64,000 bases of DNA from Nocardioides marmoribigeumensis (GTDB lineage: Bacteria; Actinomycetota; Actinomycetes; Propionibacteriales; Nocardioidaceae): contig NZ_JAVDYG010000001.1 of the NCBI RefSeq assembly GCF_031458325.1, positions 2,108,001 through 2,172,000 on the forward strand, read 5' to 3'. The translations under genes were made by a program, and so were the position numbers. Under the pieces are notes generated by a model. It saw only the letters and a list, made by a program, of their open reading frames with translations. It made no database searches and was not told where the DNA came from. Positions within the stretch are counted from its first letter, which is position 1. Every line of letters begins with the position of its first letter. Shown piece after piece: positions 1 through 64,000 of this stretch.

Positions 1-1
1 G

Positions 2-280
2 ATCGGCCTCAAGGCCTACCTGATCAGCCTCGGCGACCGGCCGCTGCCGGAGTCCGACGGGCTCACCGGCACCCAGCGGCTGTTCCTCAACTGGGCCCAC
101 GTGTGGCGCACCAAGGACCGCACCGAGCTGGCCCTGCAGCGGCTGACCGTCGACCCGCACAGCCCGCCGGAGTTCCGCGCCAACATCGCCCGCAACCTCG
201 ACGAGTTCCACTCCGCCTTCGCCACCCGGCCGGGCGACGGCCTGTGGCTCGAGCCCGAGGAGCGCGTGCGCATCTGGTGA
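2..280 (+). CDS. M13 family (neprilysin-like) zinc metallopeptidase, C-terminal fragment
   Basis: Only the last 92 codons are in the window; the 5' end, with the HExxH zinc site, lies upstream. The visible part has the typical end of the M13 family: a stretch LFLNWAHVWRTKDR, then LTVDPHSPPEFRAN and a final short tail ending in RIW. In the family this region closes the catalytic domain; the ending PHSPPEFR is diagnostic and lies near substrate-binding residues. No downstream gene is coupled to it: the next gene starts 77 bases later. Family assignment is strong; substrate is unknown. Confidence 0.85.
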   Translation: MGLKAYLISLGDRPLPESDGLTGTQRLFLNWAHVWRTKDRTELALQRLTVDPHSPPEFRANIARNLDEFHSAFATRPGDGLWLEPEERVRIW

Positions 281-357
281 GCGTTTTGTCCTGGTGCGCA
301 AGGGGTACATGTGTGTCCGACGGACGCGGCACGCGTCCCTGGTGAGAGGAACACACC

Positions 358-609
358 ATGACCATCGGCGGCGGAATCCTGCTCTTCGTCATCGGGGCCA
401 TCCTGGCCTTCGCGGTCGACGTCGACATCCCGGGCATCGAGGACAACACCCTGGGCTACATCCTCATGCTGGCCGGCGTGCTGGTCGCCGTGCTGAGCCT
501 GGCCGCCACCCGGCGCCGCCACAGCACCGTCGCGGTCACCCGCGACGCCTCGGGTCGTGAGGCCGTGACCGAGCGCCACACCGACTCCACCGGTGGTCCG
601 GTCGTCTGA
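358..609 (+). CDS. DUF6458 family small membrane protein
   Basis: An 83-aa protein with two hydrophobic segments (about residues 4-20 and 31-50) separated by a short acidic loop (VDVDIPGIEDN), followed by a basic stretch and a polar tail. This matches the DUF6458 family common in actinobacteria, which has the start MTIGGGILLFVIGAILAFAV-like pattern. The ATG has a purine-rich stretch (GAGAGGAA) 8 bases upstream. Function is unknown; it is predicted to sit in the cytoplasmic membrane with the charged tail in the cytoplasm. Confidence 0.85.
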   Translation: MTIGGGILLFVIGAILAFAVDVDIPGIEDNTLGYILMLAGVLVAVLSLAATRRRHSTVAVTRDASGREAVTERHTDSTGGPVV

Positions 610-677
610 GCGCCCACCCGCCACCTGACGCGCGCCCGTCGCGCGTCACCACTCGCACGAGCCTCTTCGCGGGGCTC

Positions 678-1955
678 GTGCTCGTGATTTTCCTGACCGC
701 CCTGTCCGCCGTGCTGCTGCGCGACGACAGCCCGGCCGCGGACTGCGCCGTCGCCGTCTCCTCAGGCGAGACGAGCCCCCAGCTGGTCCCGCGCGCCGCC
801 CTCCTGCCGGCCGGCTCGGTCGGCCGGCAGCGCCGGCGGGTGGTCGAGGCGGTCGAGGGTCTCGGCGGCCCGGTCGGGTCGGTCATCACCGGCCGGTTCT
901 TCGAGCGCCTGACCCAGCGCCCCAGCGTCGTGGCGTACGCCGACCGGCTGGCCCTGGTGACCACCCCGCAGCCCGGGCGCGCGGTCGTCGACGTGGTGGA
1001 CGTCGACCGCGCCCGGACCGACTGGCGCGTCGACCTCGCCGGGGACCCGGCCTGGACCACGTTCACCGGTGGGCCGGTCGGGGAGGACCTCGTGCTGGCC
1101 TTCTCCGGGCCGCAGCCGAGCCTGCTCACCCTCGCCGGCGACTCGGTCCCGCTGGTCTGCGGCGACCTGCCGCGGACGGGCCCCTCCACCCTGGTGCGCA
1201 CCGACCAGGCGGGGTCCGACGTGGTCGTGGGCTCGGTGGGGGCCGACGGACGGCGGGTGGTCCGCCTGGTCGACCCGGCCACCGGCAAGGTCGGCTGGAC
1301 CCGTCACGGACGAGGGGCCCTGGCGTCGGTCTCGGTCGCCGGCGACCTCGTGCTCCTCGCCCGGGCCGACTCGGCCTCGCTCGCGACCGGGGGTGCACCG
1401 ACGCCGGGCCCCGGCGCGTGGGTCGAGGCGCTGTCCCGCTCCGGCGGGTCGCAGGTCTGGGCGCACCGCGGTCCCGCGGCTGCCCTCCTGACCGCCGGAC
1501 CCGACGGGTCGTCGTACCTCCTCCGGACGGGGGGCCGGCCCCGCGTCGTCGCCCTCGACGCCAGGGGCCGGGTCCGCTGGACACGGCCCGTGCCCGTCGG
1601 CTTCCGGTCCGCCTGGCTGTGGGCCGACCGCCTGGTGCTGCGCGGCCCGGACCCCCGGGGCGGCGCGATGCTCCGCGCGCTCGACACCTCCTCCGGACGG
1701 CCCGCGTGGACCGTGCGGGCACGACAGGCCCCTCCGGTCGGGGACAGCCCCCGGCCGGGTCTCGGGACGCCGCTGGTCGAGGACGGCACCGCCTGGGTGC
1801 CCGCCCCCAACGGGCTCCTCGAGGTCGACGTGGCCTCCGGCCGCGCGACCCGGCACGACTCGACCGCCCGGGTGGACGAGCTGCTGCGCCTCGGCGACCG
1901 GGCCGAGGGACGCGTGGCGGTGGTGAGCGGCACCGCCCTGCTGGTCACCCGCTGA
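678..1955 (+). CDS. Membrane-anchored PQQ-like beta-propeller protein
   Basis: A 425-aa protein with a short N-terminal hydrophobic segment followed by repeated blades typical of the PQQ-binding-like (YncE/outer-membrane assembly type) beta-propeller: TGKVGWTRH, GSQVWAHRG, RGRVRWTRP and SGRPAWTVR recur at about 50-60 residue spacing. Such proteins usually serve as extracytoplasmic scaffolds; no catalytic motif is seen. The start is uncertain: GTG at 678 cuts into the apparent membrane segment, and the frame stays open back to 561 but offers only a CTG (606) upstream, so a few N-terminal residues may be missing. It precedes the solute-binding/VWA gene by 67 bases, in the same direction. Confidence 0.7.
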   Translation: MLVIFLTALSAVLLRDDSPAADCAVAVSSGETSPQLVPRAALLPAGSVGRQRRRVVEAVEGLGGPVGSVITGRFFERLTQRPSVVAYADRLALVTTPQPGRAVVDVVDVDRARTDWRVDLAGDPAWTTFTGGPVGEDLVLAFSGPQPSLLTLAGDSVPLVCGDLPRTGPSTLVRTDQAGSDVVVGSVGADGRRVVRLVDPATGKVGWTRHGRGALASVSVAGDLVLLARADSASLATGGAPTPGPGAWVEALSRSGGSQVWAHRGPAAALLTAGPDGSSYLLRTGGRPRVVALDARGRVRWTRPVPVGFRSAWLWADRLVLRGPDPRGGAMLRALDTSSGRPAWTVRARQAPPVGDSPRPGLGTPLVEDGTAWVPAPNGLLEVDVASGRATRHDSTARVDELLRLGDRAEGRVAVVSGTALLVTR

Positions 1956-2022
1956 GCCTGCGCTCCCGCCTAGACTTCCCTTCCGCCCGGGCGCCGACCC
2001 GGACCGTCTCCCGGAGGGGCCC

Positions 2023-3846
2023 GTGGCCAAGTCCAAGGCACCGATCGTCACAGCCGTGGTCGTCGGTGTGGTCGCGGTCGTGGCGGTCAAGCTCATCGTC
2101 GGGGGCGGTGGGTCCGAGAAGACGCCTGGTGCCACGCCGAGCGACGCGGGTCGCGACACCAGCGGCTGCGTCTCGCTGACGGTCGCGGCGTCCAGCGAGA
2201 AGGCGGCGCTGCTGGGGCGGATCGCCTCGGCCTACGAGGACACCGACCCCGAGGTCGGCGGCACCTGCGTCGCGGTCGAGGTGACCTCGGTCGCCTCGGG
2301 CGGCGGCGAGCAGGCCCTGGCGCGCGGGTGGGACGAGGAGCTCGACGGCCCGCGTCCCGACGTGTGGACCCCGGCCGCCTCGACGTGGGTGGGCCTCCTG
2401 CAGCAGGACCTCGCCGCGAAGGACAAGCCCGACCTGGTCCCGGACGAGACGCCCTCGATCGCCTCGACGCCCCTCGTGCTCGCGATGCCGCGACCGATGG
2501 CCCAGGCCCTCGGCTGGCCGGCCAAGTCCCTCGGCTGGAGCGACGTGCTGTCGCTGGTGGAGGACCAGCGCGGCTGGGCCGCGCTCGGCCACCCCGAGTG
2601 GGGCCGCTTCACGCTCGGCAAGACCAACCCCAACCTGTCCACGTCCGGGCTCGCCGCCACGATCGGATCTTTTGTCGCAGCGACAGGAAAGTCGTCCGAC
2701 CTCACCGACCGGGACCTCGAGGACCCGCGGGTGCGGAGGTTCGTGCAGACGGTGGAGCGCTCGGTCGTCCACTACGGCGACACGACTCTGACCTACCTGT
2801 CCAACCTGCAGCGCGCCGACGACAGGGGCGCGTCGCTCGGCTACGTCAGCGCGGTCGCCGTGGAGGAGAAGTCGGTCCTCGACTACAACAACGGCAACCC
2901 CACCGGTGACCCGGCGACGCTGGGCGACCACGAGAAGCCCGCGGTGCCCCTGGCGGCGATCTACCCCAAGGAGGGCACGCTGTTCTCCGACAGCCCGTGG
3001 GTGACGCTCGACGCCCCCTGGGTCGACGAGGACAAGCGGGCCGCGTCCGCGGACCTCCTGTCCTACCTCCGCAGCGCCAAGGCCCAGAAGGTCTTCACCG
3101 ACGCCGGCTTCCGGACCTACGACGGCAAGCCCGGCAAGCCGATCACGACCAGCGAGGACCTCATCGCCGACGGGGTGAAGGTCACGCTGAGCCCGCCGGC
3201 ACCGGCCGTGCTCTCGCAGGTGCGCTCGGCGTGGACCCAGCTGCGCAAGCCCGCCCGCGTGCTCATGCTGCTCGACGTGTCCGGGTCGATGGGCGAGCCC
3301 GTGCCCGACGCCGGCGCCTCCAAGCTCGAGCTGGCCAAGCGGGCCGCGATCCGGGCGATGACCCAGTTCGCGCCGACCGACGAGGTCGGCCTGTGGGCGT
3401 TCACCACCGACCTCGACGGCGAGGAGCAGATCTACCGCGAGCTCGAGCCCGTCCTGCCGATCTCCCGCCAGCGCGACGACCTGAGGCGGTCGATCCGGTC
3501 CCTCACGCCGCTCAACGGCACCCCGCTCTACGCCGCGATCCGTGCCGCCGTCGGCACGATGGGGACGTCCCTGGACGCCGACAAGATCAACGCCGTGGTC
3601 GTCCTGACCGACGGCCGCAACGAGTACCCCGCCGACACCGACCTGGCCGGCCTCGTCCGCCAGCTCGGCGGGGGCAGCAGCGAGTCACCCGACACCTCGC
3701 TGCGGGTGTTCACGATCGCCTACGGCGAGGGGGCCGACCTGGAGACCCTCCGCCAGATCAGCGCGGCCAGCAACGCCGCGGCCTACGACGCGACGCGGCC
3801 GGAGAGCATCGACAAGGTGTTCACCGCCGTGCTGAGCAACTTCTGA
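2023..3846 (+). CDS. Solute-binding-like and von Willebrand A domain protein, membrane-anchored
   Basis: A 607-aa protein. Residues about 8-28 form one membrane segment, which anchors an outside portion. Residues about 45-370 resemble periplasmic substrate-binding proteins (SLTVAASSEKAALLGRIASAYE start). Residues about 412-605 are a VWA domain with an intact MIDAS site: D418-x-S420-x-S422 in LLDVSGSMG, T500 in LNGTPLYAAI and D530 in LTDGRNE, so metal-dependent ligand binding is likely. The GTG start has a good ribosome site (GGAGG at 2013-2017). This fusion of a solute-binding domain with VWA is known in actinobacteria but its ligand is unknown. The next gene starts 17 bases after its stop, so they are probably cotranscribed. 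Confidence 0.8.
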   Translation: MAKSKAPIVTAVVVGVVAVVAVKLIVGGGGSEKTPGATPSDAGRDTSGCVSLTVAASSEKAALLGRIASAYEDTDPEVGGTCVAVEVTSVASGGGEQALARGWDEELDGPRPDVWTPAASTWVGLLQQDLAAKDKPDLVPDETPSIASTPLVLAMPRPMAQALGWPAKSLGWSDVLSLVEDQRGWAALGHPEWGRFTLGKTNPNLSTSGLAATIGSFVAATGKSSDLTDRDLEDPRVRRFVQTVERSVVHYGDTTLTYLSNLQRADDRGASLGYVSAVAVEEKSVLDYNNGNPTGDPATLGDHEKPAVPLAAIYPKEGTLFSDSPWVTLDAPWVDEDKRAASADLLSYLRSAKAQKVFTDAGFRTYDGKPGKPITTSEDLIADGVKVTLSPPAPAVLSQVRSAWTQLRKPARVLMLLDVSGSMGEPVPDAGASKLELAKRAAIRAMTQFAPTDEVGLWAFTTDLDGEEQIYRELEPVLPISRQRDDLRRSIRSLTPLNGTPLYAAIRAAVGTMGTSLDADKINAVVVLTDGRNEYPADTDLAGLVRQLGGGSSESPDTSLRVFTIAYGEGADLETLRQISAASNAAAYDATRPESIDKVFTAVLSNF

Positions 3847-3863
3847 GTCGGGCCGGGTCGACG

Positions 3864-4571
3864 ATGGGTTTCGGCAAGCAGGTGGCCAGGGCGGGACGTG
3901 ACCCGTGGCTCCTGGTGACCTCCGGGGTCGGCGGCGGGCTGGCCTGGGCCGTGCTGCCGGTCGCCGGTGTCGCCGGTGCCGCGGCCGCCCCGGTCGGCCT
4001 CGGCATCGCCGCCGCGATGTGGGGCGTCGGGGCCGTCGTCGGGGCGTTGAGCGGCAAGGACGACGACGACTGGGACGAGGAGGAGGTCGAGGAGATCGGG
4101 CTGCGTCCCGGCACTCCACAGGCCACGATGGTGCGGGCGATCCACGGCTACGTCACCGACCTCGAGGACCTCCGCGCCTCGCCCCTGCCCGACAGCGTGC
4201 TGGACCAGTCGATCACCGCGCTGGTCGCCGCCCAGGGTGCCGAGCAGACCGCGGTGCGGGTCGCGGCCGCGGTCGACGGCCTCGACGACGCCCTCCGGCG
4301 GAGCAGGCGCCCACCCGGCCAGGAGCCGCGCGGCGGTGCGCTCGCGGCGGTGCAGCGGATGGCCGAGCGCCGCACTGCCCTGCTCACCAAGCTGCAGCAC
4401 AGCGTCGACCAGGTCGCCGAGGTCTACACCAAGCTGCTGGAGATGCGGGCGAGCGTGGCCGCCCTCGATGTCGGCGACGGGGCCGACGAGGTCACCCGGG
4501 TCAACGCCTCGCTCGACGCGCTGCGCGGATCGCTGGCCGAGCTCGAGGACGAGCGTCGCGCGCTCCCGTGA
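3864..4571 (+). CDS. Conserved hypothetical membrane-associated coiled-coil protein
   Basis: A 235-aa protein of unknown family. Residues about 15-60 are hydrophobic and glycine/alanine-rich (two likely membrane passes), then an acidic run KDDDDWDEEEVEE, then a long predicted helical part (about residues 85-235) with heptad-like spacing of Leu/Val/Ala. It follows the VWA gene by 17 bases in the same direction, so it may help assemble or localise the VWA protein (inference). The ATG at 3864 is preceded by only a weak ribosome site (GTCGACG), compatible with translational coupling. Confidence 0.65.
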   Translation: MGFGKQVARAGRDPWLLVTSGVGGGLAWAVLPVAGVAGAAAAPVGLGIAAAMWGVGAVVGALSGKDDDDWDEEEVEEIGLRPGTPQATMVRAIHGYVTDLEDLRASPLPDSVLDQSITALVAAQGAEQTAVRVAAAVDGLDDALRRSRRPPGQEPRGGALAAVQRMAERRTALLTKLQHSVDQVAEVYTKLLEMRASVAALDVGDGADEVTRVNASLDALRGSLAELEDERRALP

Positions 4572-4613
4572 GCCGGGTCGCATCTGTCGGACCCCTCCGG
4601 TAGGCATGACCCC

Positions 4614-5327
4614 ATGACGACCGGGAGCTCGGGACCCCTGCTGCGCTTCCAGGCGCTGTGCCTGGACACCGACGCCGCCCACCTGGAGCAGGTGGCGGCG
4701 TTCTGGTCGACCGCGCTGGGCTGGGAGCGCGAGCCCGGGCACGGCGGTGCCGTCCTGCGCGGCGAGGGGCCGGGGGCGTCGCTGTGGATCGACGTCGTCC
4801 CGGAGCCGCGCACCGTCAAGCACCGCACCCACCTCGACGTGCGCGTCGACGACGTCGAGACGCTGGTGGCCGCCGGGGCCCGGGTCGACGACGCGACGTC
4901 CTTCCCCTGGGTGGTCCTGCGCGACCCCGAGGGGGGCGAGCTGTGCGCCTTCCCGACGCGCGAGGACCGGGGCCCGGGGCTCTACGAGGTCTGCACCGAC
5001 TGCGGTCCCGACCCGCTGCCGATCACACGCTGGTGGGCCGAGGTGCTCGGGGCCCACGCGGGGCAGGACGAGGGCGACGACTGGGCCCACCTCGCGTCGG
5101 TCGAGGGCGCCCCCTTCGAGCTGTGGGTGTTCTGCCCCGTGCCGGAGCCCAAGACCGCCAAGAACCGCTTCCACCTCGACTTCCGCGCCACCCGCCCCGA
5201 CACGGTCGACCTCCTCGTGCAGCGCGGCGCGACCGTCCTCCGCGCGCCCGACCGGGAGATCTCCTGGCACGTCCTCGCCGACCCCGACGGCAACGAGCTC
5301 TGCGTCTTCCCGGCGGAGGGCTCGTGA
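4614..5327 (+). CDS. Two-domain VOC (glyoxalase-like) family protein
   Basis: A 237-aa protein made of two vicinal-oxygen-chelate half units. The first (about residues 8-122) has FQALCLDTDAAHLEQ, FWSTALGWE and RTHLDVRVDDVE; the second (about 125-235) repeats the pattern with RWWAEVLGAHAG, RFHLDFRATRPD and the family ending DPDGNELCVFP. Such Glyoxalase_6-type proteins are mostly uncharacterised; roles in resistance or metal-dependent isomerisation are possible. A TAGGCA box lies 7 bases before the ATG, so the message may be leaderless. It ends 2 bases before the convergent hypothetical gene. Confidence 0.8.
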   Translation: MTTGSSGPLLRFQALCLDTDAAHLEQVAAFWSTALGWEREPGHGGAVLRGEGPGASLWIDVVPEPRTVKHRTHLDVRVDDVETLVAAGARVDDATSFPWVVLRDPEGGELCAFPTREDRGPGLYEVCTDCGPDPLPITRWWAEVLGAHAGQDEGDDWAHLASVEGAPFELWVFCPVPEPKTAKNRFHLDFRATRPDTVDLLVQRGATVLRAPDREISWHVLADPDGNELCVFPAEGS

Positions 5328-5329
5328 GG

Positions 5330-5701
5330 TCAGGGGACGAGCAGCGCCGGCACGGCCGAGAGGACGGTGGCCCGGCCGAGCACCGCGAGGCCGTCGTTGG
5401 CGCCCGTCCGGGCGAGCCCGAGGCGGTGGTCGCTGCCCGCCCGCTCCAGCAGGGAGTTGACCGCGCCGGCCGGTCGCACGGTGCAGTCCCGCCACGGGTC
5501 CTCGACGTCGGGGAGGCCACGTTGCCCGTCGGCCCAGCCGTAGAGCCGCACCCGCCGGTCGCCGACCTCGACCTCGTAGCCCGTCGACCCCTCCCGGTGC
5601 GGGGACTCCACGGTCGTGGTCCTGCGCCGCTCGCCCCACGACAGCCCGGACCGCGCACCGGCGCGGACGAGGGTCCTGACCAGGTCGTCGTGCTCGCTCA
5701 C
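5330..5701 (-). CDS. Hypothetical protein
   Basis: A 123-aa protein with no family that I recognise. It is soluble, mixed alpha/beta by composition, with a glycine-containing middle (YEVEVGDRRVRLYGWADGQRG) and a hydrophobic end (GRATVLSAVPALLVP). The GTG start at 5701 is chosen because it is the only start giving the full open frame; recC begins 33 bases away in the opposite direction, so the two share a short divergent promoter region. The coding-type base use and the neat packing between neighbours support a real gene. Confidence 0.5.
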   Translation of the reverse strand: MSEHDDLVRTLVRAGARSGLSWGERRRTTTVESPHREGSTGYEVEVGDRRVRLYGWADGQRGLPDVEDPWRDCTVRPAGAVNSLLERAGSDHRLGLARTGANDGLAVLGRATVLSAVPALLVP

Positions 5702-5733
5702 GGCACCATCCTGCCGGTCAGGGCGGTGGCGGC

Positions 5734-8700
5734 ATGAGCATCCACCTCCATCGCGGCACCGACACCACCGTGCTGGCCGACGGCCTGGCCGAGCTCCTGG
5801 CCGCGCTGCTGCCCGACCCCTTCGCCGAGGAGGTCGTGGTCGTCCCCGCCAAGGGGGTGGAGCGCTGGCTGGCCCAGCGGCTGTCGCACCACCTCGGGGC
5901 AGGGCCCCGCGGTGGCGACGGCGTGTGCGCCGGCGTCCGGTTCCTCAACCCACGCTCGCTGGTGGCGATGCTGACCGGCACCGAGGACGACGACCCGTGG
6001 GACCCCGACCGCTTCGTGTGGCCGCTGCTGCGGGTGGTCGACGGCTCGCTCGACGAGCCGTGGTGCGCCACGCTCGCCCGCCACCTCGGCCACGGCGGAG
6101 CCGACCCCCTCGACGAGCTCCGGCGCGACCGTCGCTACGCCGTCGCGCGTCGCCTGGCCGGGCTGTTCTCCTCCTACGCCGTGCAGCGCCCGCAGCTGGT
6201 CTCCGACTGGCGGGTGGGTCGCGACACCGACGGGGCCGGCGGTGTCCTGCCCGAGGACCTCCGCTGGCAGCCCGAGCTGTGGCGCCGGCTCCTCGCCGAG
6301 CGCGACGTGCCGGCCCCCGACCAGCGGCACGCCGCCGTCGTGGAGGCGATCCGCGGGGGCGCCGACCTCGCGCTGCCCGACCGGCTGTCGATGTTCGGCC
6401 ACACCCGCATGCCGCGCACCGAGCTCGAGCTGCTGCGCGCGGTCGGCGAGGTCCGCGAGGTGCACCTGTGGCTGCCGCAGGCCTCCCCGGCCGGGTGGGA
6501 GCGACTGGTCGAGGAGACCGCGGCCGGACCGGTCCGCCGCAGCGACGACGCGGGGGGTCGGCTGCTGCACCACCGGCTCCTGTCCTCGCTGGGACGCGAC
6601 TCGCGCGAGCTGCAGCGCTCGCTGAGCCTGCTCTCGCCCGAGGTCGAGACCGTCCACGCGCCACCGGCCGGAGCGGCCGGATCGTCGGGGTCGTCCGGGT
6701 CGTCCGGGTCGTCGGGGGCGCCGGGGGCGTCGGGGCCCGCCACCCTGCTCCAGCTGCTGCAGCACGACCTGCGCGGCGACCTCGACGCCGGTGAGGTCGC
6801 GCGGCTCGGCGACCGCCCGCGACCGGTCGGCGACACCTCGGTGCAGGTGCACTCGTGCCACAGCCCGGCACGCCAGGTCGAGGTGCTGCGCGAGGTGCTG
6901 GTCGGGCTCCTGCAGGACGACCCGACCCTCGAGCCCCGCGACATCCTCGTGATGTGTCCCGACGTGGAGGCCTACGCCCCGCTGTTCTCCGCGACGTTCG
7001 GGCTCCTGGACTCCGTCGGCGCCGACGGCCACCCCGGTCACCAGTTGCGGGTGCGGCTCGCCGACCGCGGTCTGGGCAGCACCAACCCGCTGCTCGAGAC
7101 CGCGCTGCGGCTGGTCGAGCTGGCCGGCGGCAGGGCCACCGCCAGCGAGGTGCTCGACCTGGTCGCCGAGGACGTCGTGCGGCGGCGCTTCGCCCTCGAC
7201 GAGGACGACGTCGGCGAGCTGCGCGCCTGGACGGAGCGCTCGGGCGTGCGCTGGGGGCTGACCCCCGCCCTGCGCGCCGACTTCGCGATGGTCGGCTTCC
7301 CCCAGAACACCTGGCAGGCCGGGCTCGACCGCGTGCTCCTCGGCGCCGCGATGGCCGAGGGCGACGTGCTGGTCGGCCGGCGCCTGCCGCTCGACGACGT
7401 CGGCAGCACGGGCATCGACCTGGCCGGCCGCCTGGCCGAGCTGGTCGAGCGCCTGGGCTCGACGGTGGAGGCCCTGCGGTCGGCCCGCACGCTGACCGAG
7501 TGGGGCACGGCCCTGCTCCACGGCGTGACCGCGGTGACCGACGTCGCCCCGAGGGACGGCTGGATCCGCACCGAGCTCGAGCGCCAGGTCGCCTCGATCC
7601 TCGACGAGGGCGGAGCGGCGGGCGACGGCACGACGCTGCGGCTGGCCGACGTACGCCGCCTGCTGCTGCAGCACACCCAGCCGCGCCCGACCCGCGCCAA
7701 CTTCCGCACCGGCGAGCTGACGGTCGCCACGCTGGTGCCGATGCGCTCGGTGCCCCACCGCGTGATCTGCCTGGTGGGCCTCGACGACGGGGTGTTCCCG
7801 CGCAACACCGTCGCCGACGGTGACGACGTCCTCCTGCGCGACCCCGTGACCGGCGAGCGTGACCCGCGCGGCGAGGACCGCCAGCTCCTCCTCGACGCGG
7901 TGCTGGCCGCCGGCACGACCCTGGTGGTGACCTACACCGGACGCTCGATCCACAGCAACGAGGAGCGGCCGCCTGCCGTGCCGCTCGGCGAGCTCCTCGA
8001 CGCGCTCGACCTGACCGCTCCAGGGGCGCGGACCGGCGTGCTGACCCACCACCGGCTGCAGCCGTTCGACCCCGACGCGTTCGGCGCGCAGCGTGCCGCG
8101 ACCTCCTTCGACCGCGCCGCGCTCGAGGGCGCCCGTGCCGTCGTCGGTCAGCGCCGGCCCCGTCCGCCGTTCCTGGCGGCGCCCCTGCCCGAGGGCCGCG
8201 CCGCGGTCGACCTCGACGGACCGACCGACGGCGGCCTGGTGGTGACCCTCGAGGACCTGCAGCGGTTCTACCTCAGCCCGGTCAGGGGCTTCCTGCGCCA
8301 GGGGCTGGGTGCCGGCCTCCCCGCCGAGCACGACGCCGTCGAGGACCGCATGCCCGTCGAGCTCGACCACCTCCAGCGCTGGGCCCTCGGCGACCGGATG
8401 CTGGCGCGCGCGGTCGCGGGCCAGGACTTCGAGACGGTCTGCAACGCCGAGCTCACCCGCGGCCAGCTGCCGCCGGCCGGGCTGGGCTTCGCCGCGATCC
8501 GCGACGTCACCCAGCAGGTCAACGGCCTCTACTCCGCCAGCGCCCGTGACCGGCAGGTCACGCCGACCGCGGTGGACGTCACCGTCGACCTCGTCGTCGA
8601 CGGCGTGCCGTGCCGGCTGACCGGGGTGGTCCCCGACGTCCGGGGCGACACGGTCGTCCGGGTCGCGTTCGGGTCGCTGTCGGTCAAGCACCGGTGGCGG

Positions 8701-9174
8701 GCGTGGCTCGACCTGCTCGCGCTCAGTGCCGCCCACCCCGACCGCGCCTGGACCACCGCGACCTACGGCTGGGTCAAGCGGGCCGGCACCGCCGAGGTGT
8801 CCCGCATGGGCGGGGTCACCGACGCGGCCGGTCTCCTGGCCGGGCTGGTCGCGCTCCAGCGCCGCGGCCTGCGAGAGCCCCTCCCGGTCCCTCCCCGCAC
8901 GGCCTACAAGCTCGCCGAGGCGCGGCTGCACCACAAGAGCGACTACTGGCCCATCCGCCGCGAGTGGGACCACGACGACAACGCCGTCGTCCCGGGCGAG
9001 AGCGCGGCGCCCGAGCACGTCCGGGTCTACGGCGTCCGCGCGCCGGTCGACGTCCTGCTCACCGACGCCCTCGACGACGACCCCGGGCCCCGCAGCGAGC
9101 GCAACCGCCTGGCCCGGCTCGCGTGCTTCCTGTGGAACCCGGTCTTCGAGCACGAGCAGGTGAGACACGCGTGA
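5734..9174 (+). CDS. recC: Exodeoxyribonuclease V subunit gamma (RecC)
   Basis: A 1146-aa protein, the usual RecC length. RecC is the chi-recognition and scaffold subunit of RecBCD, which unwinds and trims broken DNA ends for RecA-dependent repair. Family signs: N-terminal VVPAKGVERWLAQRLSH, middle DILVMCPDVEAYAPL, the stretch VGLDDGVFPRN and the C-terminal YGWVKR and ESDY-like KSDYWPIRREW region. Residues about 310-335 hold an unusual Gly-Ser-rich linker (see findings). Its stop overlaps the recB start by four bases (GTGA), so the three genes are translationally coupled. Confidence 0.95.
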   Translation: MSIHLHRGTDTTVLADGLAELLAALLPDPFAEEVVVVPAKGVERWLAQRLSHHLGAGPRGGDGVCAGVRFLNPRSLVAMLTGTEDDDPWDPDRFVWPLLRVVDGSLDEPWCATLARHLGHGGADPLDELRRDRRYAVARRLAGLFSSYAVQRPQLVSDWRVGRDTDGAGGVLPEDLRWQPELWRRLLAERDVPAPDQRHAAVVEAIRGGADLALPDRLSMFGHTRMPRTELELLRAVGEVREVHLWLPQASPAGWERLVEETAAGPVRRSDDAGGRLLHHRLLSSLGRDSRELQRSLSLLSPEVETVHAPPAGAAGSSGSSGSSGSSGAPGASGPATLLQLLQHDLRGDLDAGEVARLGDRPRPVGDTSVQVHSCHSPARQVEVLREVLVGLLQDDPTLEPRDILVMCPDVEAYAPLFSATFGLLDSVGADGHPGHQLRVRLADRGLGSTNPLLETALRLVELAGGRATASEVLDLVAEDVVRRRFALDEDDVGELRAWTERSGVRWGLTPALRADFAMVGFPQNTWQAGLDRVLLGAAMAEGDVLVGRRLPLDDVGSTGIDLAGRLAELVERLGSTVEALRSARTLTEWGTALLHGVTAVTDVAPRDGWIRTELERQVASILDEGGAAGDGTTLRLADVRRLLLQHTQPRPTRANFRTGELTVATLVPMRSVPHRVICLVGLDDGVFPRNTVADGDDVLLRDPVTGERDPRGEDRQLLLDAVLAAGTTLVVTYTGRSIHSNEERPPAVPLGELLDALDLTAPGARTGVLTHHRLQPFDPDAFGAQRAATSFDRAALEGARAVVGQRRPRPPFLAAPLPEGRAAVDLDGPTDGGLVVTLEDLQRFYLSPVRGFLRQGLGAGLPAEHDAVEDRMPVELDHLQRWALGDRMLARAVAGQDFETVCNAELTRGQLPPAGLGFAAIRDVTQQVNGLYSASARDRQVTPTAVDVTVDLVVDGVPCRLTGVVPDVRGDTVVRVAFGSLSVKHRWRAWLDLLALSAAHPDRAWTTATYGWVKRAGTAEVSRMGGVTDAAGLLAGLVALQRRGLREPLPVPPRTAYKLAEARLHHKSDYWPIRREWDHDDNAVVPGESAAPEHVRVYGVRAPVDVLLTDALDDDPGPRSERNRLARLACFLWNPVFEHEQVRHA

Positions 9175-12100
9175 GCAACGTGATCCCGCTGCGACCGGGG
9201 CCCGCGACCTTCGACGTCTGCGGCGCCCTCCCCACCGGCACGACCCTGCTCGAGGCGAGCGCGGGCACCGGCAAGACCTGGACGATCGCCTCGCTGGTGG
9301 CCCGCCACGTGGTCGAGGGCCACGTGCCGCTCGACCGGATGCTCGTGGTGACCTTCGGCCGCGCGGCCAGCCAGGAGCTCCGCGAGCGGGTGCGCGAGCG
9401 TCTGGTCGAGGCCGAGCGGGCGCTGGCCGGCGGGCCGGCCGGCGACGGCCTGCTCGAGCTGCTCACCGACGTCGAGGAGACCGAGCGGGTCGAGCGGCTG
9501 CGCCGGGTGCGCGAGGCGCTGGTCGACTTCGATGCCGCGACGATCGCCACGATCCACCAGTTCTGCCAGCTCGTGCTCGCGGGTCTCGGCGTGGCCGGCG
9601 ACAGCGACCGCTCGGCCGTGCTCGTGGAGAACCTCGACGACCTGCGCGAGGAGGTCGTCGACGACCTCTACGTCCGCAAGTTCGCCCCCGGCGACACCGC
9701 CCCGGCCTTCAGCCGCCGCGACGCCACCAAGATCGCCAAGGTCGCGGTCGGCGACCCCCGGGCCACCCTCGAGCCCCGGGCGGCCACGGCCGAGACGACG
9801 GCCGGCACGCGCCTGCGCTTCGCCGAGGCCGTGCGTCGCGAGATCGACGTGCGCAAGCGTCGCCTCGGCGTCCTGTCCTACGACGACCTGCTGGGCCGCC
9901 TGGCCGACGCGCTCGAGGCCGAGGACTCCCCGGCCCGCGAGCGCATGCGCGGTCGGTGGTCCCTCGTCCTGGTCGACGAGTTCCAGGACACCGACCCGGT
10001 GCAGTGGCAGGTCTTCGACCGCGCGTTCTCCGGCCACGCGACGCTGGTGCTCATCGGCGACCCCAAGCAGGCGATCTACGCCTTCCGTGGCGGTGACGTC
10101 GACACCTACCTCCAGGCCAAGCAGACCGCGAGCGCGGAGCTGACGCTCGGCACCAACCACCGCAGCGACGAGCCCCTGGTGGCCTCGCTGACCGCCTTCC
10201 TCGCCGACGCCGAGCTCGGCACCGACATCGTGGTGCGCCCCGTGACCGCGGCCCACGAGGGGAGCCGCCTGGCCGGGCTCCCCGAGCCCTCGCCCTTCCG
10301 GCTGCGGCTGCTCGACCGCGAGCAGTGCGGCGGTGCGGGGGCCAAGCCGCTGGCCATGCAGGCGGTCCGCGAGGTCGTGCCGGACGACGTGGCCGCCGAC
10401 GTCGCGCGACTGCTGTCCTCGGGAGGGACCTTCCGCGACGGCGAGACCGACCGGCCCCTCCAGCCCGGCGATGTGGCCGTGCTCGCCGCCAAGCGGGCCG
10501 ACCTCGACCGGGTGCACGTGGCGCTGGCGGCTCGGGGGGTGCGCTCGGTGGTCGCGGGGTCGGGCAACGTCGTGACCACCGAGGCGGGCACCGACTGGCT
10601 GGTCCTGCTCGAGGCGCTGGAGCAGCCCCACCGGCCCGAGCGGGTGCGGGCCGCGGCGCTGACCGCGTTCCTCGGCCACAGCGCGGCCGAGCTGTCCGAG
10701 GGCGGTGAGCCGCTGACCGAGCGGCTGGGCGACCGCCTGCGCGACTGGGTCGAGCTGCTGCGCGCGCGAGGAGTCGCCGCGGTCTTCGAGGTCGCGGTGA
10801 GCGAGGGCGGTCTGACCCGGCGGGTGCTCGACGTCGAGGACGGCGAACGCCTCCTCACCGACCTGCGCCACCTCGCCGAGCTGCTCCACGACCGGATGAC
10901 CCGCGAGGGCGTCGGCCTCACCGGCCTGCTGACCTGGCTGCGCGAGCAGCGCGAGGAGGCCGAGCGCGAGTCCGACACCGAGCGCACCCGGCGTCTGGAC
11001 AGCGACGCCGCCGCGGTCCAGCTGGTGACGATCCACGGGAGCAAGGGCCTGCAGTACCCCGTCGTCTACCTCCCGTTCGTGGCCGACTACTGGGAGCGCA
11101 AGGAGGAGTTCCCGCTCTTCCACGCCGAGGACGGCTCGCGCTCGATCGACGTCGCCGGCGAGGACGCCGTGCCGGCCCACGTCGCCAAGGCCAAGCACGA
11201 GCTGGCCCAGGAGCAGCTGCGCCTGCTCTACGTCGCGATGACCCGTGCCCAGTGCCAGCTGGTCACCTGGTGGTTCCCGAGCAACAACACCGCGACCTCG
11301 GCGATGCATCGGCTCCTGATGGGCCGCCGGCCCGGCGACTCCGGGCCGCCCGAGCCACGCCCCGCCGTGCCGACCGACGCGGAGGCGGTCGCGCGGGCCC
11401 GCGCCTGGCAGGACCACGGCGGTCCGCGCGTCGAGCGGGTGTCGGTCTCGGGCACCACGGTCCGTGCCGCGGCGCTCGACGCCGCCACCCTGGAGGCACG
11501 TCGGTGGACGCGGCGGGTCGACCGCGACTGGCGCCGCACCTCCTACACCGGGCTCAGCCGCGCCGCCGAGGAGGGCGACGCCCGCGCGGGCAGCGCCGAG
11601 CAGCGGCCGGGCTTCGCCAGCGAGCCGGAGTCCACGCCCAAGCAGGACGAGCCCGCGCTGCCGCTGGTCGAGGAGCTCACCGCGGCCGACGGCGTCCCCT
11701 CGCCGATGGGCGAGCTGCCCAGCGGGGCGACCTTCGGCTCGCTCGTCCACGCCGTGCTCGAGGACGCCGACCCCGACGCGCCCGACCACGCCGGCGACCT
11801 GCACGCCGAGCTGTCGCGCCACATCGAGACCCAGCGCGTGAGGTGGCCGGTCGCGGTCGGCACGACCGAGCTCGCCGACGCCCTCGTCGCGGTCTGCACC
11901 AGCCCCCTGGGGCCCCTGCTCGGCGGCCGCACGCTGGCCACGATCCCCAAGCGCGACCGGCTCGAGGAGCTCGACTTCGAGCTGCCGCTCGGCGGTGGCG
12001 ACCGCCCCGTCGGAGCCTCGCCGCTGTCGGCCGCGGGCCCCCTGCTGCGGCGCCACCTCCCCGAGGGCGACCCGCTGCTGCCCTACGCCGACGTGCTGGA

Positions 12101-12530
12101 CTCGCCGGGCCACCAGGCCCAGCGCCTGCTCGGCTACCTCTCGGGCTCGGTCGACCTCGTCGCCCGGGTCGACGGCCGTTACGTCGTCGTCGACTACAAG
12201 ACCAACTGGCTCGGCCCCTTCACCGACCCCCCGACGCCGTTGACGTCCGGTCACTACACCCCCGACCGGCTGGCCGCGGCGATGACGCACTCCAGCTACC
12301 CCCTCCAGGCGCTGCTCTACGCCGTCGTGCTGCACCGGTTCCTGCGGTGGCGGCTGCCCGGCTACGACCCGGACACCCACCTCGGCGGCGTCGCCTACCT
12401 CTACCTGCGTGGCATGTGCGGACCGGACACCCCTGTCGTCCAGGGCCGGCCCTGCGGCGTCTTCTCCTGGCGTCCGCCCGTCGGCTTGGTGGAGGACCTC
12501 AGCGACCTGCTCGACGGGAGCCCGCGATGA
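9171..12530 (+). CDS. recB: Exodeoxyribonuclease V subunit beta (RecB)
   Basis: A 1119-aa UvrD-like 3'-5' helicase with a C-terminal nuclease. Walker A is ASAGTGKT at residues 29-36; Walker B/DExx is LVDEFQDTDPVQW near residue 265; helicase motif IV-V signs are TIHGSKGLQYPVVYLPF and LLYVAMTRAQ. The nuclease active site VVVDYKTNWLG includes D1008 and K1010, so the nuclease should be active. Start GTG at 9171 overlaps the recC stop; MSNVIPLRPG-like beginnings fit the family. It works with RecC and RecD on double-strand ends. Confidence 0.95.
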   Translation: MSNVIPLRPGPATFDVCGALPTGTTLLEASAGTGKTWTIASLVARHVVEGHVPLDRMLVVTFGRAASQELRERVRERLVEAERALAGGPAGDGLLELLTDVEETERVERLRRVREALVDFDAATIATIHQFCQLVLAGLGVAGDSDRSAVLVENLDDLREEVVDDLYVRKFAPGDTAPAFSRRDATKIAKVAVGDPRATLEPRAATAETTAGTRLRFAEAVRREIDVRKRRLGVLSYDDLLGRLADALEAEDSPARERMRGRWSLVLVDEFQDTDPVQWQVFDRAFSGHATLVLIGDPKQAIYAFRGGDVDTYLQAKQTASAELTLGTNHRSDEPLVASLTAFLADAELGTDIVVRPVTAAHEGSRLAGLPEPSPFRLRLLDREQCGGAGAKPLAMQAVREVVPDDVAADVARLLSSGGTFRDGETDRPLQPGDVAVLAAKRADLDRVHVALAARGVRSVVAGSGNVVTTEAGTDWLVLLEALEQPHRPERVRAAALTAFLGHSAAELSEGGEPLTERLGDRLRDWVELLRARGVAAVFEVAVSEGGLTRRVLDVEDGERLLTDLRHLAELLHDRMTREGVGLTGLLTWLREQREEAERESDTERTRRLDSDAAAVQLVTIHGSKGLQYPVVYLPFVADYWERKEEFPLFHAEDGSRSIDVAGEDAVPAHVAKAKHELAQEQLRLLYVAMTRAQCQLVTWWFPSNNTATSAMHRLLMGRRPGDSGPPEPRPAVPTDAEAVARARAWQDHGGPRVERVSVSGTTVRAAALDAATLEARRWTRRVDRDWRRTSYTGLSRAAEEGDARAGSAEQRPGFASEPESTPKQDEPALPLVEELTAADGVPSPMGELPSGATFGSLVHAVLEDADPDAPDHAGDLHAELSRHIETQRVRWPVAVGTTELADALVAVCTSPLGPLLGGRTLATIPKRDRLEELDFELPLGGGDRPVGASPLSAAGPLLRRHLPEGDPLLPYADVLDSPGHQAQRLLGYLSGSVDLVARVDGRYVVVDYKTNWLGPFTDPPTPLTSGHYTPDRLAAAMTHSSYPLQALLYAVVLHRFLRWRLPGYDPDTHLGGVAYLYLRGMCGPDTPVVQGRPCGVFSWRPPVGLVEDLSDLLDGSPR

Positions 12531-14368
12531 CCGACACCCCTGCCCTGCCGGTGGCGACCGGGCTCCCCGTGCTCGAGCCGCACGACCGGCGGCTCGCGTC
12601 GGCCGCCGAGGGGCTCCTGGCCTCCTTCAACGCCGCCGGCGTCCTCGACGCCGCCGACGTCCAGGTGGCCAGGCGCGTCTCCACCCTCGTCGAGGAGAGC
12701 GACGAGACCGTGGTCCTCGCCGCCGCGCTGGCCGTGCGCGCGGTCCGCAGCGGCTCGGTCCGGCTCGACCTCACCAGCGTTCACGAGGCCGAGCCCGCGT
12801 GGACGACCGAGGGGTGGGCCGGCACCCTCGCGTGGCCCGACCCCGGGCCGTGGGTCGAGGCGGTCGGCGCGAGCGCCCTGGTCGACGCCGGAGTGCTCCA
12901 CGTACGGGAGACCCACGTCTACCTCGACCGCTACTGGCAGGAGGAGGAGCAGGTCGCCGCCGACCTGCTCGCCCGCGCCGGTCACGCGCACGTCGTGGAC
13001 GAGGACGCCCTGGCCGCCGCCCTCGCGGCGTACTTCCCCGAGCGGTCCACGCTCGACTTCGACGACCAGCGCCGCGCGGCCGAGGTGGCAGGGCGTCACC
13101 TCACCAGCGTGATCACCGGCGGTCCAGGCACGGGCAAGACCACCACGGTCGCCCGTCTCCTGGGCGTGCTCGCCGCCGTCGCGGGCGACCGACCGCTCCG
13201 GGTCGCGCTCGCGGCGCCGACCGGCAAGGCCGCCGCCCGCATGGCGCAGGCCGTCCGGGAGGCCACGTCCTACCCCGACTTCCCCGGGCACGGCGAGACC
13301 TCGGGGCCGGCCGCCGACCGGCGGGCGCGCATCGAGGCGCTCGACGCCTCGACGCTGCACCGGCTGCTCGGCTGGCGGCCCGACTCCTCGACGCGGTTCC
13401 GCCACGACCGGTCCAACCCGCTGCCCTACGACCTCGTCGTGGTGGACGAGACCTCGATGGTGTCCCTGACCCTGATGGCGCGGCTGCTCGAGGCGATGCG
13501 GCCAGGGGCGCGGCTGGTCCTGGTGGGCGACGCCGACCAGCTGGCCTCCGTCGAGGCGGGTGCGGTGCTCGGCGACCTCGTCCGCGGCTGGGAGGCGGCC
13601 GGTGGCCCGGTGGGCCGGCTCCGGCAGGCCCGCCGCTTCGGCCGCCACATCCGCGCGTTGGCCGGCGCGATCCAGACGGGCGAGGTCGACGAGGTGCTGG
13701 CGATGCTGCACGACGGCGTCGAGCCGGACGACCCCGACGAGGGCCAGGTCGGTCTCGCGACCACGGCCGAGGTCGAGGACCTGCTCGCGGACCGGCTCGG
13801 CGGGCTCCGGGCCGCGGCCGCGGCCGGCGACCACCGGGGTGCCCTCGAGGCCTTCGCCGCCCACCGCCTGCTGTGCGCGCACCGCGACGGCGCCTACGGC
13901 GTGAGCACCTGGAACCACCGTGCCGAGCGCATGCTGCTCACCGCCTCCGGCGAGACGTGGATGCCGGAGTGGTACGCCGGCCGGCCGTTCATCGTGGACC
14001 GCAACGACCGGGGCCTCCACCTGTGGAACGGCGACACCGGGGTCGCGTGCACCTCCTCCGACGGCCGACTGGTCGCGGTCGTCGACGACGGCCGCTCCGC
14101 GACCGGGCGCGTGCTGCCGACCGGCCGGCTGGCCGACGTGACCACGGCCCACGCGATGACCGTGCACCGCAGCCAGGGCAGCCAGTTCGACGAGGTGACG
14201 GTCCTGCTGCCCGAGTCCGGCTCGCTGGTCCTGACCCGCGAGCTCTTCTACACCGCCGTCACGCGCGCCAGGCGCCGCGTGCGGGTGGTCGGCAGCGACG
14301 CCGCGATCCGCGCGGCGGTCACCCGCCGCGCCCAGCGCGCGACCGGTCTCGCCGACCGTCTCGGATGA
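12527..14368 (+). CDS. recD: Exodeoxyribonuclease V subunit alpha (RecD)
   Basis: A 613-aa SF1B 5'-3' helicase. Walker A is GGPGTGKT with K204; Walker B is YDLVVVDETSMVS; motif III is LVLVGDADQLASVEAGAVLGD; the C-terminal motif is MTVHRSQGSQFDEV and ends FYTAVTRARRRV. The N-terminal about 110 residues match the RecD N domain that contacts RecC. The ATG overlaps the recB stop (ATGA). Complete recC-recB-recD order and spacing suggest one mRNA. No separate promoter is visible inside the operon. Confidence 0.95.
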   Translation: MTDTPALPVATGLPVLEPHDRRLASAAEGLLASFNAAGVLDAADVQVARRVSTLVEESDETVVLAAALAVRAVRSGSVRLDLTSVHEAEPAWTTEGWAGTLAWPDPGPWVEAVGASALVDAGVLHVRETHVYLDRYWQEEEQVAADLLARAGHAHVVDEDALAAALAAYFPERSTLDFDDQRRAAEVAGRHLTSVITGGPGTGKTTTVARLLGVLAAVAGDRPLRVALAAPTGKAAARMAQAVREATSYPDFPGHGETSGPAADRRARIEALDASTLHRLLGWRPDSSTRFRHDRSNPLPYDLVVVDETSMVSLTLMARLLEAMRPGARLVLVGDADQLASVEAGAVLGDLVRGWEAAGGPVGRLRQARRFGRHIRALAGAIQTGEVDEVLAMLHDGVEPDDPDEGQVGLATTAEVEDLLADRLGGLRAAAAAGDHRGALEAFAAHRLLCAHRDGAYGVSTWNHRAERMLLTASGETWMPEWYAGRPFIVDRNDRGLHLWNGDTGVACTSSDGRLVAVVDDGRSATGRVLPTGRLADVTTAHAMTVHRSQGSQFDEVTVLLPESGSLVLTRELFYTAVTRARRRVRVVGSDAAIRAAVTRRAQRATGLADRLG

Positions 14369-14377
14369 TCCCCGGCG

Positions 14378-14740
14378 TCAGTGCGCCGCCTGCCGGGCAC
14401 GCTGAACGGCCGCGATGACCAGCAGGCTCAGCAGGAAGACCAGGAGCAGCACCGGTGAGAGGAGCAGCAGCAGGATCGTCGCCACCACGGCGGTGACGAC
14501 GGCGGCTCGCACGGCGGGTGAACCCGCCGCCCAGGCCCCCCGGAGCGCGGCTCGGAAGGCGCCCTTGGCCGTCAGCTTGGCCGCCTCGCCCGACGCGACA
14601 CCCCCGAGCTTGCCCGTCCATCTCGTGACCTGCTCGTCCAGCCTCGCGGCGGCACCGCCCACGGCGGCGTTCAGCACGGCCGTGAACGCGCCGGCCGGAC
14701 CCTGCTCACCTGCGGTCGGCGTGGTGGCGGTTGCACTCAT
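14378..14740 (-). CDS. Small membrane protein of unknown function
   Basis: A 120-aa protein with an N-terminal polar part, an alanine-rich helical middle and a strongly hydrophobic segment at about residues 78-112 (VVATILLLLLSPVLLLVFLL) followed by a short basic tail. This looks like one or two membrane passes. The ATG has a good ribosome site GGGAG 7 bases upstream on the minus strand. It lies 9 bases from the end of recD, convergent to it. I do not recognise the family. Confidence 0.6.
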   Translation of the reverse strand: MSATATTPTAGEQGPAGAFTAVLNAAVGGAAARLDEQVTRWTGKLGGVASGEAAKLTAKGAFRAALRGAWAAGSPAVRAAVVTAVVATILLLLLSPVLLLVFLLSLLVIAAVQRARQAAH

Positions 14741-14814
14741 GGATTGCTCCCTTCCCTCTGGGTGAGCGTTGCCCTCCTGCGGGCGCTCCATGCGTCCGGC
14801 TCGGGTCCGACTCC

Positions 14815-14820
14815 TAGGCT
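14815..14820 (+). promoter_or_regulatory. Candidate -10 box (TAGGCT) of the SDR gene
   Basis: TAGGCT lies 7 bases before the ATG of the SDR gene, the distance expected if the A of ATG is at or next to the transcription start (leaderless mRNA). No clear ribosome site lies between. A convincing -35 box is not visible. Confidence 0.45.
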
Positions 14821-14827
14821 CGTCACC

Positions 14828-15673
14828 ATGGACGACCAGACGATGACGGGCCGCACGGTCCTGGTGACCGGCGCGAGCGACGGGATCGGCGCGGAGGCCG
14901 CACGGGTGCTGCACGCCCGCGGAGCCCGCGTCCTGGTGACCGGACGGTCGGCGGACAAGCTGCGGCCGGTCGCGGAGGCCGTCGGCGCCGAGCCGCTGGT
15001 GGCGGACTTCTCCCGCCTCGACGACGTACGCCGGCTGGCCGGCGAGGTGGCCGAGCGGACCGAGCGGCTCGACGTGCTGATGAACAACGCGGGCGGCACG
15101 TTCAGCCCCAAGCAGCGCACGCCCGACGGCCACGAGCCCAACTTCCAGGTCAACCACCTGGCGTCGTTCCTGCTGACCCATCTCCTGCGGCCCCAGCTCG
15201 CGTCAGCCGGGTCGAGCCTGGTGGTCACCACCTCGAGCGTCGCCAACCTGATGGGACGCATCGTGCTCGACGACCTCGACTACGAGCACCGGCGAGCGAT
15301 CGAGTTCCCCGCCTACGGCACGGGCAAGCTGATGAACATCCTGTTCACCCGCGGGCTCCACCAGCGCTGGGCCGGCGACGGCATCGACTCGGTGGCGGTG
15401 CACCCGGGGCCGGTCGGCAGCTCGTTCGGCCGCGACTCGTGGGTCGTCGGGCTGCTCTACCGCTCGCCGCTGAAGCGGTTCGCGACGATCTCGGTCGAGG
15501 ACGGCGCGGCGCCGCTGGTCGCCCTCGCCGAGGCGGGTCCTGGTCCGTCCGCGAGCGGTCGCTACTACAGCCGCTTCAAGGCCGACGGGCTGGAGAACCG
15601 CCAGGCGCGGCGGCAGGACCTCGTCGACGGGCTCTGGGAGCGGTCGGCCGCGCTGGTCGGCGTGGCCCCCTAG
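14828..15673 (+). CDS. Short-chain dehydrogenase/reductase (SDR) family protein
   Basis: A 281-aa classical SDR. The cofactor loop TGASDGIG (about residues 14-21), the NNAGG motif after LDVLM, and the active-site Y-x3-K in AYGTGKLMN are all present; the first two fix a Rossmann fold binding NAD(P). The length and the pattern LxVNHLASFLLTHLL resemble retinol-dehydrogenase/WW-oxidoreductase-type SDRs, whose substrates vary. ATG 14828 is chosen over the further upstream open frame because the SDR domain starts directly after it and a TAGGCT box precedes it. Confidence 0.85.
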   Translation: MDDQTMTGRTVLVTGASDGIGAEAARVLHARGARVLVTGRSADKLRPVAEAVGAEPLVADFSRLDDVRRLAGEVAERTERLDVLMNNAGGTFSPKQRTPDGHEPNFQVNHLASFLLTHLLRPQLASAGSSLVVTTSSVANLMGRIVLDDLDYEHRRAIEFPAYGTGKLMNILFTRGLHQRWAGDGIDSVAVHPGPVGSSFGRDSWVVGLLYRSPLKRFATISVEDGAAPLVALAEAGPGPSASGRYYSRFKADGLENRQARRQDLVDGLWERSAALVGVAP

Positions 15674-15790
15674 GCCCGGCCAGGGCCGGCGGTCGGGCGA
15701 GGACCATCGCCCCTGTCCGGCCGCGGGTCGCGGTGCCATCGTGCTGGGGTCGGGCGCGATCCGCGGGCGCCCCTGCACTCGGGAGTGGCC

Positions 15791-17833
15791 ATGGCCCGTC
15801 GATCCCCGCACTCTCGCTGGGCCTTCGTCGTGGTGGGGGCTCTCCTCGCGGCCCTGTGCGGCACGGTCCCCGCGGTCGCCCAGGCACGACCCGACCTGGT
15901 CGTGCGCGCGGTCTCGGACAAGGCGGCGGCGCGGTCCCCGGGCCAGTCGTTCCCGGTCTCCGGCAGGGTGAAGAACGTCGGCACCGCCCGGGCTGGCTCG
16001 AGCCGGACCGGCTTCCTGCTCTCGCGCGACACCAGCCGGAGCAGCACCGACGTCGTCCTGAGCGGGCGCAGCTCGGTCCCGAGGCTGAGTCCGGGCGCCT
16101 CGGCGACCGCCACCACGACCGTCACCGTCCCGGCCGGCACCGCCAAGGGCTACTACTACGTCCTCGGGTGCGCGGACGTCACCCGGGTCGTCGCCGAGAG
16201 CAACGAGTCCGACAACTGTCGGGCCTCCACCGCCGTCCTGACCCGGGTGCTGGTGCGCCCCAAGCCCCCGGCGCCCGACCCCCTGACGATGCCGATGACG
16301 TTCAGGACCGCCTCGGCGAAGTCGGTGGCGATGAGACCGGGCACGGCCGGCTCGCTCTCCGTGAAGACTCCCGACGGCACGACCTACAGCCTGTCGGTCC
16401 CCAGCCACGCCCTGCCGGCGCCGACGACGATCACCCTCACCCCGATCGCCTCGGTGGACCCCGCGGTGCTGTCCGGCGGCCTCGTGGCGGGAGCGCGTCT
16501 CGAGCCGAGCGGACTCCAGCTCCTGCAGCCGGCCATCCTCACCATCACCCCCGCCGACCCGAGCCGGCTCACCACGCCGGCGGGCCAGCACGACCTGACG
16601 CTGGCCTTCGACAAGAGCGGGTCCAACGTCCACGGCTACCCCGACAACAGCGAGCTGCCCGGCCTGACCGCACCGGCCGGGTCGATCCGCTTCCGCGTCG
16701 AGCACTTCAGCGGTGAGCTCGAGGCCCGCGGCACCTCCGCCCAGGTCGCCTCGGTCGAGGGGCACCTGCCGGTCGGTCCCGACGCGACGCTCGAGTCGCA
16801 GATGAACGACCTCGCGGGGCAGGTGCGCGACGGCGAGATCACCGAGGCCCAGTTCGGCACCAAGATGGGTGACCTGCTGGTGGAGAGCTTCGTCGCCGGG
16901 GTGCTGCCCGCCATCAACAAGGCCCTGGCGTCCACCGGCACCCGGGCCGACGGTGACAAGGCGTGGGCGGCCTACACCCACTGGGGGCACTGGATGATGG
17001 TCATGGGGTTCGAGGGCGGCACCAACACCCGTTACCGGATCGGCTACGACCAGCTCAACGCGGCGGGCCAGGACGCCATGGTGCAGATCCTGAGGAAGTT
17101 CTTCGACAAGGACCACGACGACTGCCTCAGCGGGGCGGAGCCTGCGATGGCGATGTACTCCGGGATGCTGCGCATCGCCTCCGTGGCGGCCCGGCTCGGC
17201 AGCGTGGAGTCCATCCTCGGCGCCGACTACCAGGACCGGATCGACGAGTGCGGCGCCAAGGTCAAGCACACGTGGAGCGGCACGCTCCACTACTCATCGA
17301 CGGTGACCGAGGACTGCACCGACCCGTGCACCCACTACCTGACCGAGGTGAGCGCCAAGCTGGTCGTCGGCTTCGTCGAGGAGCTGCCCGGCAACCAGCA
17401 CTGGCTGGTCGACGGCGGGTCCTACGACGTCAGCACGTACGAGCACAGCGAGACGACGTACGCCACCGCGTGCACCCACGTCGAGGACAGCCGGCAGGCG
17501 GCGAGCGGACCGATGTCGCAGGCCGACAGCTACTACCTCAGCCAGTACGACAACAACCCCAAGGCCTACACGCAGTTCGCCGTCACGACCACGTCGGACG
17601 AGGCGATCACGCAGACGCGCTCGGACTGCAGCGAGGACAGCTTCACGCTGTCCGACCGCTACTACCGCGTGGGTCCGCTGCAGGGCTGTCCTGCGGGCGC
17701 CACCAATCTCGAAGGGGTCCCGAGGACGACGGGTGGCCAGCGCACGCTGGACTTCACGTGCGCGGTCGACACGACGTCGGGCGGCGTGCACACGGTCATC
17801 GACGTGACCGGCACGCTGACCCGCAGCCCGTGA
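15791..17833 (+). CDS. Exported CARDB-domain protein of unknown function
   Basis: A 680-aa secreted protein. Residues 1-32 form a signal peptide (basic RRSPHSR, a hydrophobic core, cleavage near VAQA-RP). Residues about 35-150 are a CARDB-like adhesive beta domain (VSGRVKNVGTA, SNESDNC). Then comes a long region with a YSLSVPSHALPAPTTITLTPI segment and a C-terminal part rich in paired cysteines (EDCTDPCTHYLTE), suggesting disulfide bonds outside the cell. The ATG at 15791 is preferred to GTG at 15785, since the ribosome site GGGAG (15781-15785) overlaps the GTG. No enzyme motif seen. Confidence 0.7.
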   Translation: MARRSPHSRWAFVVVGALLAALCGTVPAVAQARPDLVVRAVSDKAAARSPGQSFPVSGRVKNVGTARAGSSRTGFLLSRDTSRSSTDVVLSGRSSVPRLSPGASATATTTVTVPAGTAKGYYYVLGCADVTRVVAESNESDNCRASTAVLTRVLVRPKPPAPDPLTMPMTFRTASAKSVAMRPGTAGSLSVKTPDGTTYSLSVPSHALPAPTTITLTPIASVDPAVLSGGLVAGARLEPSGLQLLQPAILTITPADPSRLTTPAGQHDLTLAFDKSGSNVHGYPDNSELPGLTAPAGSIRFRVEHFSGELEARGTSAQVASVEGHLPVGPDATLESQMNDLAGQVRDGEITEAQFGTKMGDLLVESFVAGVLPAINKALASTGTRADGDKAWAAYTHWGHWMMVMGFEGGTNTRYRIGYDQLNAAGQDAMVQILRKFFDKDHDDCLSGAEPAMAMYSGMLRIASVAARLGSVESILGADYQDRIDECGAKVKHTWSGTLHYSSTVTEDCTDPCTHYLTEVSAKLVVGFVEELPGNQHWLVDGGSYDVSTYEHSETTYATACTHVEDSRQAASGPMSQADSYYLSQYDNNPKAYTQFAVTTTSDEAITQTRSDCSEDSFTLSDRYYRVGPLQGCPAGATNLEGVPRTTGGQRTLDFTCAVDTTSGGVHTVIDVTGTLTRSP

Positions 17834-17834
17834 C

Positions 17835-18731
17835 TCAGGCCCGCGGGTCGTCCAGCACGTCGCGCCAGGAGTGCTGCGGCTCCCAGCCGAGCAGCGAGCG
17901 CGCCTTGTCGATGGCGTAGAACGTCTCGTCGCGGCCCATCTCCTTGCGGACCTCGACGCCGTCGTAGAAGCGCTCGCGCACCTCGGCGGTGGTCGCGGCC
18001 ACCGACATGTCGGCGTTGGCCACGTTGAACACCTCGTAGCCCAGGCCGTCCGTGGCCAGGCAGCGCTCCACCATGGTCCCGAGGTCGCGCACGTCGATGT
18101 AGGCGAAGATGTTGCGCCGTCGCAGGGAGGGGTCCCCCAGGAAGGGCGGGAACATCTCGGCGTACTCGTGCGGCTCGATCACGTTGTTGATCCGCAGCCC
18201 GTAGACGTCGGCACCGGTGCGCGCCTGGAACGACCGGGCGGTGACCTCGTTGGCGACCTTGGACATCGCGTAGGAGTCCTCGGGCACCGTCGGGTGCTCC
18301 TCGTCGACGGGCAGGTAGAGCGGCCTGCGCTCGCCCTGCGCGAAGCAGATGCCGTAGGTGGTCTCCGAGGAGGCGAACACCACCTTGCGGATGCCGAGCC
18401 GCGTGGCCGCCTCCAGGACGTGGTAGGTCGACAGCGCGTTGGTGGCGTAGGTCGTCGCGTCCGGCGCGAGCAGGATCCGCGGGACGGCGGCGAAGTGCAC
18501 CACGGCGTCGTACGACGGCTTCTCGGGCAGCTCGAGCTCGTCGAAGGTCGCGAGCCCCGCGAGCGCGGAGTAGACCTGCCCGGCGTCGGTGAGGTCGACC
18601 TGGAGGTCGGCGACGTCGTCGTGGCCGAGCGGGGTGAGGTCGGCGTTGGTGACGTGGTGGCCGAGCGAGGCGAGGTAGGGCGCGACGTGGTGCCCGGCCT
18701 TGCCGGACCCGCCGGTGAAGAGGATGCGCAT
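17835..18731 (-). CDS. NAD-dependent epimerase/dehydratase family protein
   Basis: A 298-aa extended SDR. The N-terminal loop TGGSGKAG follows MRILF and binds NAD; the active-site Y-x3-K is in YAMSKVANE, with an S/T in VFASSETTYG before it. This fits the GalE/RmlB-like superfamily acting on nucleotide sugars or related substrates. It is followed 22 bases upstream by a co-directional flavoprotein-like gene, with which it probably forms an operon. The exact substrate cannot be told. Confidence 0.85.
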   Translation of the reverse strand: MRILFTGGSGKAGHHVAPYLASLGHHVTNADLTPLGHDDVADLQVDLTDAGQVYSALAGLATFDELELPEKPSYDAVVHFAAVPRILLAPDATTYATNALSTYHVLEAATRLGIRKVVFASSETTYGICFAQGERRPLYLPVDEEHPTVPEDSYAMSKVANEVTARSFQARTGADVYGLRINNVIEPHEYAEMFPPFLGDPSLRRRNIFAYIDVRDLGTMVERCLATDGLGYEVFNVANADMSVAATTAEVRERFYDGVEVRKEMGRDETFYAIDKARSLLGWEPQHSWRDVLDDPRA

Positions 18732-18753
18732 GACCCCAGCCTCGCAGCCGGGC

Positions 18754-20121
18754 TCAACCCGCGAGCGCCTCGAGCCGCTGCACCGCGGCCGGGGCGTCGC
18801 GGGCGATGCGTCCCAGGATCTCGTCGAGCTGGGGCGAGCCGGGGTGGTCGGGCGGGACCCGCGAGGCGTTGATCGCGACGCCGTCGGCCCAGGCCGCGAC
18901 GTCCGGCGCGGCGCGGAAGGCCGCGGTGTTGCGCAGCCCCTGCACGTTCATGCGCGCCCAGTCCTGCAGCGAGTTGCCGAAGCGGGAGGGCCGGCAGAGG
19001 GCGTTCTTGACCGCGTCGTCGAGACGCCGACGGGTCCCCTCGACGTAGCCCGTGATCGCGGCGCCGAAGCAGGGGAACCCGGCCCGCACGGGCTGGAGCG
19101 TGATGACCTCGTCGGTCCAGATCGGCACCATCGGCGGGTTGCGCAGGCCGTCCGCGGCGCAGTGGACGACCACCGCGTCGGGCGGGACCTGCACGGAGCC
19201 CTCGTCGAGCTCGAGACGGCCGCGGCAGGCCCGCCGCACGTGCCCGAGACGTACGACGTCGGTGACGGTGCGCAGCAGCTCCAGCTCCCAGCGCCCCAGC
19301 GTGGGGGCCTTGGCCATCGTCGGGGTGACCGCCGGGTCGATCCGTAGCATCGTGCCGGACTCCTCGAGGGCGAGGAAGAACGACGGCAGGTCGGGCGCGG
19401 TGAGGGCGTGGTGCAGGAGGTCGGCCACCATGCCGAGGTAGCTCTCCGGCCGGGGCTGGATGCGCGCGCGGTCGAGCATCCACGGGTCACGCGGGCGGAC
19501 CCAGGTGATCGCGCCCGGGTCGAGCCCCCGCCTGCGCAGGAGCCACACGATCGTGTCGGTCGCGGTCTTGCCGGAGCCGACCACCACGAACCGGTCGGCG
19601 TCGACCCCCACCACGTCGTTGGCTGCCACGGCCCGGACGTCGCCGTCGACGCCGAACGGCGCCGGCACCTCGGCGGGGACGAGCGGCGACAGGAGCCGGC
19701 CGTCGACCACCCGGCAGGACGAGGGGACCTCGTGCACCACGCCGTCGACGTGGAACGAGCGCCGGCCGTCGTGCTCGGCGCCGCGGAAGAGCCGCACGCG
19801 ACCGGTCCCCTCGAGCCGGGCGAGGACGCGGTCGTAGTAGTCGCACACCTGGTTGCGGGTCGCGCGCTCGTGCAGGCCCGCCTCGGGACCCTCGGTCTGG
19901 ACCGTGCCGCCGAGGACCGTGGAGGCCACGCCGTAGAACTGCGAGGCCTGGTGCAGCCGGACGAAGGGGTACGCCGCGCGCCAGTGCCCGCCGGGCCCGT
20001 CGCGCCGGTCGACCAGCGCCACCCGGGCGGTCGGGTCGTGGTCGACCAGGGCGTCGGTGAACGCCATCCCCATCGCACCGGCGCCCACCACCAGGTAGTC
20101 GACGTCCACCAGCGGGCTCAC
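18754..20121 (-). CDS. NAD(P)/FAD-dependent oxidoreductase (flavin monooxygenase-like)
   Basis: A 455-aa protein with an N-terminal FAD-binding loop VVGAGAMGMAF and the following acidic strand LVDRRDGPGGHWRAAYPFVRLHQASQFYG typical of FMO/Baeyer-Villiger-like enzymes. A second nucleotide loop VVGSGKTATDTI (about residue 185) would bind NADPH. Downstream sequence is less conserved, and no catalytic residue can be named. GTG at 20121 starts the protein directly before the FAD strand. It lies upstream of the epimerase gene with a 22-base gap. Substrate unknown. Confidence 0.75.
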   Translation of the reverse strand: MSPLVDVDYLVVGAGAMGMAFTDALVDHDPTARVALVDRRDGPGGHWRAAYPFVRLHQASQFYGVASTVLGGTVQTEGPEAGLHERATRNQVCDYYDRVLARLEGTGRVRLFRGAEHDGRRSFHVDGVVHEVPSSCRVVDGRLLSPLVPAEVPAPFGVDGDVRAVAANDVVGVDADRFVVVGSGKTATDTIVWLLRRRGLDPGAITWVRPRDPWMLDRARIQPRPESYLGMVADLLHHALTAPDLPSFFLALEESGTMLRIDPAVTPTMAKAPTLGRWELELLRTVTDVVRLGHVRRACRGRLELDEGSVQVPPDAVVVHCAADGLRNPPMVPIWTDEVITLQPVRAGFPCFGAAITGYVEGTRRRLDDAVKNALCRPSRFGNSLQDWARMNVQGLRNTAAFRAAPDVAAWADGVAINASRVPPDHPGSPQLDEILGRIARDAPAAVQRLEALAG

Positions 20122-20203
20122 CCCTGCAGCGTGTCACCCGCGCCCTTCGGCGACCCGGGCCCTCGGGGCAGACTGGGAGGACCCGAGTCCCTAGGAGAAC
20201 CCC

Positions 20204-21244
20204 ATGCGCGTGAACGCCTACGCCGCCCCGGCGGCCGGTGAGCCCCTGGCCCCCACCACCATCGAGCGCCGTGAGGTCGGAGCCCGCGACGTCCTCATCG
20301 AGATCCAGTACGCCGGCATCTGCCACTCCGACATCCACACGGTCAACGGCGACTGGGGCCCGCAGCCGTTCCCGGTGGTGCCGGGCCACGAGATCGTCGG
20401 CACGGTCGCCGAGGTCGGGTCCGAGGTGACCGCCCACCAGGTCGGCGACCGGGTCGGCGTCGGCTGCCTGGTCAACTCGTGCCGCGAGTGCGACAACTGC
20501 AAGCGGAGCGACGAGCAGTACTGCACCAAGGGCGCCATCGGCACCTACGCCGCCACCGACCGCGACGGCACCACGACCCAGGGCGGCTACTCCACCCACG
20601 TCGTCGTCGACACCGACTTCGTCGTCCGGGTCCCCGACTCGCTCGACCCCGCCGCTGCCGCGCCGCTGCTGTGCGCCGGCATCACGACGTACTCCCCGCT
20701 GCGGCACTGGGGCGCCGGCCCGGGCAAGAAGGTCGCGGTCGTCGGCCTCGGCGGCCTCGGCCACATGGGCGTCAAGCTCGCCCACGCGATGGGCGCCGAG
20801 GTGACCGTGCTCTCGCAGTCGCTGAAGAAGCAGGAGGACGGCCTGCGCCTCGGGGCCGACGACTACTTCGCCACCTCCGACCCGGACACGTTCAAGCACC
20901 TGCGCAACCGGTTCGACCTGATCATCAACACGATCAGCGCCCCGATCGACGTCGACGCCTACCTCAGGCTGCTCGCCGTCGACGGCACGCTGGTCAACCT
21001 CGGCGCCCCGCCGGAGAAGGTCAGCCTGAGCGTGGGCTCGCTGATCGGCCGCCGCCGCTCGTTCGCCGGCTCGGCGATCGGCGGCATCGCCGAGACCCAG
21101 GAGATGCTCGACTTCTGCGCCGAGCACGGCATCGCCGCCGAGGTCGAGGTCATCCCCGTCGACCAGGTCAACGAGGCCTACGAGCGCGTCCTCGCCTCCG
21201 ACGTCCGCTACCGCTTCGTGATCGACAGCTCGACCCTGGCCTGA
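20204..21244 (+). CDS. Zinc-dependent NAD(P)-dependent alcohol dehydrogenase (CAD/YahK-like)
   Basis: A 346-aa medium-chain dehydrogenase. Catalytic zinc ligands are seen in GICHSDIHT (Cys) and PGHEIVG (His-Glu); structural zinc ligands in CRECDNC followed by QYC. The Rossmann loop is [11 protein letters not shown] and the substrate/cofactor pattern resembles the cinnamyl alcohol dehydrogenase group (YahK, AdhC of mycobacteria), which reduces broad aldehydes with NADPH. The ATG has a ribosome site AGGAG 8 bases upstream, so it is not leaderless. Confidence 0.9.
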
Positions 21245-21282
21245 CCCTGGTCTGACCCGCCCCGCGGTGGGACGCTGGAGGG

Positions 21283-21903
21283 GTGCCGACGGACTCCTCC
21301 GGCGGTCCCGCCGACCGGGCGCTGGCGGCGGGCCTGGTGCAGCCGGACCCCACCACGTGCGGCTCGAGCGTGCTCGTGGTCGCGCGGATGCTCACCGACC
21401 CGGCCTACGCCTCCTTCGTCGCCGACGGGACCCACGCGCTGGCCGGGGTCTCCGCGGCCGGTGACCCCCAGGACAGGTTCGCCCGCGAGGCGCTGGCGAT
21501 GCACCGGTCCACGAGCAGGGCCCGCAGCGTGGCGGGGCGGCTCCAGGTCCCGTGGCCGACCTCGCTGGGCACGCAGCCATGGGCCCTCGCGGCCGAGCTC
21601 GGCCGCAGCGGGACGTCGTACGACGTGAAGCCGATCCTGCCCGGCCAGCGGCAGGCCGCCTTCCGCCGCACGGCGAGGCTGGCCGCGTCCGGGCAGGCCG
21701 TCCCGCTCTACGTCGGCAACCGCTGGTCGCCGCGCCACGTCGTGCTCGTCCTGCCCGACCCCGGGGCGACCGAGGCCGAGGTCCGGATCTACGACCCGGC
21801 GAGCGGGCGGCGCTACCCGATCACGTCCGAGGACTTCGTCGCGGGCACGCTCGACGTCGCCGGCTGGCACGTGCCGTGGGTGGTCGTGCTGCCGAGCGCC
21901 TGA
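21283..21903 (+). CDS. Possible C39/papain-like fold protein, function unknown
   Basis: A 206-aa protein without signal peptide. Three spaced elements resemble a peptidase C39-like layout: a Cys near the start in TTCGSSVLVVARML, a His in SPRHVVLVLPD, and a D-P motif in IYDPASGRRYPITSEDF. That order (Cys, His-VVLV, DP-G-xxF) is the C39_2 pattern, though the classical Gln before the Cys is missing, so activity is uncertain. Start GTG 21283 has GGAGGG just upstream. It follows the dehydrogenase by 38 bases on the same strand. Confidence 0.5.
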   Translation: MPTDSSGGPADRALAAGLVQPDPTTCGSSVLVVARMLTDPAYASFVADGTHALAGVSAAGDPQDRFAREALAMHRSTSRARSVAGRLQVPWPTSLGTQPWALAAELGRSGTSYDVKPILPGQRQAAFRRTARLAASGQAVPLYVGNRWSPRHVVLVLPDPGATEAEVRIYDPASGRRYPITSEDFVAGTLDVAGWHVPWVVVLPSA

Positions 21904-21940
21904 CCAGCGCCTTATCAGCGCCTTATCAGCGCCTGGTCAG
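21901..21940 (+). repeat. Short direct repeats inside an imperfect inverted repeat
   Basis: CAGCGCCTTAT occurs twice head to tail (21905-21915, 21916-21926) and once partially, enclosed by TGACCAG (21901-21907) and CTGGTCA (21933-21939). The outer pair can form a stem and includes the stop of the preceding gene. It may act as a weak terminator; there is no T tract. Confidence 0.45.
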
Positions 21941-21990
21941 GGCGCGTCACGCGTGGCCACGACACGTGCCGGCGACCGACCACCGAGACG

Positions 21991-22221
21991 GTGGACCCGG
22001 CCCGAGCCCCCGTCCGGTGTCCGGGCCCGGCAGATCGATCGACGACCCGAGAGGTTCCTCGTGCCTTCACCGGCATCCACGTCTCCGACGGGGACCCGAC
22101 CGCGGCCGGCCTGCTCGGCGCCGAGGTGCCCGACCTGAGCGACCCGTCGTGGCGCACGTTCTGGACCCGGCAGCACGGTGACAACGTCACCTGGGAGGTG
22201 CACTGGGGCTCGGCGCGCTGA
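21991..22221 (+). CDS. Short hypothetical protein or gene remnant
   Basis: A 76-codon frame. The last about 50 residues (from GIHVSDGDPTAAGLLG to the end WEVHWGSAR) look like real protein, while the first 25 are basic/proline-rich and look like translated non-coding DNA. There is no good start near the convincing part. It could be the tail of a decayed gene or a small protein with an unrecognised start. The rest of 21904-22255 holds only the repeat described and no other feature. Confidence 0.25.
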   Translation: MDPARAPVRCPGPADRSTTREVPRAFTGIHVSDGDPTAAGLLGAEVPDLSDPSWRTFWTRQHGDNVTWEVHWGSAR

Positions 22222-22255
22222 GTCCCAGCGGTCCGGACCCGAGGTCCCGAAGGCC

Positions 22256-22261
22256 TAGGCT
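22256..22261 (+). promoter_or_regulatory. Candidate -10 box (TAGGCT) of rnhA
   Basis: TAGGCT ends 6 bases before the GTG of the RNase HI gene and no ribosome site lies between, which suggests a leaderless mRNA. Confidence 0.45.
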
Positions 22262-22267
22262 GGACCG

Positions 22268-22810
22268 GTGACGGACCAGGGACTCTTCGACCTGCCGGCG
22301 GCCCCGGCCCCCACCGCAGCACCGGCGCGCCCCGCGCCGACGCGCCGACGCAGCGGCCCGATGGTCGCCCTGCCGGGCGCGCGGACGGTCTACACCGACG
22401 GCGCGTGCGCGGGGAACCCCGGCCGTGGGGGCTGGGCCTGGGCGACCGACCGGACGACCCACGCCTCGGGCTCGGAGGCCGTGACGACCAACCAGCGCAT
22501 GGAGATCCGGGCCGCGCTCGAGGCGGTCACCGCCCTCGAGGGGCCCCTGCTCGTGGTGAGCGACTCGACGTACGTCGTCAACTGCTTCCGCGACCGCTGG
22601 TGGGCCGGCTGGCTGGCGCGCGGGTGGACCAACTCCCAGAAGAAGCCGGTCGCCAACCGGGACCTGTGGGAGCCGTTCATCCACCTGGTCAACGAGCGCG
22701 ACGACGTGGCCTTCCAGTGGGTCAAGGGGCACTCCGGCCACGCGATGAACGACTTCGTCGACGGCCTCGCCGTCGCCGCCCGGCTCGCCCCGGTCGGCTC
22801 GCCTTCCTGA
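22268..22810 (+). CDS. rnhA: Ribonuclease HI
   Basis: A 180-aa protein with the RNase HI fold after an extra about 40-residue Pro/Ala-rich, basic N-terminal extension. Active-site residues are visible in order: D in VYTDGACAGNPG, E in RMEIRAALEA, D in VVSDSTYVVNC, H in VKGHSGHAMN and D in MNDFVD. It degrades RNA in RNA-DNA hybrids (primers, R-loops). The extension is not a signal peptide. It is followed by the acyl-CoA carboxylase gene 33 bases on, which has its own promoter box. Confidence 0.92.
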   Translation: MTDQGLFDLPAAPAPTAAPARPAPTRRRSGPMVALPGARTVYTDGACAGNPGRGGWAWATDRTTHASGSEAVTTNQRMEIRAALEAVTALEGPLLVVSDSTYVVNCFRDRWWAGWLARGWTNSQKKPVANRDLWEPFIHLVNERDDVAFQWVKGHSGHAMNDFVDGLAVAARLAPVGSPS

Positions 22811-22831
22811 CGGCCCGCGCGGCGACGCCGA

Positions 22832-22837
22832 TAGCCT
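22832..22837 (+). promoter_or_regulatory. Candidate -10 box (TAGCCT) of the carboxylase beta gene
   Basis: TAGCCT within GATAGCCTG lies 6 bases before the ATG at 22844. No Shine-Dalgarno sequence is present, in line with a leaderless start. Confidence 0.5.
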
Positions 22838-22843
22838 GCGCCC

Positions 22844-24430
<1,587 letters not shown>

Positions 24431-24572
24431 ACATGTCGCTGCGCGAAGCAACGGCGCGAAGCGCCTCAAGGGCTCTGTGCGGCTGCGCCGCGCCCTCCTT
24501 CTGTTCGGAGGAACCAGGGCTTCGCCGGTTCCTCGGTCAGGCCTTCGCAAGCTCAGTCCTGAGGGATGTGTG
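24431..24572 (+). repeat. Hairpin-rich spacer between carboxylase genes
   Basis: This spacer is built of short GC-rich segments including GCGCGAAGC twice, GGCTGCGCCGCGCC, and a perfect 8-bp inverted repeat GAGGAACC (24508-24515) / GGTTCCTC (24527-24534) with an 11-base loop. It looks like a repetitive extragenic element of the kind scattered in actinobacterial genomes. The alpha-subunit reading frame is open through the element back to 24477, but the protein family starts after it. Confidence 0.5.
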
Positions 24573-26492
24573 ATGGGAATCCAGACGTTGCTGGTCGCCA
24601 ACCGCGGCGAGATCGCCCTGCGCGTCATGCGCTCGGCCAAGGCTCGGGGGCTGCGCACGGTCGCGGTCTACTCCGACGCCGACCGCAGCGCCCCGCACGT
24701 GCGCGCGGCCGACGTCGCGGTGCGCATCGGGCCGACCCCGGCGACGCAGTCCTACCTGTCGATCGAGGCCATCCTCGACGCCGCGCGGCGCACCGGTGCC
24801 GACGCGGTCCACCCCGGCTACGGATTCTTGTCAGAGCGATCACAATTCGCTCGCGCGGTGACCGAGGCCGGCCTCACCTTCGTCGGCCCGTCCGCGGACG
24901 TGATGGACGCGATGGGCCGCAAGGACCGGGCGCGCGAGATCGCCGAGCGCGCGGGGGTGCCCGTGGTCCCGAGGGGAGAGGACGCGCCCTTCCCCGTGCT
25001 GGTGAAGGCGGCCGCCGGTGGCGGCGGCAAGGGCATGCGCGTGGTCCACCGGGCCGAGGACCTCGACGACGCGATCGCCGCGGCCAGGCGTGAGGCCGCC
25101 TCGGCCTTCGGCGACGACACCATCCTGGTCGAGAGGTACGTCGAGCGCGGCCGTCACGTCGAGGTGCAGGTGCTCGCCGACGCGCACGGCCACGTCGTCC
25201 ACCTGTTCCACCGCGACTGCTCCGCGCAGCGCCGGCACCAGAAGGTCCTCGAGGAGGCGCCGGCCCCCGGCCTGTCCGACGAGGCGAGCCGCACGCTGCT
25301 GGAGTCGGCGGTGGCGCTGTCGCGCGAGGTCGGCTACACCAACGCCGGCACGGTCGAGTTCCTCGTCGCCGGCGAGCACGGCAGGGAGGAGGTGTTCTTC
25401 CTCGAGATGAACACGCGCCTCCAGGTCGAGCACCCCGTCACCGAGCTCGCCGTGGCGGTGGGGGGCGAGCCGCTCGACCTCGTGGACCTCCAGCTCGGCG
25501 TCGCCGAGGGCGAGCCGCTGCCCTTCACCCAGGACGACGTGACGATCGTCGGCCACGCCATCGAGGCGCGGGTCTACGCCGAGGACGCGTTCGGCGGGTT
25601 CCTCCCGCAGGCGGGCCAGGCCTCCCTGGTGCGCTGGCCGGAGGGCCCCGGCGTCCGCGTCGACCAGGCCCTGGAGCCGGACCAGACCGTCACCACGGCG
25701 TACGACCCCATGCTCGGCAAGGTGATCGGCCACGGGCCGGACCGCGAGGCCGCGCGCCGTGCGCTGGTCGACGCGCTCGACCGCACCGGCATCCTCGGGC
25801 TGACCACCAACACCGGCTTCCTGCGCGCGCTGGCGGCGAGCGAGGAGTTCCGCGACTCGGTGGTCGACACCGCGTGGCTCGACCGCAACGAGGTGCCCGC
25901 CCCCGCCGACGACCCCGCCCGTGTCGTGGCGGCGTGGACCGACGCGTGGGTCGCGCGGGCGAGCGCGCGCCCGGGCCCGTTCACCTCCGACGGCTGGCGG
26001 CTCGGCGGCGAGCCGGCCGCGATGCGCGTCGAGCTCGACCGCCCCCTGTCGGTCGACCTCGCCGGCGGCACCGTCACCGACGGCGACGAGGTCCACCAGG
26101 TCACCCATCACGACGCCGCGCTGCACGTGGTGCGGCTCGACGTCGACGACCACCCGGTGACGGCTTTCGTCAACGCCCAGGCGGGTTTCGTCGACGTGGC
26201 GTGGCGCGGGCAGCGGTTCCTCTTCGGGCGCCGCGACCCGTTCTCGCTCGCCGCCGCCGGCACGGCCGACGGCACCCTCACCGCCCCGATGCCGGGCACG
26301 GTCCTCGCGGTCCAGGTCGCCGAGGGCGACGAGGTCGTGGAGGGTCAGGTGCTCGGCACCATGGAGGCGATGAAGATGGAGCTCGCGCTCAAGGCGCCGT
26401 ACGCCGGCGTGGTCGCGCGCGTCGGCGCCACCGCCGGCGAGCAGGTCGCCCTGGGCACCGAGCTGTTCCACGTGGAACCGCACGAGGCCTGA
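24573..26492 (+). CDS. Acyl-CoA carboxylase alpha subunit (biotin carboxylase with BCCP), MCC type
   Basis: A 639-aa protein with biotin carboxylase N-terminal domain (LLVANRGEIALRVMRSA), ATP-grasp centre (KAAAGGGGKGMR; HRDCSAQRRHQKVLEEAPAP), C-terminal carboxylase domain, a middle linker and a biotinyl domain with GTMEAMKMEL; K601 is the biotin site. It charges biotin with CO2 for the beta subunit. ATG 24573 is chosen because family N-termini begin there and AGGG precedes it by 7 bases. A GTG directly before (24570) is an alternative. Confidence 0.9.
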   Translation: MGIQTLLVANRGEIALRVMRSAKARGLRTVAVYSDADRSAPHVRAADVAVRIGPTPATQSYLSIEAILDAARRTGADAVHPGYGFLSERSQFARAVTEAGLTFVGPSADVMDAMGRKDRAREIAERAGVPVVPRGEDAPFPVLVKAAAGGGGKGMRVVHRAEDLDDAIAAARREAASAFGDDTILVERYVERGRHVEVQVLADAHGHVVHLFHRDCSAQRRHQKVLEEAPAPGLSDEASRTLLESAVALSREVGYTNAGTVEFLVAGEHGREEVFFLEMNTRLQVEHPVTELAVAVGGEPLDLVDLQLGVAEGEPLPFTQDDVTIVGHAIEARVYAEDAFGGFLPQAGQASLVRWPEGPGVRVDQALEPDQTVTTAYDPMLGKVIGHGPDREAARRALVDALDRTGILGLTTNTGFLRALAASEEFRDSVVDTAWLDRNEVPAPADDPARVVAAWTDAWVARASARPGPFTSDGWRLGGEPAAMRVELDRPLSVDLAGGTVTDGDEVHQVTHHDAALHVVRLDVDDHPVTAFVNAQAGFVDVAWRGQRFLFGRRDPFSLAAAGTADGTLTAPMPGTVLAVQVAEGDEVVEGQVLGTMEAMKMELALKAPYAGVVARVGATAGEQVALGTELFHVEPHEA

Positions 26493-26551
26493 GACCCGGA
26501 CTCTCAGGGACGCCCACCTCGGTCATCAGGTGCCGCCCCTGCCACGCGGCC

Positions 26552-26557
26552 TACGCT
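26552..26557 (+). promoter_or_regulatory. Candidate -10 box (TACGCT) of the HMG-CoA lyase gene
   Basis: TACGCT ends 6 bases before the GTG at 26564. There is no ribosome site in the gap, so a leaderless mRNA is likely. It would give the lyase its own promoter inside the leucine cluster. Confidence 0.45.
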
Positions 26558-26563
26558 GGTCGC

Positions 26564-27511
26564 GTGAGCACCACCCTCCCTGCCGTCCACCGCGCCCCCG
26601 CGCTCCCGGAGCGCGTGACGATCTACGAGGTCGGCCCCCGCGACGGGCTGCAGAACGAGAAGGCGATCGTCCCGGTCCACGTCAAGGCGGAGTTCATCGC
26701 CCGGCTCGAGGCGGCCGGGCTGCCGGTGGTGGAGGCGACGAGCTTCGTCCACCCGAGGTGGGTGCCCCAGCTCGCCGACGCCGAGGAGCTGCTCACCATC
26801 GTCGACCACCGCGGCACGATGCCGGTGCTGGTCCCCAACGAGCGCGGTCTCGACCGCGCGCTGGAGGCCGGCGTGCGCCACGTGGCGATCTTCGGCAGCG
26901 CCACCGAGACCTTCGCCCAGCGCAACCTCAACCGGTCCTGGGACGAGCAGTTCGCGATGTTCGAGCCGACGGTCAAGCGCGCGCTCGCCGAGGGCGCCGA
27001 CGTCCGCGCCTACGTCTCGATGTGCTTCGGCGACCCGTGGGAGGGCGCTGTGGACCTTCAGCGCGTGGTCGACAGCGGCCGACGGCTGCTCGACCTCGGC
27101 TGCTACCAGCTCTCCCTCGGCGACACCATCGGCGTCGGCACGGCCGGCCACGTCACCGCGCTGCTCGACGCCTTCAACGCCGCAGGTGTGCCCGACGACC
27201 TCCTCGCGGTCCACTTCCACGACACCTACGGCCAGGCCCTGGCCAACGCGCACGCCGCGCTGGAGCACGGCATCACGACGTACGACGCCAGCGCCGGCGG
27301 CCTGGGCGGGTGCCCCTACGCCAAGTCGGCCACGGGCAACCTGGCCACCGAGGACCTGGTGTGGATGCTCCGCGGGCTCGGGGTCGAGACGGGGGTCGAC
27401 CTCGACGCGCTGGTCGCCACCAGCGTCTGGATGGCGGGGGAGCTGGGCCGGCCGAGCCCCAGCGCGGTGGTGCGCGCCCTGGGTTCGTCGGTGGAGCCCG
27501 GAGGCGACTGA
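26564..27511 (+). CDS. Hydroxymethylglutaryl-CoA lyase
   Basis: A 315-aa TIM-barrel lyase of the HMGL/DRE family. It cleaves 3-hydroxy-3-methylglutaryl-CoA to acetyl-CoA and acetoacetate, the last step of leucine breakdown. VGPRDGLQNE near residue 25 carries the metal-binding Asp and Arg; HFHDTYGQALAN has the metal His pair; GLGGCPYAKSATGNLATED contains the conserved cysteine loop. GTG at 26564 is preferred because it follows a TACGCT box and gives the usual length. Neighbours (carboxylase subunits) support the pathway. Confidence 0.92.
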   Translation: MSTTLPAVHRAPALPERVTIYEVGPRDGLQNEKAIVPVHVKAEFIARLEAAGLPVVEATSFVHPRWVPQLADAEELLTIVDHRGTMPVLVPNERGLDRALEAGVRHVAIFGSATETFAQRNLNRSWDEQFAMFEPTVKRALAEGADVRAYVSMCFGDPWEGAVDLQRVVDSGRRLLDLGCYQLSLGDTIGVGTAGHVTALLDAFNAAGVPDDLLAVHFHDTYGQALANAHAALEHGITTYDASAGGLGGCPYAKSATGNLATEDLVWMLRGLGVETGVDLDALVATSVWMAGELGRPSPSAVVRALGSSVEPGGD

Positions 27512-27517
27512 CACAAT
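27512..27517 (+). promoter_or_regulatory. Candidate -10 box (CACAAT) of the first sulfotransferase-like gene
   Basis: CACAAT starts one base after the HMG-CoA lyase stop and ends 6 bases before the ATG at 27524. No ribosome site intervenes; a leaderless start is likely. Confidence 0.4.
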
Positions 27518-27523
27518 CGGCGC

Positions 27524-28618
27524 ATGGCCGACGTCGTCCACCTCCACGTAGGTGCGCCCAAGACGGGCACGACCTACCTGCAGGACCGTCTGGCCCTCAA
27601 CCGCGGGTCGCTCGAGGACCACGGCGTGGCCTACCCGATCGGCCTCAAGGCCGACATGTTCGGCGCCGCGCTCGACCTGATCGACCTCCCGTGGGGCGGT
27701 CAGCGCGAGGCCGTGCGGGGCGACTGGGAGTCCCTCATGGGCCGGGTGCGGCGCGCCCCCGGACGGGCGATCATCAGCCACGAGATCCTCGCCGGCGCCA
27801 AGCCCAAGCAGGTCGAGAAGGCGATGCGCGACCTGGCCGAGACCGAGATGCACCTGGTCTTCTCCGCCCGCGACCTCGCCCGGCAGATCCCCGCGGAGTG
27901 GCAGGAGACGGTCAAGCACCGCCGCGTCCACACCTTCAGGCGCTTCCTGGGCCAGGTGATGGAGTCCCCGCGACGCAACCCGCGGATGTGGTTCTGGCGC
28001 GCCCAGTCGCTGCCCGACGTGCTCACCCGCTGGAGCTCGGGCCTGTCGCCCGACCGCGTGCACCTCGTGACCGTCCCGCAGAGCCGGGCCGGCGGGACGC
28101 TCTGGACGCGCTACTGCGAGGCGCTCGAGCTCGACCCCGCCTGGCTGACCGAGGACAGCGAGCGCGCCAACGTCTCGGTCGGCATCGACGAGACGATCAT
28201 GCTGCGCCGCCTCAACCGGCGCCTGCGGGCGGCCGACCTCGACTCCGAGTCCTACCGCGCGATCGTCCGCGAGCTCGTGGTCCACCAGCGGCTGGCCCTG
28301 CGCGAGGACAAGCGCAAGGTGACGCTCCCCCCGTCGGCCTTCGACTGGGCCGAGGAGGTCGCCGAGGAGTGGATGGAGTGGGTGCGCGGGTCCGGCATCC
28401 ACGTCGTCGGCGACCTGGAGGACCTGCGGCCCCGGCGGCCCGACCCGGACGCGTCCTGGGAGGACCCCGACAAGCCCCGCCAGGGCAAGGTCGGCGACGC
28501 GACGATGGACGCCCTGGTCACCGTGATCATGGAGCTGGCCGAGCGCCCCGACCCCGACCAGGGCCCGGTCTCGCGGCTGGCCCGCGCCGCCCGTCGGCTC
28601 CGGGGCGACACGCCGTGA
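27524..28618 (+). CDS. Sulfotransferase-like P-loop protein, copy 1
   Basis: A 364-aa protein starting with a strand and loop HLHVGAPKTGTTYLQ, the 5'-phosphosulfate loop of the PAPS-dependent sulfotransferase superfamily. Further on come HEILAG, ARDLARQIPAEWQETVKHRR and VHLVTVP, shared with the paralogue at 29873-31078. The acceptor substrate is unknown; similar actinobacterial proteins are poorly studied. It lacks a signal peptide or membrane segment. It ends 40 bases before an unknown gene, which in turn overlaps the paralogue, so the three look like one unit. Confidence 0.75.
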   Translation: MADVVHLHVGAPKTGTTYLQDRLALNRGSLEDHGVAYPIGLKADMFGAALDLIDLPWGGQREAVRGDWESLMGRVRRAPGRAIISHEILAGAKPKQVEKAMRDLAETEMHLVFSARDLARQIPAEWQETVKHRRVHTFRRFLGQVMESPRRNPRMWFWRAQSLPDVLTRWSSGLSPDRVHLVTVPQSRAGGTLWTRYCEALELDPAWLTEDSERANVSVGIDETIMLRRLNRRLRAADLDSESYRAIVRELVVHQRLALREDKRKVTLPPSAFDWAEEVAEEWMEWVRGSGIHVVGDLEDLRPRRPDPDASWEDPDKPRQGKVGDATMDALVTVIMELAERPDPDQGPVSRLARAARRLRGDTP

Positions 28619-28658
28619 GCGAGGGCAGCGAGCGGACCGGCGACTCACGGGTGGACGC

Positions 28659-29876
28659 GTGAGTCCTGCGGTCCCGGCCGTGACCGACCCGCTCGAGCGC
28701 GCGGCCTGGTCCTGGGTGGCCCACCTCCTCGCCGGGGGTACGACGGCCTGGGCAGCCTGGGTGGAGTCCCCGGAGTCGGTCGCGCACGACGTGAGGCGGC
28801 CGGTGGGCCTCGACGCCCTCCCGGGCGCCGCGCAGCTCGAGCTGCTGCGGGTGCTGGTCGAGGCCGCGGGCGCGCCGCTCGAGGAGTCCCTCGCCCTGCG
28901 GGTCCTGCGCCGCCCGGCCCCCGGACGCGGGCCGGTCGACCTGCCGCTGGGCTGGCCCGGTGAGGGGCAGGTGACCGCCGACGGCTTCCACCACCGGTCC
29001 GCCCCACCCACCGACCCCGGCTCGCTCGACGTGGAGGAGGTGCTCCGGGTGGCGGCGGGGGTGATCGCCGACCTGCTCCTCGAGGAGCCCGCCGCGCCCC
29101 GGCGGCGCACGCGAGCGGTGCCCACCCGCCTGCCCCGGCCCCGGACCGGCCCCTCGGTCTGGGTGGAGGGCCCGCCGCGCAGCCGGGCCGCGGTGCGGGC
29201 CGAGCTCGCGGCGGGCGGGACCCGTCTGCACCGCCCGCGGCTGAGGTGGCGGGGCGGCCGCACGTTGCCCGACCGCGTGCTGGTCGTCGTACCCCCTCTG
29301 GAGCGGGGGCTCCTCGAGGTGTGGGAGGACCGCAGCGTGGCCGGGGCGGCGCGCCGCTGGGAGCGGTGGGTGCAGGAGATCCAGGGCAGCAACCGGCTCC
29401 CCCCCTCGCTGCGCTCGCGGAGCGTGGCGCTGTGGTGGGCCGAGCGGATCGGCGCCGACCGGGTGCAGGTCACGGTGCGGCACGGCGTGGACGCGGCCGG
29501 TGACCTGAGCGCGCTCGAGGTCGACGTGCTGCGGCGGGTCAACGCGGTGCTGGTGCTGCACCGCGGTGGCGACGACCGGGCCGCGATCGCCGCCCGGCTG
29601 GGCGAGCGGCTGCAGGGCCTCGGCCGGTCGATCGGGGTCCCGGGCCCCGCCGAGCTGCGGGTGCCGGTCGCCCAGCTGCGCTGGCTCCAGGCCTGGTCCG
29701 CACGCATCACCGACGGGCTGACCCGCGCTGGCTACCCTGTCGACGGCGACCTGGCGTCGCTGCGCCCCCGACCCCCCGCGGAGGGCGACGTCCACTCGCT
29801 CGACCCCCGGGAGGTGCTCGCGCTCATGACGGCGCTGCTGCTGCCCGGCCGGGCTGCGCGACGGGACCCCCGATGA
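28659..29876 (+). CDS. Unknown protein between two sulfotransferase-like genes
   Basis: A 405-aa protein that I cannot assign. The N-terminal third is helical (ERAAWSWVAHLLAGG), the middle is Pro/Arg-rich and may be disordered, and the last third has a regular helical part ending DPREVLALMTALLLPGR. No signal peptide, metal motif or nucleotide loop is visible. GTG 28659 lies 40 bases after the first sulfotransferase-like gene; its stop overlaps the ATG of the second (ATGA at 29873-29876). The position suggests it serves the same process as the two neighbours. Confidence 0.6.
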   Translation: MSPAVPAVTDPLERAAWSWVAHLLAGGTTAWAAWVESPESVAHDVRRPVGLDALPGAAQLELLRVLVEAAGAPLEESLALRVLRRPAPGRGPVDLPLGWPGEGQVTADGFHHRSAPPTDPGSLDVEEVLRVAAGVIADLLLEEPAAPRRRTRAVPTRLPRPRTGPSVWVEGPPRSRAAVRAELAAGGTRLHRPRLRWRGGRTLPDRVLVVVPPLERGLLEVWEDRSVAGAARRWERWVQEIQGSNRLPPSLRSRSVALWWAERIGADRVQVTVRHGVDAAGDLSALEVDVLRRVNAVLVLHRGGDDRAAIAARLGERLQGLGRSIGVPGPAELRVPVAQLRWLQAWSARITDGLTRAGYPVDGDLASLRPRPPAEGDVHSLDPREVLALMTALLLPGRAARRDPR

Positions 29877-31078
29877 GGCGCGTGGTCCTGCACGTCGGGA
29901 CCCCCAAGACGGGCACGTCGTTCGTCCAGGACCTGCTGTTCCAGCAGCGCGAGGCGCTCGCGGCGCAGGGCGTGCTCTATCCCGCCGACCGGTTCGACGC
30001 CCACTTCCTGGCCGCGCTCGACCTGATGGAGCTGCGCTGGGGCGGGCTGGAGCACCAGGCGGTCGGGGCGTGGGACCGCCTGGCCCAGCAGGTGCGGGCC
30101 TGGGAGGGCCACACCGTCATCGTGTCCCACGAGATCCTCGCCCGCGCCTCGGTGGAGCAGGTGCGGCTCGCGCTGGAGTCGTTCGGCGCCGACCGCGAGG
30201 TGCACGTGGTGCTGTCGGCTCGCGACCTGGTGCGCCAGATCCCGGCGGAGTGGCAGGAGAACGTCAAGCACCGGCGCACCGTCGCCTACCGCGACTTCCT
30301 CGACCAGGTCACCGCGGACGTCCCCGAGACCGAGGTGGCGACGTGGTTCTGGGGGGTCCAGGAGGTCCCCGCGATCCTCGGCCGGTGGGGCGGCACCCTG
30401 CCGCCCGAGCACGTCCACGTGGTCACGGTCCCCAAGCCGGGGTCGCCGCGGTCGCTGCTGTGGGAGAGGTTCGCGGGCGTCTTCGGCCTCGACCCGCAGG
30501 CCTGGGCCTCCGAGTCCGAGCGCGCCAACCCCAGCCTCGGCGCTCCCGAGACCGCGCTGGTGCGCGCGATCAACCAGCGGGTCAACGGCGGGGTGCTCGC
30601 CAACGACCACTACCGCGACCTGGTCCGCGAGACCCTCGCCCACCGCGCGCTGGCGCACCGCCGCGGCTCGCCGAGGCTGTTCCTGCCGCCCGACGTGCGC
30701 ACCTGGGCCACCGACCTGTCCCACCGCTGGATCGCCGAGCTCGAGGCCAGGGAGTACGACGTCGTCGGCTCGCTCGAGGACCTGCGCCCCGACACCGCCG
30801 ACGCGACCGGGTTCGTCGACCCCGACGAGCAGGGACCCGCCGATCTCGTCGAGCCGATGATGGACGCGGTCGTGACCCTGCTGCAGAAGGGTGCCGAGCT
30901 GCGCGAGGAGGTCGAGCGGCTCCACCAGGAGCTCGACAGCACCCGCCACGAGCGCGACCAGGCCTACCTCGCCGCCGGGCTGCTCCACCGCGCCAAGCAC
31001 GCCCTCGTGCGGCGCTCGGAGACCCACCGCACCGCCCACCTCGCGCTCAAGGCCTACCGCCGGGCGCGGGGTCGCTGA
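29873..31078 (+). CDS. Sulfotransferase-like P-loop protein, copy 2
   Basis: A 401-aa paralogue of the protein at 27524-28618. The P-loop is LHVGTPKTGTSFVQ. Shared motifs are SHEILARAS, SARDLVRQIPAEWQENVKHRR and VHVVTVPKPGSPRSLLW. It has an additional C-terminal coiled-coil-like stretch (LREEVERLHQELDSTRHERD, about residues 340-365) and a basic tail. The start overlaps the previous stop. Enzymatic role probable by fold (PAPS-dependent transfer), substrate unknown. Confidence 0.75.
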   Translation: MRRVVLHVGTPKTGTSFVQDLLFQQREALAAQGVLYPADRFDAHFLAALDLMELRWGGLEHQAVGAWDRLAQQVRAWEGHTVIVSHEILARASVEQVRLALESFGADREVHVVLSARDLVRQIPAEWQENVKHRRTVAYRDFLDQVTADVPETEVATWFWGVQEVPAILGRWGGTLPPEHVHVVTVPKPGSPRSLLWERFAGVFGLDPQAWASESERANPSLGAPETALVRAINQRVNGGVLANDHYRDLVRETLAHRALAHRRGSPRLFLPPDVRTWATDLSHRWIAELEAREYDVVGSLEDLRPDTADATGFVDPDEQGPADLVEPMMDAVVTLLQKGAELREEVERLHQELDSTRHERDQAYLAAGLLHRAKHALVRRSETHRTAHLALKAYRRARGR

Positions 31079-31082
31079 CCGC

Positions 31083-31655
31083 TCACCGGTCGGGCCGGAG
31101 GAAGGCCCCCACGGCCCGGAGCGCGGTGAGGACGTCGTCGGTCCAGTCGCCGCCCAGCAGCAGCATCGACTCGCCCCCCATGAAGCCCAGCCCGACCAGG
31201 GTGGCGATCGTGCGGGGGCGGAAGGGGCCGAGGTCGCCGAGCTCGTCGGCCGCCTCGGTGACCACCTGCTCGAGCAGGTCGAACCACCCGCGCAGCAGGC
31301 GGGTCACCTCGGCGCCGATCGCCGCGTCGCTCCACCCGGCGGCGATCATCTCCTGCAGCATCCGCACGTAGCCCGAGGCGAGGTCCTCCTCGAGGAAGTC
31401 GCAGGCCTGGTCGTAGCGCTGCCACAGCGGCGCGTCGGCGCCGTACATCGCCGCCTGCCGGGCCAGCAGTTGGGTGTTCTCGTGCGTGAGCAGGGCGAGC
31501 ACGAGGCCCTGACGGCTGCCGAAGTGGTAGTGGATCTGGCTCAACGGCACGCCCGCGCGGTCGGCCACGCGCCGCGTCGAGAGCTGGGCGTGGCCGTCGG
31601 TGAGCAGGCACTCGCGGGCCGCCCCGATCAGCCGGTCGCGCGTCCCTGCGGTCAT
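31083..31655 (-). CDS. TetR/AcrR family transcriptional regulator
   Basis: A 190-aa repressor. The N-terminal helix-turn-helix (about residues 8-50) has the TetR pattern RLIGAARECLLTDG, STRRVADRAGVPLSQIHYHFGSRQGL. The C-terminal part is a ligand-binding helical domain of unknown ligand. ATG 31655 is chosen since the HTH starts directly after it; the frame is open further upstream, but across the operators. It is divergent from the tautomerase gene and two TetR-type palindromes lie between them, so it most likely controls itself and the tautomerase. Confidence 0.9.
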   Translation of the reverse strand: MTAGTRDRLIGAARECLLTDGHAQLSTRRVADRAGVPLSQIHYHFGSRQGLVLALLTHENTQLLARQAAMYGADAPLWQRYDQACDFLEEDLASGYVRMLQEMIAAGWSDAAIGAEVTRLLRGWFDLLEQVVTEAADELGDLGPFRPRTIATLVGLGFMGGESMLLLGGDWTDDVLTALRAVGAFLRPDR

Positions 31656-31680
31656 CGCCACTCCTGGAGGTCGGGGGGTC

Positions 31681-31739
31681 TTGTCGGTCGGTCGACCGAA
31701 TGCTAGCGTACGACGATCCCGTTCGGTCGATCGACCGAA
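31681..31739 (+). promoter_or_regulatory. Promoter with two TetR-type operators in the TetR/tautomerase gap
   Basis: A plausible -35 TTGTCG (31681-31686) and -10 TAGCGT (31704-31709) are exactly 17 bases apart and read toward the tautomerase gene. An 18-bp perfect palindrome TTCGGTCGATCGACCGAA lies at 31722-31739 just past the -10, and a 16-of-18 copy at 31683-31700 fills the -35/-10 spacer. Binding at either would block the polymerase. Two sites 39 bases apart may allow cooperative binding. Confidence 0.75.
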
Positions 31740-31776
31740 CCCGGCGGACAGCCGGACGAACCACCAGGAGGACGCC

Positions 31777-32007
31777 ATGCCGCTCATCGAGGTCAACGTG
31801 ATCAAGGACGTGTTCAGCCCGGAGCAGAAGCGCCGGATCATCACGCGCCTGACCGACGCCATGGTCGAGATCGAGGGCGAGAACATGCGCCCGGTCACGT
31901 GGTGCGTCGTGCGCGAGGTCGCCAGCGGCGACTGGGGCATCGCGGGCAACCCGCTGACCACCGAGGACGTGCGGGCCCTCGCCGCGGGCGTCCCCGCCGG
32001 GGTCTGA
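31777..32007 (+). CDS. 4-oxalocrotonate tautomerase family protein
   Basis: A 76-aa tautomerase. After removal of Met, Pro1 of PLIEVNVIKDVFS is the catalytic base; the rest (SPEQKRRIITRLTDAMVEIEG, PVTWCVVREVASGDWGIAG) fits the small tautomerase family, which works as oligomers on enol/keto substrates. The ribosome site AGGAG (31766-31770) precedes the ATG. It is divergent from the TetR gene and should be repressed by it. The natural substrate is unknown. Confidence 0.88.
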   Translation: MPLIEVNVIKDVFSPEQKRRIITRLTDAMVEIEGENMRPVTWCVVREVASGDWGIAGNPLTTEDVRALAAGVPAGV

Positions 32008-32062
32008 GCCGGAGCCGGGCGGGCCCCTGGCCACCGGGTCGCGAGCGCAGGAGACTTCAGGC

Positions 32063-33298
32063 ATGACGCGCTCGTGGACCCGGGCCGGCCGCCGGCCCCG
32101 CCGCGTGCTCTACCTCTCCTCGCCGATCGGGCTGGGGCACGCGCGGCGCGACCTCGCCATCGCCCAGGAGCTGAGGCGGGCCCACCCCGACCTCCGGGTC
32201 GACTGGCTCACCCAGCACCCGGTCACGCGCGTGCTCGAGGACGCCGGCGAGCACGTCCACCCCGCGTCGGCGTGGCTGGCCGGCGAGTCGGCCCACCTCG
32301 AGGGCGAGTCGGGCGAGCACGACCTCCACGTCTTCCAGGCGATCCGGGACATGGACGAGATCCTGGTCAACAACTTCATGGTGTTCCACGACGTGGTCGA
32401 GGAGACCGCCTACGACCTGGTCGTCGGCGACGAGTCCTGGGACGTCGACTACTTCCTGCACGAGAACCCCGAGCTCAAGCGCTTCGCCTTCGCCTGGATG
32501 ACCGACTTCGTCGGCTGGCTGCCGATGCCCGGCCTCGGGGCCCGCGAGGCGCTCCTGACCGCCGACTACAACGCCGAGATGCTCGAGCAGCGGGCGCGGC
32601 ACCGCCGGGTCCGTGACCGCCAGGTGTTCGTGGGCAACCCGGACGACGTCGTGGACGAGTCGTTCGGGCCGGGCCTGCCCGGCATCCGCGAGTGGACCCA
32701 CGAGCACTTCGACTTCTCCGGCTACGTCACCGGCTTCGACCCGCCCTCGGCCGAGAGGGTCGCCCGGTGCCGCGAGGAGCTGGGCGTCGGCCCCGACGAG
32801 CTCCTCTGCGTGGTCGCGGTCGGCGGCTCCGGGGTCGGGGAGCCCCTGCTGCGCCGGGTGCTCGACGCGGTCGGGCCGGCGCGCGACCTGCTGCCCGGGC
32901 TGCGCTTCTGGGTGGTCACGGGCCCCCGGATCGACCCGTCGCGCCTGCCCGAGGTCCCGGGCGTCGAGGTCCGTGGCTACGTGCCCGACCTCTACCTCCA
33001 CCTGGCCGCCGCCGACGTCGCGGTGGTGCAGGGCGGGCTCACGACCACGATGGAGCTCGCGGCGGCCGAGGTGCCGTTCCTCTACGTGCCGCTGCAGCAC
33101 CACTTCGAGCAGAACGTCCACGTCCCGCACCGCCTGCGCAACTACGGCGCCGGCCGGTGCACGCCCTTCGAGGAGGCCTCCGACCCGCACCGGCTCGCGG
33201 AGGCGATCGTCGCCCAGGTCGGCAACGAGGTCACCTCGCGGCCGGTCGAGACCGACGGCGCGGTGCGCGCCGCCCGGATGCTGGAGGAGCTGCTGTGA
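32063..33298 (+). CDS. GT-B glycosyltransferase (MurG/UGT-like)
   Basis: A 411-aa protein with the first Rossmann domain starting RVLYLSSPIGLGHARRDLAIA and the second carrying VQGGLTTTMELAAAEVPFLYVPLQHHFEQN, the nucleotide-sugar contact region of the MurG/UGT group. There is no membrane segment. The acceptor is unknown. Its stop overlaps the next gene's GTG by four bases (GTGA at 33295), and that gene overlaps the hydrolase in the same way, so the three form one translationally coupled operon. Confidence 0.8.
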   Translation: MTRSWTRAGRRPRRVLYLSSPIGLGHARRDLAIAQELRRAHPDLRVDWLTQHPVTRVLEDAGEHVHPASAWLAGESAHLEGESGEHDLHVFQAIRDMDEILVNNFMVFHDVVEETAYDLVVGDESWDVDYFLHENPELKRFAFAWMTDFVGWLPMPGLGAREALLTADYNAEMLEQRARHRRVRDRQVFVGNPDDVVDESFGPGLPGIREWTHEHFDFSGYVTGFDPPSAERVARCREELGVGPDELLCVVAVGGSGVGEPLLRRVLDAVGPARDLLPGLRFWVVTGPRIDPSRLPEVPGVEVRGYVPDLYLHLAAADVAVVQGGLTTTMELAAAEVPFLYVPLQHHFEQNVHVPHRLRNYGAGRCTPFEEASDPHRLAEAIVAQVGNEVTSRPVETDGAVRAARMLEELL

Positions 33299-33696
33299 AC
33301 GACCGCACGAGCGACGAGCAGGCGGTGCGCGCCACCGCCCTGGACTACTTCGAGGGGTGGTACGCCGCCGACCTGGCCCGGGTGGACCGGGCGCTGCACC
33401 CCGCGCTGGTGAAGCGCTCGGCCGTGCAGGTGGGGGCGCAGCCGCCGAGCCTGACCACCAAGGAGCGGATGCTCGAGCTCGTCCGGGCCGGCGGGGGCGT
33501 CGAGGACCGCACCGACGACCCGATCGAGGTCACCGTGGTCGACGTCCACCACGACGTCGCCGCCGCCGTGGTGCGGTCCGCGCAGTACCGCGAGTACCTC
33601 CACCTCGTGCGCACCGGCGCGCGGTGGCAGGTCGTCAACGCCTTCTGGCAGCTCACCGACCCGGCCGGCGAGCCCGGGCAGGACGACGCGCGGTGA
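33295..33696 (+). CDS. NTF2-like (putative lumazine-binding) family protein
   Basis: A 133-aa protein of the SnoaL/NTF2-like cone fold, closest to the putative lumazine-binding subgroup: ATALDYFEGWYAADLARVDR at the N-terminus, LHPALVKRS, and VVNAFWQL at the end. The fold binds small hydrophobic ligands; some are enzymes. It is the middle gene of a coupled operon with a glycosyltransferase and an alpha/beta hydrolase (GTGA overlaps at both ends). A GTG start at 33295 is fixed by the overlap. Confidence 0.75.
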   Translation: MNDRTSDEQAVRATALDYFEGWYAADLARVDRALHPALVKRSAVQVGAQPPSLTTKERMLELVRAGGGVEDRTDDPIEVTVVDVHHDVAAAVVRSAQYREYLHLVRTGARWQVVNAFWQLTDPAGEPGQDDAR

Positions 33697-34607
33697 GGAC
33701 GCTCGCCCCGGACGTCTCGGCCCGCAACGAGAGCGACGGCGTCCGGATCCACCACGAGGTGTGGGGCGAGGTCGGGAGTGGGAGGGACCGCACGGTCCTG
33801 CTGCTCCCGACCTGGACGATCGTGCACAAGCGGCTGTGGAAGGCGCAGGTGCCCTACCTCTCGCGCCACCTGCGGGTGCTGACCTACGACGGTCCGGGCA
33901 ACGGCGGCTCCGACCGTCCGCTCGACCCGGCGGCCTACGACCACGACCAGCAGGTCCGGCACGCCGTGCGGGTGCTCGACGCCAGCGGCACCGACCGGGC
34001 GGTGGTCGTCGCCTTCTCCCAGGGGTGCACGTGGGCCCTCGAGCTGGCCGCGTTCCACCCCGAGCGGGTCCGGGGCGTGGTCCTGATCGGCGCGGCCGTG
34101 CCGCTCACCGACGGGCACGCGGTGCGCGTCGCGGAGGGGGACCCGTCGGGGCTGCCGCCGTCACGGGTGCCTCTGGTCGAGCAGGACCCCGACGAGCACT
34201 GGGCGAAGTACGACCCCGGCTACTGGCGCGAGCACCACGAGGACTTCTGCTGGTTCTTCTTCGGCCGGTGCTTCCCCGAGCCCCACTCCACCAAGCAGGT
34301 CGAGGACTGCGTCGGCTGGGCGCTCGAGACCACGCCGGAGGTGCTCGCCGCCGAGGCGCTGGCCAGGCGGCCGAGCCGCGAGCTCGTGGAGGGCTGGTGC
34401 CGGTCGCTGACCGCACCGGTGCTCGCCCTGCACGGCGACGAGGACCTGATCAGCCCGCCGTCGCGCGGACGGCGGATCGCCGAGCTCACCGGCGGGGAGT
34501 ACGTCGAGCTCGTGGGCTCCGGCCACGTGCCGCAGGCCCGTGACCCGGTGCGGGTCAACCTGCTGGTCGCGGAGTTCGCCGCACGGTGCTTCGCCGCGGA
34601 CGGGTGA
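33693..34607 (+). CDS. Alpha/beta fold hydrolase
   Basis: A 304-aa alpha/beta hydrolase. The oxyanion region TVLLLPTWTI, the GPGNGGSDRP loop after the first strand, and the nucleophile elbow VVAFSQGCTWA (Ser in place of the classic G-x-S-x-G second position, F-S-Q-G) are present; the acid is probably D in HGDEDLISPP and the His is in SGHVPQARDP. Reaction type unknown. GTG at 33693 overlaps the preceding stop. Confidence 0.82.
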   Translation: MRTLAPDVSARNESDGVRIHHEVWGEVGSGRDRTVLLLPTWTIVHKRLWKAQVPYLSRHLRVLTYDGPGNGGSDRPLDPAAYDHDQQVRHAVRVLDASGTDRAVVVAFSQGCTWALELAAFHPERVRGVVLIGAAVPLTDGHAVRVAEGDPSGLPPSRVPLVEQDPDEHWAKYDPGYWREHHEDFCWFFFGRCFPEPHSTKQVEDCVGWALETTPEVLAAEALARRPSRELVEGWCRSLTAPVLALHGDEDLISPPSRGRRIAELTGGEYVELVGSGHVPQARDPVRVNLLVAEFAARCFAADG

Positions 34608-34616
34608 GCCCGGGCC

Positions 34617-35300
34617 TCAGTGCGGGTGCCGGCGCGCCATCAGCTCGCGCGCGGCGTACCTCCCGACCTGCCAGGTGTTCCACCCGTCGGAGCTCGCGCC
34701 CCACACGCCGCCGGCGACGGGCACGCGACGGATGACGGTGCCGGCCGCCCGCTTGCCGATGACGCGACTGATCAGCGCCGAGGTGACCTCGCCGGCGACG
34801 AGCGCGTCGAGCTCGGGGTCGTGGACCGGTGCGGTGACCAGCACCGAGGGGCGGCCCGGGATGCGGCGCTTGCGGACCAGCTGCTTGACCGCGTCCTCAC
34901 CGAGCACGCAGAGCAGGATCGCGTTGCGCACGCGCCCGTCGGACAGGTCGTAGCCCCGCAGGTGGGCGATCGTGGCCACCATCCGGCACTGGAGCAGGGC
35001 CAGCCCGGCGATGTTGGCCGGGATCGTCGCCGGCGCCGTGGTGAGGCCCCCGAGGTTGGTCACGAAGCCCTCACCGGCCGCGAGGCCGGTGTGGGTCTTG
35101 ACCACGTCGTTGACCGCCTGGTCGACCGCGCCCTCGTTGTCCCGCAGGTGCTTCTCGGCGACGGCAGCGGCGGACGGCAGCGGACCCACGCCGTTGATCG
35201 CGCGCAGGAGCGTCTGGTGGATGAAGCCGCGGTTGAGCTTGGGTGCGACCTTGTGGACGTCGGGGACGACGGCGTCGATGACCTTGCGGCGGATGCCCAT
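34617..35300 (-). CDS. EcsC family protein
   Basis: A 227-aa protein of the EcsC family. It has the signs GFVTNLGGLTTAPATIPANIAGLALLQCRMVATIAHLRGYDL and VRNAILLCVLGEDAVKQ, with a hydrophobic helical middle that may touch the membrane. The role of EcsC proteins is unclear. ATG 35300 begins the conserved part. It is divergent from the aat gene. Confidence 0.8.
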   Translation of the reverse strand: MGIRRKVIDAVVPDVHKVAPKLNRGFIHQTLLRAINGVGPLPSAAAVAEKHLRDNEGAVDQAVNDVVKTHTGLAAGEGFVTNLGGLTTAPATIPANIAGLALLQCRMVATIAHLRGYDLSDGRVRNAILLCVLGEDAVKQLVRKRRIPGRPSVLVTAPVHDPELDALVAGEVTSALISRVIGKRAAGTVIRRVPVAGGVWGASSDGWNTWQVGRYAARELMARRHPH

Positions 35301-35332
35301 GGGGTCAGTCTTCCCAGGAACGCCAAGAGGGC

Positions 35333-35338
35333 CACAAT
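35333..35338 (+). promoter_or_regulatory. Candidate -10 box (CACAAT) of the aat gene
   Basis: CACAAT ends 7 bases before the GTG at 35346. No ribosome site is present in the gap, so a leaderless mRNA is likely. Confidence 0.4.
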
Positions 35339-35345
35339 CGGTCTC

Positions 35346-36092
35346 GTGCAGAGGGGTGGCGGGGTGTGGGCGGACCTGGCGGCCGCGTGCGTCTGGGACC
35401 TGCCCGACCTGCGGGCGATCCCGGGCCTCGACCTCGACGCCGACCTCGACGACGGGGGTGTGGGCGACCTGGTGTGCGCGGGGGCGGACCTCGCCCCGGA
35501 GACCCTCGTCCGCGCGTACTCCCTCGGCCTCTTCCCGATGCCCGACCCCCGCGCCCGCCGGCGGAGCGCGCCTCCGACGTGGTGGTCGCCGGCCGAGCGC
35601 GGCGTCCTCCCGCTGGACGGCCTGCGCGTGACCCGGTCGCTGCGACAGAGCGCGCGACGCTACGACGTGCGCCTGGACACCGCGTTCACCGAGGTGGTGC
35701 TCGGGTGCGCCGACCCGGCTCGTGAGGGCGGGTGGATCGACCGGGACTTCGTCGCGGCGTACTCCCGGCTCCACGAGCTCGGCCTGGCCCACTCGGTGGA
35801 GGCGTGGTCGGACGGCGAGCTGGTGGGCGGGCTCTACGGCGTCTGCCTCGGCGGCCTCTTCGCGGGCGAGTCGATGTTCCACACCGCGCGCGACGCGAGC
35901 AAGGTCGCCCTCCTCGGGCTCGTCGACCTGCTGCGCGACGGGGAGCCCGACCGGCTGCTCGACGTGCAGTGGTCGACCCCCCACCTCGCCTCGCTCGGGG
36001 TGGGGGAGGTGCCGCGCTCGACCTACCTCACACGGTTGCTGCCGGCAGCACTGGAGGTGCCGGAGCCGCGGTGGGCCCTTCCCCGAGCTTGA
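35346..36092 (+). CDS. aat: Leucyl/phenylalanyl-tRNA--protein transferase
   Basis: A 248-aa protein that attaches Leu or Phe from aminoacyl-tRNA to the N-terminus of proteins with basic first residues, marking them for ClpAP/ClpS decay. Family signs: AYSLGLFPMPDP, WWSPAERGVLPLDGLRVTRSLRQS, EGGWIDRDFVAAYSRLHELG, GLYGVCLGGLFAGESMFHTARDASKVAL and VQWSTPHLASLGV. The GTG at 35346 follows a -10-like box. The last 65 bases overlap the convergent EamA gene, so the two ends are opposed. Confidence 0.92.
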   Translation: MQRGGGVWADLAAACVWDLPDLRAIPGLDLDADLDDGGVGDLVCAGADLAPETLVRAYSLGLFPMPDPRARRRSAPPTWWSPAERGVLPLDGLRVTRSLRQSARRYDVRLDTAFTEVVLGCADPAREGGWIDRDFVAAYSRLHELGLAHSVEAWSDGELVGGLYGVCLGGLFAGESMFHTARDASKVALLGLVDLLRDGEPDRLLDVQWSTPHLASLGVGEVPRSTYLTRLLPAALEVPEPRWALPRA

Positions 36093-37011
36093 CCAGCACG
36101 ACGCCGGCGAGCACGAGCGCACCGCCGCCGAGCTGCACGGCCCCGGGCAGCTGGCCCAGCAGCAGCCAGGCGAACAGCACCGCGCAGAGCACCTCGAGCA
36201 GCGCGACGAACGACGAGAGCCGCGAGCCCAGCAGCCGCCCGGCCGCGACCCCGGAGGCGTAGGCCAGGGAGGCGGTCACCAGTCCGAGCGCGAGCACCGG
36301 CAGCCACCACGCCACCTCGACGCCGCGGTAGTCGGCCGCCGCGGTCGAGGCGCCCATCGGCAGCGCCCCCACGAGGCCTGCGAGCCCGAGCACGACCGCG
36401 CCGACGACCAGCCCGGCGGTCGCCAGGGCGAGCGGCGGGAGGTCGAGGCCGTCGTGCCCGTTGATCACGAAGTACGACGCGGCGCCGACCATCGCGCCCA
36501 GCGCCCACAGCACCCCGACCGGGTCGAGGGACGCCCCCGACAGCAGGTCGAGCACGAGCACCAGGCCGGCCGCGGCGATCACGGCACCGGCGACGGTGAG
36601 CCGGCCGGGTCGCTCGCCGTGCGCCGCCCAGAGGAACAGGACCACGGCCGCGGGAGCGGTGTACTCGATCAGCAGCGCCGGCCCGACGTCCATCCGGGCG
36701 ACCGCGGAGAAGTAGCACAGCTGCGCGCCCGCGACCGCCAGCACGCCGTACGCCGTGACCAGGCGCCACGAGGCGCGCAGGACCGCCCAGCGGCCGCGCA
36801 TCGCCCGGACCCCGAGCGGGGCGAGGGCCAGGGCCGCGAGCGCGACGCGGAGGAGCACGACCGACCCGGGGGTCCACCCCGTGCGGATGAGCCCGGTCGC
36901 CAGCGGTCCCGACAGGGCGAAGCTCGCCGCCGAGACGACCGCGAGCCCGAGGCCCCGCGACAGGGCCGAGGGTGCGGGGAGGGTCACCTCGTCATGGGTC
37001 AACGTGCTCAT
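36028..37011 (-). CDS. EamA (DMT) family transporter
   Basis: A 327-aa membrane protein with about ten hydrophobic helices arranged as two EamA repeats (N half about 20-150, C half about 165-300). Members export metabolites, amino acids or nucleotide sugars. The substrate is unknown. The ATG at 37011 gives a first helix of usual length. The 3' end overlaps the convergent aat gene by 65 bases, which may cause antisense interference. Confidence 0.85.
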   Translation of the reverse strand: MSTLTHDEVTLPAPSALSRGLGLAVVSAASFALSGPLATGLIRTGWTPGSVVLLRVALAALALAPLGVRAMRGRWAVLRASWRLVTAYGVLAVAGAQLCYFSAVARMDVGPALLIEYTAPAAVVLFLWAAHGERPGRLTVAGAVIAAAGLVLVLDLLSGASLDPVGVLWALGAMVGAASYFVINGHDGLDLPPLALATAGLVVGAVVLGLAGLVGALPMGASTAAADYRGVEVAWWLPVLALGLVTASLAYASGVAAGRLLGSRLSSFVALLEVLCAVLFAWLLLGQLPGAVQLGGGALVLAGVVLVKLGEGPTAAPAPPVLPAATV

Positions 37012-37037
37012 GGGACCTGACGGTAGGCCCGCTCGCG

Positions 37038-37043
37038 TAAGGT
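37038..37043 (+). promoter_or_regulatory. Candidate -10 box (TAAGGT) of the CGNR gene
   Basis: TAAGGT ends 6 bases before the GTG at 37050. No ribosome site is visible, so a leaderless mRNA is likely. Confidence 0.5.
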
Positions 37044-37049
37044 GTCAAC

Positions 37050-37583
37050 GTGACTTTCGCCCATGACGTCGAGGACGCCCTCCGGGCAGCCGTCGCGCTG
37101 GTCAACTCCGCGGAGGAGCCCGAGACGCTGACGACGACCGGTGAGCTCGCGGCGTTCTTCTCGCACCACGGCTACACCGGCCGTCACGACGGCACCGCGG
37201 CCGAGCTCGCCGCCGTGCGCGAGCTGCGCCCCGAGCTGCGCGCCCTGCTCCTGGCGCCCCGCGACGAGGCGGTGGCGCTGGTCAACGGCATCCTCGCCGA
37301 GGAGCAGGCCGTGCCGCGCCTGGTCCGCCACGACGCGCTCGACTGGCACCTGCATGCTGTCGGCGACGACGAGCCGCTGGCCCGCCGGATCCGGGTCGAG
37401 ACCGCGATGGCGATGCTCGACGTGATCCGCGCCGACGAGCACTCCCGCCTGGCCGTCTGTGCCGACGAGACCTGCGAGGCGCTCGCCCTCGACCTGTCGC
37501 GCAACCGCTCCAAGCGCTACTGCTCGGCGACCTGCACCAACCGCAACGCCGCCGCGGCCTACCGTGCCCGCCAGTCGGTCTGA
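37050..37583 (+). CDS. CGNR zinc finger (ABATE domain) protein
   Basis: A 177-aa probable DNA-binding regulator. The N-terminal two thirds are the helical ABATE part; the C-terminal about 45 residues are the CGNR-type zinc finger: Cys ligands in LAVCADETC and RYCSATC, with the helix SKRYCSATCTNRNAAAAYRAR (here CTNR for CGNR). Divergent from the EamA transporter, which it may regulate (inference; such pairs are common). Confidence 0.82.
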   Translation: MTFAHDVEDALRAAVALVNSAEEPETLTTTGELAAFFSHHGYTGRHDGTAAELAAVRELRPELRALLLAPRDEAVALVNGILAEEQAVPRLVRHDALDWHLHAVGDDEPLARRIRVETAMAMLDVIRADEHSRLAVCADETCEALALDLSRNRSKRYCSATCTNRNAAAAYRARQSV

Positions 37584-37586
37584 GCC

Positions 37587-38459
37587 CTATTTCAGGAACT
37601 TCGAGGTGCGCCGGTCGGCCAAGGGCTTGCCGCCGGTCTGGCAGGTCGGGCAGTACTGCAGCGAGGAGTCGGCGAAGGACACCTCGCGCACCGTGTCGCC
37701 GCAGACCGGGCACGGCTGGCCGGTGCGGCCGTGGACGGCGAGGTGGGACTTCTTCTCGCCCTTGAGCTCGGCGGCGTGCAGGCCCTCGGAGCGGGTGACC
37801 GCGTCGGCCAGGGTGGTGCGCAGCGCGGTGTAGAGGCCGTGGAGCTTCTCGGGGTCCTCCAGGATCCCGGACGCCGGCGCGAAGGGGCTCATCCTGGCCG
37901 CGTGCAGGATCTCGTCGCTGTAGGCGTTGCCGATGCCGGCGATCGTGCCCTGGTGGCGCAGCACACCCTTGATCTGGCTGCGGCCCTGGCCGCGGAGGAT
38001 CTCGGCGAGCTCGTCGACGGTGAAGTCCTCGGTCATCGGGTCGGGGCCGAGCGAGGCGACGCCGGGCACCTCGAGGGGGTCCTTCACGACGTAGATCGCC
38101 AGCCGCTTGCGGGTCCCGGCCTCGGTGATGTCGAGCCCCGAGCCGTCGTCCAGCACGATGCGCGCCGCCAGCGGCGACTTGGAGCTCGGCTTGGGCGGGA
38201 GCGCGGGGACCTCGTCGCGCCAGCGGATCCATCCGGCCCGCGACAGGTGGACCAGCAGGTGCAGCCCGGAGGCCTCGAGGTCGAGGAACTTGCCGTGGCG
38301 CGAGACCGAGTCGACCATCGCTCCCGACAGGGCGGACAGCGGCGGGTCGTAGGTCTTGAGGGCGCTGAACGCGGCCAGGTCGACTCGGGCGATCGCACGG
38401 CCGGCGAGGCGCGTGCGCAGGTCCGCGGCGAGTGCGTGCACCTCGGGCAGCTCCGGCAT
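37587..38459 (-). CDS. Fpg/Nei family DNA glycosylase
   Basis: A 290-aa base-excision repair glycosylase/AP lyase. The catalytic N-terminal pattern PELPEVHALAADL (Pro2 nucleophile after Met removal, Glu3) is intact, the beta-hairpin Lys lies in RHGKFL, the helix-two-turn-helix in RSQIKGVLRHQGTIAGIGNAYSDEIL, and the C-terminal zinc finger has Cys pairs CPVC and CPTC. It removes oxidised bases. A TAGACT box 7 bases before the ATG (38467-38472, minus strand) overlaps the stop of the neighbouring regulator gene, suggesting a leaderless start. Confidence 0.9.
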   Translation of the reverse strand: MPELPEVHALAADLRTRLAGRAIARVDLAAFSALKTYDPPLSALSGAMVDSVSRHGKFLDLEASGLHLLVHLSRAGWIRWRDEVPALPPKPSSKSPLAARIVLDDGSGLDITEAGTRKRLAIYVVKDPLEVPGVASLGPDPMTEDFTVDELAEILRGQGRSQIKGVLRHQGTIAGIGNAYSDEILHAARMSPFAPASGILEDPEKLHGLYTALRTTLADAVTRSEGLHAAELKGEKKSHLAVHGRTGQPCPVCGDTVREVSFADSSLQYCPTCQTGGKPLADRRTSKFLK

Positions 38460-38466
38460 GCGGCCG

Positions 38467-38472
38467 AGTCTA
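38467..38472 (-). promoter_or_regulatory. Candidate -10 box (TAGACT) of the Fpg/Nei gene
   Basis: On the minus strand TAGACT ends 7 bases before the ATG at 38459. It contains the stop codon of the upstream regulator gene, so the promoter is embedded in the end of that gene. Confidence 0.45.
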
Positions 38473-41400
38473 GGAGCAGGCGTCGAGCGCGGTGCGTGCT
38501 CGGGCGGTCCACTGCACGTTGCCCGTGCGCTCGAGCAGCTCCAGCGCGGCGGTCAGGTGCCGGCGGGCCGCGTCCACGTCGCCCAGGGCCAGGCAGACCT
38601 CGCCGAGGATGCCGTCGTAGGCGCCGAAGACGCCGGAGAGCTGACCGGTGACGACCAGCCGCCCGGCGTGCGGCGTGAGCACGCGCCGCGAGTCCTCGAG
38701 CACCTCACGGTCACCGAGCGCCACCGCGAGCGCGGCCCGGACGACCGTCGCCGACGCGCGGGTGTAGTCACGGCGGGGAAGCGGGACGGCGACCAGCTCG
38801 CGGGCAGGCTCGGGCTCGCCCACCTCGAGGTGGGCCAGGCCGCGGGCGTAGGCGAAGCCGGTCACCCCCAGCACCTGGAGGCCGTAGTCCATCGCGTCGG
38901 CCAGCTCGTGCAGACGGCCCTGCTCCCAGCGCAGGTGAGCCCGCTGCCCCCACTCGTCGATGGCGAAGAACTCCGCCAGCGGGGTCGGCGCCGCAGCCGC
39001 CTCGTCCAGGCGCTCCCAGGCCTCGTCGTGCAGCCCGTCGTTGATCATCAGGCCCACCCGGGCGGAGAGGACCTGCCGGGCCAGGGTGGGGTCGCGCAGG
39101 TCCGCGGTCCGCCGCTCGAGGTCGGCCACCACGCGACGCGCGTGGTCCAGGTCGCCCTGCTCCGCGGCGTACGTCGTCGCCTGCAGGTCGGCGACGACAC
39201 CGAGGACCGTGTGCCCGCGCACGAGGCCGCGCAGCCACTGCGCCGCGAGCCCTCGCTCCTCGACCAGGCCGGGACCGCGGCAGGCCACCACGGCGTGGTA
39301 GGCGACGCGCCGTGAGAGGTCGGGGTCGAGCGCGTGCGACTCCGCGTGCAGCACCCGCAGGTCCGCGGCGACCGCCTCCTCCTCGCCGATCGCGCCCCAC
39401 AGCATCATGCGGACCCCGCGCCCGAGCACCTGGGCGGGGGAGTCGGGAGGGAGCCGGTCGAGCGCGCTCTCGAGCCGGGCGACCAGCCGCTGGGCCTCCT
39501 CGGCGTCCTGGAACGGGATCCACACGCCGTGCCCCGCGAAGGCGTCGAGCGCCCGCACGACCTGCTCGGCGTCGTGGCGCTCGTCCGCCAGCGCGAGGGC
39601 GCGGACCACGACCTCCCGGGCGTCGCCGAGCAGGCCGGCCGCGTGTGCGGCGTCGGCCAGCCCGAGCAGCAGCTCGAAGGACGTGCCGGGGTCGCCGCCG
39701 GCGACCGCGTCGGCGGCGACCGCCTCCTGCCACAGGGGGACCGCGGCCTCCGCGGCCCGGCGGTTCATCGCCGCCCGGGCCGCCCGGGCGCAGAACTCGG
39801 CCGCGGCCGCGGCCTGCGCGGGGCCCAGCTCGGCGGCCGCGACCCAGTGCCGGGCGATGGCGGCGTGGCGGTCGTCGCGGTCGCCGAAGACGCGGGTCAG
39901 CGCGACCGCGCACCGCTCGTGCGCCAGCGCCTGCCACGCGCTGCTGCGGCGGGCGAGGAGGGCGTCGACCAGGAGGCTGTGGGCGAAGCGCACGGTGAGG
40001 GCACCCGCGCCCGAGCCCGAGGCGCGCACGAGCCCGGCGCGCTCCGCCGCGTCCAGCACCTCGACGGCCTCGACCATCGGCACGCCGGCGACCTCGGCGA
40101 CCACCCAGGCCTGCGCCTCGTCGCCGACGACGGCCGCGGCCTCGAGCACCGCCGTGGCCTGCTCGCCGAGCGAGGCGACCCGGTGGGCGACGACGTCGCG
40201 CACCGCCTGCGGCACCTCGGTGCCGGACAGAGCGACCTGCGTGACCAGGAACGGGTTGCCACCCGTGCGGGCGAGCACGTCGGGGGCGTCGGGTCCACCG
40301 GGTCCGGTCTCGCAGCCCAGGTCCGCCAGCAGGCGGTGTACGTCGTCCACGCCGAGACCGCCCAGCTCGACACGGCGGGTGCCGAGGTGGGCCAGCCGCG
40401 ACATCGTCGACGACATCGCCGAGGCCTCGTGGCTGCGCGCGGTGCCGACCACCGCCAGGCCCGGGACCCGGGCGGCGACGGCGTGCTCGAGCAGCCGGAG
40501 GGTGGGGGCGTCGGCGGCGTGGAGGTCCTCGAGCACGACCAGGAGAGGTCCGGTCGCGGCCAGGTGAGCGACCACGGCGTCGTAGAACCGCAGCCGTGCC
40601 CCGTCGCTCTCGCCGGCCTCGGGGGTGACCAGGGTGCCCTCGATGAGGGCGCGGACCTCGGCGGGCGCCTCGACCTCGGGACGCAGGGAGGCCAGACCGC
40701 GCAGCACCTGCTCCCACGGCCACAGCGGGGGGACGGCGCCGTGGTCGGGGCTGCGGCCCCACAGCACGGGCAGCCCTGCGCGCGCCGCCAGCTCCTCGAC
40801 CAGCGCCGACTTGCCGACGCCGGGGTCGCCGAGCACGAGCGCGCTGGGGTCGGTCCCGGCCGTCGCGCCGCGGACCAGGTCGAGCAGGGTCACCAGCTCG
40901 TCCTCGCGGCCGACCAGCCGGTGCTGCGCACGTGCGGAGTGAGGCGGCACGTGGGAGGTGGCGGGTGGGGCGGGGGGTGGGGCGGCCGGTGGTGTCGGCG
41001 GGTCCAGCTCCTGACGGAGGATGGCGGCCTCGAGCTCGCGCAGCGCGGGCCCGGGATCGAGCCCGAGCTCCTCGGCGAGCACCTGCGTGGCCCGGCGCAC
41101 CGCCCCGAGCGCGTCGGCCTGCCGGGCGGAGGCGTGGTAGCCGCGGGCCAGCAGCTCCCAGGCGCGCTCGCGCAGCGGGTCCTGCTCCACGAGCTCCTCC
41201 AGGGCGGGCACGGCCTCGGCCTGGCGCCCCAGCTGCAGCTGCATCGCGGCGCGCTCCTCCACCGCGCAGCGGCGCAGGTCCTCCAGCCGCTCGGCGGACG
41301 CGCGGGCCCACTCCTGGTCGCGGACGTCGACGAGGACCTCGCCGCGCCACAGGGCCAGCGCCGCGTCGTACGCCGCCAGCGCCTCGGCCGCACGGTCCTC

Positions 41401-41757
41401 ACCGGCCAGCTGGCGTCCGGTGGCGACCAGCTGCTCGGCCTCGCGCAGGTCGAGGTCGAGCTGCTCGGTCATGAGCGCGTAGCCGGTGTAGGAGCTGACC
41501 AGCACCTGCGGCGGTCCGGTCGCCGGCTCGAGCACGCGCCGCAGGTGGGAGACGTAGACCTGGATGCCGCTCTTGGGAGAGCGGGGCTGGTCCTCGCCCC
41601 AGAGCCGGTCCGCGAGCGTGTCGACGGGCAGCACGCGGTCGGCGTGGAGAGCGAGGAGGGTCAGGAGGGCGCGTTCCTTCGGGCTGCCGATCGGCACCGG
41701 GCCGTCGGCGCGCAGGAGCTCAGCGGGTCCGAGCAGGTTGAGCCGCACGCGGCACAT
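38470..41757 (-). CDS. AfsR/SARP-type transcriptional regulator with BTAD and ATPase domains
   Basis: A 1095-aa activator. Residues 1-90 are an OmpR-like winged helix (VPIGSPKERALLTLLALHAD, SGIQVYVSHLRRVLE); about 95-240 the bacterial transcriptional activation domain; about 290-560 an AAA/STAND ATPase with Walker A LGDPGVGKSALV and LLVVLEDLHAADAPTL as the Walker B region; the rest is alpha-helical with TPR-like repeats. Such proteins control secondary metabolism or morphogenesis; no biosynthetic cluster is next to it, so the target is unknown. ATG 41757 (MCRVRLNLLGP) starts the conserved domain; a longer start at 41829 is possible. Confidence 0.85.
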   Translation of the reverse strand: MCRVRLNLLGPAELLRADGPVPIGSPKERALLTLLALHADRVLPVDTLADRLWGEDQPRSPKSGIQVYVSHLRRVLEPATGPPQVLVSSYTGYALMTEQLDLDLREAEQLVATGRQLAGEDRAAEALAAYDAALALWRGEVLVDVRDQEWARASAERLEDLRRCAVEERAAMQLQLGRQAEAVPALEELVEQDPLRERAWELLARGYHASARQADALGAVRRATQVLAEELGLDPGPALRELEAAILRQELDPPTPPAAPPPAPPATSHVPPHSARAQHRLVGREDELVTLLDLVRGATAGTDPSALVLGDPGVGKSALVEELAARAGLPVLWGRSPDHGAVPPLWPWEQVLRGLASLRPEVEAPAEVRALIEGTLVTPEAGESDGARLRFYDAVVAHLAATGPLLVVLEDLHAADAPTLRLLEHAVAARVPGLAVVGTARSHEASAMSSTMSRLAHLGTRRVELGGLGVDDVHRLLADLGCETGPGGPDAPDVLARTGGNPFLVTQVALSGTEVPQAVRDVVAHRVASLGEQATAVLEAAAVVGDEAQAWVVAEVAGVPMVEAVEVLDAAERAGLVRASGSGAGALTVRFAHSLLVDALLARRSSAWQALAHERCAVALTRVFGDRDDRHAAIARHWVAAAELGPAQAAAAAEFCARAARAAMNRRAAEAAVPLWQEAVAADAVAGGDPGTSFELLLGLADAAHAAGLLGDAREVVVRALALADERHDAEQVVRALDAFAGHGVWIPFQDAEEAQRLVARLESALDRLPPDSPAQVLGRGVRMMLWGAIGEEEAVAADLRVLHAESHALDPDLSRRVAYHAVVACRGPGLVEERGLAAQWLRGLVRGHTVLGVVADLQATTYAAEQGDLDHARRVVADLERRTADLRDPTLARQVLSARVGLMINDGLHDEAWERLDEAAAAPTPLAEFFAIDEWGQRAHLRWEQGRLHELADAMDYGLQVLGVTGFAYARGLAHLEVGEPEPARELVAVPLPRRDYTRASATVVRAALAVALGDREVLEDSRRVLTPHAGRLVVTGQLSGVFGAYDGILGEVCLALGDVDAARRHLTAALELLERTGNVQWTARARTALDACS

Positions 41758-41835
41758 CCTAGGAACCCGCGCACCCCTGCGCCCCGGGCCGATGGTCACC
41801 CTCCCGGCCGTCCGCGTCGTCTCCTCCACCCCCCG

Positions 41836-42495
41836 TCAGCGAGCGCCGGCGAGGTTGGGCGGGAGGGGGAGCGCCGGCTCCGCGGTGCCGTAGAGCGCGA
41901 CCATCCGCCGCTGGTGGGCCGGCCACCAGAACATCCGGTGCAGGACGCGCACGACGGCGGGGTGCTGCGCCAGGGCGGCCTCCCGCTCGGTCGCGGTCAG
42001 GCAGCTGAAGATCCAGCCGAACACGACGGGGGTGCGTCGCAGCCCGATCTCCTGCATCGCCTGGCGCCGGTCCTGCTCCATCATCTCGGGCGTCCAGTGG
42101 GCGAGGATCAGCGGCACCGCCGTGCGCTCCTCGTGGTCGAGGTGCGCGTTGAGGTGGGCGTGCAGCGCGGCGAGGTCGGCGGCCCGCTCGGGCAGCGGGA
42201 GGCTGCGGTCGCTCGCCCGGGCGATCAGCGGGTCGAGCACCGCGTGCTCGGACTCCAGCGCCTCGAGGTCCTCGGCGGCCTCCGGTGCGGCCTGCAGGAG
42301 GAACGGCCAGACGTGGACGTCCTCGTGGGTGTGGTGGGCGTGGAGGATGTCGAGGACGAGGCCGACCTGGTCCTCGATGAGGGCGGCGTGCGCCTCGTCG
42401 CGCGGCGCCCGGGCGGCCTCGGCCAGACGCCCGAACTCGGCGCGGAAGCCGGCGTGCATCGACAGGAAGCCCTGCAGGTGCTCGATGGTGATCAT
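41836..42495 (-). CDS. Hemerythrin HHE domain-containing protein
   Basis: A 219-aa protein with a four-helix HHE domain: HAGFRAEFGRL, HAHHTHEDVHVWPFL and HLNAHLDHEERTAVPLI give the His/Glu ligands of a diiron site. Roles in oxygen or nitric oxide sensing or binding are known for the fold. The tail (about 140-219) is not in the core family and includes a Trp-rich stretch FWWPAHQRRM. A good ribosome site GAGGAG lies upstream on the minus strand. Confidence 0.85.
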   Translation of the reverse strand: MITIEHLQGFLSMHAGFRAEFGRLAEAARAPRDEAHAALIEDQVGLVLDILHAHHTHEDVHVWPFLLQAAPEAAEDLEALESEHAVLDPLIARASDRSLPLPERAADLAALHAHLNAHLDHEERTAVPLILAHWTPEMMEQDRRQAMQEIGLRRTPVVFGWIFSCLTATEREAALAQHPAVVRVLHRMFWWPAHQRRMVALYGTAEPALPLPPNLAGAR

Positions 42496-42661
42496 GGTGT
42501 GCTCCTCGGGTGTGGGGTGGGTGGATCGGTCTCGTCCCGGTCGGGACGGGCACACCGTCGCCCCCGGCGCTTGGGGACCGGTTGCCGAACGCTTGTCGTC
42601 CCCACAGGGCCCGCTCAGCCGGGGGCTGGTCAGGGGCCAGGTCCGTGGGCGACGATGGGCC

Positions 42662-42913
42662 ATGGCCGGCGCGCAGGGGATCGGGACGCAGATCGCGTCC
42701 GCACGGTCCGGGGAGCTCTTCCTCGACGACCGCGGCGAGCAGCGCACGCTGCGCCTGACCTGGCACCGCGAGGTCGACCTCGTCGTGCTGTCGCTGTGGC
42801 GCGAGGGCCGGTGCACCGGCACCTTCCGGCTCCGGGTGAGCGAGGTGCCCACGCTGATCGCCGCCCTGCAGGCGGGGCTCGAGGGGGATCTCCCGTCCGC
42901 TGGCGATGTCTAG
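42662..42913 (+). CDS. Small conserved hypothetical protein
   Basis: An 83-aa protein, one predicted beta-rich domain: LRLTWHREVDLVVLSLWREG and CTGTFRLRVSEVPTLIAAL. Similar small proteins occur in actinobacteria without known function. A GACGAT box lies 5 bases before the ATG. The stop codon lies inside an inverted repeat (42907-42928). Confidence 0.6.
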   Translation: MAGAQGIGTQIASARSGELFLDDRGEQRTLRLTWHREVDLVVLSLWREGRCTGTFRLRVSEVPTLIAALQAGLEGDLPSAGDV

Positions 42914-42964
42914 CGCTGGGGCTAGACATGCCTAGCGATCCCTCGCGAGTCGCAGCGCTGCGAC
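42907..42964 (+). repeat. CTAG-containing inverted repeat and adjacent palindrome
   Basis: TGTCTAGC (42907-42914) and GCTAGACA (42921-42928) are perfect 8-bp arms with a six-base loop; a 16-bp perfect palindrome GTCGCAGCGCTGCGAC follows at 42949-42964. CTAG, rare in GC-rich DNA, occurs five times in 42907-43005. The site lies just upstream of the ATPase gene; it may be a terminator for the small gene or a regulator site for the ATPase gene. Confidence 0.5.
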
Positions 42965-43012
42965 ACGATCACGCTCGCTAGCCAAATCTACGGATCGCGC
43001 TAGAGCGCGCCA

Positions 43013-43018
43013 TACCGT
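43013..43018 (+). promoter_or_regulatory. Candidate -10 box (TACCGT) of the AAA ATPase gene
   Basis: TACCGT ends 6 bases before the GTG at 43025. No ribosome site in the gap: probably leaderless. The -35 region is not clear. Confidence 0.45.
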
Positions 43019-43024
43019 CTGATC

Positions 43025-44218
43025 GTGGACCCGATCAGGAACCCCTACGCCCCCGGCGCCGGCCAGCGCCCGCCCGAGCTCGCCGGCCGCGACCGGGAGC
43101 TGCAGCAGTTCGAGGTGACCCTCGAGCGGGTCGCCGCCGGGCGCCCGGAGCGGTCCATGGTCGTCTCCGGGCTGCGGGGCGTCGGCAAGACCGTGCTGCT
43201 CAACGCCCTGCGCAGCCAGGCGGTCAAGCGCGCCTGGGGCACCGGCAAGATCGAGGCCCGCCCCGACCAGTCGATCCGGCTGCCGATCGCCCAGGCCACC
43301 CACGCCGCCGTCCGCGAGGTCGCCCACCGGCACCGCGACCCCGACCGGGTCGACGAGGTCGCGAGCGTGCTCAAGGCCTTCGCGCTCAAGACCGAGCTCA
43401 AGGACCGCAAGGGCGTGCGCTGGCAGCCGCCGACCGACGTCCCCGCCGCCCGTGGCCGCGCCGACTCCGGTGACCTCGAGCTCGACCTGGTCGAGCTGTT
43501 CTCCGACGTCGCCGAGCTCGGTCGCGACCTGGGCGTGGGCATCGGCCTGTTCGTCGACGAGATGCAGGACATCGCGTCCGAGGAGCTGGCGGCGATCTGC
43601 GGCGCGGTCCACGAGATCAGCCAGCAGGGCGCCCCGCTCGTGGTCGTCGGCGCCGGGCTGCCCCACCTGCCGGTCGTGCTGTCGGCGTCGAAGTCCTACG
43701 CCGAGCGGCTGTTCCGCTACGTCTCGGTCGACCGGCTCCCGCGCGAGATGGCCGACCGGGCCTGGCTCGTGCCCGCCGCCGAGGAGGGCGTCGCCTACGA
43801 GCCCGAGGCGCTCGACGCGCTCTACGAGCTGACCGACGGCTACCCCTACTTCGTGCAGGCCTACGGCAAGGTCACCTGGGACGTCGCGGTCGGCAGCCCG
43901 ATCCGCCCCGACGACGTGGCGGCGGCCTCGCCCGAGGCCGAGGCCGAGCTGGCGGTCGGCTTCTTCGGCTCGCGCTACGACCGGGCCACCCCGGCCGAGC
44001 GCGACTACATGCGCACGATGGCCGACCTCGGGGCCGAGCCCGGTGCCCCCGACCGGGTCACCACCGCCGACATCGCCAAGTCGCTCGGCCGTCGGCCGCA
44101 GTCGCTGTCGCCGGCCCGCGACGGGCTGATCAAGAAGGGCCTGATCTACTCCGCCGAGCGCGGCTCGGTCGCCTTCACGGTGCCGCACTTCGGGCAGTTC
44201 CTGCGCCACCAGCGCTGA
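43025..44218 (+). CDS. AAA family ATP-binding protein with C-terminal winged helix
   Basis: A 397-aa STAND/Orc-like ATPase. Walker A is SGLRGVGKT (about residues 48-56); Walker B is IGLFVDEMQDIA; the C-terminal part TTADIAKSLGRRPQSLSPARDGLIKKGLIY is a winged helix that could bind DNA or protein. The architecture is like the archaeal Orc1/Cdc6 and MalT/ATPase families, and the protein is widespread in actinobacteria. No partner gene is coupled to it here. Regulatory or DNA-related role; target unknown. Confidence 0.8.
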   Translation: MDPIRNPYAPGAGQRPPELAGRDRELQQFEVTLERVAAGRPERSMVVSGLRGVGKTVLLNALRSQAVKRAWGTGKIEARPDQSIRLPIAQATHAAVREVAHRHRDPDRVDEVASVLKAFALKTELKDRKGVRWQPPTDVPAARGRADSGDLELDLVELFSDVAELGRDLGVGIGLFVDEMQDIASEELAAICGAVHEISQQGAPLVVVGAGLPHLPVVLSASKSYAERLFRYVSVDRLPREMADRAWLVPAAEEGVAYEPEALDALYELTDGYPYFVQAYGKVTWDVAVGSPIRPDDVAAASPEAEAELAVGFFGSRYDRATPAERDYMRTMADLGAEPGAPDRVTTADIAKSLGRRPQSLSPARDGLIKKGLIYSAERGSVAFTVPHFGQFLRHQR

Positions 44219-44288
44219 CAGTGGCGCCAGTGTTCGGGCTCCGCGCCGTGGGTCACGGACCCCTGCCCCGGTGGCCGCGAGGCGGCGA

Positions 44289-44389
44289 CGAGTTCGGCGG
44301 ATCGGGGACCAGTTCGGCGGCTCCCGACACGAGTACGCCGCCCAGAGGTGTCCGCATCCGCCGTACTCGAACCGGATCCGCCGAACTCG
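44289..44389 (+). repeat. Nested inverted-repeat element
   Basis: Perfect 15-base arms CGAGTTCGGCGGATC (44289-44303) and GATCCGCCGAACTCG (44375-44389) enclose 71 bases that hold another arm pair, CGAGTACG (44330-44337) / CGTACTCG (44362-44369). AGTTCGGCGG occurs twice in direct order at 44291-44300 and 44311-44320. A 7-bp hairpin CTTCCGC/GCGGAAG lies at 44403-44419. No transposase is encoded; this is a non-coding palindromic element, probably repetitive (MITE or REP-like). Confidence 0.65.
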
Positions 44390-44429
44390 AACCCGTGCCG
44401 GTCTTCCGCGCCGCGGAAGCGGCGAGCGC

Positions 44430-44561
44430 TACAAGCGGCAGAGCCTGCTGCTCGACGACGAGGGCGTCGTGCGCCACGTGCAGATGCCGATCACCGACCC
44501 GTCGGGGTCGGTGGCCGAGATGCTCGAGGCGGTGCGGTCGCTCAGAGGTCGAGGCGCATGA
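44430..44561 (+). pseudogene. Peroxiredoxin/redoxin C-terminal remnant
   Basis: From 44430 the frame reads YKRQSLLLDDEGVVRHVQMP, then TDPSGSVAEMLEAVRSL, ending with TGA at 44559-44561. This is the C-terminal piece of an AhpC/TSA-type peroxiredoxin (KRQSLLLDxxGVVRH is a typical strand after the catalytic domain). The N-terminal catalytic part, with the peroxidatic Cys, is absent. The fragment lies right after the inverted-repeat element, so it probably was separated from its gene by deletion or insertion. The tail overlaps the convergent GNAT gene. Confidence 0.6.
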
Positions 44562-45145
44562 CCGCCCGGCGCGACCCGGGCCGGGCGACCTCGGCCAGCC
44601 CGGCCGCGGCGAACGTCGCGACCGTCCCGACGTGCAGCTCCTCGCTGATCACGTCGGTGCGCGTGAGCGGGTAGGCCTCGATCGCCCGTGCCCCGCCGGC
44701 CCGGGCGTGCTCGACGGCCGCCGCGGCGAGAGCACGGCTGACCTCGCGCCGGCGCCGACCGGACCGGACGAACAGGCACGTCACCGCCCACACCGAGTCG
44801 TCCTCGCGGTCCTCGTCACGGCCCTCCCAGGGCACGCGGAAGACCCGCACCAGCCCGTCGTACGACGAGCGCGGGGCGACCGCGCACCACCCGACCGGCT
44901 CGGCCACGTCGTAGGCCACGAGCCCGGACGTGGTGCCGGCGCCGGGGTCGCCGCAGCTGGTCTGGTCGCGCAGCCGGGCTGCCCGCTCCTCCGCGGGGAA
45001 ACTGCCGAAGGACTCGCCCGGTCCGAGGCGGTAGCGCTGGCACCAGCACCGCGGACCCGGACCGCGGTCGCCGAACACGGACTCGGAGGTCCTCCCAGGT
45101 CGCCTCGTTGGCGGGGCGCACGGTGTAGCCCGGCGGCTGGGTCAT
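44542..45145 (-). pseudogene. GNAT family N-acetyltransferase, frameshifted
   Basis: The gene starts in one frame at ATG 45145 (TVRPANEATWEDLR) and continues in another frame from about 45078 (VFGDRGPGPRCWCQRYRL). Aligned together they give the usual GNAT N-terminus WEDLxxVFGxRGPGxxCWCQ, so one base must be extra near 45080-45090. The remainder is the normal acetyl-CoA-binding core (CLFVRSGRRRREVSRALAAA) and tail. The ATG at 45145 overlaps the stop of the upstream gene (ATGA), which supports this being the original start. Either a real pseudogene or a sequencing error; I cannot tell. Confidence 0.7.
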
Positions 45146-45513
45146 CGTGGCCGGAACCCCGAGCAGAGGACGCGCAGGTAGCCGATGCGGTCTCCCTCGG
45201 GCGTGCTCCGGTAGTAGACCTGCTGCTCGGCCACGTGCGACCCGTCGGCGTTCTCGAGGTCGAAGCGATAGCTCACGCGCTCGGTGTCGCCGACCACCTC
45301 GCCCTCGGTGACGGTGTCGCCGACGATGCGGTCGGACTCCTTGAACCAGTGGCCGAGGACGGTGTCCACGACCTCGTCGGGGCTGCTGCCCTCCCACGTG
45401 CGTCCCGGGGTGAGCCCCCGGAAGTCCACCTCGGGGGCGAGCAGCGCCCGCATCCCGGACTCGTCCTTGTCGGCGATGGCGCGCGCGAGATGCGCACCGA
45501 GGGTGTCGCTCAT
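45142..45513 (-). CDS. NTF2-like family protein
   Basis: A 123-aa protein of the SnoaL/NTF2 cone fold: HLARAIADKDESGMRALLAPEVDFRG, then GRTWEGSSPDEVVDTVLGHWF, and the ending QQVYYRSTPEGDRIGYLRVLCSGF. Function unknown. ATG 45513 is the expected start for this fold, but the upstream frame is open into the 2'-5' RNA ligase-like gene, so in the present sequence it could also be made as part of a fusion. The stop overlaps the GNAT start by three bases (ATGA). Confidence 0.6.
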   Translation of the reverse strand: MSDTLGAHLARAIADKDESGMRALLAPEVDFRGLTPGRTWEGSSPDEVVDTVLGHWFKESDRIVGDTVTEGEVVGDTERVSYRFDLENADGSHVAEQQVYYRSTPEGDRIGYLRVLCSGFRPR

Positions 45514-45999
45514 GGGGGCCAGTGTCCACCCGGTCGGGTGAGCGCACCAGCCCCTGGTGTCACTCGGGTGTGACCAGCTGCGGTGGTCGCTGCCGACCGG
45601 TACGTCGAGCAGTCCCGCCGGTCGAGCTCTGCCCAGCGGGAACGACCCGACCTGACGCCAGCCGGGCTCCTCGGTGAGCAGCGACGGCCCCGCCCACAGC
45701 GAGATCGCCTCGACCCGCTGGGTCACCGGCAGCTGCCGGACGACCGCCGTCTCCGCGACCCGGAGGTCCTCGACCGTGTGGTGGTGGAGGGTGAACGCCG
45801 GGACCGCCCGCGCCACGTCGGTCAGGGCTGCCAGGTCGGCCTCGCGCAGCGCCGCGAACGGCACGAAGGGGAAGACGACGGTCACGTGCGCGGGGTCGCC
45901 CACGCGAGCGGCACGGTCCAGGCGGCTCCGGTGCCGGCCGACGACCGGCTCTGCGGCGGGGACCGTGATCAGCAGCGCGGTCTCGACCGGGTCGGTCAC
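45142..45999 (-). CDS. 2'-5' RNA ligase family protein, internally deleted, reading into the NTF2-like gene
   Basis: From GTG 45999 the frame encodes a 2H phosphoesterase/RNA ligase-like start with the first HxT motif in PAHVTVVFPFVP (H38, T40). The second HxT motif appears already at H73-H-T75 and the family ending VEAISLWAGPSLL...GWRQVGSFPLG follows to residue 123, whereas family members are near 170 aa: about 45-50 residues between PAF and HHTV seem deleted in frame. No stop follows; about 39 residues of what looks like intergenic DNA lead to the NTF2-like Met (residue 163). So the frame is 285 codons. GTG 45999 overlaps the AKR stop (GTGA), as expected for the original start. Confidence 0.55.
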   Translation of the reverse strand: MTDPVETALLITVPAAEPVVGRHRSRLDRAARVGDPAHVTVVFPFVPFAALREADLAALTDVARAVPAFTLHHHTVEDLRVAETAVVRQLPVTQRVEAISLWAGPSLLTEEPGWRQVGSFPLGRARPAGLLDVPVGSDHRSWSHPSDTRGWCAHPTGWTLAPMSDTLGAHLARAIADKDESGMRALLAPEVDFRGLTPGRTWEGSSPDEVVDTVLGHWFKESDRIVGDTVTEGEVVGDTERVSYRFDLENADGSHVAEQQVYYRSTPEGDRIGYLRVLCSGFRPR

Positions 46000-47039
46000 T
46001 CCTCGGTCTGCTTGGCCCACAGGTTCACGCCCGAGTCGACCGCGTGCCGGTCGATCTCGTCGAGCTCCTCCTGGGTGAGCGGCGGCGCGTCGAGGGCGTC
46101 GAGGTTGGTGTCGAGCTGCTCGACAGAAGAGGCGCCGATGACCGCGCTCGTGACGCGCGGGTCGCGCAGCGCCCACTGGAGGGCGAGCTGGGCGAGCTTC
46201 TGCCCGCGACGCTTCGCGATCTCGTTCAACGCACGGACGCGGTCGAGGACGTCGTCCTCGAGGCCTGCGAGCGTCGAGTCCTCGCGGGCGGCGCGCGAGT
46301 CCTTGGGCACGCCCTCGAGGTAGCGGTCGGTGAGCAGGCCCTGGGCGAGAGCGGTGAACACGATGCACCCCATGCCCTGCTCCTCGAGCTCGTCGAGCAG
46401 GCTCTGGCCACCGTCGGTGGGCGCCTCGATCCAGCGGTTGAGCATGGAGTACGACGGCTGGTGGATGAGCAGCGGCGTGCCGAGCTCACGGGCGATCGTG
46501 GCGGCCTCGCGCGTCCTCGCCGCCGAGTACGACGAGATGCCGGCGTAGAGCGCGCGGCCGGACCGCACCGCGGTGTCCAGCGCCCGCATCGTCTCCTCGA
46601 CCGGCGTCTCCGGGTCGAACCGGTGGCTGTAGAAGATGTCGACGTAGTCCAGCTGCATCCGCTTCAGCGACTGGTCGAGCGAGGCGAGGACGTACTTCCG
46701 CGACCCGCCGCCCTGGCCGTAGGGACCCGGCCACATGTCCCACCCGGCCTTGGTGGAGATGACCAGCTCGTCGCGCAGGCCCTTGAAGTCCTCGGCGAGG
46801 TAGCGGCCGACGTTCTCCTCCGCGCGGCCGTAGGGCGGGCCGTAGTTGTTGGCCAGGTCGAAGTGCGTGACACCGCGGTCGAAGGCCCGCCGCAGGATCG
46901 CGCGCTGGGTCTTCTCGGGCCGGTCGGTGCCGAAGTTCTGCCACAGCCCGAGCGAGATCGCCGGGAGCTTCAGGCCGCTCCGCCCGGTGAAGCGGTAGTC
47001 CATCGAGTCGTAGCGGTCCTCGGCCGCGCGGTATGCCAT
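45996..47039 (-). CDS. Aldo/keto reductase (YghZ/Gpr-like)
   Basis: A 347-aa AKR14-like reductase. The catalytic Tyr is in FDLANNYGPPYG with the Asp upstream, and the Lys in STKAGWDMWPGPYG, with His in FYSHRFDPETPVEE; NADPH contact SAVIGASSVEQLD is present. This group reduces aldehydes such as L-glyceraldehyde 3-phosphate or methylglyoxal. On the minus strand TAACGT (47046-47051) ends 6 bases before the ATG at 47039, suggesting a leaderless mRNA. It is the first gene of a minus-strand run with two damaged genes behind it. Confidence 0.9.
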   Translation of the reverse strand: MAYRAAEDRYDSMDYRFTGRSGLKLPAISLGLWQNFGTDRPEKTQRAILRRAFDRGVTHFDLANNYGPPYGRAEENVGRYLAEDFKGLRDELVISTKAGWDMWPGPYGQGGGSRKYVLASLDQSLKRMQLDYVDIFYSHRFDPETPVEETMRALDTAVRSGRALYAGISSYSAARTREAATIARELGTPLLIHQPSYSMLNRWIEAPTDGGQSLLDELEEQGMGCIVFTALAQGLLTDRYLEGVPKDSRAAREDSTLAGLEDDVLDRVRALNEIAKRRGQKLAQLALQWALRDPRVTSAVIGASSVEQLDTNLDALDAPPLTQEELDEIDRHAVDSGVNLWAKQTEE

Positions 47040-47045
47040 GTCCCG

Positions 47046-47051
47046 ACGTTA
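47046..47051 (-). promoter_or_regulatory. Candidate -10 box (TAACGT) of the aldo/keto reductase gene
   Basis: On the minus strand TAACGT is followed by six bases and the ATG at 47039. No ribosome site lies between; leaderless start likely. It could drive the whole run down to the GNAT gene. Confidence 0.5.
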
Positions 47052-47062
47052 ACCGGCGCGCC

Positions 47063-47295
47063 TCAGAGCTCCGCCTCGGACCTCAGCACGCAGAACAGGT
47101 TGCCCTCGGGGTCGGCCAGCGTCACCCATCCGCTGCCGGGTCCGCAGATGCCGCGGTGGTCGGCGTGCAGGAAGGCGCCGTACGCCAGGAGCGCAGTCAC
47201 CTCCTCGTCGCGCGTCCGCTCCCGGGGGCGCACGTCGAGGTGGATGCGCGGTCGTCCAGGCAGTCGATGGTGGTGTGCGAGACGGAGCAGGCCAT
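47063..47295 (-). pseudogene. VOC family protein, collapsed by an internal deletion
   Basis: From ATG 47295 the frame encodes the typical first strand VSHTTIDCLD. After about 47252 the same DNA makes sense only in another frame, RIHLDVRPRERTRDEEV, continuing WVTLADPEGNLFCVL to a TGA at 47065. Thus the two ends of a VOC (glyoxalase-like) gene remain but about 60 codons between are missing and the frame changed. The product would not fold. The remaining stretch 47296-47458 shows no gene that I can support. Confidence 0.65.
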
Positions 47296-47458
47296 GGCTC
47301 AGTCCTACGGGTCACGGGCGGCCGGCGCCAGCGGTTTGCCCGTCGGCCGGGCGTCCCATCCCTCCATGGCGTACGTCGTGCAGCCGGCCGACCGCCTCCT
47401 GACCTCGTCGAGGTGGCGCCCGAGGAATGACGCCCTGGGCCTGGGTGTTCCACACCTC

Positions 47459-48148
47459 ATGACCACCTGGGGAATCATCGGAAGCGGCAACATCGGCACC
47501 ACGGTCGCGCGCCTGGCGATCGACGCGGGACACGACGTGGTGCTCAGCAACAGCAGGGGTCCCGAGACCCTGACCGACCTGGTCGAGAGCCTGGGCGACC
47601 ACGCCCGCGCCGCCACCGCCGAGGAGGCGGCCGAGGCCGGCGACGTCGTGCTCGTGACGATCCCGCTCAAGGCCTACCGCGACGTGCCCGTCGAGCCGCT
47701 GCGCGGCAAGACCGTGCTCGACACCATGAACTACTACCCGCAGCGCGACGGCGAGATCGCCGAGCTCGAGGACGAGTCGACCACCACCTCCGAGCTGCTG
47801 CAGGCGCACCTGCCCGAGAGCCACGTGGTGAAGGTCTTCAACAACATCTTCTTCCAGCACCTCGCGACGCTCGCTCGTCCCTCGGGCGCCGAGGACCGCA
47901 GCGCGCTGGCCATCGCCGGCGACGACGCGGACGCCAAGAAGAACGTCACCGAGCTGCTCGACGAGCTCGGCTACGACGCCCTCGACCTCGGCCCGCTCGC
48001 CGAGGGCTGGCGCATCCAGCGCGACACCGCGGCCTACGGCACGCAGTACGCCGCCGACCCCGAGGACTGGACCAAGGGCGCCGAGCCGGCCGGCGTCGAC
48101 GAGGTCGGCACCCGGGCCGCGCAGGCCCTGCGCTACCGCGACGCGTGA
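47459..48148 (+). CDS. NADPH-dependent F420 reductase-like NAD(P)-binding protein
   Basis: A 229-aa Rossmann protein: the dinucleotide loop GIIGSGNIGTTVA at the N-terminus, SNSRGPETL for the 2'-phosphate, VLVTIPLKAYRD and TMNYYPQRDG. This fits the NADPH:F420 oxidoreductase/NADP-binding domain family (DR2-like); in actinobacteria it links NADPH and cofactor F420, though some members use other partners. ATG 47459 is the start of the Rossmann fold. Coupled to the dehydratase behind it by GTGA (48145). Confidence 0.8.
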   Translation: MTTWGIIGSGNIGTTVARLAIDAGHDVVLSNSRGPETLTDLVESLGDHARAATAEEAAEAGDVVLVTIPLKAYRDVPVEPLRGKTVLDTMNYYPQRDGEIAELEDESTTTSELLQAHLPESHVVKVFNNIFFQHLATLARPSGAEDRSALAIAGDDADAKKNVTELLDELGYDALDLGPLAEGWRIQRDTAAYGTQYAADPEDWTKGAEPAGVDEVGTRAAQALRYRDA

Positions 48149-49071
48149 GGGTCACCCGCCAGGACGTGCTCGACGCCGCCCGTCGCATCGACGGCCGGGT
48201 CCGTCGTACGCCTTTGCTGCCGCCGGCGCAGCGGGACTCCGTCTGGATGAAGTGCGAGCTCCTCCAGCACTGCGGCGTCTTCAAGACCCGTGGCGCGTTC
48301 AACCGCCAGCTCGCCGGGCTCGAGGCCGGCGAGATCGGCGGGGGCGGGGTGGTCATCGCCTCCGGTGGCAACGCCGGCCTGGCGCAGGCCTTCGCCGCGC
48401 GCGAGCTCGGCGTGCGGTGCACGGTGTTCGTGCCCGAGGCGGCGCCGCAGGTCAAGGTCGACCGCATCCGGGCCTACGACGCCGAGGTGCGACCCGTGGG
48501 CGCTGAGTTCGCCGAGGCGCACCTGGCCTCGGTGCGGTTCGCCGAGGAGCACGGGGCGGTGCTGCTGCACGCCTACGACCAGCTCGAGGTCGCGGCCGGT
48601 GCGGGCACGATCGCCGAGGAGATCCTCGAGGACGAGCCGGGCATCGACACGATCGTCGTCGCGGTCGGCGGTGGAGGGCTGTACGCCGGCATCGCCGCCT
48701 CCGCGCTCGGTCGGGCCCGCATGGTCGCCGTCGAGCCCGAGCGCTGCCCGACCCTGCACGCCGCCCTGGCCGCCGGCGAACCGGTCGACGTCGAGGTCGG
48801 CGGCGTGGCAGCCGACTCCCTCGGCGCACGCCGCCTCGGCGAGCTGGCGTTCGCCGCCACCCGGGCCGAAGCGCCCGTCTCGGTCCTGGTCACCGAGGAC
48901 GAGATCCTCCGGGCCCGCACCCGCCTGTGGCAGGACTTCCGCCTCCCGTCAGAGCCCGGCGCTGCCACGGCGTACGCCGCCCTCACCTCCGGCGGCTACG
49001 TCCCGGCCGAGGGCGAGAAGGTCGCGCTCGTGGTGTGTGGTGCCAACACCGACCTCGCGACGTTGGCGTGA
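48145..49071 (+). CDS. PLP-dependent threonine/serine dehydratase family protein
   Basis: A 308-aa fold-type II PLP enzyme. The PLP lysine is K47 in CGVFKTRGAFNR; the substrate loop SGGNAGLAQAFA and the phosphate-binding glycine loop VAVGGGGLYAGI are seen. Members deaminate threonine or serine to 2-oxo acids or racemise serine; which is done here cannot be told. GTG 48145 overlaps the preceding stop. The 3' end overlaps the damaged convergent paiB gene. Confidence 0.85.
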   Translation: MRVTRQDVLDAARRIDGRVRRTPLLPPAQRDSVWMKCELLQHCGVFKTRGAFNRQLAGLEAGEIGGGGVVIASGGNAGLAQAFAARELGVRCTVFVPEAAPQVKVDRIRAYDAEVRPVGAEFAEAHLASVRFAEEHGAVLLHAYDQLEVAAGAGTIAEEILEDEPGIDTIVVAVGGGGLYAGIAASALGRARMVAVEPERCPTLHAALAAGEPVDVEVGGVAADSLGARRLGELAFAATRAEAPVSVLVTEDEILRARTRLWQDFRLPSEPGAATAYAALTSGGYVPAEGEKVALVVCGANTDLATLA

Positions 49072-49435
49072 ATCCTGGCGGCCCAGCCCGCATCTCCTCG
49101 GCCACCGCGTGGCTGGCGGCGTCCGGCTCCGCGAGCAGCCCGGCGACGACGCCGTCCTGGTCGGCGGACGAACGGTTCTGGCTCAGCTTGGCCGTGAGCC
49201 GGGTGACGGCCTCGCGCAACCGGTGGACGTCGTGGAAGACCTCGACGGTGCCCTGAGCTCGACGGCTGAGTAGTTCCAGGTGGGGACGACGCGTCCCGCT
49301 CCAGATGATCGGGAGCAGCGTCGCCACGGGGTAGCCGTCGGCGCCGACCGTGACCAGCTGCGCCGCGCCGCTCTGGGCGACGAACGCACGCATCCGATCC
49401 TCCTCGTCCATGGCGTTGAAGGGCGGGACGTACAC
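48983..49435 (-). pseudogene. PaiB-like FMN-binding regulator, multiply damaged
   Basis: Start GTG 49435 gives YVPPFNAMDEEDRMRAFVAQ, the highly conserved PaiB N-terminus. After VATLLPIIW about 35 codons are missing and the frame shifts; GRVVPTWNYSAVEL is readable only in a second frame, then QGTVEVFHDVHRLREAVTRL again in the first, and after another gap KLSQNRSSADQDGVVAGL, the FMN-contact tail. At least two deletions and a small indel. The frame then runs to 48983 across the dehydratase gene end. Confidence 0.7.
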
Positions 49436-49541
49436 GAGGCACCTCCGTGCTCGGTCGTTGACGACGTGCTGTGCGGCGACGAGCAGCATCGTCGCTCGGA
49501 CGGTGACGTCGAGATGGGTGGACGCCCCGGGTCAGGTCGGC

Positions 49542-50894
49542 CTATCTGCGGCGGTTGAAGCGGACGTCGCCGTTGGGCAGCCGGACGGCGAGGTAGCGGT
49601 CGTCGTGGGCGCGGTGGTGATGGTGGCTGCAGAGCAGGACGGCGTTGTCGATGTCGGTCTTGCCGAACCGGCCCCACGGGAGCCAGTGGTGGGCCTCCGC
49701 CCAGGTGCCGGGGACGTCGCAGCCCTCGGCGCGGCAGGTCCGGTCGCGCAGGAGCAGGGCTCGTTGCTGGGCCGGTGAGAACAGCCGCCGGTTGTAGCCA
49801 TAGTCGAGGATCTGGGACTTGCCGCCGAGGACGACGGGGAGGATCTGGGCGTTGCAGGCCAGGCGCCGGGTCTGCGCGGCCGTGAGCTGGTTGCTCGTCG
49901 CGGAGACGCCGTCGACGAGGCCGCCGGGGATCGCGGCGGTGGTGAGCACCTCGGCGGTGCCGAGCTCCTTGCACAGCGCGTCGTAGTCGATCGTGACGAC
50001 GATCTGGGTGGCGTTGCCGCCGTGGACGGGCAGCCGCTGGGGGTCGACGGTCTCGAGGAACGTGCAGAACGCCTGCCCCAGCCGACGCGGGCGCGGGAGC
50101 CGCTGGACCGGGTCGGGGTGGCTGGTCAGGGTGCCGTCGTCGCCGCTGGCACCGTCGGTCGGGTCGAGCGTGCTGGCCTTGCGCGGGTTGGTGAAGGCCT
50201 CGAGGTAGACCGCGAACCGCGTGCCGGACACCTCGTCGATCTCGCCGGTGAACGCGATGCGCCCGTCGGCCTTGCGGCGCAGCCGCAGGGTCGCGCCCTC
50301 CTCGGCGTCGGTCTCGAGCGCGGCCAGGCGACGGGCCTCGACCTCCTCGGCGACCTCGGGGGCCACGACCTCGAGGATCTTGCGGCCGAGCGCGGCCAGC
50401 TGTCGCGGGCCGTGGTCCGCAGCGAGGGCGACCAGGTGGGCCTCCGCCTTCTCGAGGACCTCGGCGTCGACCCACGGCGCCAGCCCCTGGAGCGAGCGGG
50501 CCATCGTCCGCGCCTGGGCCAGCGACACGTCCCCGGTCCTCATCGCCGCGGCCACTGCTGTCCACCGGCGGTCGAGGTCGGCTGCGAGCCCGGCGTCGGC
50601 CTTGGCCGCAGCGGTCTCGGTGCGGGTGGCCTGGGAGTACCACCCCGCGACGTCCCGGGCTGCGACGTCTGCGGCCACGTCGTCCGCGTCGGCCATGATC
50701 CGCATCCGCAGCTCGACCACCTGCGCCTCGGCCCGTGCGAGCCTCCTCAGGGCGAGGGCCTTGGTCTCGGTGCGCATGAACGCCGGGTTGACCTGGACGA
50801 CCGAGACCAACGCGGTCTCGATCGCGTCCAGCGCGGTCAGCACCGGGTGCTCGGGCACGGCGGAGGAGGACGGCTGCGGCAGGGACTGGGTCAC
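49542..50894 (-). CDS. DUF222/13E12-type HNH endonuclease signature protein
   Basis: A 450-aa protein with an N-terminal DUF222/13E12 helical region (about residues 10-330: ALVSVVQVNPAFMRTETKALALRRLARAEAQ; SLAQARTMARSL) and a C-terminal HNH domain: RDRTCRAEGCDVPGTWAEAHHWLPW, with LLCSHHHHRAHD for the His ligands. This is the 13E12-repeat family of mycobacteria. GTG 50894 is chosen because GGAGGAGG (50903-50910) is 8 bases upstream; a GTG at 50912 lies six codons farther up. A LexA-type box at 51113-51126 precedes it, so SOS induction is likely, as described for M. tuberculosis relatives. Confidence 0.85.
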   Translation of the reverse strand: MTQSLPQPSSSAVPEHPVLTALDAIETALVSVVQVNPAFMRTETKALALRRLARAEAQVVELRMRIMADADDVAADVAARDVAGWYSQATRTETAAAKADAGLAADLDRRWTAVAAAMRTGDVSLAQARTMARSLQGLAPWVDAEVLEKAEAHLVALAADHGPRQLAALGRKILEVVAPEVAEEVEARRLAALETDAEEGATLRLRRKADGRIAFTGEIDEVSGTRFAVYLEAFTNPRKASTLDPTDGASGDDGTLTSHPDPVQRLPRPRRLGQAFCTFLETVDPQRLPVHGGNATQIVVTIDYDALCKELGTAEVLTTAAIPGGLVDGVSATSNQLTAAQTRRLACNAQILPVVLGGKSQILDYGYNRRLFSPAQQRALLLRDRTCRAEGCDVPGTWAEAHHWLPWGRFGKTDIDNAVLLCSHHHHRAHDDRYLAVRLPNGDVRFNRRR

Positions 50895-51087
50895 GCTGCG
50901 GGCCTCCTCCACGGATCGGCGACAGGACAGTCACACGGGCGCGTGTGTCTGCTGGTCGCCGCTCCGGGGGCCCTCACCGGGCTAGATCACCGTTCGAACC
51001 ATCGCAGCTGAGCCCATACCCCCGAGATGGCGCAGGTGGTCCGCTCTGACGGCGGCGTCTGGCTCGAGATCTCCGGGCTCTGAGGAG

Positions 51088-51127
51088 AGCATAGCACACG
51101 CTGGACCACAAGCGAACACCAGTTCGA
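51088..51127 (-). promoter_or_regulatory. SOS (LexA) box and promoter of the HNH gene
   Basis: CGAACACCAGTTCG (51113-51126) is a perfect match to the actinobacterial LexA consensus CGAAC-N4-GTTCG. On the minus strand a -35 TTCGCT (51116-51111) overlaps the box and a -10 TATGCT (51093-51088) follows after 17 bases. LexA bound here would cover the -35. The resulting mRNA has a leader of about 185 bases with no other evident feature. Confidence 0.8.
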
Positions 51128-51168
51128 AAGATGGGGAGAACGTGCTGCGGCCCGGGGCGGCCCGCGGG

Positions 51169-52374
51169 TCAGCCCAACGCGGCCCGCGCCTCGCGCGCGG
51201 CCACCGAGTTGTAGATCGTCCCGACCACCTCGCCGTCGAGCCACTCGGTCAGCCGGGCGGCCTCGGCCTCCAGCGCCCGCCGGCCGGCCGCGGGGACCTC
51301 GCTCTCGACCGACACGTGCACCCGTCCGTCGGGGGACTGGAACCACGCCCCGACGACGCGGCCGTCCCACCAGGCGGTGGCACCGATGTTGCCGGCCCGG
51401 TCGGTGTGGCGGTCGGGGTCGGGGAGGTAGAAGCCGCGGGCCTTCCAGCCCATGACCGTCGGGTCGAGGACCGGCAGGAGCGCGGCCCACGCGGACACGT
51501 GTCGGACCGGGGCGACGTCGTCGGGCAGGACCCACCCGACCGCTCCCGAGTCGAGCGAGACCGGGACGGCTCCGAGGCCGGCGAGGGCCCGGCGTACGAC
51601 GGCCTTGGTGTCGCCGAGCCACCACTGCAGGTCGCCCTCGGTGCCGGGACCGAACGTGCGCAGCCAGCCGGCCACCAGGGCGGCGTAGCCCTCGTCGGGG
51701 TCGGGCCGCGACGGGACCTCGCCGAGCCAGGTCTCCATCAGGGTCCAGGTCGGCTTGTTGATCCGCCAGTGCCCTGCGTTGCGACCGCGCACGAGCAGGC
51801 CGTCGGCGGCGAGGTGCGTCATGATCCAGGGCGCCACCGGGGTCGGGGAGCTGTAGGACTTGCCCGGAGCGGGGTCGACCAGCACGTCGAGGTCGGGTGT
51901 AGCCGCGCGCACCTCGGCCGTCGTCCGCGCCTCGCCGTCGGCCAGGACCGTGAGGAACGCGGCCTCGGCCTCGCGCAACCAGGTGGCGCCGTCGTCGGTG
52001 TGGCCGGCCTTCTCGAGCATGCCAGCGTGGCGCGCCCGCTCGGTGACGGCGACCCGCGCGGACGAGCTCGCGAGCGCCGCGGGCAGGAGCGAGCGCGGGA
52101 AGACGAAGAGGGTCCGGCGCATCGCCAGCTGCTTGACCACCGACCGGTCGTCGTAGAGCGCCCGCTCGACGTCGGCGACCGACCGGTCGCTGCGGGCGGC
52201 GACCGCGAGGTGGACGCTCGCCGCCTCGGTCGCGTGCAGCACGGTCATCGCGCCGACCACCTCCTCCACCGAGGACAACCGGTGGTCGGCGTGGAGCCCG
52301 TGCCTCCGCGCCAGCCGCGCGCGACGCTCGTCGTCGGTGACGTGGCGGACCGGCTGAGGAGCACTGGCGGGCAT
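51169..52374 (-). CDS. Winged helix DNA-binding (HTH_42/AlkZ-like) protein
   Basis: A 401-aa protein of the HTH_42/AlkZ-like superfamily: three tandem winged-helix modules and a beta-barrel end. Signs: ERALYDDRSVVKQLAMRRTLFVF, GPGTEGDLQWWLGDTKAVV and VGWVLPDD...; the tail has GAWFQSPDGRVHV. AlkZ-type relatives are DNA glycosylases for bulky or crosslinked bases; the QxQ/QxD catalytic motif is not certain here (QWWLGD is a candidate), so activity is only possible. ATG 52374 begins the family N-terminus. Confidence 0.75.
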   Translation of the reverse strand: MPASAPQPVRHVTDDERRARLARRHGLHADHRLSSVEEVVGAMTVLHATEAASVHLAVAARSDRSVADVERALYDDRSVVKQLAMRRTLFVFPRSLLPAALASSSARVAVTERARHAGMLEKAGHTDDGATWLREAEAAFLTVLADGEARTTAEVRAATPDLDVLVDPAPGKSYSSPTPVAPWIMTHLAADGLLVRGRNAGHWRINKPTWTLMETWLGEVPSRPDPDEGYAALVAGWLRTFGPGTEGDLQWWLGDTKAVVRRALAGLGAVPVSLDSGAVGWVLPDDVAPVRHVSAWAALLPVLDPTVMGWKARGFYLPDPDRHTDRAGNIGATAWWDGRVVGAWFQSPDGRVHVSVESEVPAAGRRALEAEAARLTEWLDGEVVGTIYNSVAAREARAALG

Positions 52375-52413
52375 GTCTTCCATCTTGTCGGTGGGCACCG
52401 ACACGATGGGTCG

Positions 52414-52956
52414 ATGGCTCGCACGATCTTCTACACCGCCTCCAGCGTCGACGGGTTCATCGCCGACCAGCACAACTCCCTCGACTGGCTGGTCGACACC
52501 GACCACGCGCTCCCCGAGGACCATCCCGACGCCTACCCCACGTTCGTCGCCGACATCGGTGCGCTGGTGATGGGGTCGACCACCTACGAGTGGGTCGCGG
52601 CGCACGAGCCGTCGTCGCGCGAGCAGTGGCCCTACGAGCAGCCCACCTGGGTGTGCACGCACCGCGAGCTCCGGCTCCCCGCCGCGGGTCGCGTCGAGAC
52701 CTGGTCCGGTGACGTCGCCGGGCTCCACCCACGGCTCGTCGAGGCCGCGGAGGGCAAGGACGTCTGGGTCGTCGGGGGTGGCGACCTGGCCGGCCAGTTC
52801 CTCGACGCCGGGCTGCTCGACGAGGTCCATGTGCAGCTCACCCCCGTCGTCCTGGGCGCCGGTGCCCCGCTCCTGCCGCGCCGGGCGCCTCTCCGGCTGC
52901 TGGGGGTGAGGCAGATGGGCGACTTCGTCGCCACGAGGTACGCCGTCCAGCGGTGA
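52414..52956 (+). CDS. Dihydrofolate reductase family (RibD C-terminal-like) protein
   Basis: A 180-aa protein of the RibD_C/DHFR fold: RTIFYTASSVDGFIAD at the start, LVMGSTTYEWV for the cofactor strand, and VWVVGGGDLAGQFLDAGLLDEVHVQLTPVVLGAG. This fold binds NADPH; most stand-alone members are uncharacterised. A CACGAT box lies 6 bases before the ATG at 52414. It is divergent from the winged-helix gene. Confidence 0.85.
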   Translation: MARTIFYTASSVDGFIADQHNSLDWLVDTDHALPEDHPDAYPTFVADIGALVMGSTTYEWVAAHEPSSREQWPYEQPTWVCTHRELRLPAAGRVETWSGDVAGLHPRLVEAAEGKDVWVVGGGDLAGQFLDAGLLDEVHVQLTPVVLGAGAPLLPRRAPLRLLGVRQMGDFVATRYAVQR

Positions 52957-52981
52957 CGGCCGTGGCACGCGGGCGCGTGAC

Positions 52982-52987
52982 TACGCT
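52982..52987 (+). promoter_or_regulatory. Candidate -10 box (TACGCT) of the hydrolase gene
   Basis: TACGCT ends 6 bases before the ATG at 52994 with no ribosome site between; same arrangement as other genes here. Confidence 0.45.
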
Positions 52988-52993
52988 GCCGGG

Positions 52994-53860
52994 ATGCCGA
53001 CCCCCGACGCACCGCCCCTCGGCGAGGACCGGATCACCAGCTTCACCCGCGCGGGCCTCACCTTCGACGTCCGTGACACCGGGCCGCTCGAGGGCGACGT
53101 GGTCGTGCTGCTGCACGGCTTCCCCCAGCGCGCCGCGAGCTGGGACCAGGTGGCCGCCCACCTCCACGCGGCTGGGTTCCGCACGATCGCCCCCGACCAG
53201 CGGGGCTACTCCCCGGGCGCACGGCCCATCCGCCGGCGCGACTACGCCCTGCCGCTCCTGGCCGACGACGCCGCGGCCCTGCTCGACGCGATCGGCCGGC
53301 CGGTCCACCTCGTCGGCCACGACTGGGGAGCCGCGGTCGCGTGGCTCGTGGCGGGCAGCCACCCGGCCGTGCGGTCCCTCACCTCGGTCTCGGTGCCGCA
53401 CCCGGCGGCCTACCTCCGCGCGGTGGCCGGACCCCAGCTGCTCAAGTCGTGGTACGTCCTGCTCTTCATGCTGCCGCGGGTCACCGAGCTCATGGCCACC
53501 CGAGCGCCTGCGCGGTTCGTCGCGCAGCTGCTGGCGTTCGGCATGACCGACCAGGAGGCCGACGGGGTGCTCCGCGACGTCGTGGCGTACGGCGCGCTGC
53601 CGGGCGGCCTGGGGTGGTACCGCGCGATCCCGCTCACCGGCCGCCGCACGCGCGCGATGTGGCAGCAGAAGGTGTCGGTGCCGGTCACCCACGTATGGAG
53701 CACCGGCGACACCGCGCTGGGCCGGAGCACGGCCGAGCTCGCGGAGCGGTGGACGACCGGGCCGTTCGAGCTGGTCGTGCTCGAGGGTCTCAGCCACTGG
53801 CTGCCCGAGCAGGCGCCCGACGTGCTGGCCGAGGTCGTGCTCAGCCGGATCGAGGGCTGA
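52994..53860 (+). CDS. Alpha/beta hydrolase (epoxide hydrolase/haloalkane dehalogenase-like)
   Basis: A 288-aa alpha/beta hydrolase. HGFPQRAASWDQV is the oxyanion HG motif; the nucleophile is an Asp in VGHDWGAAVAW, typical of epoxide hydrolases and dehalogenases; YSPGARP loop after PDQRG supports it. A second acid and His (LEGLSHWLPEQAP) are in place. Substrate unknown. It ends 1 base before the convergent gene. Confidence 0.85.
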   Translation: MPTPDAPPLGEDRITSFTRAGLTFDVRDTGPLEGDVVVLLHGFPQRAASWDQVAAHLHAAGFRTIAPDQRGYSPGARPIRRRDYALPLLADDAAALLDAIGRPVHLVGHDWGAAVAWLVAGSHPAVRSLTSVSVPHPAAYLRAVAGPQLLKSWYVLLFMLPRVTELMATRAPARFVAQLLAFGMTDQEADGVLRDVVAYGALPGGLGWYRAIPLTGRRTRAMWQQKVSVPVTHVWSTGDTALGRSTAELAERWTTGPFELVVLEGLSHWLPEQAPDVLAEVVLSRIEG

Positions 53861-53861
53861 G

Positions 53862-54230
53862 CTACTCGGACCCGCCGACGTCACGTCCGTCGGCGTCGTA
53901 GGCCAGGTCCGTCACCCGTTGGTGGTGGTGGCTGATGTCGTGGCTGAGCCGCAGCAGGTGGCGGCGCAGGCGCTCGGCGTCCTCGTCGGGCGTCGCGTCG
54001 GTCAGGCGCGTGCCGAGGGAGCCGAGCCGGTCGAGCAGCCGGGTCCGCTCACGGTGGAGGCGGCCGGCTCGCGCCGCGACGGCGCACTCCTCGACCACCT
54101 CCTCGGCGGTGAGGGCGGCGCCGACCGACGCCATCCGTTGCTGCACCACGTGTCGCCACGTGCGCGGCGCGGGGGGAGGACAGACGAGAGCCTGCTCGAG
54201 ACCTGCGACGGCGAGGTTGAGTCGCTGCAT
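53862..54230 (-). CDS. Hypothetical helical protein
   Basis: A 122-aa protein, mostly helical with heptad-like Leu/Arg spacing (ERTRLLDRLGSLGTRL, AERLRRHLLRLSHDISHHHQRV), suggesting a coiled coil. I recognise no family. ATG 54230 begins the frame with a GGAGGTGATCC-like ribosome site on the minus strand upstream. The span 54231-54377 holds no other gene. Confidence 0.55.
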   Translation of the reverse strand: MQRLNLAVAGLEQALVCPPPAPRTWRHVVQQRMASVGAALTAEEVVEECAVAARAGRLHRERTRLLDRLGSLGTRLTDATPDEDAERLRRHLLRLSHDISHHHQRVTDLAYDADGRDVGGSE

Positions 54231-54377
54231 CGGATCACCTCCGGGGGGCCTGCGGGGGTGGTGGGGAGTGATCCGAGTGTGGGACCGGCGTGTCGGCTTG
54301 TCCAGATCCGGGACGGTCGGACAATGCCCGCTGCGTGAACCCGGTCCGATCAGGTCCCGCCCGCTCTGCTGTAATCG

Positions 54378-54872
54378 ATGCCCGTGCCCCCCAAGTCCCG
54401 CGAGCCCCGCGCACCCCGCCCCACGACCGCCTACGCGTTCGACCGGGCGCTGCTGGTCCGGGCGATGGGCATCCTGCTGCTGGTCAACGGCGTCGTGGTC
54501 TTCGGGGTGGCCGCGCTGACGGTCGTCGCCTCGGTCTCGGGCCTCGTCCTCAGCGTCGTCGTGGTCCTCGCCGCCCTCGTGCTCGTCACCGCCGGGACGT
54601 GGCTGGGTCGCATGCGCACGATGGTCCGCTTCGACGACGACGGCTACCAGGTGCGCGTGCTCCGCGGGGCCGGGGTGAAGCAGGCCCGCTGGCGCGACGT
54701 GGAGGACGTGGTCACCACCACCTCCGCCGGCCAGGACTGCGTCGTGCTCCGCCTGCGCGACGGGCGTACGACGACGATCCCGCTCGGCGTGCTCGAGGGC
54801 TCGCGCCAGGTCTTCGTCGACGACCTGCGGTCCCGGCTCGACCGGGGCCACGGCTACCGCCGCCTGCGCTGA
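54378..54872 (+). CDS. PH-domain (bacterial PH-like) membrane protein
   Basis: A 164-aa protein with two hydrophobic segments (about residues 28-48 and 52-74) then a bacterial pleckstrin-like domain (MVRFDDDGYQVRVLRGAGVKQARWRDVEDVVT, with C-terminal IPLGVLEGSRQVFVDDLRSRL). The family occurs in mycobacterial low-molecular-weight antigen 6-like proteins. A TGTAAT box (54370-54375) is only 2 bases before the ATG but 8 bases before GTG 54384; if transcription is leaderless the second may be the true start. Confidence 0.7.
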   Translation: MPVPPKSREPRAPRPTTAYAFDRALLVRAMGILLLVNGVVVFGVAALTVVASVSGLVLSVVVVLAALVLVTAGTWLGRMRTMVRFDDDGYQVRVLRGAGVKQARWRDVEDVVTTTSAGQDCVVLRLRDGRTTTIPLGVLEGSRQVFVDDLRSRLDRGHGYRRLR

Positions 54873-54889
54873 CCCGGCCCCGGAGTCGA

Positions 54890-54920
54890 TTGGCGGCCCG
54901 CCGAAGCCGCCCGGTAGCCT
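54890..54920 (+). promoter_or_regulatory. Promoter of tRNA-Ser
   Basis: TTGGCG (54890-54895) and TAGCCT (54915-54920) are 19 bases apart, a slightly long spacer; the -10 is 11 bases before the tRNA 5' end. It is the only promoter-like match before the tRNA. Confidence 0.45.
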
Positions 54921-54931
54921 GTCCCCGGCCG

Positions 54932-55022
54932 GGAGGTGTCGCCTAGTCCGGTCTATGGCGCCCGACTGCTAATCGGGTTTGGGGCAACAACCCCATCGAG
55001 GGTTCAAATCCCTCCACCTCCG
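54932..55022 (+). tRNA. tRNA-Ser (anticodon GCU)
   Basis: A 91-nt class II tRNA. The acceptor stem pairs GGAGGTG (54932-54938) with CACCTCC (55015-55021), with a G discriminator at 55022 and CC following, so CCA may be partly encoded. The anticodon stem is CCCGA/TCGGG around CTGCTAA with GCT; a long variable arm GGGG...CCCC and the T arm GAGGG-TTCAAAT-CCCTC are present. It reads AGC/AGU serine codons. Confidence 0.95.
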
Positions 55023-55030
55023 CCGACCTG

Positions 55031-55061
55031 AGGGCCCGTCACGTCACGCGTGACGGGCCCT
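55031..55061 (+). terminator. Terminator of tRNA-Ser
   Basis: AGGGCCCGTCACG (55031-55043) and CGTGACGGGCCCT (55049-55061) form a perfect 13-bp stem with a 5-base loop TCACG, followed by TCGTCGT. It is 9 bases after the tRNA and is likely to end its transcript. Confidence 0.85.
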
Positions 55062-55070
55062 TCGTCGTAC

Positions 55071-55118
55071 CCCGGGAGGACGCCCGGGAGGACGCCCGGG
55101 AGGACCCCCGGGAGGACC
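55071..55118 (+). repeat. 12-bp tandem repeat, four copies
   Basis: CCCGGGAGGACG (two copies) and CCCGGGAGGACC (two copies) run head to tail, with a partial fifth unit CCCGAGAC following. It is non-coding, just past the tRNA terminator. The rest of 55119-55325 is intergenic with a TAGGCT box (55288-55293) upstream of the subtilase gene and nothing else that I can support. Confidence 0.75.
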
Positions 55119-55325
55119 CCCGAGACCCCGCGGGACGACGCTGCGGACAAAGGTTCCAGCCGGACGTATCAGGCCCGGCCCCGACCCCCTCCTCGGTCTC
55201 AGGGTGCGACGTCAGAGCGGTCGTCACGCCCGGGCAGCGGAGGGCTCGGTCCCAGGAGGGGAGAGACCGGGCCCCCCGCTCGGCTCTAGGCTCAGCCCAC
55301 CACCGCTCCTACCCGGAGGTCAGTG

Positions 55326-57020
55326 ATGCAGGAGCCTGAGCAGCAGCAGCCCCTCAAGAACCCTCGAGCCCGCCTCACCCCCACGCCGCCGTTCCTGCGG
55401 GACGTCGCGCAGCAGTACCTCAACGTGCGCCTGCTCGACCCCCTCACCGCCTACCAGGTCAGGGGCCAGCACGGTATCAAGCCGACGGCGTTCCTCGCCG
55501 ACTCGCTCCTGGTCCGCGGCCGGGACCGGACGACGATCGCCACGCTGGAGGAGGTCGCCGCCGAGGCCGGCTTCAGCCTCGCGTGGGACGCCCGGGTCGC
55601 CGAGGACCAGGCGCTGCTGGACCGCGCCGAGCTGGCGAAGGACGAGCGCGAGGCGATCGAGGCCGTCTGGGTGCGCCGGGTCCGGCTCGTCCCCGCCGAG
55701 GAGCCGGTGCAGCCGGTCTACAAGCCGATCGACACGTGGCGACTCCTGCAGGCCTACCGCGTGCGCGTGATGGACGACCCGCAGCGCCTCGCGGACGTCG
55801 GCCTGGAGCACCCCGCGTCCGCCGACCCGTTCACCGGGGCGCATCCCTTCACCGGAGCCCACCCCTTCACCGGCGCCCACCCGTTCACCGGGGCGCACCC
55901 CTTCACCGGCGCCCACGGCGTCAGCGGGTCCGCCGGTCTCGACGCCTACGCCTCGCCGGGCTGGGGGGGACGGCAGCCGGTGAGCTGGAACGGGCTCGCG
56001 CCCACCCCGTCGTACGACCTGGACGGCACGGTGCCGCGACCCGTCGTCGCCGTGCTGGACACCCCCATCGGCGAGCACCCGTGGCTGCGCAAGGAGTTCG
56101 TGCGCCACGACGTCGCCGTGCTGGGGGAGCCGATCGGCCACCACGCGGAGACTCCCGCCGAGGAGGAGGCCGAGGAGAGCGGCATGACCGAGTGGATGGT
56201 CGGCGAGCTCGGCCAGGACTCCGGCCACGGCACCTTCATCGCCGGCCTGGTCCGGCAGGCCTGCCCCGAGGCCCTCGTCCTCGACGTCCCGGTGTTCGGC
56301 AACGACGGCGTCGTCGCCGAGTCCGACCTGCTCCGGGCCCTCCAGCTCATGGCCCTGCGCCAGCTGCTCGCCCGGCGCGACGCGCTGCCCGACGAGGTCA
56401 CGGAGCCGGTCGACATCCTCGTGCTCTCGCTCGGCTACTACCACGAGCAGCCGGAGGACGCCGCGTTCGACGCCCTGCTCCGTGGCCCGATCGACCTGCT
56501 CGGGCGCCTCGGCGTCGCCGTCGTGGTCTCGGCCGGCAACGACGCCACCGACCGGCCGATCTATCCCGCCGCGTTCGCCCCGCACACGCCCGCCGGGCTG
56601 ACCGCCCACCCCGGCTGCGTCCCGGTGACCGCGGTCGGCGCGCTCAACCCCGACAGCACGATCGCGCTGTTCAGCAACGACGGCCCGTGGGTCCGGTTCC
56701 GCCGCCCGGGCGCGTCCCTGGTCAGCACGATGCCGACGACGTACGACGCCGCGCTCGAGCCGACCAACGCCCTGGTCAACGCGGACGCCGAGTGGCGGAC
56801 GGGGCTCGACCCCGACGACTTCTCGTGCGGCTTCGGGGTGTGGAGCGGCACGTCGTTCGCGGCGCCCGTCTTCGCCGGTCAGCTGGCCGCCGCACTGGCG
56901 GCCCGCCTGCTCGCCGGCGACACGACCGACCGGGTCGCGCTGATGCGCGAGCTGCTCGACCAGATGCCCGGCGCGCGCGAGAAGCGGCCCCCCGCCATCG
57001 ACCCGGCGGAGGTGGACTGA
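55326..57020 (+). CDS. S8 family serine peptidase (subtilisin-like) with hexapeptide repeats
   Basis: A 564-aa protein with no signal peptide or membrane segment, so it appears cytoplasmic. The catalytic triad is D245 (VVAVLDTPIG), H301 (DSGHGTFIAGLV) and S510 (SGTSFAAPVFAG), with oxyanion Asn N405 (VVSAGND); all intact and in canonical order. Residues 168-197 are five exact copies of PFTGAH between an N-terminal about 165-aa extension and the peptidase domain. The ATG 55326 is preferred over GTG 55323 for its spacing from GGAGG (55315-55319). Next gene starts at the stop (TGATG), so it is coupled to a sigma factor. Confidence 0.9.
   Translation: MQEPEQQQPLKNPRARLTPTPPFLRDVAQQYLNVRLLDPLTAYQVRGQHGIKPTAFLADSLLVRGRDRTTIATLEEVAAEAGFSLAWDARVAEDQALLDRAELAKDEREAIEAVWVRRVRLVPAEEPVQPVYKPIDTWRLLQAYRVRVMDDPQRLADVGLEHPASADPFTGAHPFTGAHPFTGAHPFTGAHPFTGAHGVSGSAGLDAYASPGWGGRQPVSWNGLAPTPSYDLDGTVPRPVVAVLDTPIGEHPWLRKEFVRHDVAVLGEPIGHHAETPAEEEAEESGMTEWMVGELGQDSGHGTFIAGLVRQACPEALVLDVPVFGNDGVVAESDLLRALQLMALRQLLARRDALPDEVTEPVDILVLSLGYYHEQPEDAAFDALLRGPIDLLGRLGVAVVVSAGNDATDRPIYPAAFAPHTPAGLTAHPGCVPVTAVGALNPDSTIALFSNDGPWVRFRRPGASLVSTMPTTYDAALEPTNALVNADAEWRTGLDPDDFSCGFGVWSGTSFAAPVFAGQLAAALAARLLAGDTTDRVALMRELLDQMPGAREKRPPAIDPAEVD
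55827..55916 (+). repeat. 18-bp coding tandem repeat, five copies (PFTGAH)
   Basis: Five 18-base units encode PFTGAH five times in the subtilase gene. Units differ only at third positions (GGGGCGCAT, GGAGCCCAC, GGCGCCCAC), meaning the peptide, not just DNA, is kept. Copy number may vary by slippage. Confidence 0.85.
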
Positions 57021-57682
57021 TGAGCGACACCCCCGGCACCCACGGCACGCACGACACCCACGGCGCCGCCCCGACCCTGGTCACCCGCGCATCGGCCGCC
57101 TTCGCGGCCTACCAGGCCGGCGACCGCTTCGCCTTCGACACCCTCGTCGAGGTCGTCACGCCGCTGATGTGGCGCGTGACCCGCGGCGCCGGGCTCGACC
57201 CGACCACGAGCGAGGACGTCATCCAGGGCGTCTGGCTGGCGCTGCTCCGCTCCGCGGAATCGGTGCGCGACCCGCAGACGATCGTGAAGTGGGTGCTCAC
57301 CTCCACCCGCCGCGAGGCGTGGCGTCTGTCCAAGCGCACGCGCACCGACCAGCAGCGCAGCGGTGCGGTCTTCGGGGTCGACAGCGAGGAGCTGATGCAG
57401 ATCCCGGCCGCCCGCGAGGCCGGCCCGGAGGAGCGGGTGATCGCCGACGACCGCCAGCGGCTGCTGTGGGGCCACGTGCAGACGCTGCCCGAGCGCTGCC
57501 GCCAGCTGCTCGGGGTCATCGCGTACGCCGACAAGCCGGACTACGCCTCGCTCGCCGAGGCGCTCGGCATGCCCGTCGGCTCCATCGGTCCCACCCGGGG
57601 CCGGTGCCTGGCCAAGCTGCGCGACGCGCTGGCCAAGGACTCGGCCTGGGCCGGTCACCAGCAGGAAGGACTCACCCCATGA
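57020..57682 (+). CDS. Sigma-70 (ECF-like) RNA polymerase sigma factor
   Basis: A 220-aa sigma factor of the ECF size. Region 2 is about residues 25-95 (AFDTLVEVVTPLMWRVTR; EDVIQGVWLALLRSAE; WVLTSTRREAWRLSKR) and region 4 about 150-205 (LPERCRQLLGVIAYADKPDYASLAEALGMPVGSIGPTRGRCLAKLR). The Thr/Gly/His-rich N-terminal tail is unusual. The ATG overlaps the subtilase stop (TGATG); its stop overlaps the next ATG (ATGA). It would direct RNA polymerase to unknown promoters, maybe including its own. Confidence 0.9.
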   Translation: MSDTPGTHGTHDTHGAAPTLVTRASAAFAAYQAGDRFAFDTLVEVVTPLMWRVTRGAGLDPTTSEDVIQGVWLALLRSAESVRDPQTIVKWVLTSTRREAWRLSKRTRTDQQRSGAVFGVDSEELMQIPAAREAGPEERVIADDRQRLLWGHVQTLPERCRQLLGVIAYADKPDYASLAEALGMPVGSIGPTRGRCLAKLRDALAKDSAWAGHQQEGLTP

Positions 57683-58197
57683 CCGACGACGACTTCCCGA
57701 CCGGCGTGAGCGCCGACGTCGAGGCCCTCGCCACCGCTGCGATGGACCGCGAGGACGAGGCGCTGCTGCGCGAGCTCGACCTGCTGCTCCGCCAGGCCGA
57801 CCCGATGCCCGCCGACCTGGTCGACCGGGTGCAGTTCGCCCTCGCGCTCGACGAGCTGCACGCGGAGGTCGCGGAGATGACCCGCCTGTCCCTCGACGCC
57901 CTGGCAGTCCGCGCCGACCCGACCGTGGAGGCGGCGACGACGTCGCTGACCTTCAAGACCGACGCGTTCACCGCGATGGTCACCGTGACCCGCACCGGCG
58001 ACGACGCGTTCCGCCTCGACGGCTGGGTCGCCCCTCCGGTGCCGCTGCGCGTGGTCGTCCGGATGCAGGAGGGGGTGCGCGAGGTGGAGAGCGACGACTC
58101 GGGCCGCTTCGTCGTGGACGGCCTGCCCGGCGGCTTCGCCCAGCTGGTCTTCCACCACGACGGCGGGGCCGTCGTCACGCCGATGTTCGAGCTCTGA
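57679..58197 (+). CDS. Putative sigma partner (anti-sigma-like) protein, unknown
   Basis: A 172-aa protein directly coupled to the sigma gene (ATGA). Residues about 10-75 are helical and acidic (MDREDEALLRELDLLLRQAD, VQFALALDELHAEVAEM) like an anti-sigma N-domain, but no HxxxCxxC zinc motif exists. Residues about 90-172 form a beta-rich domain (LTFKTDAFTAMVTVTRTG; GRFVVDGLPGGFAQLVFHHDGG), similar to carboxypeptidase regulatory-like domains. No membrane segment, so it is cytoplasmic. Position between sigma factor and a protease suggests it binds one or both. Confidence 0.6.
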   Translation: MTDDDFPTGVSADVEALATAAMDREDEALLRELDLLLRQADPMPADLVDRVQFALALDELHAEVAEMTRLSLDALAVRADPTVEAATTSLTFKTDAFTAMVTVTRTGDDAFRLDGWVAPPVPLRVVVRMQEGVREVESDDSGRFVVDGLPGGFAQLVFHHDGGAVVTPMFEL

Positions 58198-58213
58198 GCC
58201 GCGGGACCGCCCC

Positions 58214-60784
58214 GTGTCGATGCCCACCGTGGACACCACCCCGGACGGCCTGCGCGCCGAGCTGCTCGCCGCCCGCGAGGAGGTCCACCTCGGCCGCCCG
58301 GCGCAGGCCCAGGAGCGCTACCGCTCGGTCGCGGGCGCCCTGGGCGAGGCCGACGACGGCTCCCGGGTCTTCGCCGAGCTGCGGGCCCGGGTCCTCCTCG
58401 GTCTCGCGATCGCCGACTTCGAGGTGACCGGGGACCTCGCCGCCTCGATGCGCCTGATGGACCAGGCGTCCGCGGAGCGGCAGCGCGCCGACTGCGCCGA
58501 GCTGGTCGCCCCGATCGCGGGGGCGCGGGGGCTGCTGCTGCTCAGGTGCGGCGACGTCGACCGGGCGCTGGACGCGCTGGACCAGGGCGTCGCGCTCCTC
58601 GACGCGGCGCCGGTGGGCGACCAGCTCTCGCTGCTGCTCAATCGCGGCACCCTTCACCTCGAGCGCGGGGCGCTCGACGCCGCCGCGGCCGACTTCGCCG
58701 AGTGCCTCGAGCGGGCCGGGGCGGCCGGGGACCGGATGCACGCCTGGAAGGCCCGGCACAACCTCGGCTACGTCGAGTTCCTCCGCGGGCAGCTGCCCCG
58801 CGCCCTCGCGGTGATGCGCCAGGCCGAGACCGACAACCCGGGAGCACCCTCGCCGATCGCCCTGCTCGACCAGGCCCGCGTGCTCCGGGAGGCCGGCCTG
58901 ACCGACGCGGCCGCCGACCTGCTCGAGCGGGTGGCCGGCATGTTCGAGGAGGCCGGCCTGGAGCAGGACCTCGCCGAGACCGAGCTCGCGCTGGCCGACT
59001 GCGCCCTGCTGGACCCCGACACCGTCGAGGAGTCCGTCGACCTGGCCTACTCCGCGCTCGCCCGGCTGACCCGTCGCGGCAACACCCGCTGGCAGCGCCG
59101 GGCCGAGCTCCAGGTGCTCCGCGCCGAGCGGCAGCGCGTCGAGCCGTCCGGGAGCACGGCGCTCGCCGACCTCGCCGACCGGGCCGACCACCTCGCCGCC
59201 ACCTGCGCGGGGGAGCACCGCAGCGATCTGGCCCACCAGGCCGGCCTCCTCGCCGCGGAGTGCCGGCTGCGCAGCGGGCGGTCCGCGGGCCTCCCGCCCG
59301 TGCGGCAGGGCGACGACGTCACCACCCGCCTGCACACCCGCGAGGTGCGGGCGCTCGCGCTCGACGCGGCCGGGCAGCCGCGCCGTGCGCTCGGGGAGGT
59401 ACGCCGGGGCCTCGCCGAGCTCGGCGACTACCAGCGGTCCTTCGGCTCGCTCGACCTCCGCACCGCCAGCGCCGTGCACGGGGCGGCCCTGGCCCGGCTG
59501 GGGCTCGACGTGGCGCTGCGCAGCGGGTCGGCCGCCGCGGTGTTCGACGTGGTCGAGCGGGGGCGGGCCGTCTCGACCCGCCTGCCACCGGTGCGCCCGC
59601 CCGAGGACCTCGGCACCGCCGCCCTGCTCGCCGAGCTCCGCCGGGCCGAGGAGGAGCTGCGGGCCCACGAGGGCGACGCGGCAGACGGCGAGTCCGCGCA
59701 CCTGCGCCGCCGCGTCGGCCACCTCCAGCGCGAGGTCCGTGAGCTGGCCTGGACCCAGGGCGACCACGACGACGGCGCCGAGCCCGAGGCGGCCGCCGAG
59801 GCCCCCCGGGCCGGCGCGGTCCGGTCGACGCTCCGCGAGGCGGGGCAGACACTGGTCAGCTTCGCCCGCGACCGGGGCGAGTGGGTCGCGGTCGTGCTGG
59901 GCCGTCGTACCCCCTCGGTGCACCGGCTCGCCCGCATCGACGTGGTCGCCTCCCGGGTCAGCCGGCTGCGCGCCGACCTCGACGCGCTCGCCATGCCGTT
60001 CCTGCCGGACGGGATCCGCGACGTCGTCCGGGCCTCCGCCGAGGGCGTGCTGGCCGAGCTGGAGGCGACGCTGCTGACGCCGCTGGGGGTCGACGGACCG
60101 CTGGTGGTCTCCTGCTCGGGCGACCTCTGCTTCCTCCCGTGGGGCCTGCTCCCCTCGCGGCGCGGGCTGCCGACGGTCACCGCGCCGAGCGCCGCGGCGT
60201 GGCTGCGGGGCCACGCCGCGCGGGCGCAGGGGCGTGGCGACCGGGTCGTCGCGCTGGCCGGCCCCGACCTGCGCCAGGCCGCCCCCGAGGCGCGGGCCGT
60301 GGCCCAGACCTGGCCCGGGGCGACGCTGCTGGACGGACCGGCCGCGACCGGCGAGGCGATGCGCGAGGCGTTGGCCGGCGCCGACCTCGTCCACGTGGCC
60401 GCCCACGGGACCCACCGCCAGGACAACCCGCTGTTCTCCAGCGTGCGTCTGGCCGACGGGGCGCTCTACGCCTACGAGCTCGGGCGCAGCGGTGAGGGCT
60501 TCGCGGGCTGCGTGGTGCTCTCGGCCTGCGACGCCGGCCTGGCGACGTTCCGCCCCGGTGACGAGTCGCTCGGCCTCTCGCAGGTGCTGCTCCAGCTGGG
60601 GGCCCAGGTGGTGGTGGCCGCGGTGGCCCGGGTCAACGACGAGGCCTCGGCCACGCTGATGACCCGGCTGCACGCCGAGGTGGCCGCCGGGACCGACGTG
60701 GCGGGCGCGCTGGCGGCGGTCCAGCACGATCTTGCAGAGGACGGCACGCTCGTCGCCCTCGCAGCGGTGGGCGGGACGTGGTGA
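58214..60784 (+). CDS. TPR-CHAT (caspase-like) peptidase
   Basis: An 856-aa protein. Residues about 15-450 are a run of TPR-like helical repeats; about 600-856 is a CHAT domain with the catalytic dyad H731 (VHVAAHGTH) and C772 (VLSACDAG), so the protease should be active. Family features ESLGLSQVLLQLGAQVVVAA are present. No signal peptide. CHAT domains cleave protein partners in stress and defence responses; here the small 172-aa protein and the subtilase upstream are candidate partners. GTG 58214 is 16 bases after the preceding stop; ATG 58220 is an alternative start. Confidence 0.88.
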   Translation: MSMPTVDTTPDGLRAELLAAREEVHLGRPAQAQERYRSVAGALGEADDGSRVFAELRARVLLGLAIADFEVTGDLAASMRLMDQASAERQRADCAELVAPIAGARGLLLLRCGDVDRALDALDQGVALLDAAPVGDQLSLLLNRGTLHLERGALDAAAADFAECLERAGAAGDRMHAWKARHNLGYVEFLRGQLPRALAVMRQAETDNPGAPSPIALLDQARVLREAGLTDAAADLLERVAGMFEEAGLEQDLAETELALADCALLDPDTVEESVDLAYSALARLTRRGNTRWQRRAELQVLRAERQRVEPSGSTALADLADRADHLAATCAGEHRSDLAHQAGLLAAECRLRSGRSAGLPPVRQGDDVTTRLHTREVRALALDAAGQPRRALGEVRRGLAELGDYQRSFGSLDLRTASAVHGAALARLGLDVALRSGSAAAVFDVVERGRAVSTRLPPVRPPEDLGTAALLAELRRAEEELRAHEGDAADGESAHLRRRVGHLQREVRELAWTQGDHDDGAEPEAAAEAPRAGAVRSTLREAGQTLVSFARDRGEWVAVVLGRRTPSVHRLARIDVVASRVSRLRADLDALAMPFLPDGIRDVVRASAEGVLAELEATLLTPLGVDGPLVVSCSGDLCFLPWGLLPSRRGLPTVTAPSAAAWLRGHAARAQGRGDRVVALAGPDLRQAAPEARAVAQTWPGATLLDGPAATGEAMREALAGADLVHVAAHGTHRQDNPLFSSVRLADGALYAYELGRSGEGFAGCVVLSACDAGLATFRPGDESLGLSQVLLQLGAQVVVAAVARVNDEASATLMTRLHAEVAAGTDVAGALAAVQHDLAEDGTLVALAAVGGTW

Positions 60785-60940
60785 CTTAGCCAGATTCTGC
60801 AAGAAAATGCAGTGCAATCACCTGCGGTCCGTTCCGGTGGCGACCGGCTCGGTGAGGCCCACACAATAGTGACCACGAGCTCCCCTCACCCCCGGCCCGG
60901 GATCGCACCCGGAGGGAGGCTCGCCGAGGAGGGACCCCCG
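60785..60940 (+). other. Intergenic span with complementary AT-richer motifs
   Basis: TCTGCAAG (60796-60803) is the reverse complement of CTTGCAGA (60731-60738) inside the CHAT gene end, and CTGCA-AGAAAA-TGCAG forms a small hairpin next to it. This AT-richer patch stands out from the surrounding GC-rich DNA. CACAATAG further on may be a -10 region for the small peptide gene. No coding feature is seen. Confidence 0.4.
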
Positions 60941-61090
60941 ATGAGCAAGCGCACCGTCACCCGCATCGTCAGCACGGTCGTCGCGACCGCCGCCCTGGCG
61001 TTCAGCGTGACCGCCCCGGCTGCGGAGGCAGCCAACACCAAGCAGGGCAAGCACCAGGTCATCCAGTACAAGGACACCGGCTGGGACTGA
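60941..61090 (+). CDS. Small secreted peptide precursor
   Basis: A 49-aa protein with a clean signal peptide: basic start KRTVTR, hydrophobic core VVATAALAFSV, and AxA site PAAEA-AN near residue 30-31. The mature part would be about 19 residues, ANTKQGKHQVIQYKDTGWD. The ribosome site GAGGAGGGA is 6 bases before ATG 60941. It follows the CHAT gene by 156 bases and faces a LuxR-type gene. I recognise no family; a signalling or substrate peptide is possible. Confidence 0.7.
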   Translation: MSKRTVTRIVSTVVATAALAFSVTAPAAEAANTKQGKHQVIQYKDTGWD

Positions 61091-61313
61091 CACCCCCGGC
61101 TCCGGCCGCGGTCCCGTCCGAGACACCGCCTGCCTGCAGAGGAAAGGAACGCACCACCACCCCACCTCACCCACCGAAACGGAAGCGGATCATCACGTTC
61201 TCCCACCCAACCCCCACGTGGTCGTTCCGCGAGTGAACCTCACCAGTGGCCGTCACCCCAGTCGACTGCATGCCCCCCAGACTCGCAGTCGGTTCGGCCA
61301 GGTGGACAAGCTC

Positions 61314-61346
61314 CGAGGAGCAGCAGACTCAGTCTGCTGCTCCTCG
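61314..61346 (+). terminator. Bidirectional terminator between peptide and LuxR genes
   Basis: CGAGGAGCAGCAGACT (61314-61329) and AGTCTGCTGCTCCTCG (61331-61346) are 16-bp perfect arms with essentially no loop base (C at 61330). The stop of the LuxR gene lies in it. There is no strong T tract on either side, but the hairpin is very stable. It likely ends transcripts from both directions. Confidence 0.75.
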
Positions 61347-62351
61347 TTCCAATTCCGGGCCGGGGACCGCCGCGTCGTCGGCCGGTCGCTGCCCGGCCCG
61401 GCTGATCGCCCAGGCGAGCTGGAAGCGCGTCTGCACGCCGTACTCCTGCTTGAGCGAGGAGATGTACGTCGCGTATGTGCGGGGGCTGACCCCCATGCGC
61501 TTGGCGCTGGCGGCGTCGCTGTGGCCCTCGACCAGCATCCGCAGCGCCATCGCGCGCACGTCGTCGGCAACCGTGCGGTTGACCTGGTCGTCGACGGTGA
61601 ACGGCAGGGCCCGCTCCCAGGCGCGCTCGAAGATGTCGACCAGGTAGCCGACGATCGACCGGTCGGTCACGACCACGGCGACGGCGTTGTTGGCCGACCC
61701 GGGGATGAGCGCGACCTGCTGGTCGAAGACCAGCAGACGCTTGAAGAACTCGTCCAGGGTGCGAGTCTCTGCACCGAAGCGCGCCATCTCGAAGACGTAC
61801 TCGCGCGTGGCCGGTGACTGCCTCGCGGAGTGCTGGTAGAGCGTGCGCATCGAGACCCCGCGCTCCAGTGCGGCGCGGTCACGGTCCTCCACCGCGGCGA
61901 GCGTCGTGGCCTTGCGCCGGCCGTAGGGCTGGGCGGTGAGGATCTCCTCGGTGCTGCGCATCACCTGGGCGGAGATGAACTCGTTGATCGCGTCGAGGGA
62001 GTGGATCTGCATCGCGCCGCCGTGGTTGCCGCCACTCGAGCGCCAGGTCTGCTGCAGCCGGCCCAGCACCTCGTGCCACTGGGCCGACTCGCGCAGCAGC
62101 TGGCTGCCCTGCTGAGCCAGCGGCACCACGATCCGGTCGCTGGTCGCCGTGGGGTCGAGCGGGGTCCAGCGACGCGCCACCTCGTCGTACTGCAGGAGCC
62201 CGAGGGCGACCAGCTCGTCACGGGCGACGGCGTGCTCGCTGCCGGGGGCGTACGCCGGGTCGTCGGCCTCGATCCAGCCGTGCTCGACGGCGGCGGTGTA
62301 GACCTCGCCGCCGAGTCCGCTGAGCAGCTCGCGTCGGGCCCGGTCGGTCAC
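61329..62351 (-). CDS. LuxR-type helix-turn-helix regulator
   Basis: A 340-aa regulator. The C-terminal about 65 residues are the LuxR HTH (DVRAMALRMLVEGHSDAASAKRMGVSPRTYATYISSLKQEYGVQTRFQLAW). The N-terminal and central part (about 1-265) looks like the TrmB/actinobacterial winged-helix plus sensor layout (RDELVALGLLQYDE at residues 44-57; EFFKRLLVFDQQVALIPG). No phosphoreceiver domain. It is convergent with the small secreted peptide gene and could respond to it (inference). Confidence 0.82.
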   Translation of the reverse strand: MTDRARRELLSGLGGEVYTAAVEHGWIEADDPAYAPGSEHAVARDELVALGLLQYDEVARRWTPLDPTATSDRIVVPLAQQGSQLLRESAQWHEVLGRLQQTWRSSGGNHGGAMQIHSLDAINEFISAQVMRSTEEILTAQPYGRRKATTLAAVEDRDRAALERGVSMRTLYQHSARQSPATREYVFEMARFGAETRTLDEFFKRLLVFDQQVALIPGSANNAVAVVVTDRSIVGYLVDIFERAWERALPFTVDDQVNRTVADDVRAMALRMLVEGHSDAASAKRMGVSPRTYATYISSLKQEYGVQTRFQLAWAISRAGQRPADDAAVPGPELERGAAD

Positions 62352-62369
62352 GGGGACCAGGGTGTCAGA

Positions 62370-63380
62370 TCACCCCGCGTCGCGGATCAGGTCGAGCGCG
62401 ATGTCGACGATCATGTCCTCCTGGCCGCCGACCAGCCCGCGCCGTCCCACCTCGAGCAGCAGGGTGCGCGCGTCGACGCCGTACTCCTGGGCCGCTCGCT
62501 CGGCGTGCCGCAGGAAGCTGGAGTAGACGCCGGCGTAGCCGAGCGTGAGCGTCTCGCGGTCGACCTGGACGGGCCGGTCGCGCAGCGGGCGCACGATGTC
62601 GTCGGCGGCGTCCTGGAGGGCGAAGATGTCGCAGCGGTGCTTCCACCCGAGCAGGTCGGCGACGCCGATGAAGGGCTCGATCGGGGCGTTGCCGGCCCCC
62701 GCACCCTGGCCGGCGAGCGAGGCGTCGACGCGGTAGACGCCCTCCTCGACGGCGGCGACCGAGTTGGCCACCGACAGCGAGAGGTTCTCGTGGGCGTGGA
62801 TGCCGATCTGCGTGGACTCGTCGAGGACCTCGCGGTAGGCGCGGATCCGGTCGCGGACGTCGTTCATCAGCAGGCGGCCGCCGGAGTCGGTGACGTAGAC
62901 GCAGTGGGCGCCGTAGGACTCCATGAGCTTGGCCTGCTGGGCCAGCTCCTTCGGCGGGTTCATGTGGCTCATCATCAGGAAGCCCGAGACGTCCATGCCG
63001 AGCTCGCGGGCCGCGTTGATGTGCTGCGCGGACACGTCGGCCTCGGTGCAGTGCGTCGCGATGCGCACCGACCGGACGCCGATGTCGTAGGCCCGCTTCA
63101 GCTCCTCGACCGTTCCGATGCCGGGCAGCAGGAGCGAGGTCAGGACGGCGTTCTCGATGTTCTCCGCGGCCGCCTCGAGCCACTCCCAGTCGGTGTGGCT
63201 GCCGGGGCCGTAGTTGACCGAGCCGCCGGCCAGCCCGTCGCCGTGCGCGACCTCGATCGCGTCGACACCGGCCTGGTCGAGCGCCTTGACGATGCGGCCG
63301 ACGTCCTCGGGGTCGATCCGGTGGCGGATCGCGTGCATCCCGTCACGCAGGGTGACGTCCTGGATGTAGAGCTCGGTCAT
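62370..63380 (-). CDS. dmpG: 4-hydroxy-2-oxovalerate aldolase
   Basis: A 336-aa DRE-TIM aldolase. It splits 4-hydroxy-2-oxoacids into pyruvate and an aldehyde in meta-cleavage and steroid ring routes. [16 protein letters not shown] carries metal- and substrate-binding residues; [20 protein letters not shown] carries the metal His pair; [15 protein letters not shown] is the C-terminal active-site loop. The ATG overlaps the stop of the acetaldehyde dehydrogenase gene upstream (ATGA); the enzymes form a channelled complex (HsaF/HsaG, DmpG/DmpF). Confidence 0.93.
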
Positions 63381-64000
63381 GCCTGGGCCTCCGGGTCCGT
63401 TCGTCCAGCTTGTCGAGACGCGATCTCCTCGGCCACCCGCAGCGCGGCCGAGGTCATGATGTCGAGGTTGCCGGCGTAGGCCGGGAGGTAGTGGGCGGCG
63501 CCCTCCACCTCGAGGAAGACCGTCACCTTGGTGGTGACCGCGGAGCGGTCGACGCCCTCGGGCAGCAGCGTGTGGACGGGCTCGTCCTCGCCGACCGGGG
63601 CGAACTGCACCTGCTGCTTGAGCCGGTAGCCCGGCACGTAGTCCTGCACCTGGGCGACCATCGCCTCCACCGACGCGGTGATCGCGTCGCGGTCGGCGTC
63701 GCCGACCAGGCAGAAGACGGTGTCGCGCATGATCAGCGGCGGGTCGGCGGGGTTGAGGATGATGATCGCCTTGCCGCGCCCGGCGCCACCGATGTCCTCG
63801 ATCGCCTTGGACGTGGTCTCGGTGAACTCGTCGATGTTGGCCCGCGTGCCCGGCCCCGCGCTGCGGGAGGAGATCGAGGCGACGATCTCGGCGTAGGGCA
63901 CGGGCGTGACCTGCGAGACCGCCGCGACCACCGGGATCGTGGCCTGCCCGCCGCAGGTGACCATGTTGACGTTGCTCGCGCCCGCGCCGAGGTGCTCGGT
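63377..64000 (-). CDS. dmpF: Acetaldehyde dehydrogenase (acetylating), partial
   Basis: The last 207 codons are in the window; the start is beyond base 64000. [16 protein letters not shown] includes the catalytic Cys; further signs are [24 protein letters not shown] and [26 protein letters not shown]. It turns acetaldehyde or propanal to the acyl-CoA with NAD, receiving it from the aldolase encoded next. The end overlaps the aldolase ATG. The last residues (ASRQAGRTD) are encoded by a CTTGTCGAGACGCG segment that resembles scattered actinobacterial repeats. Confidence 0.93.

Follow-up and report, generated by a model that had tools for sequence, protein, structure and literature searches.

Four consecutive genes on the forward strand of the window (the whole 64,000-nucleotide stretch of Nocardioides marmoribigeumensis DNA analysed here) encode an S8 subtilase, an ECF-type sigma factor, a 172-residue protein called P172 and a TPR-CHAT protease. 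The best explanation of this cassette, which is given a probability of about one half, is a caspase-like sigma switch that works without CRISPR, in which the CHAT protease would dock on peptide arrays, cut P172 and so free the sigma factor. What is new here is an arginine (R78) in the linker of P172, a conserved promoter, and tandem peptide arrays found widely in the subtilases of this type, of which the PFTGAH repeat of the window is one case.

The four-gene operon

The S8 gene (564 aa; 55326-57020, +) begins at the ATG at 55326, with an alternative GTG at 55323, and its product matches PF00082 (4e-15). Next on the same strand come the genes for the sigma factor (220 aa; 57020-57682, +), for P172 (172 aa; 57679-58197, +), the proposed anti-sigma factor and CHAT substrate, and for the TPR-CHAT protease (856 aa; 58214-60784, +), which has a GTG start and matches PF12770 (6e-28). 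The gene coordinates and the junctions reported in an earlier note on this DNA (TGATG, ATGA and a gap of 16 bp) were reproduced, and the four genes form a single tight operon. The catalytic residues that the note had called intact are indeed so, and they are also invariant among relatives: D245, H301 and S510 of the subtilase, along with N405, in 40/40 aligned sequences, and H731 (60404-60406, +) and C772 (60527-60529, +) of the CHAT protease in 39/39. Its view that all four products look cytoplasmic has light support for the subtilase, in which a crude hydropathy test detected no export signal; for the sigma factor, P172 and CHAT it was judged by eye only. Its assignment of an ECF-like sigma factor holds as well, with a match over cut-off to TIGR02937 (sigma70-ECF, 7e-13), a match to Pfam Sigma70_r2 slightly below the cut-off of that family, and a conserved GSIGPTRxRCL at the end of region 4 in the family alignment.

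The CHAT protein of the cassette is the sole CHAT match in the 4.44-Mb source genome. No CRISPR-like spaced repeats are present in window 40000-64000, where two direct-repeat families were found, both within the S8 gene, and no other. A tRNA-Ser (gct) gene lies directly upstream of the cassette, at window 54932-55024.

Conservation and linkage

Comparison across genomes shows that the four families behave as one evolutionary, and presumably functional, unit. Within a phylum sample of 396 Actinomycetota genomes, CHAT being counted at E <= 1e-30, P172 occurs in 52 and CHAT in 49; both are found in 48 genomes, P172 only in 4, CHAT only in 1 and neither in 343 (Fisher 6e-56, uncorrected for kinship). 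In G393, one of the P172-only genomes (the others are G344, G457 and G461), the same contig also bears a fragment of CHAT, and the CHAT-only genome, G085, is that with the weakest CHAT match (4.8e-31). Around phylum P172 matches, 40 loci have the sigma gene directly upstream in 37 cases and all four genes in 29. In an order sample of 77 genomes, searched with differing default cut-offs so that the counts include generic relatives, sigma was found in 35 (E <= 1e-20), P172 in 24, CHAT in 40 and S8 in 36. All four genes stand together in 36/40 fetched order loci, while the other 4 come from two genomes, G012 and G042, that keep sigma-P172 apart from S8-CHAT. The possibility, raised along with the proposal of a synteny check, that the four genes rarely co-occur is not borne out by the overlap of P172 and CHAT in the phylum sample and by the complete loci of the order sample.

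A third set, the named loci, was drawn from at least 587 sigma relatives; it comprises the 80 best, which were selected for resemblance to the sigma factor of the window. P172 is present in 79 of these best 80, CHAT in 73, S8 in 61 and all four genes in 59; among the 52 that extend 8 kb to both sides, the counts are 52 for P172, 50 for CHAT and 42 for S8. P172 follows sigma directly and on the same strand in 79/80 (the other locus is cut by a contig end), as it does in 38/38 order loci that have sigma, while the order and strand of the remaining genes vary among the order loci. Where a sigma-P172 pair is solitary, CHAT often lies elsewhere in the genome, with S8 adjoining in 4/5 cases (L257-L260, not L261). 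The core of the system is sigma-P172-CHAT, and S8 is frequent but dispensable, since a nearby S8 is absent from 10 of the 52 long named loci and since, for 10 S8-less Cellulomonas loci, 9 genomes are without a cassette-type S8 (best match 2.8e-42 or none). One of those 10 Cellulomonas genomes has a second, complete cassette.

P172 and its linker arginine

P172 matches no family over cut-off, the best being Pfam CarboxypepD_reg at 0.0097. As the earlier note had stated, it has no zinc anti-sigma motif: Cys is absent from the sequence, and with it any HxxxCxxC. Family searches found no peptidase domain in P172; Ig-like fold matches were obtained instead. In the AF2 model (mean pLDDT 86.9), helices at residues 12-60 form the N-terminal part and an Ig-like beta-sandwich at about 86-166 the C-terminal part, and residues 71-80, which join the two domains, have a mean pLDDT of 64. 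Foldseek returned Ig/FnIII/CBM-like matches, none at E <= 0.001. The label 'carboxypeptidase' given in the literature to the P172-type neighbour of such sigma factors probably reflects a regulatory-like domain, not an enzyme.

Alignment column 78, which in the window is Arg78 (57910-57912, +), lies in the interdomain linker and is Arg in 161/162 aligned rows (161 distinct), the remaining row being gapped. Entropy at the flanking positions 68-77 and 79-88 ranges from 1.9 to 3.4 bits, exceeding 2 bits in most neighbouring columns, and the residue that follows R78 (P1') is mostly G, S, A or T. Clan-CD proteases prefer Arg, and an arginine fixed in a loose linker beside such a protease is the strongest hint of a cleavage site that the sequences have offered; R78 is thus the likely site of a cut by CHAT. 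The arginine is present in 30/31 P172 rows whose loci show no S8 over the length fetched, a result that favours CHAT over S8 as the cutter. The exception is also the sole gapped copy, L124, and it comes from G457, a genome without a CHAT match; this coincidence (n=1) is only suggestive. Because P172 directly follows sigma on the same strand and keeps the linker Arg, the comparison supports it as the best candidate for both the sigma partner and the protease substrate.

The S8 subtilase and its peptide arrays

In the AF2 model of the subtilase (mean pLDDT 88.5), the N-domain and the catalytic domain are predicted with confidence, and the array between them is disordered. The N-domain, residues 25-167 (55398-55826, +), resembles a prosubtilisin prodomain, with AF2 blocks mostly >90, and ends near H162, a His found at this position in 91/95 aligned S8s. 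Foldseek aligns the protein with prosubtilisins (ProN-Tk-SP, pro-subtilisin E) over about 500 columns, although loosely, at an rmsd of about 6-9. The modelled layout agrees with that of a prosubtilisin-type zymogen, in which an N-terminal prodomain precedes the catalytic domain. The tandem array, PFTGAH x5 at residues 168-197 (55827-55916, +), has pLDDT <50 for most of 170-198; among the NCBIfam families, HxsA4, a His-Xaa-Ser repeat protein, is weakly matched by this stretch (0.03). In the segment that leads from the array to the catalytic domain, the alignment marks Arg216 of a G-G-R sequence (55971-55973, +) as a second candidate CHAT site. G-G-R is not universal, Arg occupying position 216 in 63/95 aligned S8s, and a loose pattern, G-R within 45 aa after the array, is seen in 62/73 array-bearing S8s.

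The notion that the PFTGAH stretch is peculiar to the window was rejected, as arrays with other units occur in many relatives' S8s. Tandem arrays lie between the N-domain and the catalytic domain in 73/121 S8s (>=400 aa) and comprise 55 distinct units, 6 residues long in 56 arrays, 7 in 14, 5 in one and 8 in one, in about 3 to 11 copies; a single period-4 array, in L053, is low complexity. They are found in 50/56 S8s of the named loci (the 80 best out of at least 587), in 13/26 of the phylum set and in 9/38 of the order set, where one of the nine is low-complexity, in addition to the window. The Streptomyces-like and Kribbella-like S8s examined have none. Within the first 340 aa, comparable arrays occur in 2/602 neighbour ORFs and in 0/149 CHATs.

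Codon comparison of 77 arrays, detected more loosely than the 73 just counted, gave 636 synonymous (pS 0.447) versus 27 nonsynonymous (pN 0.0064) differences between adjacent copies; pN is lowered by the use of peptide identity for detection, which does not, however, explain a pS of 0.45. Neighbouring copies of the PFTGAH array in the window differ at 11 synonymous and 0 nonsynonymous positions. These comparisons show an array peptide that is conserved within a lineage and variable between lineages. The similarity of units among loci was examined by a Mantel-type partial correlation (47 dereplicated loci, 500 permutations). With sigma and S8 controlled, it tracks CHAT (partial r 0.386, 0/500 permutations), where kinship and the length of CHAT, the longer protein, can inflate the value, and P172 (partial r 0.283, 0/500); its correlation with the S8 catalytic domain is 0.057 (60/500) and with the S8 N-domain -0.014.

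The earlier note had suggested that the PFTGAH region might be where the subtilase is cut. The importance of the region has been upheld, its role as a cut site has not: a recognition array is more likely, because the unit changes between lineages. The idea that the array offers multiple copies of an Arg cleavage site was likewise rejected, most units being without Arg. A sliding-window scan of CHAT against unit similarity, made in search of an array reader, found no segment that stood out. Within the source genome PFTGAH occurs only in the 5 copies of the subtilase and in no other protein, and among called genes no S8 unit has a 5-residue match to the P172, sigma or CHAT of its own locus. No publication on such S8 arrays was found among the papers listed for CHAT, subtilase and repeats together, a literature that excluded most subscription papers.

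Two loci, L111 and L135, have tandem P172-S8-CHAT modules with one sigma common to both modules; the two S8 arrays of each locus have different units, PFTSGG beside MYDGH or LYDGH. An MscS-type gene, considered as a possible regulon member, adjoins P172 in these two loci only, and lies ~5 kb away in Streptomyces-like loci.

A trypsin/NAL1-like protease

Beside 17 loci there is a trypsin-like protease, whose matches to NAL1 and Trypsin are weak and below cut-off. In Cellulomonas this NAL1-like protease stands where S8 is missing, and it carries PFTE (9 loci) or PFTQ (1 locus) arrays. A sigma-type promoter precedes it in 13/17 loci. In Knoellia sinensis the NAL1-like protease (L241:4484-6028, -) lies under a sigma-type promoter and has a tail of GWGDGI x4, and GWGDGI is also the unit of the S8 array in that locus; of the 4 loci in which an S8 array and a NAL1-like protease occur side by side, 3 have differing units. 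A search of the source genome, run without a positive control, gave no NAL1-like match. Long PFTE arrays are present in L195, L211, L226, L230, L240, L251 and other Cellulomonas loci, in which the protease is divergent trypsin-like, and an internal PHYQ repeat array occurs in a NAL1-like protein (L141:8832-10406, -) of a locus without S8.

Promoter and predicted regulon

A predicted promoter for the sigma factor, GTATCA-N16-CCTCCT (55166-55193, +), lies 132 bases before the S8 ATG and corresponds to a consensus, GTATCW-N15/16-NCTCCT, that is conserved among cassettes. The dyad GTATC-N17-CTCC is found in 44/153 cassette upstreams (not dereplicated) versus <=11 for any dyad in 5 shuffles, and a looser match, a figure without shuffle control, in 101/153. 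Comparison of these upstream sequences shows that the cassette carries what appears to be its own conserved promoter, which would imply autoregulation and a regulon. The source genome has 14 loose sites versus 3 in the backward control, and 10 strict sites versus 2. At family level, 26 strict sites (control 6) fall in 10 genomes that have the system and 1 (control 4) in 14 genomes that lack it. Strict sites number 6 in G001, 9 in G053, 8 in G012 and 3 in G042 (controls 0, 0, 4 and 0) and 7 in G022 versus 5 in its control; in Kribbella-like genomes they are not above the backward control.

Of the 9 strict non-cassette targets in the source genome, 5 have a crude export signal, versus 255/966 background ORFs taken from a rough gene caller. 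Other strict targets there include an alpha/beta hydrolase, a CoxG-like protein and a PLP decarboxylase, and the targets in relatives include a DyP peroxidase, a tyrosinase and a homologous pair of exported proteins in G001 and G053. In G053, three homologous Ig-like proteins (L333 and L335) each have a sigma-type site upstream.

Proposed mechanism and alternatives

In the proposed switch, P172 would hold sigma inactive through its N-terminal helices. On a cue, TPR-CHAT would turn active and bind its clients, and its cut of P172 after R78 would free sigma, which would then boost transcription both of the cassette itself, a positive feedback, and of a regulon in which exported proteins are frequent. 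The array, specific to each lineage, may serve as a docking tag through which TPR-CHAT recruits the S8 zymogen or, where S8 is absent, the trypsin/NAL1-like protease; a cut near the G-G-R that follows the array would take off the prodomain and turn S8 on, giving a two-protease cascade. A more tentative extension, for which belief is well short of even, holds that the arrays constitute an intracellular address code by which client proteases (S8 and NAL1-like) are enrolled to their cognate TPR-CHAT caspase; the differing codes of paralogous modules in one genome, as in L111 and L135, would keep their cascades apart.

The array could instead belong to the subtilase's own chemistry, as a tethered substrate or pseudo-substrate that threads the cleft and either holds the subtilase in a latent state or undergoes cleavage in cis, with S8, not CHAT, being the main protease that acts on P172 or sigma. 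The position of the array, after the prodomain-like N-domain and before the catalytic domain, would suit this role, as would the many units that read x-x-[PG]-aromatic, a pattern that the classical subtilisin P4-P1 resembles. Such a role is nevertheless unlikely, given that, with sigma controlled for, unit similarity is untied to the catalytic domain of S8, that Cellulomonas NAL1-like proteases bear PFTE or PFTQ arrays though 9/10 of the genomes have no cassette-type S8, and that R78 persists in S8-less loci. It is also improbable that sigma itself is what the proteases degrade, no anti-sigma factor being involved and P172 serving as an accessory or adaptor. That is the mechanism stated for ECF54 in the available part of PMC8999054, and the extra P172 copies of L111 and L135, which adjoin S8-CHAT and not sigma, would fit it; against it stand the constancy of P172 as the sigma neighbour in the named loci (the 80 best out of at least 587), its invariant linker Arg, and its lack of resemblance to carboxypeptidases or other peptidases.

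The view of the arrays as functionless products of neutral slippage is hardly credible. Slippage does generate short tandem repeats, and the copy number varies, but the excess of synonymous over nonsynonymous differences between adjacent copies and the near absence of arrays from neighbour ORFs and CHATs both speak against it. A defence device, in which TPR-CHAT would sense phage or damage and S8 or the NAL1-like protease would kill or arrest the cell, the role of sigma being secondary, is suggested by the coupling of CHAT to sigma in type III-E CRISPR (PMC10028731, available part) and by the grouping of ECF sigma factors, TPR proteins and caspase-type peptidases in predicted immunity operons (PMC8195603, available part). 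It is nonetheless very unlikely: PADLOC gave no strong defence-family match, the matches of the four proteins being weak (best BovA, 1.4e-4), no spaced repeats lie near, mobile or viral settings amount to one weak viral-contig locus and one partial plasmid-record match, and the predicted regulon leans to exported proteins and enzymes. Of the interpretation first offered for this DNA, the functional unit and the candidacy of P172 as substrate are supported, and the phage or damage input is supported by nothing that was found.

Relation to known systems

The primary papers on the ECF54 sigma group are reportedly Casas-Pastor 2021 and Huang 2015. As described in the available part of PMC8999054, ECF54 occurs mainly in Actinobacteria, has conserved subtilase, CHAT and 'carboxypeptidase' neighbours, and is proposed to be under proteolytic control without an anti-sigma factor; the association of S8, CHAT and a carboxypeptidase(-like) protein with a sigma factor, seen also around the present cassette, is therefore already partly in print. 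The cassette differs in that its 'carboxypeptidase' is read here as a non-enzymatic two-domain protein, P172, which has an invariant Arg in its linker and is a candidate anti-sigma factor, and the S8 arrays, promoter and regulon are absent from the ECF54 description in that part of PMC8999054. No Geodermatophilus is among the named loci (the 80 best out of at least 587 sigma relatives); the ECF54 model is SFT86700.1.

A structure of Csx30 is present in the PDB, and a P172 profile searched against the PDB gave 6 sequences at E <= 10, none of them named Csx30. The type III-E Craspase (Csx29-Csx30-CASP-sigma), to which the earlier note had likened the cassette, has in common with it a TPR-CHAT protease, a two-domain sigma inhibitor, an ECF sigma factor and autoregulation, and its Csx29 cleaves Csx30 at 427-429, where no residue is essential (PMC10028731, available part). 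The logic of the analogy is fair, but the cassette CHAT scores 22.1 bits against the Csx29 model, whose cut-off is 300. In addition, the cassette has no CRISPR-like repeats nearby, and it possesses an array-bearing S8 zymogen and, where the cut is proposed, an Arg that is invariant. Release of sigma by cutting of an anti-sigma factor, and a protease cascade driven by CHAT, are known from CalpL-CalpT-CalpS and SAVED-CHAT (PMC11229360, available part), but no cyclic-nucleotide sensor domain was matched in the four cassette proteins. Operons with TRADD-N/EACC2 and a caspase-type peptidase likewise join such a peptidase with TPR and an ECF sigma factor (PMC8195603, available part, with PMC7159879, also available in part, as related literature); neither a TRADD-N nor an EACC domain was matched in the cassette.

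If the proposed switch is correct, caspase-like control of transcription in bacteria would be a widespread chromosomal mode in Actinomycetota and not a peculiarity of CRISPR systems, the presence of P172 in 52/396 sampled genomes being a gauge of its spread. A remark in the sigma literature would then become a specific cascade, with R78, one promoter and one tag as handles. The arrays raise the question of why a peptide is kept exact in up to about 11 copies, yet replaced between lineages.

Other genes at the loci

At L104:8013-11692 (-), CHAT is split over three open segments, probably because the gene is broken or the assembly contains errors. A protein of 727-735 aa, assigned to no family, is encoded just after CHAT in L039, L227 and L235 and has its own sigma-type promoter; in L046 and L048 a 105-aa protein follows CHAT in its place.
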